From a virus, in the IMG/VR virus record IMGVR_UViG_3300044695_003256, positions 1-39,899 of that record: 39,899 bases of DNA; one strand, given 5' to 3'. The notes below the pieces were generated by a model. It was not told the origin of the DNA, ran no database searches, and worked only from the letters and a program-made list of their open reading frames with translations. Positions 1 to 39,899 of the stretch are shown here, piece after piece (positions within the stretch are counted from its first letter, which is position 1; each line of letters opens with the position of its first letter). The position numbers and the translations under genes were made by a program.

Positions 1-129
1 GTAGTCTGTTTCATGCTTACTTAATAGCAACTCATAATTCATTTGTTGGTTTTTCATTTCTTCTACTTTTACTTCTAATGCTTTGATAACCTTAGTTCTG
101 GCTACCTTTACATTTATTGCTTTTGCCAT
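1..129 (-). CDS. Partial small hypothetical protein (C-terminus off the window)
   Basis: Open frame of 43 codons from an ATG at 129 running leftward off the window, beginning MAKAINVKVARTKVIKALEV. A good Shine-Dalgarno (AAGGAAA) sits just upstream and a promoter lies at 164-192. The visible part is rich in K, E and Q (KALEVKVEEMKNQQ), which suggests a helix or short coiled coil. No family is recognised. Confidence 0.6.
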   Translation of the reverse strand, partial: MAKAINVKVARTKVIKALEVKVEEMKNQQMNYELLLSKHETDY

Positions 130-163
130 TTTATTTCCTTTGTTAGTAGGGTTTTACAATCTA

Positions 164-192
164 AACATAGCATAAGTCTGGGATTTGGGCAA
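164..192 (-). promoter_or_regulatory. Predicted sigma70-like promoter for the leftmost minus gene
   Basis: Reading the minus strand: TTGCCC, 17-nt spacer, TATGTT. It lies about 35 nt upstream of the ATG at 129, leaving room for a leader with a Shine-Dalgarno. The spacer contains CAGAC, a weak echo of the element in the other early promoters. The rest of the 130-262 gap shows no gene. Confidence 0.5.
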
Positions 193-262
193 GCCCCCTC
201 TTAACTTAATCGGTGTGATATTGGTCACAACTGCGCCGCCAAGGATCCAGGGCGATTAAAAA

Positions 263-412
263 TTATCTTCCGTCTAAGTATTTAGCACCCTCCCAATCTT
301 GACCTTTATCACTAGTAATAATTGAGGTAATGCCAATAATAAATCCTAATAATGGAATAACAACTATAAATATAAATAGGATTATCATTATTAGAGCAAA
401 TACTATTTTCAT
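263..412 (-). CDS. Small single-pass membrane protein
   Basis: 49 codons, MKIVFALIMIILFIFIVVIP at the N-terminus, then a second hydrophobic stretch (LLGFIIGITSII) and a polar tail ending YLDGR. The start ATG overlaps the TGA of the upstream gene (ATGA junction at 409-412), so translation is probably coupled. Predicted inner-membrane peptide. Function unknown; too short for a family assignment. Confidence 0.6.
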   Translation of the reverse strand: MKIVFALIMIILFIFIVVIPLLGFIIGITSIITSDKGQDWEGAKYLDGR

Positions 413-1131
413 TTTTTAGTCGCAGAGAACAATATATTATTCCTTCCAACTACACATTGAGAACATTTTACACATGCACTACCACCTTTGTCAATAAGAG
501 GAATTTTCTTATTATTTTCAGGACATGGAATACCCTTGGCATTAACTAGATTAAGTAATTGCTCTTTACCCATAGCGAATGTATCTGCAAGATATGCTAA
601 TTTTATTCCATGGTCAATAGATAGCACTTTAGCATTATCAACATTTTCACTATCGGTAGAATAATATAAGGATAGATTAGGAATGTCTTTAAGAATTAAA
701 GCAGCAGACTTTACTCTTGTATATACCCAAAATTGTATGTCAGGTTGTTCCTCAATAACTGAACGCCATGCGTGTGTGTATTCCTCATTAAAGAAATCGC
801 CATCCCAGTGAATACGAAATAGCATTTCGGCATTTCTTTTAACACAGTCTTTTTTGAAATCTGCTACCATGTCGGATAATAAATCGAACATAGTTATTCT
901 ATCAGCGTCTTTTAGTAATTCCCAATTATGCAATAGATTAGCCTTGACTGCCTTGTATAATTTTTCTAGTTTTCCTGCATAACATACTTTCTCACATATG
1001 GATGTAGCACTAGGGCATGAATAATTTTTTCCAGCAGGTAGACCAAATGTATTTTGAATTAAACTACCATTACCAGCATTATTAACTAGGTTAGTAACTT
1101 TTCTATCGTGTGAGCGTTTTAACTTATTCAT
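409..1131 (-). CDS. Gp88-like Cys-rich phage protein
   Basis: About 240 residues. The N-terminal block FGLPAGKNYSCPSATSICEK followed by VCYAGK, and the C-terminal cluster CVKCSQCVVG, match my memory of the actinophage/mycobacteriophage Gp88 domain family, which is widespread in phages and has no settled function. Conserved cysteines at both ends suggest a metal or Fe-S site (inference). Start: two ATGs lie at 1137 and 1131; AAAGG directly abuts the first but is 6 nt from the second, so 1131 is preferred. It overlaps the upstream small gene by 8 bp and the downstream membrane gene by 4 bp, so the three form one operon. Confidence 0.75.
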   Translation of the reverse strand: MNKLKRSHDRKVTNLVNNAGNGSLIQNTFGLPAGKNYSCPSATSICEKVCYAGKLEKLYKAVKANLLHNWELLKDADRITMFDLLSDMVADFKKDCVKRNAEMLFRIHWDGDFFNEEYTHAWRSVIEEQPDIQFWVYTRVKSAALILKDIPNLSLYYSTDSENVDNAKVLSIDHGIKLAYLADTFAMGKEQLLNLVNAKGIPCPENNKKIPLIDKGGSACVKCSQCVVGRNNILFSATKK

Positions 1132-1279
1132 TTTCATCCTTTAAGTAGTCTTTCCATATCTTACTATGTGATAGGCGTTTTTGTCTATCTTTTATTTTAT
1201 TTTTATGTGTACCAGAGGCGTTGCTACGGCGTAGTCCTTGAACATGTGCTACTTTTCTATCTTTATATGTGTTACTCAT
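1124..1279 (-). CDS. Small basic hypothetical protein
   Basis: 51 residues starting MSNTYKDRKVAHVQGLRRSN, very rich in K, R and H (RRSNASGTHKNKIKDRQKR), so probably nucleic-acid binding or highly charged and disordered. First gene of the leftward operon with the Gp88-like gene. The predicted -10 box ends only 6 nt before the ATG and there is no clear Shine-Dalgarno, so the mRNA is probably leaderless. No family recognised. Confidence 0.6.
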   Translation of the reverse strand: MSNTYKDRKVAHVQGLRRSNASGTHKNKIKDRQKRLSHSKIWKDYLKDENE

Positions 1280-1285
1280 AAGATT

Positions 1286-1314
1286 AACTTATCATATTCG
1301 ACTGACAAAGTCAA
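1286..1314 (-). promoter_or_regulatory. Strong predicted leaderless promoter with TTGTCAG spacer element
   Basis: Minus strand TTGACT, 17-nt spacer starting TTGTCAGTCG, then TAAGTT; the ATG follows after 6 nt. The TTGTCAG at the spacer start recurs at the same place in the promoters at 1384, 3638 and 4077. Arranged divergently with the plus promoter at 1384. Confidence 0.65.
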
Positions 1315-1383
1315 GGATCTTAAAGGGGACAAATCGGACATCGGCTGCGCGAGTCTTTGTGACCAACATCACACGAGCAGGGC

Positions 1384-1412
1384 TTGACCTTGTCAGACCC
1401 ATGTGCTAATGT
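1384..1412 (+). promoter_or_regulatory. Predicted early promoter with TTGTCAGACCC spacer element
   Basis: TTGACC, 17-nt spacer TTGTCAGACCCATGTGC, then TAATGT. It drives 1443-1592 and 1666-1863. A Shine-Dalgarno (AAAGGAAG) lies before the first ATG. The interval upstream (1315-1383) is GC-richer and carries GACAAATCGGACA, shared with repeats at 4001 and 4480. Confidence 0.65.
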
Positions 1413-1442
1413 AGTATTAACTACAAACGAAAGGAAGCGATT

Positions 1443-1592
1443 ATGCCGACATTAGAAATCGGACAATCATTTACAACAAAAAAGAGCAAAGTCACAGGCG
1501 TTGTTCAAGAAGTTGTAAAAAACGCAAATGGCTCGTTGCGTGTTCGTCTAGTATTACCAAATGGTAAAGAACGCTGGACAACTGCCAAATAA
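1443..1592 (+). CDS. Small hypothetical protein, SH3/Tudor-like beta pattern
   Basis: 49 residues: MPTLEIGQSFTTKKSKVTGV, VVQEVVKNANGSLRVRLVLP, then NGKERWTT. The alternating hydrophobic pattern with an N-G turn and a closing RW is typical of small all-beta phage proteins. ATG preceded by AAAGGAAG at a suitable distance, and by the promoter at 1384. Function unknown. Confidence 0.65.
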   Translation: MPTLEIGQSFTTKKSKVTGVVQEVVKNANGSLRVRLVLPNGKERWTTAK

Positions 1593-1665
1593 ATTGGTAG
1601 ACTAAAACTAAATAATCTTGGTAGTAGTAGAGAACAAACTACCACCCTACTAACAAAGGAAAACA

Positions 1666-1863
1666 ATGGCTAAAGCAGATAGAGTGATTAGTGACTTACA
1701 ATCTAAGTTAATGAGTTCTGGTTATTTTACATCAGAAAAAGCACTAATCGAAGTTGCTAAACAAGCATTGGCAAAACTTTCACCAAACAAAGTGCAAGAG
1801 TTGTTTAATGTTGATGTGCCTTATGAAATTGCAATTCGTGATTTCGTAACTGCAAATAAATAA
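1666..1863 (+). CDS. Small helical hypothetical protein
   Basis: 65 residues, MAKADRVISDLQSKLMSSGY at the start, then helical segments (EKALIEVAKQALAKLS) and a C-terminus ending FVTANK. Shine-Dalgarno AAAGGAAAAC before the ATG. Second gene after the 1384 promoter. A hairpin with TGGTAGT/ACTACCA arms sits in its leader (about 1619-1650). Followed by a terminator. No family recognised. Confidence 0.65.
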   Translation: MAKADRVISDLQSKLMSSGYFTSEKALIEVAKQALAKLSPNKVQELFNVDVPYEIAIRDFVTANK

Positions 1864-1872
1864 ATAAAACTT

Positions 1873-1925
1873 CCTCGGCTTAGGTTTAATTCATTTTCCC
1901 TAAGTCGGGGATCCTTATTCTATTC
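1873..1925 (+). terminator. Rho-independent terminator, possibly bidirectional
   Basis: Arms CCTCGGCTTAGG (1873-1884) and CCTAAGTCGGGG (1899-1910) form a 12-bp stem with two G-U wobbles, followed by a T-rich stretch (ATCCTTATTCTATTCTTCTT). It lies between the rightward genes ending at 1863 and the leftward operon ending at 1969, so it may end both. Confidence 0.7.
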
Positions 1926-1968
1926 TTCTTAACTTAATGAACAGCACGCACGCGATCACCGCGCGATT

Positions 1969-2049
1969 TTAGTCCAGGGGATTTTCAATCCATTGCAAAT
2001 ATAAACTAATTAAATAAAAAATAATTCCAGTAGCAATAAGTATTCTCAT
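1969..2049 (-). CDS. Tiny membrane peptide
   Basis: 26 residues, starting MRILIATGIIFYLISLYLQW and ending IENPLD: a single hydrophobic helix with a basic N-terminus. Its ATG overlaps the stop of the upstream gene (TAATG at 2047-2051). Last gene of the leftward operon. Several similar tiny membrane peptides occur elsewhere in the window. Function unknown. Confidence 0.5.
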   Translation of the reverse strand: MRILIATGIIFYLISLYLQWIENPLD

Positions 2050-2318
2050 TAGTCATTACCCCATTTAGTAGTTGCTAATTCAATTAGTGTTGAGTTTTCT
2101 ATTTCGTTTAAGAATAACATTTGTAGATTAACTAAAAATTGTTTTCTTGCTTCCATGTTATCTACAAGTTGTACCCATAGTTCATCATGTTCAACAAATT
2201 TTTTGAGGGTATTGACAATGAAAGTTCTTTCCTCAACTAATTCATCTATTAACTCATGAGTTACATCTTTATCAAATACTTCTTCAACCATTTTATGTAT
2301 TGGTTTTTCTTTAGGCAT
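2049..2318 (-). CDS. Hypothetical acidic helical protein
   Basis: 89 residues, MPKEKPIHKMVEEVFDKDVT at the start, rich in E, L and V with heptad-like spacing (VTHELIDELVEERTFIVNTL), so probably all-helical. Strong Shine-Dalgarno AGGAG 8 nt from the ATG. It overlaps the upstream gene by 8 bp. No family recognised. Confidence 0.65.
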   Translation of the reverse strand: MPKEKPIHKMVEEVFDKDVTHELIDELVEERTFIVNTLKKFVEHDELWVQLVDNMEARKQFLVNLQMLFLNEIENSTLIELATTKWGND

Positions 2319-2499
2319 TTTTTTCTCCTGATAGTAGTAGGTCTATATTTCTAACCATTTTGTCACAATGCTCTGACAATCTCATTATTTCTTCATTATA
2401 GTTAGTTTCTGAATAAGTTGCAACTTCTTGCAATTGGTATCCAGATGTTTTTAGTTTGCCTTGAATTGTTTTAAGCAAATCTATCCATTGTGCTTGCAT
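2311..2499 (-). CDS. Hypothetical small helical protein
   Basis: 62 residues starting MQAQWIDLLKTIQGKLKTSG. The open frame extends to 2526, but the ATG at 2499 forms a TAATG overlap with the zinc-ribbon gene upstream, as at most junctions here, so that start is chosen. Probably two or three helices; ends DLLLSGEKNA. Function unknown. Confidence 0.65.
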   Translation of the reverse strand: MQAQWIDLLKTIQGKLKTSGYQLQEVATYSETNYNEEIMRLSEHCDKMVRNIDLLLSGEKNA

Positions 2500-2606
2500 T
2501 AGTTTGCTCCCTCGCAAAGTGGACACAATACGCTTCCGTCTGGATATATATGTCCACCATCTTCATCATAGTTTATATCAATTTTGCACATATCGCAAGT
2601 AGTCAT
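2499..2606 (-). CDS. Zinc-ribbon microprotein
   Basis: 35 residues: MTTCDMCKIDINYDEDGGHI, then YPDGSVLCPLCEGAN. Two CxxC knuckles (CDMC at 4-7, CPLC at 28-31) separated by an acidic loop, the layout of a minimal zinc ribbon. TAATG overlaps at both ends. One of a series of such microproteins in this operon (see 2606, 2939, 3081, 3209). Confidence 0.65.
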   Translation of the reverse strand: MTTCDMCKIDINYDEDGGHIYPDGSVLCPLCEGAN

Positions 2607-2704
2607 TAGTACGCCATGCAATCGTGTCCGTCTAATAATTCTGATGCATCTTCCTCAAAAAATAAATCAAATGATTTATTGCACTCTGCACATGTTGCTT
2701 TCAT
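2606..2704 (-). CDS. Cys-containing microprotein
   Basis: 32 residues: MKATCAECNKSFDLFFEEDA then SELLDGHDCMAY. One CxxC (5-8) plus H and C in a C-terminal HDC, so possibly a CCHC-type or half zinc site. ATG overlaps the TGA of the upstream gene (ATGA), and its stop overlaps the next ATG. Confidence 0.6.
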   Translation of the reverse strand: MKATCAECNKSFDLFFEEDASELLDGHDCMAY

Positions 2705-2946
2705 TTTACCCAACCCTCTTGTTCTGCTTGTTCTCTTTTAAGTAAAAAGGATTCTGCAACTTTTCTTGCTAAGTTCCATGCACCCTCACCTCTAACATTG
2801 TACACATCAACGCCGTCAAGAATTACACTAGCCCACTTGCCGTCTTTACTTTCAAGAGTCCACAATGTTTCATCATCATAGATTTTTTGCATATCACCAA
2901 ATTGCGTGATTTCTCCTGCATACCATAGTTGTGTTGAATTAGACAC
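2701..2946 (-). CDS. Hypothetical protein, GTG start
   Basis: 81 residues: MSNSTQLWYAGEITQFGDMQ followed by a beta-rich middle (LWTLESKDGKWASVILDGVD) and a helical tail ending EQEGWVK. Start is GTG at 2946 with AAAGGA about 9 nt upstream; no ATG is available near. Overlaps the upstream zinc-finger gene by 8 bp. No family recognised. Confidence 0.6.
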   Translation of the reverse strand: MSNSTQLWYAGEITQFGDMQKIYDDETLWTLESKDGKWASVILDGVDVYNVRGEGAWNLARKVAESFLLKREQAEQEGWVK

Positions 2947-3088
2947 TTTGATAGTCCTTTCTATTTTCTATTTCGCTTATTTTATCATAGTAGGCAGGGT
3001 GATTTCTTCTTGACCAACACACCTCACATACAACTTGGAAATATTTTTTATCGTTATTGCATATTTCGCATTTAGCCCAACTAGCCAT
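2939..3088 (-). CDS. Zinc-finger microprotein
   Basis: 49 residues: MASWAKCEICNNDKKYFQVV, CEVCWSRRNHPAYYDK, then a charged helix. CEIC (7-10) and CEVC (21-24) form a compact four-Cys zinc site. Shine-Dalgarno GGAGAAAAT before the ATG. Part of the leftward zinc-ribbon operon. Confidence 0.65.
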   Translation of the reverse strand: MASWAKCEICNNDKKYFQVVCEVCWSRRNHPAYYDKISEIENRKDYQSV

Positions 3089-3209
3089 TTATTTTCTCCT
3101 TTACTATTAACTCAAAGTCTAACCCACATGGCAGACAAAGAAACCAATCTTTTTCTGATGATGTAACAACTTGGTATTCATCACAGAATAAACACTTGAT
3201 ACCTTTCAT
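3081..3209 (-). CDS. Zinc-ribbon microprotein
   Basis: 42 residues: MKGIKCLFCDEYQVVTSSEK, DWFLCLPCGLDFELIV, then KEKING. CLFC (6-9) and CLPC (25-28) with beta-type spacing indicate a zinc ribbon. Overlaps the next gene by 8 bp and abuts the upstream gene by TAATG. Confidence 0.65.
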   Translation of the reverse strand: MKGIKCLFCDEYQVVTSSEKDWFLCLPCGLDFELIVKEKING

Positions 3210-3319
3210 TATGCACCCACCTTATCCATAGCACAATCATAGCAAAGGGCATATTCGTCATTAGTTGGGGGGGTACTCATAGGAATATCCACCTCACATT
3301 TATAGCATACTAGACTCAT
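3209..3319 (-). CDS. Zinc-ribbon microprotein, paralogue of 5009-5134
   Basis: 36 residues: MSLVCYKCEVDIPMSTPPTN then DEYALCYDCAMDKVGA. CYKC and CYDC knuckles. The C-terminus LCYDCAMDKVG closely matches LCGDCAMDKAG in the plus-strand gene at 5009-5134, so the two are paralogues in opposite operons. TAATG overlaps on both sides. Confidence 0.65.
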   Translation of the reverse strand: MSLVCYKCEVDIPMSTPPTNDEYALCYDCAMDKVGA

Positions 3320-3477
3320 TATTTATTCCAACCATTTCTATTTATATATCCAATTAAAGCGTCATGTGTTACCAATGACTTTAGTGTACCAAGTAGAGCG
3401 TAGTCTGCCAACTTAGGGTCACCATATTCAGCACTTAATTCGCTATGAATTAAATCTAGCATTGTATCTTTATTCAT
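3319..3477 (-). CDS. Small helical hypothetical protein
   Basis: 52 residues: MNKDTMLDLIHSELSAEYGD, PKLADYALLGTLKSLVTHDA, LIGYINRNGWNK. Helical, no cysteines. ATG directly follows the TAA of the upstream gene (3478), and its TAA overlaps the next ATG. Function unknown. Confidence 0.6.
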   Translation of the reverse strand: MNKDTMLDLIHSELSAEYGDPKLADYALLGTLKSLVTHDALIGYINRNGWNK

Positions 3478-3606
3478 TTATTTATTACCTTTCATTTCGT
3501 TAATCATGGCTAACATGATTTCTAATCTTACAATATCATTAGCGTCTGACATATCTGTAACGGACACGCCGTTTTCGTCCATATCTATTATTTCTATATA
3601 ACCCAT
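3478..3606 (-). CDS. First gene of leftward operon, small acidic protein
   Basis: 42 residues: MGYIEIIDMDENGVSVTDMS, then DANDIVRLEIMLAMINEMKG. A short beta start and an amphipathic helix. The predicted promoter lies 31 nt upstream and a GGA sits close to the ATG. Heads an operon of eleven small genes down to 1969. Function unknown. Confidence 0.6.
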   Translation of the reverse strand: MGYIEIIDMDENGVSVTDMSDANDIVRLEIMLAMINEMKGNK

Positions 3607-3637
3607 TTTTATATCCTAACTTTTTATCTTTGATAAA

Positions 3638-3666
3638 ATCCTAACACAAGGGTCTGACAAAATCAA
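3638..3666 (-). promoter_or_regulatory. Early promoter for the leftward zinc-ribbon operon
   Basis: Minus strand TTGATT, 17-nt spacer TTGTCAGACCCTTGTGT, then TAGGAT. The first 11 spacer bases are identical to those of the plus promoter at 1384. Divergent from the plus promoter at 3746, with a GC-rich gap between (3667-3745) holding three (C/G)GGCGTGTCG motifs. Confidence 0.7.
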
Positions 3667-3745
3667 ATCCAAACTCGGCGTGTCGCAAAGAAAGTGTAAC
3701 GCACTCGGGCGTGTCGCCGCGCGGGCGTAGGATCGGCGTGTCGAC

Positions 3746-3774
3746 TTGGTTTTGTCGGGGGTATGTGATAGATT
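3746..3774 (+). promoter_or_regulatory. Predicted promoter for 3803-3997
   Basis: TTGGTT, 17-nt spacer TTGTCGGGGGTATGTGA, then TAGATT. The spacer starts TTGTC, as in its neighbours, but diverges after that. CGGCGTGTCG lies just upstream. The gene follows with AAAGGATAAAAA before its ATG. Confidence 0.6.
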
Positions 3775-3802
3775 AAAATTAATAACTAACAAAGGATAAA
3801 AA

Positions 3803-3997
3803 ATGACATACACAAAACAACACTTCGAACATGTGGCTAAAATATTAAAACAATTTCAAGATGAAATTCCTCAAACAACTTTTGAAGAAATCGTTATGGA
3901 ATTTGGTGATTTATTTTTAGCCTATAATGAAAACTTTAGCGATATAAGATTCCAAGAGGCTTGTGGAATTAACTGGCGTACGTTTGTGAGGCTATAG
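3803..3997 (+). CDS. Small phage hypothetical protein
   Basis: 64 residues: MTYTKQHFEHVAKILKQFQD, then an acidic helix and IRFQEACGINWRTFVRL. From memory, short proteins starting with the MTYTKQHFEHVAKILK pattern are common in environmental phages and have no assigned function. It stands alone between a promoter and the GC-rich repeat at 4001. Confidence 0.7.
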   Translation: MTYTKQHFEHVAKILKQFQDEIPQTTFEEIVMEFGDLFLAYNENFSDIRFQEACGINWRTFVRL

Positions 3998-4000
3998 TCC

Positions 4001-4043
4001 GACAAATCGGACAGCCCCCGCGCGGCGTGTGAGGAAGGTCACA
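4001..4043. repeat. 43-bp perfect direct repeat, copy A
   Basis: The 43 bases starting GACAAATCGGACAGCCCCCG and ending GAAGGTCACA recur exactly at 4480-4522. GC-rich against an AT-rich background. Each copy ends a short distance upstream of (A/C)GGCGTGTCG and a promoter. A 13-base piece (GACAAATCGGACA) also occurs at about 1328. Confidence 0.85.
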
Positions 4044-4076
4044 AAAGAAAGTGTAACGCAGATACGGCGTGTCGCC

Positions 4077-4105
4077 CTGTTTTTGTCAGACCCCCCCTAT
4101 AGAGT
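4077..4105 (+). promoter_or_regulatory. Predicted promoter with TTGTCAGACCC element
   Basis: CTGTTT, 17-nt spacer TTGTCAGACCCCCCCTA, then TAGAGT. The -35 is weak, but the spacer element is identical to those at 1384 and 3638. Precedes 4144-4406. Confidence 0.5.
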
Positions 4106-4143
4106 AAGAATATAAGATAAAGATTTACTAGAAAGGTAAATAA

Positions 4144-4305
4144 ATGAAGATATACGGAATAGTAAGAGATTATGAAGGATTTGATTTTGATAATTTCTTT
4201 ATCAATAAAGAAGATGCAGAATTGTATCTAATTGAAATGTTAAAAGATTCTGGTAAAGAAGATTACTCAGATGAATACTCAGTACAAGAAATCGAGGTGA
4301 AATAA
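4144..4305 (+). CDS. Small acidic hypothetical protein
   Basis: 53 residues: MKIYGIVRDYEGFDFDNFFI, NKEDAELYLIEMLKDSGKED, then YSVQEIEVK. The fold suggested is beta-helix-beta, like small phage proteins that read as 'KIYGVXXDxEGFxxxxFFxxKEDAE'. AAAGG about 8 nt upstream. Stop overlaps the next ATG (TAATG). Confidence 0.65.
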   Translation: MKIYGIVRDYEGFDFDNFFINKEDAELYLIEMLKDSGKEDYSDEYSVQEIEVK

Positions 4306-4406
4306 TGAGAGGATACGTTGAAGCCCTAGAGGCTTGGGAGTCTGAACTCCCAGAGGGTGTAGAACCTGATTACGACCAGTTCTACAAGATGTTTAGAGGC
4401 GAATAG
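4305..4406 (+). CDS. Tiny acidic peptide gene
   Basis: 33 residues: MRGYVEALEAWESELPEGVE then PDYDQFYKMFRGE. Coupled to the upstream gene through TAATG. Its coding sequence contains two strong hairpins (AAGCC/GGCTT and GGGAGT/ACTCCC). Directly followed by module 1 at 4415. Confidence 0.55.
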   Translation: MRGYVEALEAWESELPEGVEPDYDQFYKMFRGE

Positions 4407-4414
4407 CCCCTAGC

Positions 4415-4480
4415 CTGTCTCTATATGAGCCTAGCAAATAAGCCCGAAAGGGATGAGCCTAGCAAATAAGATAGAGACAG
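4415..4480 (+). ncRNA. Repeat-hairpin-repeat module 1 (candidate structured RNA)
   Basis: Outer stem CTGTCTCTAT (4415-4424) with ATAGAGACAG (4471-4480), 10 perfect pairs. Inside are two copies of ATGAGCCTAGCAAATAAG (4425-4442, 4453-4470) flanking a CCC-GAAA-GGG hairpin (4443-4452). First of three such modules between 4407 and 4850; the only other contents seen in that 444-base gene-free gap are promoters and the 43-bp repeat. Strand taken from the flanking genes. Confidence 0.6.
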
Positions 4481-4522
4481 ACAAATCGGACAGCCCCCGC
4501 GCGGCGTGTGAGGAAGGTCACA
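4480..4522. repeat. 43-bp perfect direct repeat, copy B
   Basis: Identical to 4001-4043. Its first base is the last base of module 1. It is followed by ACGGCGTGTCG and the promoter at 4554, the same order as copy A. Confidence 0.85.
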
Positions 4523-4553
4523 CAAAAAACTTTAAGGAACACGGCGTGTCGAT

Positions 4554-4582
4554 TTGACTTTTAGGATATCCTCTGATAGGTT
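4554..4582 (+). promoter_or_regulatory. Predicted promoter upstream of module 2
   Basis: TTGACT, 17-nt spacer, TAGGTT. It lacks the TTGTCAGACCC element. Its transcript would begin about 20 nt before module 2 and read through modules 2 and 3 into 4851. Confidence 0.55.
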
Positions 4583-4606
4583 TAGAATATAACTAAATAG
4601 AGATTA

Positions 4607-4677
4607 GACCTAGTCAATGAGCCTAGCAAATAAGTCGGAAATGTCCGAATGAGCCTAGCGAATAAGTGACCAAGGTC
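4607..4677 (+). ncRNA. Repeat-hairpin-repeat module 2
   Basis: Outer arms GACCTAGTCA (4607-4616) and TGACCAAGGTC (4667-4677) pair with a small internal bulge. Two 18-nt repeats (4617-4634, 4649-4666, the second with one A-to-G change) flank a TCGGA-AATG-TCCGA hairpin (4635-4648). Arms and hairpin differ in sequence from module 1 yet still pair. Confidence 0.55.
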
Positions 4678-4718
4678 ACAAAATCTAAATGGGATAAATC
4701 AGACATTAGATAGCAAAA

Positions 4719-4741
4719 ATGTCAGACCCCCCTGCTAGAGT
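4719..4741 (+). promoter_or_regulatory. Weak promoter-like element before module 3
   Basis: ATGTCAGACCCCCCTGC followed by TAGAGT, parallel to the spacer and -10 of the element at 4077, but the -35 position (GCAAAA) is poor. It may be an activator-dependent promoter or only a copy of the binding element. Confidence 0.4.
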
Positions 4742-4751
4742 ATAAGTATAA

Positions 4752-4815
4752 GAGGTTAGGTGAGCCTAGCAAATAAGACCCGAAAGGGTATGAGCCTAGC
4801 AAGTAAACTAACCTC
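4752..4815 (+). ncRNA. Repeat-hairpin-repeat module 3
   Basis: Outer stem GAGGTTAG (4752-4759) with CTAACCTC (4808-4815), 8 perfect pairs. Repeats at 4760-4777 (starting GTG) and 4790-4807 (last bases AAGTAAA) flank ACCC-GAAA-GGGT (4778-4789). It ends 36 nt before the ATG at 4851, so it would sit in that gene's 5' leader. Confidence 0.6.
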
Positions 4816-4850
4816 AACAAAAAAGAATTATCTTGAAAGGATAAAATAAA

Positions 4851-5012
4851 ATGAATAAACAAATTGTAGATATAACTTTCCTATGTGTAGGATGTGAAAC
4901 CTCTGTAACTAAGATGTGTCACACAGACAATCTATGTAAGATGATGTTTCTATGTTTAGATTGTCACCTAATTAGATTAGGCGAATTAAGAAAGGGGTTA
5001 TTAGTTAAATGA
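4851..5012 (+). CDS. Cys-rich zinc-binding microprotein
   Basis: 53 residues: MNKQIVDITFLCVGCETSVT, KMCHTDNLCKMMFLCLDCHL, then IRLGELRKGLLVK. CVGC and CLDC plus extra C and H residues suggest one or two zinc sites. Shine-Dalgarno AAAGGATAAA. Module 3 lies in its leader. Joined to the next gene by ATGA. Confidence 0.65.
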   Translation: MNKQIVDITFLCVGCETSVTKMCHTDNLCKMMFLCLDCHLIRLGELRKGLLVK

Positions 5013-5134
5013 AAAAAAATATGTATTTAACAGCATACTGCTCTAAGTGTGAGGACATGATTAGAGTGCATAGATTTGATTTAGCAAATGTCCTACTATG
5101 TGGCGATTGTGCCATGGATAAGGCAGGTTACTAA
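5009..5134 (+). CDS. Zinc-ribbon microprotein, paralogue of 3209-3319
   Basis: 41 residues: MKKNMYLTAYCSKCEDMIRV, then HRFDLANVLLCGDCAMDKAG. CSKC (11-14) and CGDC (31-34). The C-terminus matches the minus-strand gene at 3209. ATG overlaps the stop upstream; the next ATG follows its TAA immediately. Confidence 0.65.
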   Translation: MKKNMYLTAYCSKCEDMIRVHRFDLANVLLCGDCAMDKAGY

Positions 5135-5281
5135 ATGAATACAATATCAGTTACTAGCAGACTAAATGACGGCTTAGAAGTGCCGTTTATTTACGAGATA
5201 GACTCTATCCAAAAGGCTCTAGAGATTATACAAAATACAATCGAACTAGGTGCAGAAATTACGGGGGTAGAAATTAAATGA
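5135..5281 (+). CDS. Small hypothetical protein
   Basis: 48 residues: MNTISVTSRLNDGLEVPFIY, then EIDSIQKALEIIQNTIELGA. Reads as a beta strand followed by an amphipathic helix. Coupled on both sides (TAA|ATG upstream, ATGA downstream). No family recognised. Confidence 0.6.
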   Translation: MNTISVTSRLNDGLEVPFIYEIDSIQKALEIIQNTIELGAEITGVEIK

Positions 5282-5472
5282 TATCTATATACTCTAAAAC
5301 ATATTACAGAATAGAAAACACTAAATACTATCTATCTAATGCATGGGATACTACTAAGTATCATGTGTCCAATGTAGTAGACAGCATACGCTATGCACAT
5401 GACGAGACATGGCTAGCAATAGCATTAGTTACTACATGGGTAGCATGTGCCTATATTGCGAGTGTGAACTAA
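5278..5472 (+). CDS. Membrane-anchored small protein
   Basis: 64 residues. N-terminal half polar and Tyr-rich (MISIYSKTYYRIENTKYYLS); C-terminal half a transmembrane segment (TWLAIALVTTWVACAYIASV). A C-tail anchor is likely. ATGA overlap with the gene upstream and TAATG with the one downstream. Confidence 0.65.
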   Translation: MISIYSKTYYRIENTKYYLSNAWDTTKYHVSNVVDSIRYAHDETWLAIALVTTWVACAYIASVN

Positions 5473-5564
5473 TGAACCCATTAGGTATAGCGTTTATTAT
5501 TCTTGCAATAGTTGTGCCAGTACTGATACACTTTATTAGATTAGCAGAGGAGATAGCAAGATGA
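5472..5564 (+). CDS. Tiny membrane peptide
   Basis: 30 residues: MNPLGIAFIILAIVVPVLIH then FIRLAEEIAR. One hydrophobic helix with a charged C-terminus. Overlaps both neighbours (TAATG, ATGA). Confidence 0.55.
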   Translation: MNPLGIAFIILAIVVPVLIHFIRLAEEIAR

Positions 5565-5842
5565 CATGGAATAACCTAACACGCAGAGGAAAGAACTTAG
5601 TCATTGTCCTTTACACAATACTAATGACATTACTACTAGTTATGGTTTGGCATAAGTATGATGTTGATTGTGTTGATAAGTACACAGCCGATATCCTTGC
5701 TACTCAATTCCTATATGGTGAGGGTGAAGATGTAGACAGAGCACTAACAGCAATCTATAACAATGGTGGTTGGGTAGAAGATGAGTTCACTGCTGATGTA
5801 GAGGTTATCTTCCCTTGCCTAAAGAATGAAGGACTAGTTTAA
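5561..5842 (+). CDS. Membrane-anchored hypothetical protein
   Basis: 93 residues. Basic N-terminus (MTWNNLTRRGKN), one transmembrane helix (LVIVLYTILMTLLLVMVW), then a soluble acidic domain with two cysteines (DVDCVD, IFPCLKN). Orientation probably N-in, with the domain outside the cytoplasm, where the two Cys could form a disulfide (inference). Last gene before a terminator. Confidence 0.65.
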   Translation: MTWNNLTRRGKNLVIVLYTILMTLLLVMVWHKYDVDCVDKYTADILATQFLYGEGEDVDRALTAIYNNGGWVEDEFTADVEVIFPCLKNEGLV

Positions 5843-5850
5843 GAAAATAA

Positions 5851-5902
5851 AATTAGAGAGCATCTCTAAAATAAAACGATTATGTGCTCTCTAATTATTT
5901 TT
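5851..5902 (+). terminator. Rho-independent terminator
   Basis: Perfect 12-bp stem AATTAGAGAGCA (5851-5862) with TGCTCTCTAATT (5885-5896), then ATTTTT. Ends the rightward operon 4851-5842. Confidence 0.8.
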
Positions 5903-5968
5903 GAAATCGTTTTTTAAATTACGCATCATACATCTTAGAAAAATACACAGATTTTCTTAAAATGGGTT

Positions 5969-5974
5969 TATAAT
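5969..5974 (+). promoter_or_regulatory. TATAAT -10 box opening a new transcript
   Basis: Perfect TATAAT after the terminator, with no convincing -35 at the expected distance. The predicted start at about 5981 coincides with the beginning of a structured leader. Confidence 0.45.
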
Positions 5975-5978
5975 GGAT

Positions 5979-6052
5979 CTAAGGATCTAGTAGGGGATAC
6001 GCTCCCTTAGAACCAAGACCCCCACCTCTAACGACAACGTTACGTGGGGGTT
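5979..6052 (+). ncRNA. Structured leader with two hairpins
   Basis: CTAAGG (5979-5984) can pair with CCTTAG (6006-6011). ACCCCCAC (6019-6026) pairs with GTGGGGGT (6045-6052), enclosing a smaller AACG-ACAA-CGTT hairpin. It precedes the ATG at 6074 by about 20 nt. It may be an attenuator, a terminator or a regulatory leader. No known riboswitch recognised. Confidence 0.45.
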
Positions 6053-6073
6053 ATACAAAAATCGGGGGTATTA

Positions 6074-6145
6074 ATGAATCCTCTTGATTATTTACTATTA
6101 GGAACAATGTTAGTATTTGCAATAACATTATATATTTATAGATGA
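6074..6145 (+). CDS. Tiny membrane peptide
   Basis: 23 residues: MNPLDYLLLGTMLVFAITLY then IYR. GGGGGT upstream may be the ribosome site. Its stop overlaps the next ATG (ATGATAA). N-terminal MNPL is shared with the peptide at 5472 and DYL with that at 6285. Confidence 0.45.
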   Translation: MNPLDYLLLGTMLVFAITLYIYR

Positions 6146-6288
6146 TAAAGTCTAATACTAAGAAGTGTATTTGGTGTGGGGAAATAAAAAATTTTTCAGA
6201 TTTTGATAAATATGATAAATCTACTGATGGTTATAGATCTATGTGTAAATTATGTATGAAGATATCTAAAAAATCGGGTAGAAAATGA
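6142..6288 (+). CDS. Zinc-ribbon protein of the phage endonuclease VII/HNH-associated type
   Basis: 48 residues: MIKSNTKKCIWCGEIKNFSD, FDKYDKSTDGYRSMCKLCMK, then basic tail. The pattern KxCxxCGxxKxxSxFxxxxxxxDGxRxxCKxC is a known zinc-ribbon motif found at the N-terminus of phage endonuclease VII-like and HNH proteins. Here it stands alone without the nuclease part. Coupled to both flanking membrane peptides. Confidence 0.65.
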   Translation: MIKSNTKKCIWCGEIKNFSDFDKYDKSTDGYRSMCKLCMKISKKSGRK

Positions 6289-6362
6289 TCCTTGATTATT
6301 TATTCATAAACATATGCGTAGCATCCTTTATTATATATAAAGCATTCAAACATATAAGATAA
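6285..6362 (+). CDS. Tiny membrane peptide
   Basis: 25 residues: MILDYLFINICVASFIIYKA then FKHIR. Hydrophobic helix followed by a basic tail. ATGA overlap with the gene upstream. No gene follows until 6602. Confidence 0.45.
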   Translation: MILDYLFINICVASFIIYKAFKHIR

Positions 6363-6400
6363 TCATCATATGTAGATATATTTATACCCTTTTATATTCG

Positions 6401-6568
6401 CACCCTCATATTCTATATTTATATCGGAAGATATAGGGGGATAGGGGTGTACATGTCGCGGAATTTTAAGCGGAAAGCGGTGCGGTATGTGTTGGTGGAT
6501 ACACCGCTTTCCTAGTTGCCCAATCGGATACGAAGCCGACTAGATGGATACACTAAAGTACCTGGGCA
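6401..6568 (+). ncRNA. Candidate structured RNA with possible pseudoknot
   Basis: Gene-free stretch with several stems: CACCC/GGGTG (6401-6405/6445-6449) around TATATC-GGAA-GATATA (6420-6435); a perfect 11-bp stem GGAAAGCGGTG/CACCGCTTTCC (6472-6482/6502-6512); CTAGT/ACTAG (6512-6516/6539-6543) with CGG/CCG inside; and TGCCCA (6517-6522), lying inside that hairpin, able to pair with TGGGCA (6563-6568) outside it, a pseudoknot. GGATAC occurs three times (6497, 6526, 6546). Strand uncertain. No known class recognised. Confidence 0.5.
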
Positions 6569-6601
6569 GACCGTATATCTATTATATACTAATATTAAGT
6601 A

Positions 6602-6817
6602 TTAATCAACTAATTTATTTTCAACGAGTTTTTCTCGTTCATCTATAACTTCAAATGCCCACTTAGAAACACTTTCTTCCATACCTGCAAAGTGGTGCCC
6701 ACAAAAGTACAACTCGCCCGACACGCCTGTGGCTCGAACATAGGCTTGTGCTTGGCAACGATCACACCTATCGACTGCTGTTAAATAGTATTCAACTTTT
6801 TCTTTTGTTTTGTTCAT
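6602..6817 (-). CDS. DUF7455-like zinc-binding protein
   Basis: 71 residues. The block CDRCQAQAYVRATGVSGELY followed by FCGHHF is the hallmark of DUF7455, a small family common in actinobacteria and their phages, usually with CDRC and FCGHH/FCAHH as the presumed zinc ligands. Function unknown. Lone minus-strand gene with its own strong leaderless promoter. Good evidence for an actinobacterial host. Confidence 0.85.
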   Translation of the reverse strand: MNKTKEKVEYYLTAVDRCDRCQAQAYVRATGVSGELYFCGHHFAGMEESVSKWAFEVIDEREKLVENKLVD

Positions 6818-6823
6818 ATTCTA

Positions 6824-6852
6824 ATTATAGTGGTATAAATAACAAAAGTCAA
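6824..6852 (-). promoter_or_regulatory. Consensus leaderless promoter
   Basis: Minus strand TTGACT, 17-nt spacer, TATAAT, then 6 nt to the ATG at 6817, with no Shine-Dalgarno. Near-perfect sigma70-type boxes. On the opposite strand a TATAAT at 6856-6861 precedes the ATG at 6872, so transcription is probably divergent from this 50-bp gap. Confidence 0.75.
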
Positions 6853-6871
6853 TGTTATAATTGTTATTACA

Positions 6872-7183
6872 ATGGAAATGAATATTCTTGCTACCCTCGC
6901 CGAAACCTGGCAGATGTTAACAGTTGTTGTTATCGCGTTAACCACAGGATATGCAATTGCCAGACGATTCGAAGGAATTTTTGGTAAAAATAAAAAAGGC
7001 GATACTTTAATAGAAAGACTAGAAAAAATTGAAAGACAAATATTGCCCAATGGTGGCTCATCAATGTCAGATAAAATTGATTATATTCGCCGAGACCAAA
7101 ACAAAATGAAACAACAGGTATCTGAGATCTCAGGGGAATTAAAGGTCATTAAAGACATAGTTACAGTTATAGTTGATAAATAA
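6872..7183 (+). CDS. Phage membrane protein with coiled coil (DUF2746-like)
   Basis: 103 residues. N-terminal transmembrane helix (about 10-30, TVVVIALTTGYAIARRF), then a charged helical region containing LPNGGSSMSDKIDYI and a coiled-coil tail. Actinophage membrane proteins (DUF2746-type) share a transmembrane helix followed by 'PNGGSS' and a long helix, often near lysis genes. A holin-like or spanin-like role is possible but not shown. ATGs at 6872 and 6878 are both usable. Confidence 0.6.
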   Translation: MEMNILATLAETWQMLTVVVIALTTGYAIARRFEGIFGKNKKGDTLIERLEKIERQILPNGGSSMSDKIDYIRRDQNKMKQQVSEISGELKVIKDIVTVIVDK

Positions 7184-7188
7184 TAGTT

Positions 7189-7197
7189 TGGTATAAT
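7189..7197 (+). promoter_or_regulatory. Extended -10 promoter (TGGTATAAT)
   Basis: TGG-TATAAT in the gap before 7234, without a clear -35. Same TGNTATAAT form as six other late gaps. Opens the tail-fibre operon. Confidence 0.55.
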
Positions 7198-7233
7198 GTG
7201 ATTAGATGATACTTCATCTAGGAGTGTGTCAAT

Positions 7234-7584
7234 ATGTCCTTGACCCCAGGACGAGTTAACTTTTTATGCCCGCAAGGAAGCACGTTTAATCGCCGTTTAA
7301 CTTATAAAATAGAAGATGTACCAGTAAATCTTACTGGATATTCTTCAAGACTTCAAGTAAGAGAAGCCCATTACGCTACAAGCACATTAGTATCTTTAAC
7401 TTCTGGCAGCGGCATTACCCTTGGTGGTAGTGCTGGAACTATAGATATATTAATATCAGCATCCGCAACAGCAGCACTAAGTGCTGGAAACTTTGTTTAC
7501 GACCTAGAAGTACAAGCAGCAAATGGAACAGTTGACAGACTTGTTGAAGGATCTTTTATAGTTAGCCCAGAGGTAACCAGATAA
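7234..7584 (+). CDS. Tail-associated beta-sandwich protein (BppU-like N-domain)
   Basis: 116 residues: PQGSTFNRRLTYKIEDVPVN, then LTGYSSRLQVRE and a C-terminal YDLEV...VEGSFIVSPEVTR. This arrangement (polar start, 'D-L-T-G-Y', 'Y-D-L-E', 'G-x-x-V-x-P-E-V-T-R') is frequent in small phage tail and baseplate proteins placed just before fibres. Paralogous in layout to 24379-24732. Stop overlaps the next ATG. Confidence 0.65.
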   Translation: MSLTPGRVNFLCPQGSTFNRRLTYKIEDVPVNLTGYSSRLQVREAHYATSTLVSLTSGSGITLGGSAGTIDILISASATAALSAGNFVYDLEVQAANGTVDRLVEGSFIVSPEVTR

Positions 7585-7934
7585 TGGCTGACGGAAATGT
7601 AACTATCGAAGTAATAGAAAACCCAATTGAATTAGCAATTACTGAATCTAACATAGATGTAATAGTAAATGAAACTTTAGTAGAAGTAAGTATCGGAACA
7701 TCTGGTCCACAAGGTCCATCAGGTCAAATAGATCCTACAGCGTTGGGATATGCTCATACACAAAACATTGCTTCAGATACATGGAACATAACACACGGTT
7801 TGGGTTTTGTACCCAATATAACAGTAGTTGATTCTGGAGGAACAGTTGTTGAGGGGTCATATAACTATCCAAATGCAAATACTGTAGTACTATCTTTTTC
7901 GAGTGCGTTCTCGGGGAAGGCTTATTTATCATAA
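7584..7934 (+). CDS. Short tail fibre protein with collagen-like stub
   Basis: 116 residues. Acidic beta N-terminus (repeated 'I-x-V-x-x-x'), a short Gly-X-Y stretch (GPQGPSGQ, about 55-62), then a C-terminal domain (WNITHGLGFVPNITVVDSGG) typical of phage fibre tips. Same architecture as the longer collagen-like fibre at 24735, which likewise follows a beta-sandwich gene. TAATG coupling. Confidence 0.7.
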   Translation: MADGNVTIEVIENPIELAITESNIDVIVNETLVEVSIGTSGPQGPSGQIDPTALGYAHTQNIASDTWNITHGLGFVPNITVVDSGGTVVEGSYNYPNANTVVLSFSSAFSGKAYLS

Positions 7935-7967
7935 TGCGAAAAAATAAAGAAATAAAAGGAGAAACAA

Positions 7968-9395
7968 ATGGCTAGAAAATTTTTAACGCCAATTGATCTG
8001 AATAAGTTAGAACTGCAAAATGCACGAATTCAAAACTTAGCCTCAGATCCTGCTAGTCCAGTCGCTGGTCAAATTTATTATAATACTGCGGATTCGCAAC
8101 TAAAGTATTACAATGGTGGAGCATCAGCCTGGCAAGTTATTGGTCAAACAGTAGAACAACTACAAGACGCAGTAAATGATTTATTAGTAGCAGGAACAGC
8201 AATATCATTAAATTATAATGATGAGGCTGGAACTTTAACAATTGCAAATACTGGAGTAACAAGTGTTTTAGGAACCGCAAACGAAGTTGAAGTATCTGCA
8301 TCAGCAGGTGCTGTAACAATTAGTTTACCATCAACTATCAATGCTGATACAACAGGAAATGCTAACACAGCAACTACTTTAGCAACCGCTCGAACAATTA
8401 GTTTAGGTGGAGACTTAAGTGGTAGTGCATCATTTAATGGTTCACAAGATATTACAATTAATGCAACAGTTGGAGCAAACTCTGTAGCATTAGGAACCGA
8501 TACAACTGGTGACTATGTTGCTGGAGCAACCGCTGGTACAGGAATTAGCGTTTCTGGAAGTGGTGGAGAAGGATCTTCTCTAACAATTTCTAACACTGGT
8601 GTAACAAGTCTATCTGGAACAGCAAATGAAGTTACAGTATCAGCATCCGCTGGTGCAGTAACAATTGGACTACCAGACGATGTAACAATCGGTGGCAGCC
8701 TTGTTGTAACTGGTGACTTAACAGTTTCTGGAAGCACAACCTACCTAAATACAGCAACACTACAAGTAGAAGATAATAAAGTTGTACTAAATAGCAATGC
8801 TACTGGTGCACCTACTACAGATGCTGGTATTGAAATAGAACGTGGAGACGCTCCAAATGCAGAACTTTTCTGGGATGAATCAGAAAAGAAATGGACATCT
8901 AATAACGGTAGTGCATCATATGCACTCTCATTAGAAGGACACACACATTCTGCTTCTGTTATAACTGATTTTAATTCTTCAGTAAAAAGTACAGTAAATT
9001 CATTTATGCTTGATAGCGAAACAATTGATTTTGTATATCAAGATAATGGACCTGGACAAGAAGAATTACGTGCAAATGTAATTCTTTCTGGTGCTGCCTC
9101 TGCATCTTTCTTAACAACAACCAATGGTTTAAGTGTAGATAAGGTATCACTAGAAGCAGCATTAGTAACAGATGGCTTCACAAGAAAAGCATCTGCTAAT
9201 GTTGGAAACGGATCTGCAACAACATTTGCAATTACACATAATCTTAACTCAAGAGATGCTGTAGTAAACGTTTATGACAACTCAACATATGAAACAGTTG
9301 AAGTTGACGTAGTTAGAACAGACGCAAATAACGTAACAGTTACATTTGGTATTGTTCCAACTAACAATGCATATCGCGTTGTAATAATAGCGTAA
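7968..9395 (+). CDS. Tail fibre protein
   Basis: 475 residues. N-terminus MARKFLTPIDLNKLELQNAR with 'ASDPASPVAGQIYYNTADSQ', a known fibre-attachment pattern. The middle has two similar blocks ('TANEVEVSASAGAVTISLP' and 'TANEVTVSASAGAVTIGLP') and a beta-solenoid-like 'GGSLVVTGDLTVSGS', then 'GIEIERGDAPNAELFWDESE'. The C-terminus (ITHNLNSRDAVVNVYDNSTY...) is a tip domain. Good Shine-Dalgarno (AAAGGAG). Probably trimeric and surface exposed. Confidence 0.85.
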   Translation: MARKFLTPIDLNKLELQNARIQNLASDPASPVAGQIYYNTADSQLKYYNGGASAWQVIGQTVEQLQDAVNDLLVAGTAISLNYNDEAGTLTIANTGVTSVLGTANEVEVSASAGAVTISLPSTINADTTGNANTATTLATARTISLGGDLSGSASFNGSQDITINATVGANSVALGTDTTGDYVAGATAGTGISVSGSGGEGSSLTISNTGVTSLSGTANEVTVSASAGAVTIGLPDDVTIGGSLVVTGDLTVSGSTTYLNTATLQVEDNKVVLNSNATGAPTTDAGIEIERGDAPNAELFWDESEKKWTSNNGSASYALSLEGHTHSASVITDFNSSVKSTVNSFMLDSETIDFVYQDNGPGQEELRANVILSGAASASFLTTTNGLSVDKVSLEAALVTDGFTRKASANVGNGSATTFAITHNLNSRDAVVNVYDNSTYETVEVDVVRTDANNVTVTFGIVPTNNAYRVVIIA

Positions 9396-9407
9396 TAATA
9401 AAAAGTG

Positions 9408-9431
9408 GGGGGCAGAATAAAATCTGCCTCC
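9408..9431 (+). terminator. Hairpin between the two fibre genes, terminator-like
   Basis: GGCAGA (9411-9416) with TCTGCC (9423-9428) extended by three more pairs including a wobble. The following TTAC is a poor T tract, so it may act as a weak terminator or an mRNA-stability hairpin. Confidence 0.4.
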
Positions 9432-9447
9432 TTACAAAAGGATTGAT

Positions 9448-11493
9448 ATGGCAAAAAAGTTTTTAACACCGTTAGGTTTAGTAGGTTTAGCCTCGGATCC
9501 AGCAACTGGGTCAGAGGGTCAACTATATTTTAATACTACCGATGATGTTGTAAAAGTTTATTCTAATGGTGCTTGGGCTGAGTTAAGTGGCGGTGGATCT
9601 GGATCAGTTAGCATTGATTATTCTATAGTATCAAGTGCATCTGCATATGCTTTATCAGAAGCAAATTATTATACAGATACAGAAGTATCATCATTAAATA
9701 TATTTTCAAGTATAACTACAAACCCTTCTACCGAAACTATTTCTGCAGATAGTAACTCTGATACTTTAACTTTTATTGCTGGTGAAAATATAACTATATC
9801 AGCATCAGGTACAACAGATAGTATTACTATTAATTCAACAGGTAATTATACTAATGTTAATTCTATTTCTACCCCCGATTATATACAATTTGATACTACT
9901 GCAAATACAAATCCAGTTACTGGATTAATGGGATGGGACTCAGCAGAAGGAACTTTAAACTTAGGTTTATCTTCAGGAAAACATATACACCTTGGAGAAG
10001 AGTCAGTTTTTAGAGTCAGAAACTCAACTGGTTCTACAATAGGAAAAGGAACTGCACTTTATGCATCTGGTGTTGAGTCAAGTGGAAGAATACAAGTTAC
10101 TCCATATGTTGCAGATGGATCAGTTAGAGAAGTTAGATTTATGGGTCTTGCCACAGAATCGATATCAAGTGGGGTAAATGGTTTTGTACAGCATTTTGGA
10201 TACGTAAGAGATTTAGATACAAGAGGAACTTCATCAACATCAATAAGTGTTGGAGATGAAAACTGGTCTGCTGGAGACATACTTTATGTTCATCCAACAG
10301 TTCCTGGTAAATTAACAAATGTAAAACCACAACATGAAATAGTTGTTGCAATAATTATAATAAGACACCAAACAACAGGAATTTTGTTTGTAAGACCATC
10401 AAGTAGTGGGCATTTAGAAGATATTCATGACATATCTATATCTAGTCCTCAAGACAATGATATTTTACTTTATAACAATTCTTCTAGTGTATGGCAAAAT
10501 GAAAGTTTACAAACTTATTTAAATTCCGCCTCTGTTTCTGCTTATAACGCAGCAAGCGGGTATACAGATTCTCAAATAAATGCTTTAACTACTTCTAATA
10601 TAGAAGAAGGAACTAATTTATACTTTACAAACCAAAGAGCAATAAATGCAGCAAGTGCTACATATTTACCATTAAGCGGTGGAAGTGTTATAGGTGGATT
10701 AACAATAAGTGGAAATCTATACGTTGCAGGGTCTGCAACATATATAGATGCAACAAATCTTAATGTTACAGACTCAGTTATTAACTTATCAACTCAGCAA
10801 CAACAAGAAGATGTTTTAGATCAAGGATTTACAGCATCTTATGGACAAACTGGAGATACAGAACAAACTCATAAACATAGAGGTTTGGTATATGATAAAA
10901 GTGATAACAAATGGAAACTTTTTTCTAATGTATCAGCAAGTTCTATATCTACAACAATAGATTTTACCAACGCACAATATGAAACAATTAAAGCAGGAAC
11001 TTTTGAAGGAAATATTGATAACTCTAATGTTATAGGATTGTCTGCTACCTACCTTACACAAACAGACGCTTCAAACACCTATTTAACCCAATCAGCAGGA
11101 TTAACTGCAGCATCTGCTAGTTCAACTTACCTAAGTCAATCTGGGGCATCATCTCTTTATTTAACACAGTCATCAGCATCTAGTTCTTACGTACCACAAA
11201 ATGCTACTGGTAATGAATATATTCAAGATCAAGCAGCAGCATTATTTAACCATGCATCACATGTAAATGCTTCAGCAACATATGACGATGCAAATAATAT
11301 AGTTATCATTACTGCAAATGCAGGAGGTGGTGGAGGTGGAGGATACTCCACTATTGAAGATAATGATATTGCTGAAACCCAAAGAACAACGTTAAACCTT
11401 GTAGGTTTTAATGTTGAAGATAATGCTGGGGCAACCCAGACTGACGTAACAAACGTATATGGATTAATATATGCAGTAAGTACGTTTAAATAG
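9448..11493 (+). CDS. Long tail fibre protein
   Basis: 681 residues. N-terminus MAKKFLTPLGLVGLASDPAT is paralogous to the fibre at 7968. The middle includes 'FRVRNSTGSTIGKGTALYAS', a fibre domain seen in many phages, then 'VIGGLTISGNLYVAGSATYI' and Ser/Ala-rich coiled repeats ('TYLTQ...SASS'). The block NATGNEYIQDQ near the C-terminus recurs in 17642-18565. Glycine run GGGGGG near residue 627. AAAAGGATT before the ATG. Confidence 0.85.
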   Translation: MAKKFLTPLGLVGLASDPATGSEGQLYFNTTDDVVKVYSNGAWAELSGGGSGSVSIDYSIVSSASAYALSEANYYTDTEVSSLNIFSSITTNPSTETISADSNSDTLTFIAGENITISASGTTDSITINSTGNYTNVNSISTPDYIQFDTTANTNPVTGLMGWDSAEGTLNLGLSSGKHIHLGEESVFRVRNSTGSTIGKGTALYASGVESSGRIQVTPYVADGSVREVRFMGLATESISSGVNGFVQHFGYVRDLDTRGTSSTSISVGDENWSAGDILYVHPTVPGKLTNVKPQHEIVVAIIIIRHQTTGILFVRPSSSGHLEDIHDISISSPQDNDILLYNNSSSVWQNESLQTYLNSASVSAYNAASGYTDSQINALTTSNIEEGTNLYFTNQRAINAASATYLPLSGGSVIGGLTISGNLYVAGSATYIDATNLNVTDSVINLSTQQQQEDVLDQGFTASYGQTGDTEQTHKHRGLVYDKSDNKWKLFSNVSASSISTTIDFTNAQYETIKAGTFEGNIDNSNVIGLSATYLTQTDASNTYLTQSAGLTAASASSTYLSQSGASSLYLTQSSASSSYVPQNATGNEYIQDQAAALFNHASHVNASATYDDANNIVIITANAGGGGGGGYSTIEDNDIAETQRTTLNLVGFNVEDNAGATQTDVTNVYGLIYAVSTFK

Positions 11494-11497
11494 TACA

Positions 11498-11506
11498 TGG
11501 TATAAT
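11498..11506 (+). promoter_or_regulatory. Extended -10 promoter (TGGTATAAT)
   Basis: TGG-TATAAT directly after the long-fibre stop, then AAAAAGGAGATT as ribosome site for 11524. No clear -35. Confidence 0.5.
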
Positions 11507-11523
11507 TTAAAAAGGAGATTATA

Positions 11524-11904
11524 ATGGCAACTACCCCAAATTTTGCATCAACAGTAAGATATAGTGGTGTATCAATATCAACAGCAGACACCTCTCGCAC
11601 TGCACCAACTAACGTTGGCACAGTTTTTACAGCAGGATCCTCTGGATCTAGAATTGATGAAGTAACAATTACAGCAGCAGGAACATCTACTTCAAACGTA
11701 GTTAGATTATTTATTTACACAGGCTCTACTTATTATTTATTACAAGAAATCTTAGCCATCGCAACTACTGCTGGAGCATCTACTCCTTCATATACAACAA
11801 CAATAGCATTTAACAATTTTGTTTTACCTTCTGGATACTCTCTACGTGCAACTACTCATGCATCAGAAACATATCATGTATCTGCATTTGGTGGAGACTT
11901 CTAG
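11524..11904 (+). CDS. Small beta-rich virion protein
   Basis: 126 residues: MATTPNFASTVRYSGVSIST, then 'GSSGSRIDEVTITAAGTSTS' and a long beta-rich domain ending HASETYHVSAFGGDF. This 'I-D-x-V-x-I-x-A-x-G-T-S/T-x-x-x-V-V-R-L-F-I' layout is common in small phage proteins near fibres, possibly a fibre head or decoration. Strong Shine-Dalgarno AAGGAG. Function unproven. Confidence 0.65.
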   Translation: MATTPNFASTVRYSGVSISTADTSRTAPTNVGTVFTAGSSGSRIDEVTITAAGTSTSNVVRLFIYTGSTYYLLQEILAIATTAGASTPSYTTTIAFNNFVLPSGYSLRATTHASETYHVSAFGGDF

Positions 11905-11917
11905 GGGGTAGTTCTAA

Positions 11918-13006
11918 TTGAACAAAGGAACCCTTAAAGGTACCAAATTTGACGGTATTTCAACATCGTCTGAAATAAATTCAGAACCTAATGATATTAA
12001 TGATTTTGATGAAATTAGATATACACTTGAAGGATTTCCAGTTGATAATAGATATAAAACATTAGATGGTATTAATATTGTTAATAGAATTTCTTACTAC
12101 GATGCAGCAATTTGGACAACACAAACCTCAAACTTTGGGGGAAGTGGTGTTTTTTCCGTTGCATATGGAAATAACCTGTGGGTTGCAGGTGGCGGTGGTG
12201 GACAAATAAGAACTTCAACAGATGCAATAACCTGGACAACACAAACCTCAAACTTTGGGACAAGTACTATTAACTCCGTTGCCTATGGAAATGATTTGTG
12301 GGTTGCTGTTGGTAATTCTGGGGCATTAAGAACTTCAACAGATGCCATAACCTGGACAACCCGAACCTCAAACTTTGGGACAACTCAGATTAACTCCGTT
12401 GCCTATGGAAATAACCTATGGGTTGCAGGTGGTGAGAGTTTGCAAATAAGAACTTCAACAGATGCAATAACCTGGACAACACAAACCTCAAACTTTTTGG
12501 GATCAGGTGGCGTTAACTCCGTTGCCTATGGAGATAATTTGTGGGTTGCTGTTGGTGATTCTGGACAATTAAGAACTTCAACAGATGCAATAACCTGGAC
12601 AAGTAGATCTTCAGGTTTTAATTCAGGAAATGTTAATATTTTATCCGTTGCCTATGGAGATAATTTGTGGGTTGCTGTTGGTAATGTTCCGAATTTATCA
12701 ACTTCAACAGATGCAATAACTTGGACAACACAAAGGTCAAACTTTACAACTGATATTAACTCCGTTGCCTATGGAAATAACCTGTGGGTTGCAGGTGCTT
12801 CAAATGGGGGATTAAGAACTTCAACAGATGCAATAACCTGGACAACCCAAACCTCAAACTTTGGGCAAACAAGTATTAACTCCGTTGCCTATGGAAATGA
12901 TTTGTGGGTTGCTGTTGGTAATTTTGGACAATTAAGAACTTCAACCGTTAAAAGAGCGGCACCACCATTTATATTTAATAATATTGTTAGAGGTTTTACA
13001 AAATGA
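11918..13006 (+). CDS. Seven-bladed beta-propeller tail protein, copy 1
   Basis: 362 residues. TTG start at 11918 chosen because its product (MNKGTLKGTKFD) aligns with MNKSNLSGTN and MNNGNFKGTK of the two paralogues, with GGGGGT upstream. After a 60-residue leader come seven repeats of about 40 residues of the form WTTQTSNFG...INSVAYGNNLWVAGG...LRTSTDAIT, then a short tail. Seven repeats suit a seven-bladed propeller, perhaps glycan binding (inference). First of three tandem copies; ATGA overlap with the second. Confidence 0.8.
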   Translation: MNKGTLKGTKFDGISTSSEINSEPNDINDFDEIRYTLEGFPVDNRYKTLDGINIVNRISYYDAAIWTTQTSNFGGSGVFSVAYGNNLWVAGGGGGQIRTSTDAITWTTQTSNFGTSTINSVAYGNDLWVAVGNSGALRTSTDAITWTTRTSNFGTTQINSVAYGNNLWVAGGESLQIRTSTDAITWTTQTSNFLGSGGVNSVAYGDNLWVAVGDSGQLRTSTDAITWTSRSSGFNSGNVNILSVAYGDNLWVAVGNVPNLSTSTDAITWTTQRSNFTTDINSVAYGNNLWVAGASNGGLRTSTDAITWTTQTSNFGQTSINSVAYGNDLWVAVGNFGQLRTSTVKRAAPPFIFNNIVRGFTK

Positions 13007-15106
13007 ATAAAAGTAATTTAAGCGGTACTAATAATAATTTATCAGTGTACAAAACTGGAGAAGTAAGATTTGGATATTTTTCACCAGGTCCTGATTGGGT
13101 TAAAGCAGACGGTTCTTTAATCACAAATAATAGTAAATTATCTAGTTTATTACAACAATATTTTCCTAGTTCTATAACCTGGACAACCCAAACCCCAAAC
13201 TTTGGGACAAGTACTATTAACTCCGTTGCCTATGGAAATAGCCTGTGGGTTGCAGGTGGCAATGGTGGACAAATAAGAACCTCAACAGATGCAATAACCT
13301 GGACAACCCGAACCTCAAACTTTGGGACAAGTACTATTTACTCCGTTGCCTATAAAAATAACCTATGGGTTGCAGGTGGTGTAGGTGGAAGAATAAGAAC
13401 TTCAACAGATGCAATAACCTGGACAACCCGAACCTCAAACTTTGGGTCAAGTACTATTTACTCCGTTGCCTATGGAAATAACCTGTGGGTTGTAGGTGGT
13501 GATGGTGGACAAATAAGAACTTCAACAGATGCAATAACTTGGACAACCCGAACCTCAAACTTTGGGTCAAGTACTATTTACTCCGTTGCCTATGGAAATG
13601 ATTTGTGGGTTGCTGGTGGTTCAACTGGGGAATTAAGAACTTCAACAGATGCAATAACCTGGACAACCCGAACCTCAAACTTTGGGACAACTATTATTGT
13701 CTCCGTTGCCTATGGAAATAGCCTGTGGGTTGCAGGTGGTCGGTCTGGACAAATAAGAACCTCAACAGATGCCACAACCTGGACAACCCAAACCTCAAAC
13801 TTTGGGACAAGTGATATTAACTACGTTGTCTATGAAAATAACCTGTGGGTTGCTGTTGGCGATGTTGGACAAATAAGAACCTCAACAAATACCACAACCT
13901 GGACAACCCAAACCTCAAACTTTGGGGTAGGTAGTATTAACTCCGTTGCCTATGGAAATAACCTGTGGGTTGCAGTTGGTTCAAGTGGGTTATTAAGAAC
14001 TTCTGATTTTACGAAAGTTACTATTCCATTTTTAAAAATAGGACCTATTTTTGGGTGGATTAAAAAATGAACAATGGTAATTTTAAAGGTACTAAAAATA
14101 CAAATAAATACCGTTTTGGTGATGTAATATTTAGATTAACAGAATTAGGATCTCCTGGTCCTGGTTGGATTAGATCAGATATTGTTTATAGTGATACTGA
14201 TCCAAGAATAAAATCTTTTAAAAATTATAAAGATTTTGAATCACTACATATTTGGACAACCCGAGACTCAGGATTTCTATCAAATGGTATTATTTACTCC
14301 GTTGCCTATGGAAATAACCTGTGGGTTGCAGTTGGTTCAAGTGGGGCATTAAGAACTTCAACAGATGCAATAACTTGGACAACCCGAACCTCAAACTTTG
14401 GGACAAGTAATATTTTCTCCGTTGCCTATGGAAATAGCCTGTGGGTTGCAGGTAGCAATGGTGGACAAATAAGAACCTCAACAGATGCCATAACCTGGAC
14501 AACACAAACCTCAAACTTTGGGACAACTCAGATTAACTCCGTTGCCTATGGAAATAACCTGTGGGTTGCAGGTGGCAATGGTGGACAAATAAGAACCTCA
14601 ACAGATGCCACAACCTGGACAACCCGAACCTCAAACTTTGGGACAAGTGATATTAACTACGTTGCCTATGGAGATAATTTGTGGGTTGCTGTTGGTACTG
14701 CGGCATTAAGAACTTCAACAGATGGAACAACCTGGACAACCCGAACCTCAAACTTTTCAGGATCAATTTACTCCGTTGCCTATGGAAATAACCTGTGGGT
14801 TGCAGGTGGTTCAAATGGGTCATTAAGAACTTCAACAGATGCAATAACCTGGACAACCCGAACCTCAAACTTTGGGACAACTGATCTTTATTCCGTTGCC
14901 TATGGAAATAACATGTGGGTTGTGGGTGGTGCTGGTGTTGGACAATTAAGAACTTCAACAGATGGAACAACCTGGACAACTCAAACCTCAAATTTTTTTC
15001 AAAGTAATTTAAACCCTGGTTTAGCGTATATTAACTCCGTTGCCTATGGAGATAATTTGTGGGTTGCTGCTGGTAATGTTGGACAATTAAGAACATCAAC
15101 ATTAAC
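12113..15106 (+). repeat. Array of 21 propeller-blade repeats in three genes
   Basis: About 120-nt units, seven in each of three adjacent genes (roughly 12113-12950, 13181-14010, 14250-15106). Units keep the words ACCTGGACAAC, TCCGTTGCCTATGGA and AGAACTTCAACAGATGC almost unchanged, while the bases between (blade loops) vary. The unit-to-unit identity is high enough to support recombination within and between the genes. Confidence 0.9.
13003..14070 (+). CDS. Seven-bladed beta-propeller tail protein, copy 2
   Basis: 355 residues. The leader contains a 'FGYFSPGPDWVKADGSLI' segment, resembling a phage tail-collar motif (GWLxxDG), then seven WTT(Q/R)TSNFG blades and a C-terminal tail (PFLKIGPIFGWIKK). 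ATGA overlaps with the copies on both sides, so the three are co-translated. Blade loops differ from copy 1, while core strands are nearly identical. Confidence 0.8.
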   Translation: MNKSNLSGTNNNLSVYKTGEVRFGYFSPGPDWVKADGSLITNNSKLSSLLQQYFPSSITWTTQTPNFGTSTINSVAYGNSLWVAGGNGGQIRTSTDAITWTTRTSNFGTSTIYSVAYKNNLWVAGGVGGRIRTSTDAITWTTRTSNFGSSTIYSVAYGNNLWVVGGDGGQIRTSTDAITWTTRTSNFGSSTIYSVAYGNDLWVAGGSTGELRTSTDAITWTTRTSNFGTTIIVSVAYGNSLWVAGGRSGQIRTSTDATTWTTQTSNFGTSDINYVVYENNLWVAVGDVGQIRTSTNTTTWTTQTSNFGVGSINSVAYGNNLWVAVGSSGLLRTSDFTKVTIPFLKIGPIFGWIKK

Positions 15107-15164
15107 TAGACAATCTCCAGTAATTCCAGCATTTAATAAATATACTCCTTGGATTAAAACTTAA
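14067..15164 (+). CDS. Seven-bladed beta-propeller tail protein, copy 3
   Basis: 365 residues. The leader has 'RFGDVIFRLTELGSPGPGWI' with a P-G-W-I-R-S-D collar-like motif as in copy 2. Seven blades follow, the last with an insertion (FFQSNLNPGLAYINSVAYG). Ends PAFNKYTPWIKT, like the C-termini of copies 1 and 2 (...GFTK, ...GWIKK). Followed by a strong promoter. Confidence 0.8.
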   Translation: MNNGNFKGTKNTNKYRFGDVIFRLTELGSPGPGWIRSDIVYSDTDPRIKSFKNYKDFESLHIWTTRDSGFLSNGIIYSVAYGNNLWVAVGSSGALRTSTDAITWTTRTSNFGTSNIFSVAYGNSLWVAGSNGGQIRTSTDAITWTTQTSNFGTTQINSVAYGNNLWVAGGNGGQIRTSTDATTWTTRTSNFGTSDINYVAYGDNLWVAVGTAALRTSTDGTTWTTRTSNFSGSIYSVAYGNNLWVAGGSNGSLRTSTDAITWTTRTSNFGTTDLYSVAYGNNMWVVGGAGVGQLRTSTDGTTWTTQTSNFFQSNLNPGLAYINSVAYGDNLWVAAGNVGQLRTSTLTRQSPVIPAFNKYTPWIKT

Positions 15165-15166
15165 TA

Positions 15167-15195
15167 TTGACAATATAACAGCATAATGATATAAT
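15167..15195 (+). promoter_or_regulatory. Perfect-consensus promoter before the glycosyltransferases
   Basis: TTGACA, 17-nt spacer ending TGA, TATAAT: both boxes perfect, plus extended -10. Followed by AGAAAGG and the ATG at 15215. Confidence 0.85.
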
Positions 15196-15214
15196 TTTAT
15201 AAAAGAAAGGTTAT

Positions 15215-15913
15215 ATGAAACCACATTTTAATGTTGTTTTTGCTACCCCTGGAAAAGGGATGCTGCCAGGTTATGTTAGAAGTTTACTTAAAACTGTAAA
15301 AATATTAGAAAATGAAAACTTGTCGTGGAATTATATGACTGAATACTCTTCTTTAGTTTCTCACGCTAGAGAAAAAACAATTGGTGGCACTGGATCTCAA
15401 GATCCATCCAATACCCATCCTGGTCATGGAGAATTTACATATGACAAAATTATGTGGATTGACTCAGACATATCTTGGGAACCAATAGATTTTTTCAGAC
15501 TTTATAATTCAGATAAACAAATAATTTCTGGGTGTTATCAAATAGAAGATAATACAGCAACAGTTTATATGGAACCGCTTGGTCCAGCAATGCCAGCAAA
15601 AGAATTAATTAAATTAGACAAACCTTTTAAAACATTTGGGGTTGGGTTTGGATTTTTATGTGTAAAATCTGGTGTGTTTGAAAACATGAAAAGACCCTGG
15701 TTTTCTCAAGAAGAAATAGAAGTTAAAAATAAAGATACTGGTGAAATTGAATATAAGTTTCCATTAATGGGTGAAGATCTATCATGGTGTAATAAGGTAC
15801 AAAAAATGGGTATGGATATATGGGTAGACCCCTTAGTGAGGGTACATCATCATAAACAAATTATTCTTGACTGGACAAATGTAGATGTTGATTGGTCTAA
15901 TAAGTTAGGGTAA
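15215..15913 (+). CDS. GT-A type glycosyltransferase-like protein
   Basis: 232 residues. IMWIDSDISWEP (about 79-90) carries a DxD-type motif (D83, D85) for metal-nucleotide-sugar binding; GEDLSWCNKVQKMG (186-199) fits the acidic/acceptor region, and HHHK at 211 the late His. The fold class is that of glycosyltransferase family 2-like proteins, common in phages. Substrate unknown. It may sugar-modify virion proteins or host surface. Start has AGAAAGG at 8 nt; 1-base gap to the next gene. Confidence 0.75.
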   Translation: MKPHFNVVFATPGKGMLPGYVRSLLKTVKILENENLSWNYMTEYSSLVSHAREKTIGGTGSQDPSNTHPGHGEFTYDKIMWIDSDISWEPIDFFRLYNSDKQIISGCYQIEDNTATVYMEPLGPAMPAKELIKLDKPFKTFGVGFGFLCVKSGVFENMKRPWFSQEEIEVKNKDTGEIEYKFPLMGEDLSWCNKVQKMGMDIWVDPLVRVHHHKQIILDWTNVDVDWSNKLG

Positions 15914-15914
15914 T

Positions 15915-16634
15915 ATGAAAATACAATTTGAACCTTTTAATAAAGATACAGAATTATTTTTTAACTGTCCAAAACCAGCAAATCAAGTAATACCAAAATG
16001 GTATAAAGATATGCCTATTCATATGGACAATGATAAAGAAGACGGTTTGTCAAAAGATACTAATGTAACTAGTAATTTAACACTTAAGGGATGTTCTCCA
16101 TTTTTAGATGCAATAACTTCTGGGTATATATTTGAACTACCTTTTGATTTAGAATTTAGAAGAAATGATAAAGGTATGATTAATATTAGATGGGCTACTA
16201 ATATAGATTTTATCTCTACCCATACCCCAGAACAAGCACCTGGAATACCAGAACCGTTTGGTGGAAACGAAACTTTATTGAAATGGATTCCTGGATGGAG
16301 AGTAATTACACCTCCTGGATATAGTTCTTTCTTTACACATCCAGTAAATAGACACGATCTTCCATTTAGAACATTTTCTGGTGTAGTTGATACTGATCTA
16401 TACGAACTTGGGGTTCAACTTCCTTTTCAACTTCTTAACACTATAGAAAAAGATATTTTTATACTTGAACAGGGAACTCCAATATGCCAAGTTATTCCTT
16501 TTAAAAGAGATGACTGGGATAGCGAAAAAGTACCTTTTAATGAAGATGATAATAAAAAGAATATTTTTAAACTTAAATCTAAACTAGTTAGGTCCTACAA
16601 AACTCAGTTTTGGAAAAAGAAAAACTATATATAA
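15915..16634 (+). CDS. Conserved phage protein (DUF6065-like)
   Basis: 239 residues. Segments IPKWYKDMP, LKGCSPFLDAITSGY, RVITPPGYSSFFTHPVNR and GVVDTDLYELGVQLPFQL follow a pattern I recall as a DUF6065-type phage family, often beside glycosyltransferases. No catalytic function is established. Beta-rich and cupin/jelly-roll-like in layout (inference). Starts 2 nt after the previous stop, so co-translated. Confidence 0.55.
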   Translation: MKIQFEPFNKDTELFFNCPKPANQVIPKWYKDMPIHMDNDKEDGLSKDTNVTSNLTLKGCSPFLDAITSGYIFELPFDLEFRRNDKGMINIRWATNIDFISTHTPEQAPGIPEPFGGNETLLKWIPGWRVITPPGYSSFFTHPVNRHDLPFRTFSGVVDTDLYELGVQLPFQLLNTIEKDIFILEQGTPICQVIPFKRDDWDSEKVPFNEDDNKKNIFKLKSKLVRSYKTQFWKKKNYI

Positions 16635-16642
16635 GGAATAGA

Positions 16643-17605
16643 ATGTCTGAATTTTTACAAAAACCAGTTAAAAACATAAAGAAAGATAGTTATATGCCAG
16701 CAATGGGCGGTAGTGAAATACTTAGACAAGGACTATATAAACATACAAACATATCTAAACATAAAGATATAAATATTATACTTTCTACCCCTTCTTATGA
16801 AAATGTTAAATTTACTAAAAAAAATATATTGTGGCAACATTTAAGTTATAGTGATTCATCATTAGGTCTATTAAAAGATCCAGGGTTTTTAAAATCTATT
16901 GATTCTTGGGTGTATGTTTCAAATTGGCAAATAGAAAAGTTTAGATATATTTATCAAATACCTGTTCATAATGCGTACGTTATTAAAAATGCTATTGAGC
17001 CTATTGAATTTATTAGTAAGCCTAAAGGGGATAAGTTAAAACTTATTTATACCTCTACCCCATTTAGAGGACTGGGTATTTTATTAGACGTTATGAGTTT
17101 ATTAGATAGAGACGATATAGAACTAGACGTTTATTCATCAAATGATATTTACGGATCTGACTATGCGGATCATACAGGAAATGTATATGATGAAATATTT
17201 AAAAAAGCAAAGAATACTAAGAATGTTAATTACAAAGGATATGCTAGTAATGAATATGTTAAAAAGGCTTTACAAGAATCACATATTTTTGCATACCCAA
17301 GTATTTTTGAAGAAACCTGTTGCCTAGCAATGATTGAGGCTGGTGCTGCTGGCTGTGATATGGTAACCACAAATATTGGTGCACTATACGAAACTGGCTC
17401 AGAGTATGCCAAATTAGTCCCAATACAGGCTACTGAGCAGGATATAGTGGCATCTTATGCAGAGGCATTGAATGAAACTATAGATAATTATTGGGGTATA
17501 AAAAATCAAGAAAAACTAAAAGAACAATCTGACTTTTACAACAAATACTATAATTGGGAAGATAAAGCAAAGGAATGGAATAGGCTTTTCGACAAAATGT
17601 CATAG
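16643..17605 (+). CDS. GT-B (family 4-like) glycosyltransferase
   Basis: 320 residues. The frame opens at 16610, but the ATG at 16643 has AAGGA 6 nt upstream and sits 8 nt after the preceding stop, so it is preferred. GT4-like features: YTSTPFRGLGILLDV (start of the C-terminal Rossmann half), then SHIFAYPSIFEETCCLAMIE, the E-x7-E nucleotide-sugar motif, and GAAGCDMVTT. N-terminal half binds the acceptor in this family. Substrate unknown. Confidence 0.8.
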   Translation: MSEFLQKPVKNIKKDSYMPAMGGSEILRQGLYKHTNISKHKDINIILSTPSYENVKFTKKNILWQHLSYSDSSLGLLKDPGFLKSIDSWVYVSNWQIEKFRYIYQIPVHNAYVIKNAIEPIEFISKPKGDKLKLIYTSTPFRGLGILLDVMSLLDRDDIELDVYSSNDIYGSDYADHTGNVYDEIFKKAKNTKNVNYKGYASNEYVKKALQESHIFAYPSIFEETCCLAMIEAGAAGCDMVTTNIGALYETGSEYAKLVPIQATEQDIVASYAEALNETIDNYWGIKNQEKLKEQSDFYNKYYNWEDKAKEWNRLFDKMS

Positions 17606-17611
17606 CCTTAA

Positions 17612-17620
17612 TGCTATAAT
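17612..17620 (+). promoter_or_regulatory. Extended -10 promoter (TGCTATAAT)
   Basis: TGC-TATAAT in the short gap after the glycosyltransferase; poor -35. A transcript would start near 17627, then AAGGGTGAAC precedes the ATG at 17642. Confidence 0.5.
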
Positions 17621-17641
17621 AAATAAGGGTGAACTTATTTA

Positions 17642-18565
17642 ATGGCAACTAAGATCCAACTTCGAAGAGGATTGTCCTCATCTTGGACTTTTGAAAACCC
17701 TGTTCTTTCTAGCGGTGAAATAGGTCTAGAAACAGATACTAATAAACTTAAAATTGGTGACGGTATAACTTTATGGAATAGTTTAAATTATTTTGCTATT
17801 CCTTTTATAAATTCAGCATCATCAAGTATTATTGCTTATATTGATAGTGAGATAGGTAGTATTATAGATGCTTCTCCTGCTACCCTCGATACCCTGAATG
17901 AATTAGCAGCAGCAATTAATGACGATCCAAACTTCTTTACTAATATTACAAATAGTATTGTTACAGCATCCGCTGCAGCCTATGCCACAGCCTCTGCAAA
18001 CACCGTAGAACAGATAAATGCTGCCTCAGCAATCTTTTTAACACCAGCAGGAGCATCTGCTCAATTTATACCTCAAAACGCCACTGGTAATGAATATATT
18101 CAAGACACAGTAGCACCACTTTTTGTTCACGGTTTTCATACAAACTTAACAGCATCTTATGATGATACAAATAATAGAATTAGACTTAATGCTGCAGCAG
18201 GTGGAGATCTTGCCCTATCCTCAGATTTAGAAATTATACCACTTGATGATCTTCAACCACTTTTTGACGGTAAAGAAAATAGATTTTTACCAACTTATCA
18301 AAGTGCAAGTGTAGCAATTACAAATCCTTTAAAACTTATGATTTCAATTAATGGTATAATACAATCAGTAGACTTTCCTGAAACTGTCTGGCAGTCAATG
18401 ATGCCAAGAAGAGGATTTAGGATAGATAACGAAGGATATATAGCGTTCGCAGAGCCAGTTCCAATCGGAGCAACTTTCGATGCTAGAATATTAGCAGGAC
18501 CATCTACCACAACAAGAACGAGAATATATCCGTTTAAAGCAATAGATATATCCTTGGGAGGATAA
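17642..18565 (+). CDS. Tail fibre with tropism-determinant-like N-terminal domain
   Basis: 307 residues. N-terminus MATKIQLRRGLSSSWTFENP, VLSSGEIGLETDTNKLKIGD, then 'TLWNSLNYF' is the widespread fibre attachment domain also seen at the N-terminus of the Bordetella phage Mtd protein. The middle is Ala/Ser-rich and the block NATGNEYIQDTVAPLFVHGF matches 9448-11493. C-terminal beta domain ends IYPFKAIDISLGG. No variable repeat of a diversity-generating retroelement was seen. Confidence 0.8.
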   Translation: MATKIQLRRGLSSSWTFENPVLSSGEIGLETDTNKLKIGDGITLWNSLNYFAIPFINSASSSIIAYIDSEIGSIIDASPATLDTLNELAAAINDDPNFFTNITNSIVTASAAAYATASANTVEQINAASAIFLTPAGASAQFIPQNATGNEYIQDTVAPLFVHGFHTNLTASYDDTNNRIRLNAAAGGDLALSSDLEIIPLDDLQPLFDGKENRFLPTYQSASVAITNPLKLMISINGIIQSVDFPETVWQSMMPRRGFRIDNEGYIAFAEPVPIGATFDARILAGPSTTTRTRIYPFKAIDISLGG

Positions 18566-18572
18566 AAAAAAT

Positions 18573-21500
18573 ATGTCAAGAAAAGTGTTAGAAAGATTAG
18601 ATTATACTTTCAACCCAGCAACAAGAACTATTGTTATTAACAGTAAATTTATTCCCAGGGAAAAATTAGCATTAATTACTAACGTAACCACTAATCAAGT
18701 TATATACAACTTTTCAGACCCATCATTAAAAGCAACTGCTTATACTAATAATATTAACTCGGCAATGGTAGAAACAACAACTATTGTTTTAAATTATAAT
18801 ACTACCTCTATGGCTTCTACCGATAAATTACAAATAATTGTCGATCAAAATGAAGAAATATTTACTCCTTCAGAAGCATTCCTTGATCCAACTAATAAAC
18901 TTAGAACAACTACACCACAAGCACTTATTGATACCGATTTTGAATATGGTACACAGATTACTAAGTGGGAAAACTTAGCAATGATTAATCAAAGACCTTT
19001 TGCTTTCCCTTCATCTATTCAAATACCTAACATTACATCTATGACAATGCTTGCCAACGCTAAAGTAGTCACAGTTGTTCTTGGCTCTGGAACATTTCCA
19101 GCAAATGGTACAGCAATATATGTTCAGGATACATTCTTATCTATTGCAAATGGAAACTTTACGATTGAAACTGGTGGAGGTACTGCTTCAGCCACATACA
19201 CTGCTCGTGCAGCAAACTCTACAGGTGTAACTGCAATTTTTGATAGTAATAAAACCGCAATTTTTCAAGGATCACAATATTCAAGTGCAAGAATAGGTTT
19301 AGCACCAACTATGTCTTACTCAGGAACTCAAATTACTGTAACAACAACAGTTCCTCATGGATTATCTATTGGAAATGAAATTGTTGTAATTGGAACAACT
19401 GCTAGCACAAACGCACCAAATGGTTCTTTTATAGTAACAACAATTATTAGCCCAACACAATTTAGATATTATACCGCTGCTGCTCCAACTGGAACTTTGG
19501 TTGCAACATCAGCATTTATTTATAATCTACCTCAAGGTCAAGTTCTACATAGACCTTTTGATGGTGGAGTAATTTTTTCTTCAAACTCAAGTTCAAATTA
19601 TGAGCAAATGATTCGCCAAACTCGCCGTTATTTCCGTTACCAATCAGGTAAAGGTATTCAAGCAAGTTCTGGAACAATATTAAAACCAAATCTTCAATTA
19701 GATTCAATCACATCAGTTGGATCATTAGTAACTGTTCAAACAAAAGAGAAGCATAACATTCTTCCAGGCACAACAATCATTATTAGTGGTGTTACCGACC
19801 CAGCCTATAATGGAACATTTGTTGTTAATTCTGTAACAGGATTTAATACATTTCAATATACAGCATTATCAATTCCTGCTTCTGGAATCGGCTCTGGTCC
19901 ATACTATGCAGCAATTGATTCTTGGTACGGAGCAGCAAACTCACTAGGAATATTTGATGATCAAAATGGTTTATTTTTTGAATTTGACGGAAGAACCTTG
20001 TATGCAGTAAAAAGATCTTCTACTTTTCAACTAGCGGGTAGAGTTAGCGTCACTAACGGTTCAAACACTGTATCACAAACTGTTGCAGCATTTCCAACAA
20101 TACTTGCAAAACAATTATCACCAGGTGATTTCATTGTTATCCGTGGTCAGTCATATAAAGTGCAAGATATTGCATCAGATACTTCTATGACAATTAGTCC
20201 TTCATACAGAGGAGCAACTGCCTCACATGTAATTGTTTCTAAAACGGTAGATACAAAAGTTCCTCAATCACAATTTAATTTAGATAAATGTGATGGAACT
20301 GGTCCTTCTGGATACAATTTAGATTTAACTAAAATGCAAATGTTTTATATAGATTATTCTTGGTACGGTGCTGGATTTGTTCGTTGGGGACTTAGAGGTC
20401 CAAATGGAAACGTATTTTATGTTCACAAACAAGTAAATAATAATGTTAATAACGAAGCATATATGCGTTCTGGTAACTTACCAGCACGTTACGAATCAAT
20501 CACATTTCCATATGTAACAACAATTACATCAAGCGTTGGTGCATCTGATACCGTTCTTCCTGTAACAAGTACTTCTGGATTTCCACCAAGTGGAACATTA
20601 TGTATCAGAGATGCTTCTAAATATGAATATGTTAACTATACAGGATTGTCCGCAAGTGCATTTAGTGGTTTAACTAGAGCACAAGCAGGTATAACAACTG
20701 CTGTAACTGTAACAATTACAAGTGGCACTAATAGTGGTACTGTTGTAAGTGCTTCTGGTATTCAGATTGGTCAAAGAGTTGTAAGTGCATCATTTCCTGA
20801 AGGAACTTTTGTAACAAATATTGTTGGAACAACTTTAACATTTAGTAATGCAGCAACAGGAAGCAATCCTGGAGATGTGTTATTCCCACCAATGGGTGCA
20901 ACAACTGGTCAATCATTTACTTTTTCAGCAACAGCACCAGTTGCAGTTGAACAAGCATTCCCAACTTATGCACCAACTATATCTCATTGGGGTACATCTG
21001 TAATTATGGATGGAAGATTTGACGATGATAAATCTCTTGTATTTACTTATGGTCAAACAGGATTTACTGGTGTGCCAGCAACTCAAACCAGAGCATTGTT
21101 TTCAATTCGTGTAGCACCTTCTATTGATCAAGGAACTGTTGGTGCTTTTGGAGCAAGAGAACTTATTAATAGAATGCAGTTAGTTCTTCGTGCCCTAGAT
21201 ATTACAACCAATACTGCTAACTCAAATCTTTTAATTACTGCAGTGCTAAATGGAACACCTTCTTCAACCACAAACTGGACAAATGCTGTAAATAACGTAA
21301 CAACAGTTCAAAACTCAAGTCTTGCTCAAATTGCAAACTATGCAGGAGGAAGTACAACTATTTCTGGTGGTGAGATAACTGCTGGTTTCTTCGTAGGATC
21401 AGGTGCTAACAGCGTTGATCTTAACCCTGTTCGTGATCTAGGTAACTCTATTTTGGGTGGCGGTGGAGCAACATCCAACGTAAACATCTACCCAGATGGT

Positions 21501-21593
21501 CCAGACACATTAACAATTGCCGTAACTAACCTAAGCCCATCTGCTTCTGCATCTGTGCTTGGACGTCTATCCTGGACTGAAGCACAGGCATAG
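18573..21593 (+). CDS. Large tail/baseplate-type structural protein
   Basis: 1006 residues, beta-rich. Contains at least two copies of an Ig-like unit with 'HGL..GNEI..I' and 'HNILPGTTIIISGVTDPAYN', then 'YNGTFVV...F.YT', seen in virion structural proteins. 'FYIDYSWYGAGFVRWGLRGP' (near 590) is a motif I recall from baseplate-associated proteins of marine phages. Ends with a large domain terminating GRLSWTEAQA. Shine-Dalgarno GGGAGG. Exact position in the virion is unknown. Confidence 0.7.
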   Translation: MSRKVLERLDYTFNPATRTIVINSKFIPREKLALITNVTTNQVIYNFSDPSLKATAYTNNINSAMVETTTIVLNYNTTSMASTDKLQIIVDQNEEIFTPSEAFLDPTNKLRTTTPQALIDTDFEYGTQITKWENLAMINQRPFAFPSSIQIPNITSMTMLANAKVVTVVLGSGTFPANGTAIYVQDTFLSIANGNFTIETGGGTASATYTARAANSTGVTAIFDSNKTAIFQGSQYSSARIGLAPTMSYSGTQITVTTTVPHGLSIGNEIVVIGTTASTNAPNGSFIVTTIISPTQFRYYTAAAPTGTLVATSAFIYNLPQGQVLHRPFDGGVIFSSNSSSNYEQMIRQTRRYFRYQSGKGIQASSGTILKPNLQLDSITSVGSLVTVQTKEKHNILPGTTIIISGVTDPAYNGTFVVNSVTGFNTFQYTALSIPASGIGSGPYYAAIDSWYGAANSLGIFDDQNGLFFEFDGRTLYAVKRSSTFQLAGRVSVTNGSNTVSQTVAAFPTILAKQLSPGDFIVIRGQSYKVQDIASDTSMTISPSYRGATASHVIVSKTVDTKVPQSQFNLDKCDGTGPSGYNLDLTKMQMFYIDYSWYGAGFVRWGLRGPNGNVFYVHKQVNNNVNNEAYMRSGNLPARYESITFPYVTTITSSVGASDTVLPVTSTSGFPPSGTLCIRDASKYEYVNYTGLSASAFSGLTRAQAGITTAVTVTITSGTNSGTVVSASGIQIGQRVVSASFPEGTFVTNIVGTTLTFSNAATGSNPGDVLFPPMGATTGQSFTFSATAPVAVEQAFPTYAPTISHWGTSVIMDGRFDDDKSLVFTYGQTGFTGVPATQTRALFSIRVAPSIDQGTVGAFGARELINRMQLVLRALDITTNTANSNLLITAVLNGTPSSTTNWTNAVNNVTTVQNSSLAQIANYAGGSTTISGGEITAGFFVGSGANSVDLNPVRDLGNSILGGGGATSNVNIYPDGPDTLTIAVTNLSPSASASVLGRLSWTEAQA

Positions 21594-21601
21594 GAGGCAT
21601 T

Positions 21602-21781
21602 ATGCCATTAGATTACTCAACGCATAATGACCCAGAGAACCCATTTGAGGTTTCTTCAATTAGAATTAGTCAGTTTGGTGGTACTGTTAAGGGATTAGCA
21701 GAGCCGCTAGTAGATCAGGATGCCGCTACAAAAACTTATGTAGATAACATGGTTCATCCTTTTTTATTGATGGGGGCATAA
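21602..21781 (+). CDS. Short fibre-associated protein
   Basis: 59 residues: MPLDYSTHNDPENPFEVSSI, RISQFGGTVKGLAEPLVDQD, then 'AATKTYVDNM'. The 'GLAEPLVDQDAATKTYVD' motif is a recurrent fibre/chaperone-linker motif in phage tail fibres (usually 'GLAxPxxDxDAATKxYVD'). Here it makes up a stand-alone gene. AGGAGGC before the ATG. Abuts the next gene. Confidence 0.65.
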   Translation: MPLDYSTHNDPENPFEVSSIRISQFGGTVKGLAEPLVDQDAATKTYVDNMVHPFLLMGA

Positions 21782-22117
21782 ATGGCTGTAAATTATAGAA
21801 TTTTAGGACAAGCAAATACTGCTGGTGCTATCACAACTTATAACACAATTGCTGGTCCAGTTGCTACTGGAAGATCTTGGATTGTTTCAACAATTGTAGT
21901 ATGTAATCAAACAGCAAGTGCTCAAACTTATAGACTTGCAGTATCTGGATCAACAGCACCTTCTTCATCTGAATTTATAGTTTTTGGTTCTACAGTGCCT
22001 GCAAATGATACAGTGACACTGACACTAGGTATTACAATGCAGGCTGGTAAATATATAATGGCATCTGGAACAAATAGTGCTATATCTGTATCTGTTTTTG
22101 GAACAGAAATAAGTTAA
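21782..22117 (+). CDS. Small beta-sandwich virion protein, paralogue of 26742-27059
   Basis: 111 residues: 'YRILGQANTAGAITTYNTIA', 'IVSTIVVCNQTASAQTYRLA', and 'NDTVTLTLGITMQAGKYIMA'. Same layout as 26742-27059 (T-N-I-V-V-A-N-Q, then P-A-x-D-S-V). Probable oligomeric decoration or fibre-tip protein. Function unproven. Start abuts the upstream stop. Confidence 0.65.
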   Translation: MAVNYRILGQANTAGAITTYNTIAGPVATGRSWIVSTIVVCNQTASAQTYRLAVSGSTAPSSSEFIVFGSTVPANDTVTLTLGITMQAGKYIMASGTNSAISVSVFGTEIS

Positions 22118-22119
22118 CA

Positions 22120-23103
22120 ATGTCGATCAGACGTGCACAGGCATCAGTGTTGTCTGGTATAAATAATGCCGATACAGGTTTTACTGACGGTAGAAATTAT
22201 TTAAACGATCATTCATATAAAAAAGTATCTGCTGGGTATATACCAACATTTACTGGATCAGTAGTAACACTCATAACAACAACAACATATAATAGACCAA
22301 GCAATGTTCATTTTCTTGATATATTTTTAGTTGGTGGTGGTGGAGGCGGTGGCGGTGGATCATCTTCTAACGGAGGAAGAAGAGGTGGTGGAGGCGGTGG
22401 TGGAGCGGTAGTACAAGTTAATAAATTTTATATTGGTGATTATAATACATGGCATTTTATTATAGGTGCTGGTGGTGGTTCAGAAGCATCAAATAGTAGT
22501 TGTTGTTGTAATGCATGGGGATTTAATGGAATGCCAACATTTTTTACACCTCTTACAAATGTTTTTAGTGATGATACTAAAACAAATTTAGTTGGTATTG
22601 ATAATACTGATTTAAGAAGAAGTTTAGTGGCACCAGGTGGTGGAGGTGGTGGACACCCATGTGGAAGTTCTGGATTTTGGACTGCAACTGCTGGTGGTCA
22701 GGGATCAAATAGAGCAGAGCAATTTCTTTATGGATTAATTATTGGTTCTGATCCACATACTAATAATGCAAGACAACAGTATACTGGATTTGGAGGAAGA
22801 GGTGGTCAAGACAGTGGAGGAGTTGGTGGAACTGGCGGTGCTGGTGGTGGTGCGGGCGTTGGAACAACTAATCAAACTGGTGGTGCAGGTAGAAATTTAT
22901 TAAGTCCATTTTCTGGAGCATATGGTGGTGGGGGTGCTGGAGGTAATGGTACAGGTGCTACTGCTTTTGGTGGTGCTGCATCAGGTAATGCTGGAGCAAC
23001 CAATACTGGAGGTGGTGGCAGTGGAAGACCTGGTGGTGCTAACGCTGCTGGGCTTGCTGGTGGATCTGGAATAGCAGGGTATAGGGAACACTATTCATTA
23101 TGA
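22120..23103 (+). CDS. Glycine-rich adhesin-like protein 1
   Basis: 327 residues. N-terminal 90 residues beta-rich (VHFLDIFLVGGG), then long Gly tracts interrupted by folded pieces, including 'SSCCCNAWGFNG' and 'GGRGGQDSGGVGGTGGAGG'. Matches the phage glycine-rich domain often found near fibres; T-even gp38 adhesins use stacked polyglycine II helices (analogy, not shown here). ATGA overlap with the second copy. Confidence 0.75.
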   Translation: MSIRRAQASVLSGINNADTGFTDGRNYLNDHSYKKVSAGYIPTFTGSVVTLITTTTYNRPSNVHFLDIFLVGGGGGGGGGSSSNGGRRGGGGGGGAVVQVNKFYIGDYNTWHFIIGAGGGSEASNSSCCCNAWGFNGMPTFFTPLTNVFSDDTKTNLVGIDNTDLRRSLVAPGGGGGGHPCGSSGFWTATAGGQGSNRAEQFLYGLIIGSDPHTNNARQQYTGFGGRGGQDSGGVGGTGGAGGGAGVGTTNQTGGAGRNLLSPFSGAYGGGGAGGNGTGATAFGGAASGNAGATNTGGGGSGRPGGANAAGLAGGSGIAGYREHYSL

Positions 23104-24107
23104 GTATAAGAAGAGTAAATACAAGTTACATACATTCAATTGATAGTAATCAAACATTTGGAAATATAAGATCAAATTATAGAAATGTTTCTGGTGGGTT
23201 AGGTAGTCCACAATTTTTAATAACCCCAATTGGTGGTAGTGGTGCATCTGTATGGACAAAACCACCTTATGTTAATTATATAGATATTATTTTAGTAGGC
23301 GGTGGCGGTGGTGGCGGTAGTTCAATTGGTGGCGGTGGTGGCGGTGGAGCAGTAACTTATATTAAAAAATTTTTTGTTGGAGATACAAATACTTGGTACT
23401 ACTATATTGGAGATGGTGGAACAGGTGGAAATGTTGGAAACTGGGATGGTTCTAATACTACACTTGGTGCACAGGGTCAATCAACATTTTTTAGTCCAAC
23501 CAACACTTTTGGAAATGGTTCAACTACTATCTCAAGTAGTAACTGGAATGCTTCAACTGCTAACTTTCAAGGAATAGGAAATGCTAGAGTTTTAATTTCT
23601 CCAGGTGGTGGTGGTGGTGGACCAACAGGAGAGCATGGATTTAGTTTTGGTTCTGGTGGTGGCTCTGGTTCTGGTACTGGAACAACAGATAGAGGAATAT
23701 TTCACCCACTTGCAAGTCGTACGCGTACTGATTCTCCATCTAAATATGTTCATCCAGGATTTGGATTTCAAGGTGGGGGAGGAAATACAAATTCTGGTGG
23801 GGGTGGAGGAAGTTGTAAAGAATTTGGAAGTAATTCTGTAAGTACAACAGTTGGTGGAAATGGAGCAAATGGCGTAGATTTAAGATATATATTGGGTGAA
23901 ACTTTTGTAAATTCTAGTTCTGCTGTAGCATCTTGCATATTTGGTGGAGGTGGAGGAGGTGCTGGTTCTGGTAGCGGAGGAACTGGAGGTTTAGGTGGTG
24001 GTGGAAATGCTGGATCTGCAGGAACTCAAAATACTGGTGGTGGTGGTGGCGGAGGTAGTGGAAAAGGCGGTTCTGGTATTATTATAATTAGGGAGAATAC
24101 AGGATGA
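23100..24107 (+). CDS. Glycine-rich adhesin-like protein 2
   Basis: 335 residues, paralogous to the previous gene (MSIRRVNTS versus MSIRRAQAS; YIDIILVGGGGGGG). Gly-rich loops carry 'GTGTTDRGIFHPLASRTRTD' and several pure-Gly runs. C-terminus GSGIIIIRENTG matches the usual end of the glycine-rich domain. ATGA overlaps with both neighbours. Confidence 0.75.
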   Translation: MSIRRVNTSYIHSIDSNQTFGNIRSNYRNVSGGLGSPQFLITPIGGSGASVWTKPPYVNYIDIILVGGGGGGGSSIGGGGGGGAVTYIKKFFVGDTNTWYYYIGDGGTGGNVGNWDGSNTTLGAQGQSTFFSPTNTFGNGSTTISSSNWNASTANFQGIGNARVLISPGGGGGGPTGEHGFSFGSGGGSGSGTGTTDRGIFHPLASRTRTDSPSKYVHPGFGFQGGGGNTNSGGGGGSCKEFGSNSVSTTVGGNGANGVDLRYILGETFVNSSSAVASCIFGGGGGGAGSGSGGTGGLGGGGNAGSAGTQNTGGGGGGGSGKGGSGIIIIRENTG

Positions 24108-24352
24108 GTGCTAAATTTTTTGCTTTGCTAGATAATGAAAATATTGTTAAATTTGTAACACAAGCAACAGATGCACAATATTTAACTGATACATTTGGTG
24201 GAAGATGGGTAGAAACATATATAGATACCCCTAGAAAATTTTACGCTATGCCAGGATATCTATATTTAGAAGAAGATGACAATTTCTTACCTCCAGCCGA
24301 GTCTTTTTCAGAAAACCCATTAGATGAAAATGGAAATATAATTGGTTGGTAA
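24104..24352 (+). CDS. Small conserved phage protein
   Basis: 82 residues: 'FFALLDNENIVKFVTQATDA', 'FGGRWVETYIDTPRKFYAMP', then 'GYLYLEEDDNFLPPAES'. This is a known family of short phage proteins with a GGxWxxT and 'RKxYAxxGYxYxxxxDxFxPP' pattern, common in cyanophages next to tail fibres. Function unknown. ATGA coupling to the glycine-rich gene. Confidence 0.75.
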   Translation: MSAKFFALLDNENIVKFVTQATDAQYLTDTFGGRWVETYIDTPRKFYAMPGYLYLEEDDNFLPPAESFSENPLDENGNIIGW

Positions 24353-24361
24353 TGATATAAT
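24353..24361 (+). promoter_or_regulatory. Extended -10 promoter (TGATATAAT)
   Basis: TGA-TATAAT right after the preceding stop; weak -35. AAGGGTGAA before the ATG at 24379. Confidence 0.5.
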
Positions 24362-24378
24362 TAAGAAGGGTGAATTAA

Positions 24379-24732
24379 ATGGCATTTCCAGCAACTTATA
24401 ATATTGCTTACTATCGTGGAGATCAATATGATTTTATTGTTAACCCAAAAAATCCAGACGGTAGTTCATTTGATTTAGCAGGCTATACTGGTTTATTTAT
24501 TATAGCAACCGAAAGAGGAGATGCAACTAAATTTATTGGATTTGGTACCGCTTCTGTTAACGGATCTACTGATAGCATTACTTGCAAAATTAATCCAACA
24601 TTTGGTAATCAATTAACTGGTTCATCATATGTTTATGATCTTGAAATTACAAAAGCATCGTCTTCTACAGTGTATACAATTTTAACTGGATCACTAAACG
24701 TTAATCAAGACGTTAAACGAACTGGAGAGTAG
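24379..24732 (+). CDS. Tail-associated beta-sandwich protein, paralogue of 7234-7584
   Basis: 117 residues: '[20 protein letters not shown]', '[17 protein letters not shown]', '[20 protein letters not shown]', '[15 protein letters not shown]'. Same strand layout and end (N-x-D-V-K-R) as 7234-7584. Again followed by a collagen-like fibre, so the pair was probably duplicated as a unit. Confidence 0.65.
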
Positions 24733-24734
24733 TT

Positions 24735-26048
24735 ATGGCTATTAGTCCTGTTATTAGCACAGATGAAATTACGGTAATCGGACCTCCATCATCTATTGAT
24801 TTACAAGTTGACATTGGTCCAAAAGGCGATCGTGGTAGTTATGTCTTTGCTGGTCCTGGAGAACCTACTGGTGCAGGTAGTGTAGTATTTTTAAACGAAA
24901 CACCTATAATTGGTGATTTATTTATTAATAGTAACACTGTTGATTTAGATTATGGCTCTATTTATCAATATACCGCAGTTCCTGGAGATGATAGCCAATG
25001 GGAATTTATTTTAGAATCTGGCTTAAGAGGTTTACCAGGTGAACAAGGAGTAGCAGGACCATTTACAAACATTACAGTTGGCAGTGTAACAAGTGGTGCT
25101 ACAGCAAGTGCTTACTTTACTGGAACATCTGGAAGTGCAATTCTTAATTTAATTATTCCACCAGGAGCAACTGGAGCAACTGGTCCAACTGGAACAACTG
25201 GGGCAACTGGTGCAACAGGTCCAGCAGGTCCACAAGGTCCACAAGGTCCAACTGGAATTCAAGGTATTCAAGGTGATCAAGGTCCTGCTGGTGAAAGTTC
25301 TGAAACAACATTTTTTGATATTCATGATATAGAAATTAATCCATCATCTGGATCTGTTGGATATTATATTTCTTCAGGATCAGTTGCATTTGATTTTGGT
25401 ACACCAGATGTTTATTATGTAGATGGTGTTGAGTATAAAAATACTGGTACTAGATTAGAATTACTAAGAGGATTATCTTATAGATTTATTGTAGATACCC
25501 CATTAAATAATGCTTGGATTAAAGAATTTCCTATTTCTGGAACAGCCTCTGCTTGGACTAGTGGTGTAGTAAACAATGGAATAGATACAGGTAATATAGA
25601 TTTTAGTGTTCCACTTAATGCCCCTGAAGAATTATACTTAGTTTCAGAAAATGATATTAGAGCACAGATAACATTAGATATAGGAGACCTTGTTACTGAT
25701 TTTAATTTTGATGAACTTGATTTAACTGAAGTTACCGTAAACTCATCTGGTTCTGTTCTTATAGGAACTTTTGATGCTGAAATTTATAGAAGTGCTGATT
25801 TTGCGGTTCAGGTATCTCAAAATAATCAACATAAATATATAAAGGGTATGATAACTCATAATGAAACTAGTTATTTTAGTAATGAATATGCAACTGTTTC
25901 TAGTGCTTTTATATCAACTACAATAGGTGCTTTTTTTTCAAGTAATTCTGGTGGATCAAAAATTTTAAATTTATTTATAATTATTCCTACCGCTGGTACT
26001 TTGCCAGCAGATGTAAAATGTTTACTTCGCGATAAGGTTCAGGCTTGA
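24735..26048 (+). CDS. Collagen-like tail fibre
   Basis: 437 residues. Short N-terminal part, '[20 protein letters not shown]', then a [12 protein letters not shown] stub and a main Gly-X-Y run of about 17-18 triplets near 144-190 ('[20 protein letters not shown]'). C-terminal half a beta-rich tip ('[20 protein letters not shown]'), ending RDKVQA. Probable trimeric fibre. Begins 2 nt after the previous stop. Confidence 0.8.
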
Positions 26049-26054
26049 TATAAT
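26046..26054 (+). promoter_or_regulatory. Extended -10 promoter (TGATATAAT)
   Basis: TGA-TATAAT, the TGA being the stop codon of the preceding fibre gene. GAATGGTGAATAA leads to the ATG at 26070. Confidence 0.5.
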
Positions 26055-26069
26055 GAGAATGGTGAATAA

Positions 26070-26732
26070 ATGGCTGAGTTAATTAGTATTGCTGGTAACT
26101 ACCCAGCAACAGAGTTTGATACTTTAATTCCTCAATTAACTGATCCTGCTAATATTAGAGAAGCATTTTTAGCCTATCATTTTGGTGTAGAAAACTTTGA
26201 TGGAAATTCTGATATTCCAGCAGCAGATAGTATTCATGGTCACATAAAGTCATATCAACAATTTTTGGCTAATATTGCAGCCAGTGCTGTACTAACAATT
26301 AGTGGAACCTTAGACCAAATAACTACATCCTCTTCTGCTGGCTTTGTAACTGTAGGTCTTCCTAATAATATTATTGCACCAAATAATTTAACCGTAACAA
26401 ATGATTTAACTGTTAATAATAATTTAACTGTTAACGGAGATATTAATTTAGGTGATGATTTAAATATAACTGGAGATTTATCAGTAACTACTAGTATAAC
26501 CACCGATGGATATGCTCTTATAAAAGAGGGTGTTAATATTTTTGCTGATTCAAGTGCTAGGGATACCGCTATTTCCTCACCAACTTTAGGGGCAGAAGGG
26601 CTAGTAGCATATTTACAAGATAGCAATTCATTATCGGTATTTAATGGATCAACTTGGGAAAATTTAGAGTCACATGGTAGTTTAGGTGATAGAATAGGAG
26701 AGGTAGAAGTTTTAGCATTGCTAGGGCTTTAA
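26070..26732 (+). CDS. Tail fibre with beta-solenoid repeats
   Basis: 220 residues. N-terminal 90 residues contain 'IPAADSIHGHIKSYQQFLAN', then a repeat run 'NNLTVTNDLTVNNNLTVNGD' and 'INLGDDLNITGDLSVTTSIT', a solenoid or trimeric beta-helix stem. C-terminal 'VAYLQDSNSLSVFNGSTWEN' is the fibre-tip domain seen at the N-termini of 7968 and 9448. Followed by 26742. Confidence 0.7.
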   Translation: MAELISIAGNYPATEFDTLIPQLTDPANIREAFLAYHFGVENFDGNSDIPAADSIHGHIKSYQQFLANIAASAVLTISGTLDQITTSSSAGFVTVGLPNNIIAPNNLTVTNDLTVNNNLTVNGDINLGDDLNITGDLSVTTSITTDGYALIKEGVNIFADSSARDTAISSPTLGAEGLVAYLQDSNSLSVFNGSTWENLESHGSLGDRIGEVEVLALLGL

Positions 26733-26741
26733 GGAGATAAA

Positions 26742-27059
26742 ATGGCAAGTACATTCAAAGCATTATTTAGAGGTTTTGCACCAACTAGTGCTAGTTCTGT
26801 TTATACAGTACCAGGTGCTACTAAAACTTTAATTACAAATATAGTTGTTGCTAATCAAGATGCTTCAGCAAGAACTTTTACAATAAACTTATATAATGGA
26901 ATAACAGATATCCCACTAGCATCAGGAACAACAGTTCCAGCAAAAGATTCTGTAATTATAGATGCTAAAACTTTATTAGAAACTGGCAACATCATTAGAG
27001 TAGCAGCAAGTGCGTCTGCTCAGGTAGCAATGCATATATCTGGATTAGAACTAACATAA
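26742..27059 (+). CDS. Small beta-sandwich virion protein, paralogue of 21782-22117
   Basis: 105 residues: 'TSASSVYTVPGATKTLITNI', 'VVANQDASARTFTINLYNGI', 'TTVPAKDSVIIDAKTLLETG', 'SAQVAMHISGLELT'. Paralogue of 21782-22117. AAGGAGATAAA before the ATG. Role on the virion unknown. Confidence 0.65.
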   Translation: MASTFKALFRGFAPTSASSVYTVPGATKTLITNIVVANQDASARTFTINLYNGITDIPLASGTTVPAKDSVIIDAKTLLETGNIIRVAASASAQVAMHISGLELT

Positions 27060-27060
27060 C

Positions 27061-27089
27061 TTGACAATTACCTGATATTCCTGTATTAT
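27061..27089 (+). promoter_or_regulatory. Consensus promoter before the holin
   Basis: TTGACA, 17-nt spacer, TATTAT, then a leader with AAAGGAGG 4-5 nt before the ATG at 27116. Second strongest promoter in the late region after 15167. Confidence 0.8.
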
Positions 27090-27115
27090 ATACATAAGTT
27101 CTTAAAGGAGGACTA

Positions 27116-27367
27116 ATGGAATCAGTACTAAATAAAAAGGTATTAAGTTCAGCACTTAATGCTTTTGTAATTGCACTTGTAACTCAATTTGTAGACTCAG
27201 GTGCCGACTTAACCGCTCTAACTGGTGATGCTTTAGGAACAATCCTAAATTCAGCAGTTGCTGCAGCAACATGGGTAGTAATCCGTGCAGTTAATCCAAA
27301 AGATGCCAAATTTGGTATCGGTGCAGTAGCAGAAGTTGCTAAGAAAGCATCAACTAAAAAGAAATAA
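27116..27367 (+). CDS. Holin-like membrane protein
   Basis: 83 residues. First hydrophobic helix about 12-25, second about 45-58 (LNSAVAAATWVVIRAVNPKD). The end 'VVIRAVNPKDAKFGIGAVAE' resembles actinophage r1t-type holins with 'P-K-D-x-x-F-G-x-G' after the last helix, and a lysine-rich tail (KKASTKKK). Own promoter and terminator. Would form membrane lesions to release the muralytic enzyme at 30422. Confidence 0.7.
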   Translation: MESVLNKKVLSSALNAFVIALVTQFVDSGADLTALTGDALGTILNSAVAAATWVVIRAVNPKDAKFGIGAVAEVAKKASTKKK

Positions 27368-27388
27368 TAAGTAATATTAAAACAGATA

Positions 27389-27412
27389 GGGGTAGAGAAA
27401 TCTGCCCCTTTT
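27389..27412 (+). terminator. Rho-independent terminator
   Basis: GGGGTAGA-GAAA-TCTGCCCC (27389-27408), 8 bp with one wobble and a GAAA tetraloop, then TTTTCT. The next -10 box (27414) is only 6 nt away. Confidence 0.8.
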
Positions 27413-27413
27413 C

Positions 27414-27422
27414 TGCTATAAT
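27414..27422 (+). promoter_or_regulatory. Extended -10 promoter (TGCTATAAT)
   Basis: TGC-TATAAT immediately after the holin terminator, with AAAAGGTGAT before the ATG at 27440. Terminator and new promoter are fused back to back. Confidence 0.55.
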
Positions 27423-27439
27423 TGGTAAAAGGTGATACT

Positions 27440-28312
27440 ATGAGAATCGGTGCTAATAGTGTTGTAAAAAGAACAACATTATCAAATAAAAAATTATCAA
27501 AAAGAGTTACTGGTAATTCCTTTAAAGATCTTAATCCTTCTTATAGTGACAATTTTACTTTATTAAATTCTTATTTTGTACCCCTCAGATCTTCAACGTG
27601 GTCAGTCTCAAGTAATCAACTAACAACACCTACTAGTGCATCTAATTATCCAATTTTATCTAATTTTGACTCTAGAGCAACTGACGTAATTTCAACAATA
27701 TCTCTTGCTTCTGCTGGACCTGGTTTTGCATTTTGGTTAATTGATGAAAACAATTGGTGGGCTGCAACTACCTTTTATACATCTGAAAGTGAAGGATACT
27801 CAACCGATATTATTAATTGTGGTTGTGTAACAACAAACCCTTGGAGTTATTTTTGTCGAAACCCTGGAGCGTTTCAATGTGGTTGCCAATCTGGACCAAC
27901 CCAATGTTGTTGTTCTCAAGGGTGTTGCGAACCTCAAGGTGGAGGAACTACATGTTATGCTTGTCCTGGAACTAGACAAAGATATAAGTTTTATGTAAAA
28001 TTATTTAAAGCAGAGAATGGCACTATATCTGAAGTTACTAATATTTTGTTAAGAAGTTTATGCAGTGTTACTTCTAATAATTCTCCTTGTACCGTTGGAA
28101 GTACCGATAATATAAATGGTATTCAGGTTTCAACATCTGGAGATGTTATAACAGTAAGAGCAAGAGATGATGCAAACAATTTTTATGGAACTGCTATATC
28201 TTATACCGCTGTAAATCCTAACAAAGGATATAAGTCTGGTATAATTTTTACCCCTGGAAGTACCTACCTATTATCATCAGTAGTTACTAATATAAACTTA
28301 GTGGAGCAATAA
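27440..28312 (+). CDS. Cys-rich structural or tail protein
   Basis: 290 residues. The frame extends to a TTG at 27422, but the ATG at 27440 with AAAAGGTGAT upstream is preferred. A jelly-roll-like N-terminal half ('FTLLNSYFVPLRSSTW', 'FAFWLIDENNWWAATT') holds an insertion of about 50 residues (127-175) with 12 cysteines ('NCGCVT', 'QCGCQ', 'QCCCSQGCC', 'CYAC'). The domain then resumes ('RYKFYVKLFKAENG'). LamG-like fold inferred; the Cys insert may be metal-bound or disulfide-rich. ATG overlap with the next gene. Confidence 0.65.
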   Translation: MRIGANSVVKRTTLSNKKLSKRVTGNSFKDLNPSYSDNFTLLNSYFVPLRSSTWSVSSNQLTTPTSASNYPILSNFDSRATDVISTISLASAGPGFAFWLIDENNWWAATTFYTSESEGYSTDIINCGCVTTNPWSYFCRNPGAFQCGCQSGPTQCCCSQGCCEPQGGGTTCYACPGTRQRYKFYVKLFKAENGTISEVTNILLRSLCSVTSNNSPCTVGSTDNINGIQVSTSGDVITVRARDDANNFYGTAISYTAVNPNKGYKSGIIFTPGSTYLLSSVVTNINLVEQ

Positions 28313-28569
28313 TGAGCAAGTCAAAGTGGGAAATTTGGAAAGAAAAACAACCTGGAGATTATGCACGTCCTTGGGACATGATCAATCCTAAAATACAAAA
28401 TGTTTCAGACGATACTTTTAAGAAAAGACTTGACATTTGTTTAGGATGTGATAGACTATTTAAGGCTACTCATCAATGTAAAGAATGCGGATGTGTTATG
28501 AACTTAAAGGCAAAATTACCACATGCTGAATGTCCATTGGGAAAATGGGGTACTGAAAATGTCAAATGA
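28312..28569 (+). CDS. Zinc-ribbon phage protein (DUF6171-like)
   Basis: 85 residues. 'KRLDICLGCDRLFKATHQCK', 'ECGCVMNLKAKLPHAECPLG', then KWGTENVK. The pattern CxxC...QCKxCGC.M.LKxKLPxAxCPxGKW is a known zinc-binding family of cyanophages and other environmental phages, with no established role. TAATG overlap with 27440 gene. Confidence 0.75.
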   Translation: MSKSKWEIWKEKQPGDYARPWDMINPKIQNVSDDTFKKRLDICLGCDRLFKATHQCKECGCVMNLKAKLPHAECPLGKWGTENVK

Positions 28570-28804
28570 AGAAGAGCAAGTATTCTTTTCTAGTGAAGAA
28601 ATATATAAAGATAAAACAGTATTGGCATTTGTAGTAGAAGATGAAGTAGCAGAGATTTTTATTGCTGATGAAAAATTAGGATCAATATTAACAAGTAATC
28701 CTAAAATTATAGATATAACAGGAAGAGACTTTTCTATAGATGGTCCAAATCCTGGATGGTTTTATGATGGGGAAATGTTTTTTCCTCCACAGAGACACGA
28801 ATAG
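28559..28804 (+). CDS. Small acidic hypothetical protein
   Basis: 81 residues: 'MSNEEEQVFFSSEEIYKDKT', 'VLAFVVEDEVAEIFIADEKL', ending PPQRHE. The frame opens at 28523, but the ATG at 28559 is preferred since the earlier one lacks a ribosome site and the overlap falls to 11 bp. Beta-rich, common next to glycosyltransferase genes in environmental phages (weak memory). Function unknown. Confidence 0.6.
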   Translation: MSNEEEQVFFSSEEIYKDKTVLAFVVEDEVAEIFIADEKLGSILTSNPKIIDITGRDFSIDGPNPGWFYDGEMFFPPQRHE

Positions 28805-28810
28805 TAAAAT

Positions 28811-29899
28811 ATGAGTAGACCTACTATTGGATTTTTAACCTATGATTGGGCTTTTGGATTAAAGCCTATTCAACCAAATGGATGTGCTTGGTATAGATGT
28901 TATTTACCACTTCAAGAATTAAAAAAAGATAAATATGAATCTGGTATGGGTATGCCAGGGTATAACGATGAACATGGGTTTGGTATATTAATTCCTGACA
29001 AACAAGCAATACATGGTTGGGATATTGTTGTTCTTAAATTAATTATGTTAGAAAAAGTTGCAGAGCAAGTAGATAAAGCAATTGCAATGGGACAAAAAAT
29101 AGTTGTTGATTTAGATGATCATATGGAAGGTTTGGCTAAAACTAATCTTGCTTATACTATGACAGATCCTCAAAAGAATCCAAATAATAATAGAGAGCAT
29201 TATTTTAAAATTATAGAAAAGGCTACTGCTTTAATTACGTCAACACCTTTCTTAAAAGAATTTTATGAAAAGAAGCACCCAGATAAACCAATATTTTTAG
29301 TAAGGAATGGAATTGATTTAGATAGATGGACACCAAGAAACGATCATTCTGGACATTTGCCAACATATGGTTGGGTTGGTGCTACTCCTTGGCGTAGTGG
29401 TGATTTAGAAAATCTTAGTCCATATTTTGGAAAATTTATAGAAAAACAACATTGTAAGTTTCATCATGCTGGTAGTATTATTAATGCTCCAGAGGTAAAT
29501 AAACAAATAGGATTAGATAAAAAATACTTTACTCATGAACCTATGAAACCAATATTAACTTATCCTGAATTATTTAGAAAAATTGATGTTGGTATAGTTC
29601 CTTTAACTAATATAGAATTTAATGATGCTAAGTCTTTTATTAAGGGTCTTGAATATACCGCAGCAGGTATTCCTTTCATTGCTAGCCCAAGTCCTGAGTA
29701 TGTTTATCTAGCAGAGCAAGGTGTTGGTAGGATAGCAAAGGATGAAAATGAATGGCTACAGCATGCAGAAGAACTACTAAACCCAAAAACAAGAAAAGAA
29801 GAAAGAGAAAGAAATAGACAGATAGTAGCCGAAAAGTTTAGTATGAAATCAAGGGCTGCTGACTGGGAAGAAGTATTTGACAAGATTCTTGCGTTATAA
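28811..29899 (+). CDS. GT-B (family 4-like) glycosyltransferase
   Basis: 362 residues. 'NGCAWYRCYLPLQELKK' and 'WDIVVLKLIMLEKVAEQVDK' fit the acceptor-side Rossmann; 'KIVVDLDDHMEGL', 'VRNGIDLDRWTP', 'YGWVGATPWRSGDLENL', and 'SFIKGLEYTAAGIPFIASPS' are the classical GT4 signatures, with the nucleotide-sugar site in the last. Third glycosyltransferase of the window, 11 kb from the others. Substrate unknown. Confidence 0.85.
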   Translation: MSRPTIGFLTYDWAFGLKPIQPNGCAWYRCYLPLQELKKDKYESGMGMPGYNDEHGFGILIPDKQAIHGWDIVVLKLIMLEKVAEQVDKAIAMGQKIVVDLDDHMEGLAKTNLAYTMTDPQKNPNNNREHYFKIIEKATALITSTPFLKEFYEKKHPDKPIFLVRNGIDLDRWTPRNDHSGHLPTYGWVGATPWRSGDLENLSPYFGKFIEKQHCKFHHAGSIINAPEVNKQIGLDKKYFTHEPMKPILTYPELFRKIDVGIVPLTNIEFNDAKSFIKGLEYTAAGIPFIASPSPEYVYLAEQGVGRIAKDENEWLQHAEELLNPKTRKEERERNRQIVAEKFSMKSRAADWEEVFDKILAL

Positions 29900-29900
29900 T
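29895..29900 (+). promoter_or_regulatory. TATAAT box 6 nt from the ATG at 29907
   Basis: TATAAT then TAATAC then ATG, the same leaderless spacing as 6602-6817; no ribosome site is visible. TTGACA occurs at 29877, but the spacer would be only 12 nt. Confidence 0.5.
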
Positions 29901-29906
29901 TAATAC

Positions 29907-30425
29907 ATGGCAAAAATCTTTATATCTGCTTTAGAAGAATTAAACCCTTTAGCAATATCTATAGAAGACTTCTTAAAGAGGCATAGCGGGCACAGGAAGG
30001 CTCTTTTTCAGCCCCAGGCTGATCTTACCCTAGAGTTGGGTAAAGAAAGGCAATTAGGTAGTAAAGATCCAGTTGTATATATTTATGATGATAGTGAATT
30101 TGTATCTAATATAGGTAAGTCTATTACTGAAAATTTTAGAAATAATTTGATTAATAGTTCATACCCTCAAAATAATGGGAGTAGTAAAGAGTATCTAACT
30201 TTAACTATAAATGTATGTAGACAAAATGATTCTATTGATCAGGATAAATATGGAAAAATTATAGGGGAAGCAATAGTTAAATTTTTTAATCCTGAGTATG
30301 AAGAAATATTAAAACATCAAGCAGAGCCTACTAATAAAGCAAGTAAAGATAAAACATACTATGATAGAGCCTTTAATCAAGGGTCTACTAGTAATGCTTC
30401 TTTAATATTTAAAAAGAAGTCTTAG
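29907..30425 (+). CDS. Hypothetical protein
   Basis: 172 residues. N-terminal 'LKRHSGHRKALFQPQADLTL', a middle beta part ('DPVVYIYDDSEFVSNIGKSI') and a Lys-rich end. No family recognised. Its TAG overlaps the stop of the convergent lysis gene (30422-30425) with no terminator between. Probably leaderless. Role unknown. Confidence 0.6.
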   Translation: MAKIFISALEELNPLAISIEDFLKRHSGHRKALFQPQADLTLELGKERQLGSKDPVVYIYDDSEFVSNIGKSITENFRNNLINSSYPQNNGSSKEYLTLTINVCRQNDSIDQDKYGKIIGEAIVKFFNPEYEEILKHQAEPTNKASKDKTYYDRAFNQGSTSNASLIFKKKS

Positions 30426-30931
30426 TACCAGCCTTTATATAATCTAAAATCTAAGGCTTTACATCCATCACCATAAATCAAATTAACGTATTTAATCATT
30501 GCATCAATTTGAGCATATGGGTCAGAAGTCTTTTTAGAGTCAACAAGAGCCCAAGTACTATTAAGAAACTGCCCTATACCAAAAGCAGTAGACTTTGGGT
30601 TTTGAGCAACTGGATTCCAACGACTTTCTCTATCTACTAATTTAAAGTAGCACTTTAATTCTTTTGCTGGAATATTTTCTTTTAAATAGTGTTGATAGGC
30701 TTTAACTGCTAACTCAGATTTAGGATCATTAAATTGTGCCCTAGAACGACTAGCAACAACTGAGTTAGATTCTCTTGCAGTAATTACCCCCTCTAAAGGA
30801 CTATAGGTGGCTTGTCCTTTTGAGACAGCCACCAAAGGTTCGGCGGTATACAAGGGAGTCTGTCTATCTACATAATTAATATAAGTACCAATAAAAATAA
30901 AAGCCAATAATGCTGAATATGCTTTCTTCAT
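30422..30931 (-). CDS. Lytic transglycosylase (SLT-type endolysin)
   Basis: 169 residues. A hydrophobic N-terminal segment (about 5-20) could act as signal or anchor. 'VDRESRWNPVAQ' holds the likely catalytic Glu (E102), followed by 'STAFGIGQFLNSTWALV', the SLT motif, and a C-terminal GWY, typical of actinobacterial and actinophage transglycosylases. Cleaves peptidoglycan glycan strands in this family. Perfect Shine-Dalgarno (AAGGAGGT). Opposite strand to the holin. Confidence 0.85.
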   Translation of the reverse strand: MKKAYSALLAFIFIGTYINYVDRQTPLYTAEPLVAVSKGQATYSPLEGVITARESNSVVASRSRAQFNDPKSELAVKAYQHYLKENIPAKELKCYFKLVDRESRWNPVAQNPKSTAFGIGQFLNSTWALVDSKKTSDPYAQIDAMIKYVNLIYGDGCKALDFRLYKGWY

Positions 30932-30968
30932 AAGTTACCTCCTTGAAGAAGTTTTTTTCGACTATTCT

Positions 30969-30997
30969 AGTATAACCTATGAATTTAAATAAATCAA
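30969..30997 (-). promoter_or_regulatory. Promoter for the lytic transglycosylase
   Basis: Minus strand TTGATT, 17-nt spacer, TATACT. Separates lysin expression from the rightward late operon. Confidence 0.65.
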
Positions 30998-31019
30998 GCA
31001 TTTATTAAATATGATATAA

Positions 31020-31140
31020 ACAAGGGTTTTACATATGTACATATATACATATACAGATAGTATTTAATATATTATTATATTAATTATTTTATATATTATA
31101 TATTTAATCTATTCCCACCCTATCCACCCATCTAGTTTAT
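31020..31140. other. AT-rich gene-free stretch
   Basis: Very AT-rich, with a TATGTACATA palindrome and alternating TATATA runs followed by long A/T blocks and a C-rich end (CCCACCCTATCCACCC). No open frame or clear promoter. Could be an origin, a duplex-unwinding element or a spacer; not decidable from sequence. Confidence 0.45.
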
Positions 31141-31142
31141 AC

Positions 31143-31361
31143 TTAATTTTTATATTTGTCAATAGTTTCTTTGATAATATTTATTACCTTGATTCCAGGG
31201 TGAAACGTTGAGTTGCAAGTGATACACTCAAAGTAAACCTGATCCTCAGAGTTAACTCTAGTAACAACAATATCATCATTACCGAATGGACAGTTAATTT
31301 TACCAGCAAGTTGACGATTTGCCAAACTGTTGTAAAAGTTAACCTCTTGTATTGATAGCAT
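31143..31361 (-). CDS. Small hypothetical protein with Cys motif
   Basis: 72 residues: 'MLSIQEVNFYNSLANRQLAG', 'KINCPFGNDDIVVTRVNSED', 'QVYFECITCNSTFHPGIKVI'. CITC plus an upstream CPFG may form a zinc-ribbon with an atypical first knuckle. AAGGAAGGT before the ATG. Divergent from the ribonucleotide reductase. Role unknown. Confidence 0.6.
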   Translation of the reverse strand: MLSIQEVNFYNSLANRQLAGKINCPFGNDDIVVTRVNSEDQVYFECITCNSTFHPGIKVINIIKETIDKYKN

Positions 31362-31364
31362 AAT

Positions 31365-31402
31365 TTGACCTTCCTTAAAAACTCTAGTACAATGATATCA
31401 TT
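31365..31402 (+). promoter_or_regulatory. Ribonucleotide reductase promoter with overlapping palindrome
   Basis: TTGACC, 17-nt spacer, TACAAT (31388-31393). The perfect 12-bp palindrome AATGATATCATT (31391-31402) overlaps the -10 and start site, an operator position. Does not look like an NrdR box. Confidence 0.6.
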
Positions 31403-31433
31403 ACTCTAAAAAAATCAAAGGAAGTGCTTTATT

Positions 31434-33374
31434 TTGTCATTTATTAACGAAAAAGGATCAATCTCAGATCCGTACAAAAACTTTATCCACATCTCAAGGT
31501 ATGCAAGATGGATTGAAGATAAGAATCGCAGAGAGACCTGGACCGAAACGGTTGAAAGATATATAAATTTTATGAAAGACCATTTAATTTTAAATTATGG
31601 ATATAGTCCAAACGCTAAAATTTTTGATGAAGTTAAAGACTCTATTTTAAACCATAGAATCATGCCATCAATGAGAGCCTTAATGACTGCTGGACCAGCA
31701 CTAGAACGTGATCACATTGCAGCATACAACTGCTCATTTATCGCTGTAGATAGTCTTCGTGCATTTGATGAAGCGATGTATGTTTTGATGAACGGAACAG
31801 GCGTAGGATTTTCAGTAGAGTCAAAGTATCTTGAAGAACTTCCAGTAATTGCAGAATCATTTAATCAAACAGGAACAACTATTGTTGTAGAAGATTCTAA
31901 ACTTGGTTGGGCAAAAGCACTTAAAGAATTAATTGCGTTATTGTCACAAGGACAAATTCCACAATGGGATATGTCTAAGGTTCGTCCATCAGGTGCTAGA
32001 CTAAAAACTTTTGGTGGTCGTGCTTCTGGACCTGGACCACTTGGTGCATTGTTTACATTTACAGTAGATACATTTAAGAACGCAGCAGGACGTAGATTAA
32101 AACCAATTGAGGCACATGACTTAATGTGTAAAGTTGGAGAAGTAGTTGTAGTTGGAGGAGTTCGCCGTTCTGCTCTAATTTCACTTTCAAATCTTGATGA
32201 CTTTGAAATGGCTAAGGCTAAAAGTGGTTCTTGGTGGGAAACTCAACCACAAAGATCATTAGCAAATAACTCTGCTGTCTATAATGCAAAACCAAACACA
32301 GCACAATTTTTACGCGAATGGAGAAATCTTTACGAATCAAAATCTGGTGAAAGAGGAATTTATAATATTGATTCAGTTCGTAAGCATGTTGAGTCATTTG
32401 GTAGAAGAGATTCATCTTTAGTTTCTGGAACAAACCCATGTGGTGAAATTATTCTTCGTTCAAATGAATTTTGCAATTTAACTGAAGTAGTTATTTCAGC
32501 AGAAGATACAAGAGAAGAGTTAATGGAAAAAATAAGACTTGCTACAATACTTGGAACATGGCAATCTACATTGACTAATTTTAAATATATTAGAAAAGTA
32601 TGGAAAGATAATTGTGAAGAAGAAAGACTGCTTGGAGTTTCTCTAACAGGAATTTATGGAAATAAAATTACTTCAACTGCAGGAAAAGCATTAGAGCAGT
32701 TATTGACTGACTTAAGATTAGAATCAGTAAAGGTTAATGATGTAGAAGCAAAAAAACTTAACATTAACCCATCTGTATCTATTACTTGCGTTAAGCCTTC
32801 TGGCACTGTAAGTCAATTGGTCGGGGTGTCTAGTGGTATTCATCCATGGTATTCAGAGTACTACGTAAGAAGTGTTCGTGGATCTAACAATGATCCATTG
32901 ACTCAATTTTTAAAAGATTCAGGAATTCCAAACGAACCAGATGTAATGAAACCTGATGAAACAACAGTATTTTATTTTCCTCAAAAGGCTCCAAAGAATG
33001 CAACAGTAACAAAAGATTTAACAGCCGTAGATCATCTAGAGATGTGGAAGATTTATAGAACTTATTGGACAGAACATAACCCTAGCGTTACTATTAATGT
33101 TCACGAAGATGAATGGCTAAGAGTAGGTGCATGGGTTTTTGATAACTTTGATTCAATTGGTGGTGTATCTTTCTTACCAGCGAGTGAACATACTTATAAG
33201 CAAGCCCCATATCAAGAAATTTCTAAAGATGAGTATGAAGAATGGGTAAAAAAATCTCCTTCAAATATTCAATGGGATATGCTGTCTTTATATGAAAAAG
33301 AAGATGGAACCACTGGAACACAAGAACTTTCATGTGTTGCAGGGGAATGCGAAATAGTTGACATTACAAAGTAG
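31434..33374 (+). CDS. nrdJ: Class II (adenosylcobalamin-dependent) ribonucleotide reductase
   Basis: 646 residues, TTG start with AAAGGAAG about 11 nt upstream; no ATG near. Reduces ribonucleotides to deoxyribonucleotides using a B12 radical. 'TNPCGEI' carries the radical Cys336 and Glu338. Cys100 (AYNCSF) and Cys347 form the redox pair, and Cys634/Cys639 (CVAGEC) the C-terminal relay, with spacings matching the Lactobacillus monomeric enzyme (408/419, 731/736). Also 'KPSGTVSQLVGVSSGIHP'. Shorter than the usual ~740 residues. Needs host or environmental B12. Confidence 0.95.
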   Translation: MSFINEKGSISDPYKNFIHISRYARWIEDKNRRETWTETVERYINFMKDHLILNYGYSPNAKIFDEVKDSILNHRIMPSMRALMTAGPALERDHIAAYNCSFIAVDSLRAFDEAMYVLMNGTGVGFSVESKYLEELPVIAESFNQTGTTIVVEDSKLGWAKALKELIALLSQGQIPQWDMSKVRPSGARLKTFGGRASGPGPLGALFTFTVDTFKNAAGRRLKPIEAHDLMCKVGEVVVVGGVRRSALISLSNLDDFEMAKAKSGSWWETQPQRSLANNSAVYNAKPNTAQFLREWRNLYESKSGERGIYNIDSVRKHVESFGRRDSSLVSGTNPCGEIILRSNEFCNLTEVVISAEDTREELMEKIRLATILGTWQSTLTNFKYIRKVWKDNCEEERLLGVSLTGIYGNKITSTAGKALEQLLTDLRLESVKVNDVEAKKLNINPSVSITCVKPSGTVSQLVGVSSGIHPWYSEYYVRSVRGSNNDPLTQFLKDSGIPNEPDVMKPDETTVFYFPQKAPKNATVTKDLTAVDHLEMWKIYRTYWTEHNPSVTINVHEDEWLRVGAWVFDNFDSIGGVSFLPASEHTYKQAPYQEISKDEYEEWVKKSPSNIQWDMLSLYEKEDGTTGTQELSCVAGECEIVDITK

Positions 33375-33403
33375 CAACATGATAAAATAGACTAGAGGTA
33401 TCT

Positions 33404-36400
33404 ATGTCTGAATCCATTGCAAATCTTTATGCTGCTAGGATCTTTGCTGAGCATCCATTAGCATTTTGGTCACTGGATGATGAAGTTTCTTTCTTATCTA
33501 AACTAAGTGTATCTGAAAAAGATCTTTCAAATTGGTCTTTATACAATATGCAAGAGTCACTATCTTCCTCTCCTGCTTTTGGAGCACCAGTTACTGGAAA
33601 TCCATCTGTGTTGGTAACAAACGTTTCAGCATCTTCCTTTCTTTCTGCTTCGGCAATTGCTTCACCTATAAATACAATAAATAACCTTGATCCAGACAAA
33701 AAAACAATATCGATAAACTTATTTACATATGACTTTAAAGGTTTTGTTTTAAGTTATGACATAGGGTTTAAATATAACAATACCCTTTACTATAAAACTA
33801 TAAGTAGTCCAGAAAACCAAGAATGGGTAAAAGTTAGCCATACAATAGATGTGCCAAGTGGCAATATTGACCTATATCCATTTTTTAGAATTAATTACAT
33901 AAACTCAGGAGTCAACTCTGGAAACGATTACGATGTTGCAATTAGTGGACTTTCAGTTGGTCAATGGTCTGAAATTTTTCATTATAAGTCTACTGGTGAA
34001 AATCCAACAACTATTCAAGACGCAGAATTATTAAGTATTGTTTCGGCATCAAACTATACCTCTTTATCATCATCAGCAATAACAGTAATTCCAGCAGATT
34101 CATATGGCATAGCAAACTCTAATGCTGGATATTATTTAGTTGAAAACAATAGAATGCTTGCAACTAGTTTAGACTTCCCAATAACATTTGGATCAAACAA
34201 CATAACAAGTTTAACTTACCCAATATTTAGTAGCATACCATCTTTAGTTTTTGAAGGACAGGGGTTTTTAAACAAGTATGGACAATATAGATCTTTAACA
34301 GCAGAGTTTTGGTTAAGGGCTTATAGCAACGCAAAGATACCAGTAAAAATATTTGGACCACTAACTTCTGGTGACGGTATATATATAGAAAATGATTTTA
34401 TAATTATAAAAATAGGTTTAAATAAAAAGTCATACTTTATAGGTAAATGGTACAGACCTATGCTTATTGATTTTATATATGAAATAACAAGTGCTTCTTT
34501 ATTAATAAATGGTGACTTGGTTATACAAATGCCGATAGATCAAGACCAATTAACTTTTCCAGAAATAACAAAAGACTATCTTGGATTTTTTGCTGATGAA
34601 GAAGTTAGCACAATAGAAGTTGATGCATTTGCAATTTATCCATACGTTGTTCCAGAACAAGTAGCAAAAAGAAGATTTATTTACGCTCAAGGTGTTGAAG
34701 CGGCAAATAACATTACAACAAACTTTAATGGAGATTCTTTTCAATTAGATTTTCCATACGCTAACTATACATCAACATTAAACTATCCAGACATGAATGA
34801 TTGGAACTCTGGATTTTTTAATAATTTAAAAAGTACCTCTAAGTACTTATCATTTCCAGACTATGAATTGCCACAGATTATATTTGGAGCATCTGGAAGT
34901 GGTGCCTTTACTGGGGTAGATGAAAGACAATTTTTAAACGATAACTATGCTATTCAAGATTCAGACTATCCATTTATAAAACTTAGACCAAACTCAAACT
35001 ATAACAATATAAACTCAAGTATATACTTTTCAAATTTAAATATTTTAAACAGTCCATTGAGAAGTATTTTTGGTGTATTTGAAGCACCAACATCTTTATC
35101 AGCAAGTGCACAAACATTGATGACACTTACAAACAGTTTTAATAACGATACTTTTACAGTAACAGTAAGTAGTTCTGGTTTGCAATATTTATTTAACTCA
35201 GTACCACTTGGTAGTGCTTTAGCAATATCCGCATCATCTACTTTTATTGCTGGTTTTGATCTTAATCAAATTACTTTACAAAACTCAGACATCTTGCAAA
35301 ACTTTTTTTCAAATCCACAAAATATATCTCTTAGACTAGGGGGTACTCAAAACTCTGTCTATAGTGGAAAGATACATAGAATAACATTCAATAATGCTAT
35401 GCATACTCAAAAAGATTTGTCTGACTATATAAGTGCTAACGGAATATTTAACCAGACTATCGATACATACTATCTAAAGTATTATATTGGAAACTATACT
35501 TACTACCCACAGATTCTATCTGAAAGCGTTGTTTTAGACATAGGTGCTTCGGGATATTGGGAAGATTCAATCCCTCTGTCATATTTTGGAAGGTATGTAG
35601 AAGATAGAAATAAAAACTCATATTATGACTTAGACATGATTCAATTTAATATAGAAATACCATCCTCTCCAATATTAAAAAAAGAACAATACTTTGTTGA
35701 CGGAGGATCATCAAGATCTTCTAATTTTAAATTTTGGTTTGACGATGGTTTATCTACCAGAGATGAAGAAGACGTAACTCTTGAGTTTGATGGTGGTAGC
35801 CCATCTTTATCTCCTGATGAATTAACTGACGATCAACTAGATGCAGCCTTCAAAGATTACTCAAAAGATAATTACTTTATAAAATCCTACATTACTCTTC
35901 AAAACTATCAAGATGCTGGAACAATCCCATATTCACAATATGTTAATACACAAAGAATTAATGGAGATAGGGTTCTTGATTTTGATTCGTCAAATATTCA
36001 AGATTTTAATAATACAAAGTACGAGGTATCAGATAGAACAGTTATATTCCCTCCAAAAGAATTAGTTGATTTTAATGACTACTATGTAACTGTTCATATA
36101 GAACTTTCAACAAATGGAATTATAAACAATCCAATACAGATTAAAAAAATGTCCTTGGCTTCTTTGGCATATGACGAATCAGCGTTCTACTCAATTAGCA
36201 GTCCAGATGGATACAAACTATACCCATTTAGTAGATATAACAAATTTTATGTATATAAAAATAAAAATCCTTTTACTGTATACAAAGACTCAACCTCTTA
36301 TATGCATACAACTGCAGACTCTGGTATAAGCGTTCTACCTTACGAGTCATCTGCAACACGCGGAATAACTATACCAATTAATCAACAACAGGCTAGTTCT

Positions 36401-37033
36401 TATACTTTGGGCGGGGTACAGTTATGGGCATTCTATAACAAAGATAGTTTAATAAATTCAATAGAACACATTGGACAAATAAAAACTAAATACAGAACTT
36501 ATGATTTATACCTTAATCCAGAATCAAATAAAACAAGAGCAAAGATGACAATAGTAGATCAAAATGGACTTGATCCTTCAGAAGATTTAATATTTTATCA
36601 AAATGGAAGAATAGTAGATAGTATATATATCTCACCACTTTCTTGGAATTTTATCTTAATAGTGTTTGACCAAGGAGAAGAACTAAACAACTATGTTGGT
36701 CAGTTTGAACTTTATCAGGGGTTAATGATTAACAATATAGCCTTTTACAGAAAGTCCAATGAGGTACTTGGAAGAGAATTTATATTTAACGATTGGGTAG
36801 ACTTAACAACAGAAACAACCTGGCAAACCTGGTTTGATGCAGAAAACTGGTCTGCTATAGAAGGGGCGGTAGAAGAAATAAGGGTAAATGTAGATGGAAA
36901 AAGTATATATGATTCTACTTTTGGAGTTTCTAATGTAGTTTTGAACGATGATTCAATATTAAATGTAAGTTCAGATAAAGTAGTAATAATTACTGGTACT
37001 GTTTGGAAAGAGTATAGCCAAATACCAGTATAA
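33404..37033 (+). CDS. Very large tail protein (LamG-like)
   Basis: 1209 residues. Starts 'NLYAARIFAEHPLAFWSLDD', a pattern of actinophage minor tail proteins with a LamG/concanavalin-like fold. A second such part near 295-430 ('LTAEFWLRAYSNAKIPVKIF', 'YLGFFADEEVSTIEVDAFAI'). The rest is beta-rich with no further motif. AGAGGT upstream of the ATG. Probably a tail tip or fibre component beside the head genes. Confidence 0.65.
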   Translation: MSESIANLYAARIFAEHPLAFWSLDDEVSFLSKLSVSEKDLSNWSLYNMQESLSSSPAFGAPVTGNPSVLVTNVSASSFLSASAIASPINTINNLDPDKKTISINLFTYDFKGFVLSYDIGFKYNNTLYYKTISSPENQEWVKVSHTIDVPSGNIDLYPFFRINYINSGVNSGNDYDVAISGLSVGQWSEIFHYKSTGENPTTIQDAELLSIVSASNYTSLSSSAITVIPADSYGIANSNAGYYLVENNRMLATSLDFPITFGSNNITSLTYPIFSSIPSLVFEGQGFLNKYGQYRSLTAEFWLRAYSNAKIPVKIFGPLTSGDGIYIENDFIIIKIGLNKKSYFIGKWYRPMLIDFIYEITSASLLINGDLVIQMPIDQDQLTFPEITKDYLGFFADEEVSTIEVDAFAIYPYVVPEQVAKRRFIYAQGVEAANNITTNFNGDSFQLDFPYANYTSTLNYPDMNDWNSGFFNNLKSTSKYLSFPDYELPQIIFGASGSGAFTGVDERQFLNDNYAIQDSDYPFIKLRPNSNYNNINSSIYFSNLNILNSPLRSIFGVFEAPTSLSASAQTLMTLTNSFNNDTFTVTVSSSGLQYLFNSVPLGSALAISASSTFIAGFDLNQITLQNSDILQNFFSNPQNISLRLGGTQNSVYSGKIHRITFNNAMHTQKDLSDYISANGIFNQTIDTYYLKYYIGNYTYYPQILSESVVLDIGASGYWEDSIPLSYFGRYVEDRNKNSYYDLDMIQFNIEIPSSPILKKEQYFVDGGSSRSSNFKFWFDDGLSTRDEEDVTLEFDGGSPSLSPDELTDDQLDAAFKDYSKDNYFIKSYITLQNYQDAGTIPYSQYVNTQRINGDRVLDFDSSNIQDFNNTKYEVSDRTVIFPPKELVDFNDYYVTVHIELSTNGIINNPIQIKKMSLASLAYDESAFYSISSPDGYKLYPFSRYNKFYVYKNKNPFTVYKDSTSYMHTTADSGISVLPYESSATRGITIPINQQQASSYTLGGVQLWAFYNKDSLINSIEHIGQIKTKYRTYDLYLNPESNKTRAKMTIVDQNGLDPSEDLIFYQNGRIVDSIYISPLSWNFILIVFDQGEELNNYVGQFELYQGLMINNIAFYRKSNEVLGREFIFNDWVDLTTETTWQTWFDAENWSAIEGAVEEIRVNVDGKSIYDSTFGVSNVVLNDDSILNVSSDKVVIITGTVWKEYSQIPV

Positions 37034-37051
37034 TATGATACAATATGGTAT

Positions 37052-37417
37052 ATGAATTCAAACAATATTGATAAAAACGGTAAATCAAAGTTAAAAGTAC
37101 TCAATAAACAACAAAGGTATGGCTTATATGTGTGGCAAATGGATCATAATGGAAAGGCTTTTGGAGACAAGGGTGGCAACGTTATGAATATTCCAGGTAA
37201 TCAATATGATTTAGATAAGATGAGCAAGGTAGCACAAGCCGCTAGATATTATAATGCTCCAGCAGGAAAGGTAATTTTTATGCCAGGAGTGAGAAGAGTT
37301 TCTGAAATGGAATACTCTGAACAACTTGGAAGAATGAAAGAAGGATATATTGCCAGCGAAACCGACATTGGTGCCTGGATGGATGCAGCAAAGGGGATAA
37401 AGACAAATGGAGAATGA
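37052..37417 (+). CDS. Conserved small phage protein upstream of portal
   Basis: 121 residues. 'LYVWQMDHNGKAFGDKGGNV', 'MNIPGNQYDLDKMSKVAQAA', 'GKVIFMPGVRRVSEMEYSEQ'. I recall 'LYVWxMPDG...D..GN.MNIPS..GD..KM..L..AA..YG' proteins adjacent to portals in actinophages and others. Function unknown. No ribosome site: a TGATACAAT box ends 7 nt before the ATG, again leaderless. Overlaps the portal gene by 11 bp. Confidence 0.65.
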   Translation: MNSNNIDKNGKSKLKVLNKQQRYGLYVWQMDHNGKAFGDKGGNVMNIPGNQYDLDKMSKVAQAARYYNAPAGKVIFMPGVRRVSEMEYSEQLGRMKEGYIASETDIGAWMDAAKGIKTNGE

Positions 37418-38966
37418 AGAATTAGAATCTATTGCAAGAATAGATAATTTAGATAGAATGGAAAGACCAGAAAAAAGCGATGACTTTATGGTCGATGCAG
37501 AGTTAGCAAAAACATATACAGGACTAGATTCAAACTTTAAACGTAGAGCAACTAGATCAATAAGTAAAGCATTCACTGGTCAAGAAAATACAGGATCAAA
37601 ACAATTATTTCAAGAACAAGATATAGTTACAGCATACGGTCTTTATGACGTAGTTGTTCCACCATATAACTTAGATGAACTAGCATTCTTTTACGAAAAT
37701 TCATTTGCTAACCACGCTGCTATTAATGCCAAAGTTGCAAATACTGTTGGACTAGGATATTCATTTGTAAACACAGACTCTACTTTAGCAAGACTAGAAG
37801 ATGCCGAATCAGATGAACAATTAATTAGGGCACAAAGAAAAATTCAAAGACTCAAGTCTCAAATGACTGAATGGCTAGAAGAACTTAATGACGAAGATAC
37901 CTTTAGTCATATATTAGAAAAAGTATACGTAGACGCTGAATCAACAGGTAATGGATATATAGAAATTGGAAGAAAAGTAAATGGAGAAATTGGATATGTT
38001 GGTCATATCCCATCAACCACAGTGCGTGTAAGAAGATTAAGAGATGGCTACATCCAGATAGTAAATCAAAGAGTAGTTTATTTTAGAAACTTTCAAGGTA
38101 AAGAATCAAACCCAGTAACTAACGATCCTAGACCAAACGAATTAATTCACATCAAAAAATACTCACCAAAAACTTCTTACTACGGAGTTCCAGACACAGT
38201 AGCCTCATCTGTTGCTATGGTTGGAGATAATTTAGCGGGTAGATATAACATTGACTACTTTGAAAACAAAGCAGTGCCAAGATATATAGTTACTCTAAAA
38301 GGAGCAAAACTATCATCTGATGCAGAAGATAAGTTATTTAGATTCTTGCAATCAGGACTTCGTGGTCAAAACCACAGAACCTTATACATACCACTTCCAG
38401 GAGACTCTACAGACAATAAAGTAGACTTTAAAATGGAACCTATTGAAAATGGCATACAAGAAGGATCATTTGAAAAATACCGTAAATCAAATCGTGACGA
38501 TATTTTGATGGCTCATCAAGTACCATTCTCTAAAGTAGGAGGAGGGGCTGGAGTTTCAATAGCCTCAGCAATATCTTCTGATAGGACCTTTAAAGAGCAG
38601 GTTGCAAGACCAGCACAAAGAAACTTAGAAAAGGTTATAAATAAAATTGTAAAAGAAAAGACCGATATGGTTGCTTTTAAACTTAACGAACTAACCCTGA
38701 CTGATGAAACCACTCAAAGTCAGATTGATGAACGATACCTAAGAATGCAGGTAGTTGTTCCAAATGAGGTTCGTGAAAGACTTGGATACCCATCAAGAAT
38801 GGGTGGACAAGACCCTATTGTCTTAGGTGCTCAACAAAGAGCAGAGATTACATCTCAATCTAATGGCAATAGAATGAGGGATCAACAGAGAACTGATAAC
38901 AATAGCGATTCTCCTTCAACCACTACAGGACGAGGTCCTGGTGGCGAGGGTAGAACGGTAGAATAA
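37407..38966 (+). CDS. Portal protein
   Basis: 519 residues. The dodecameric head-vertex channel for DNA. 'NELIHIKKYSPKTSYYGVPD' followed by 'NIDYFENKAVPRYIVTLKGA' is the portal-family signature, with 'KVGGGAGVSIASAISSDRTF' and a disordered C-terminus (SPSTTTGRGPGGEGRTVE). Next gene is the prohead protease, the usual order. Start ATG lies inside the preceding gene, with GAAG upstream. Confidence 0.9.
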   Translation: MENEELESIARIDNLDRMERPEKSDDFMVDAELAKTYTGLDSNFKRRATRSISKAFTGQENTGSKQLFQEQDIVTAYGLYDVVVPPYNLDELAFFYENSFANHAAINAKVANTVGLGYSFVNTDSTLARLEDAESDEQLIRAQRKIQRLKSQMTEWLEELNDEDTFSHILEKVYVDAESTGNGYIEIGRKVNGEIGYVGHIPSTTVRVRRLRDGYIQIVNQRVVYFRNFQGKESNPVTNDPRPNELIHIKKYSPKTSYYGVPDTVASSVAMVGDNLAGRYNIDYFENKAVPRYIVTLKGAKLSSDAEDKLFRFLQSGLRGQNHRTLYIPLPGDSTDNKVDFKMEPIENGIQEGSFEKYRKSNRDDILMAHQVPFSKVGGGAGVSIASAISSDRTFKEQVARPAQRNLEKVINKIVKEKTDMVAFKLNELTLTDETTQSQIDERYLRMQVVVPNEVRERLGYPSRMGGQDPIVLGAQQRAEITSQSNGNRMRDQQRTDNNSDSPSTTTGRGPGGEGRTVE

Positions 38967-39021
38967 TAAATAGTTATAAGTTTTAAAAATCTCTTATAAA
39001 CACTTATATAATGGAAGTAGT

Positions 39022-39899
39022 ATGACTAATTTGTATAAAGCCTTTTGGCACTCTGAAGATAACTCTATTAAGTTATCGATGCCAATTGCAAAAGTCGATA
39101 AAGAAAGACGAATGGTTTCAGGGTTTGCAACCCTTGACAATATTGACAAGCAGTCAGATATTGTCCCAACAGATGTTAGCATTAAAGCCTTTGAAAGATT
39201 CAGAGGAAACCTTCGCGAAATGCACATGCCTATCGCAGTCGGCAGAGTAATGTCATTTAAATCTGACAAGTTTTACGATAAAGAAGAAGATAAGTTTTAC
39301 AATGGGGTGTACGTAGATGCATATATTTCTAAAGGTGCTCAAGACACTTGGGAAAAAGTTCTTGATGGCACTCTTTCTGGTTTTTCTATTGGTGGCAGCA
39401 TTAAAGATACTGAAGATCAATACGACCCGCAAATGGATAAATCCATTAGGGTTATTAAAGATTACGAACTACACGAATTATCGCTCGTAGACAATCCAGC
39501 AAATCAATTTGCCAACATTGTTTCTATTCAAAAAGCAGAAGATGGACAAAATACTTTTGACGGTATAATGACAAAAATGTCACTTGAAAATGTATACTGG
39601 TCTAAAGATAATAGTTTAATTAGACTATCTAAAGAAGAAGATCAAAGATCTGGAGAAATATTAATAGGTTTTGTTGAAACAACAGATCAAGAAAAAAACG
39701 AAGTAATTAAAAATTTAATTAAAGCACATCATGGAACTATGACTAATGAAAATGTTCCTACTAAAAATCCTGCAACAATTAAACCTAAGAAAAAAAAGAA
39801 AGATGACGAAGAAGATATGGACAAAGCGTCAAATGTTAAAGTTGGCGACATGGTTTCATGGAACTCAAGCGGTGGTACTGCAAGAGGAAAAGTAACTAG
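39022..39899 (+). CDS. XkdF-like prohead protease, C-terminus off the window
   Basis: 292 codons visible, no stop in frame. 'NLREMHMPIAVGRV' has the catalytic His, 'LDGTLSGFSIGGSI' the Ser, and 'ELHELSLVDNPANQF' the third conserved region of the XkdF/herpesvirus-type serine protease family. Cleaves scaffold and capsid during head maturation. After a Lys/Asp-rich linker (KKKKKDDEEDMDKAS) a domain begins 'GDMVSWNSSGGTARGKV', which resembles the Tudor-like HVA1 motif. The fused tail is unusual. Confidence 0.85.
   Translation, partial: MTNLYKAFWHSEDNSIKLSMPIAKVDKERRMVSGFATLDNIDKQSDIVPTDVSIKAFERFRGNLREMHMPIAVGRVMSFKSDKFYDKEEDKFYNGVYVDAYISKGAQDTWEKVLDGTLSGFSIGGSIKDTEDQYDPQMDKSIRVIKDYELHELSLVDNPANQFANIVSIQKAEDGQNTFDGIMTKMSLENVYWSKDNSLIRLSKEEDQRSGEILIGFVETTDQEKNEVIKNLIKAHHGTMTNENVPTKNPATIKPKKKKKDDEEDMDKASNVKVGDMVSWNSSGGTARGKVT

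Follow-up and report, generated by a model that had tools for sequence, protein, structure and literature searches.

A class II ribonucleotide reductase gene and its neighbourhood in freshwater phages related to Stanwilliamsviridae

Introduction

Why would a phage keep its gene for a B12-dependent ribonucleotide reductase (RNR) between lysis genes and head genes? The question is raised by a 39,899-base virus record from IMG/VR, the whole of which was analysed and is referred to here as the window. According to the initial annotation, such a reductase usually sits with replication genes, and the one in the window stands out in several ways: it lies among late genes, has a promoter and a palindromic operator of its own, and encodes an enzyme about 100 residues shorter than the classical monomer. 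We therefore asked which of these properties are peculiar to this virus and which belong to its lineage. The features under discussion are listed in Table 1.

Table 1 Features around the RNR gene (positions are those of the window)
Feature	Position	Strand	Basis or conservation
SLT transglycosylase-like protein (lysis or entry)	30422..30931	-	Pfam, PHROG
Divergent 72-aa three-cysteine zinc-ribbon-like protein	31143..31361	-	ORF, alignment, model
-35 hexamer TTGACC of the RNR promoter	31365..31370	+	TTGNNN at this spacing in 77/78 upstream regions
-10 hexamer TACAAT of the RNR promoter	31388..31393	+	TA[CG]AAT at 17-nt spacing in 77/78 upstream regions
Perfect 12-bp palindrome AATGATATCATT overlapping the RNR -10	31391..31402		exact in 10/78 upstream regions
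Proposed -10 TATCAT (TG one base before) of the zinc-ribbon gene, inside the palindrome	31392..31397	-	inferred from a sequence match only
Shine-Dalgarno-like AAAGGAAG of RNR	31417..31424	+	read directly
Monomeric class II ribonucleotide reductase (NrdJ/RTPR type), 646 aa, TTG start	31434..33374	+	ORF, profiles, model
1209-aa protein	33404..37033	+	29 nt downstream of the RNR stop codon; transcription unit probably shared
121-aa conserved protein (PHROG 9394)	37052..37417	+	PHROG
Portal protein (PF04860)	37407..38966	+	Pfam, PHROG

Results

The identification of the gene as a class II RNR with a TTG start was confirmed. In the profile search, PHROG 367 (ribonucleotide reductase) matched the protein over nearly its full length (E 1e-185), and the Pfam models for the RNR barrel, the alpha region and the class II insertion domain all scored above their cut-offs. 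Considering that TIGR02505 (RTPR equivalog) reached 315.1 bits, below its curated cut-off of 340.05, we do not claim the narrow NCBI equivalog label; the broader PHROG 367 fits. A missed cut-off of this kind may be expected for a divergent phage clade. The start codons of 78 close relatives were ATG (65), TTG (8) and GTG (1), and for the other four the alignment starts two codons into the gene.

An AlphaFold2 model built with 81 aligned homologues had a mean pLDDT of 90.0 and a pTM of 0.91. The RTPR of Lactobacillus leichmannii (1l1l) was both the best solved match in the sequence search and the top Foldseek match to the model (E 4e-43), and VIA-align superimposed the two over 603 residues (Z 39.7, rmsd 2.6), with about 28% identity over the structural alignment. 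Other structures gave lower Z values, namely 35.5 for a class Id chain (362 residues only) and 31.6 for dimeric class II, with other class I chains also below 1l1l. The catalytic cysteine pattern of 1l1l is retained as well: C100, C336, C347, C634 and C639, together with N334 and E338, are invariant in the alignment of 81 homologues and in seven diverse phage RNRs. We take C336, within NPCxE, to be the catalytic thiyl cysteine and C100/C347 to be the active-site pair, following RTPR biochemistry. The pair C634 and C639 is the C-terminal one for re-reduction. A literal motif search recovered all four cysteine motifs in 77 of 78 close relatives, one relative being without one motif as written. 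The claim that all catalytic cysteines are kept therefore holds for the relatives too. Taken together, alignments and model support a class II enzyme of the monomer type with the RTPR fold and an intact catalytic set. Such an enzyme would take adenosylcobalamin from the host cell and reduce ribonucleoside triphosphates for phage DNA synthesis.

Other phages carry enzymes of the same type. The class II RNR of mycobacteriophages (Trixie, L5 type) has the cysteines conserved but measures 676 aa and shares 29% identity with that of the window, and the monomeric class II NrdJm of Thermus phage P23-45 (661 aa, 34% identity) likewise has all catalytic cysteines. A Thermus virus enzyme has been shown to be B12-dependent, monomeric and allosterically regulated (PMC6459318). 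The RNR annotation of Roseobacter phage CRP-118 (OR420741.1, L095:5977-8050) consists of two parts separated by about 400 nt, perhaps owing to an intervening element or a frameshift.

The protein has 646 residues, 93 fewer than the L. leichmannii chain (739), in line with the shortening noted initially. Offsets in the local alignment to 1l1l place the absent residues at the N-terminus (~12), at query positions 46-117 (27), at 140-178 (35) and around 418-426 (24). However, proteins of the clade normally have this length, with 645-649 aa in each of the 78 close relatives measured, and a short insertion beside the specificity site is common to Stanwilliamsviridae-type phages, PaMx25-type phages, many other phages and Patescibacteria genome sequences. 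We therefore regard the enzyme not as truncated but as a member of a short-insertion clade.

The place of the gene, between a minus-strand SLT transglycosylase-like gene and the portal gene, proved to be shared. A relative of the RNR was present in 1191 of 50,697 phage records. In the freshwater group, the conserved order of genes is the zinc-ribbon gene (minus strand), RNR, a protein of ~1200 aa, a 121-aa protein and the portal. Neighbours were compared in freshwater IMG/VR loci, namely the best 80 among 361 relatives. Homologues of the 1209-aa protein and of the portal turned up in 79 loci each and one of the small minus-strand gene in 75, some contigs being short and not all reaching the neighbours. 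The nearest cultured relatives are Streptomyces phages of Stanwilliamsviridae. Their RNRs have 647-648 aa, those of EGole and MeganTheeKilla being 59-62% identical to the enzyme of the window, and occupy the same place, between glycosyltransferase/transglycosylase and endolysin/portal genes. Specifically, RNR follows a glycosyltransferase gene near a transglycosylase/hydrolase or endolysin gene in EGole, MeganTheeKilla, BillNye and Braelyn; beyond RNR, the stretches of the former two continue to portal, protease and capsid genes, and those of the latter two end earlier. In detail, the cultured phages differ from the window in that the glycosyltransferase gene separates the minus-strand block from RNR, an endolysin gene stands after RNR, and RNR and the zinc-ribbon gene do not form a directly divergent pair. 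The minus-strand block of BillNye nevertheless holds a homologue of this small gene, as in the window (hhalign probability 98.6).

A phylogeny of the reductase had been recommended as a check. In a tree of 85 RNRs, whose deep part is unsure owing to two very long branches elsewhere, the window sequence and its relatives formed one clade (support 100) that grouped with EGole and MeganTheeKilla (99). Judged by this clade and by gene order, the window phage is related to Stanwilliamsviridae.

DNA polymerase A and ThyX were each found in none of the 10 longer relative contigs, which may be fragments. The DnaB helicase was therefore taken as the replication landmark, and in 8 of the 10 contigs it lies 28.5-32.1 kb downstream of RNR. 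In contrast, RNR is accompanied by ThyX, DNA polymerase and primase genes in Trixie and adjoins the DNA polymerase gene in P23-45. That RNR usually keeps company with replication genes is thus a fair rule, but one from which this lineage as a whole departs, and the distance from replication genes would be an ancestral trait of the lineage. Because cultured Streptomyces phages and freshwater loci have the same arrangement, placement between lysis and head genes is real but constitutes a family trait and not an anomaly. Titles and opening lines of abstracts in the literature yielded no paper on RNR placement or promoters in this lineage.

Two further observations deserve mention. Relative to window positions 30300-38970, L071 and L060 are mostly 89-95% identical in DNA over the flanks (SLT gene, portal) and only about 58-82% over the middle 6 kb (zinc-ribbon gene, RNR, 1209-aa gene); this mosaic suggests an exchange of the 6-kb RNR block. 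An RNR of the same clade also occurs in a record of a Streptomyces genome (L212:2094-9397), where it is surrounded by genes for DNA polymerase A and for RecA-like and WhiB-like proteins, in what looks like a prophage or phage-derived element.

Upstream of RNR lies a sigma-70-type promoter, TTGACC-17-TACAAT, at 31365-31393. A scan of the region returned 21 promoter-like sites versus 17.5 in shuffled sequences; a match to the consensus alone therefore means little, and it is conservation that counts. In 78 upstream regions (the window included; L011 excluded for too little upstream sequence), TTGNNN-17-TA[CG]AAT was present in fixed register in 77, 33 of which have TTGCTT, a weak -35. When 4 of 6 matches were demanded in the -35, a site was called in 55 of the 78, and 11 of these 55 were off-register. 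The sole exception, L079, has a 214-aa endonuclease-like ORF (L079:125-769; PHROG endonuclease, E 1e-19) inserted between a promoter-like copy and RNR, which is unique among the 78 regions. No promoter-like plus-strand site was called upstream of RNR in EGole and MeganTheeKilla, and the promoter is therefore traceable in the freshwater clade only. In EGole, a terminator-like hairpin separates the glycosyltransferase gene from RNR, and the single such hairpin called in MeganTheeKilla lies further upstream. Elsewhere in the window, a perfect consensus promoter, TTGACA-17-TATAAT, stands at 15167-15195 before a gene at 15215; positions 11918-15164 encode three adjacent paralogous proteins with many near-identical ~35-residue repeats (TSNFGTS..SVAYGNNLWVAGG), perhaps receptor-binding or tail proteins.

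In 78 of 79 sequences, 22-36 nt separate the RNR stop from the next long ORF (29 nt in the window), and no plus-strand terminator was called within 29800-34000. We therefore prefer to view the promoter as opening a unit that comprises RNR and structural genes. Judging by this spacing, it probably serves the whole RNR-capsid transcription unit: transcription would start just before RNR and run on into the structural genes, so that RNR would be the first gene of a rightward capsid unit with no private operator. Of the promoter proposed at the outset, its existence and conservation have thus been borne out, but not its being private to RNR. In RNA-seq data described for a Rhodococcus phage, RNR goes with the middle genes, among other genes of DNA synthesis and replication (PMC10986025); that timing does not tell when RNR is expressed in the window phage.

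The 72-aa protein encoded opposite to RNR has three invariant cysteines in its alignment, and its model indicates a confident small fold (pLDDT 91.0). Its zinc-ribbon look raised the possibility of a miniature NrdR; NrdR was not among the families listed for it, which are mostly weak Pfam and profile matches. In Pfam, the CHC2/DnaG zinc ribbon was matched by 27 of 41 members of the family (best E 1.5e-5), again mostly weakly, and Elf1 by 4, the match of the window's own protein to Elf1 being below the cut-off. Comparison with solved structures gave nothing clear (best profile E 0.38, Foldseek E 0.53, VIA Z 3.1).

Discussion

The results above leave the palindrome at the -10 to be explained. 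That it is perfect over its 12 bp and overlaps the -10 was confirmed, but an operator, at which a repressor would tune RNR apart from the late genes, appears distinctly unlikely. The palindrome does touch a strong promoter, and an 18-mer around it, present in 11 IMG/VR stretches, is always located ahead of RNR or, in contigs that stop there, next to the zinc-ribbon gene. Yet conservation among relatives, proposed as a check, mostly failed: 68 of the 78 upstream regions are without the palindrome and still have the promoter, one of the 10 that carry it (L002) comes from the same virus as the window or from a nearly identical virus, one region beyond these 10 (L030) is short of a single end base, and two other promoter types are without it. 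Perfect palindromes of at least 12 bp also occur in the window at chance frequency (15 versus 15.0 on average in simulations). With up to 2 mismatches allowed, the 18-mer did not recur elsewhere in the loci examined; being confined to the RNR upstream site, it is therefore a clade-specific promoter sequence and gives no sign of a regulon. With an NrdR-box consensus and up to 3 mismatches, the one match in the window is at 16819 and none is near RNR, and no Rfam family, cobalamin riboswitch included, reached its gathering score anywhere in the window. A plainer, suggestive reading is that the palindrome arises from two overlapping -10 elements, the plus-strand TACAAT of RNR and, for the zinc-ribbon gene, a minus-strand extended -10 (TG-n-TATCAT), with both promoters competing for RNA polymerase. 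We consider this possible, if short of probable. The starts of the two genes are only 72 nt apart, the -35 of RNR shares 2 bases with the Shine-Dalgarno of the small gene, and a minus-strand -10 with 5 of 6 matches lies 20-45 nt before the small gene's ATG in all 42 distinct inter-gene regions, compared with a mean of 12.9 and a maximum of 22 such regions in shuffles (n=500). TG stands at the extended position in all three promoter types, with differing letters in the hexamer (TATCAT, GATAAT, TAAAAT). However, the 42 regions are related and hence no independent tests, so that the count is suggestive only; the inter-gene sequence is AT-rich, and the offset of the minus-strand -10 differs among the three promoter types. 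It is a much more speculative and rather improbable idea that the 72-nt space, with two mutually exclusive promoters and the zinc-ribbon protein binding there, forms a compact switch that times RNR and, via read-through, the capsid genes; in such a switch, the symmetric -10 of this clade would make for balance.

Two other alternatives concern the gene itself. A recent insertion (moron) into the late region, bringing its own promoter, might be thought of since conservation of RNR far exceeds that of its neighbours, with 94-95% versus 38-42% for the next protein at several loci. We find this hardly credible, as it is largely refuted by the same place of RNR in Streptomyces phages of two subfamilies and in freshwater loci; moreover, an enzyme that diverges more slowly than a tail-type protein is ordinary. 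Likewise unlikely, if less strikingly so, is that the shorter insertion reflects a loss of normal substrate-specificity regulation. The region had been singled out initially as the place to look for the shortening, and ~35 residues of the dimer-mimicking insertion beside the specificity site are indeed missing relative to 1l1l; its Pfam model (PF21995) is covered only at positions 38-97 of 107. The GVG and DS motifs are 28 residues apart in 66 of the 83 RNRs measurable among 87 sequences (a few odd values among them being unverified), versus 53-56 in Thermus, Mycobacterium and Lentibacter phage enzymes, and the insertion of the P23-45 enzyme is ~28 residues longer than that of the window. On the other hand, the second half of the insertion still passes the Pfam cut-off (27.6 bits versus 27), roughly two thirds of the size difference falls outside the insertion, and the short form is not specific to this phage: its fixation over a large clade, with Patescibacteria genome sequences among the members, speaks for a design that works. 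Given the shorter insertion relative to both 1l1l and the Thermus enzyme, allosteric behaviour is not simply transferable to the short form.

Thus, the gene is real, intact, well placed and of a known kind, and the operator is not supported. Very probably, the locus holds an ordinary phage monomeric class II RNR that has a fixed place in a large freshwater group related to Stanwilliamsviridae and heads the capsid unit.

WhiB, described as a marker of actinobacteriophages (PMC6802176, PMC10202952), was found in 4 of 10 longer relatives. Together with the kinship to Streptomyces phages, this suggests an actinobacterial host. The proposed tie of phage DNA synthesis to host B12 supply would follow from the enzyme class, and host cobalamin dependence would hold for all class II phage RNRs. 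Genomes of acI bacteria are described as being without cobalamin synthesis but with a putative importer (PMC5301498); if acI bacteria were the hosts, B12 would need to be imported.

For the family, a false anomaly is removed: the place of RNR in this lineage is at the head of the structural unit, and a small enzyme is what the clade normally has. What emerges is one testable regulatory detail, the putative overlapping divergent promoters kept across many freshwater phages, and the enzyme adds to the picture of cobalamin-dependent freshwater actinobacteriophages.
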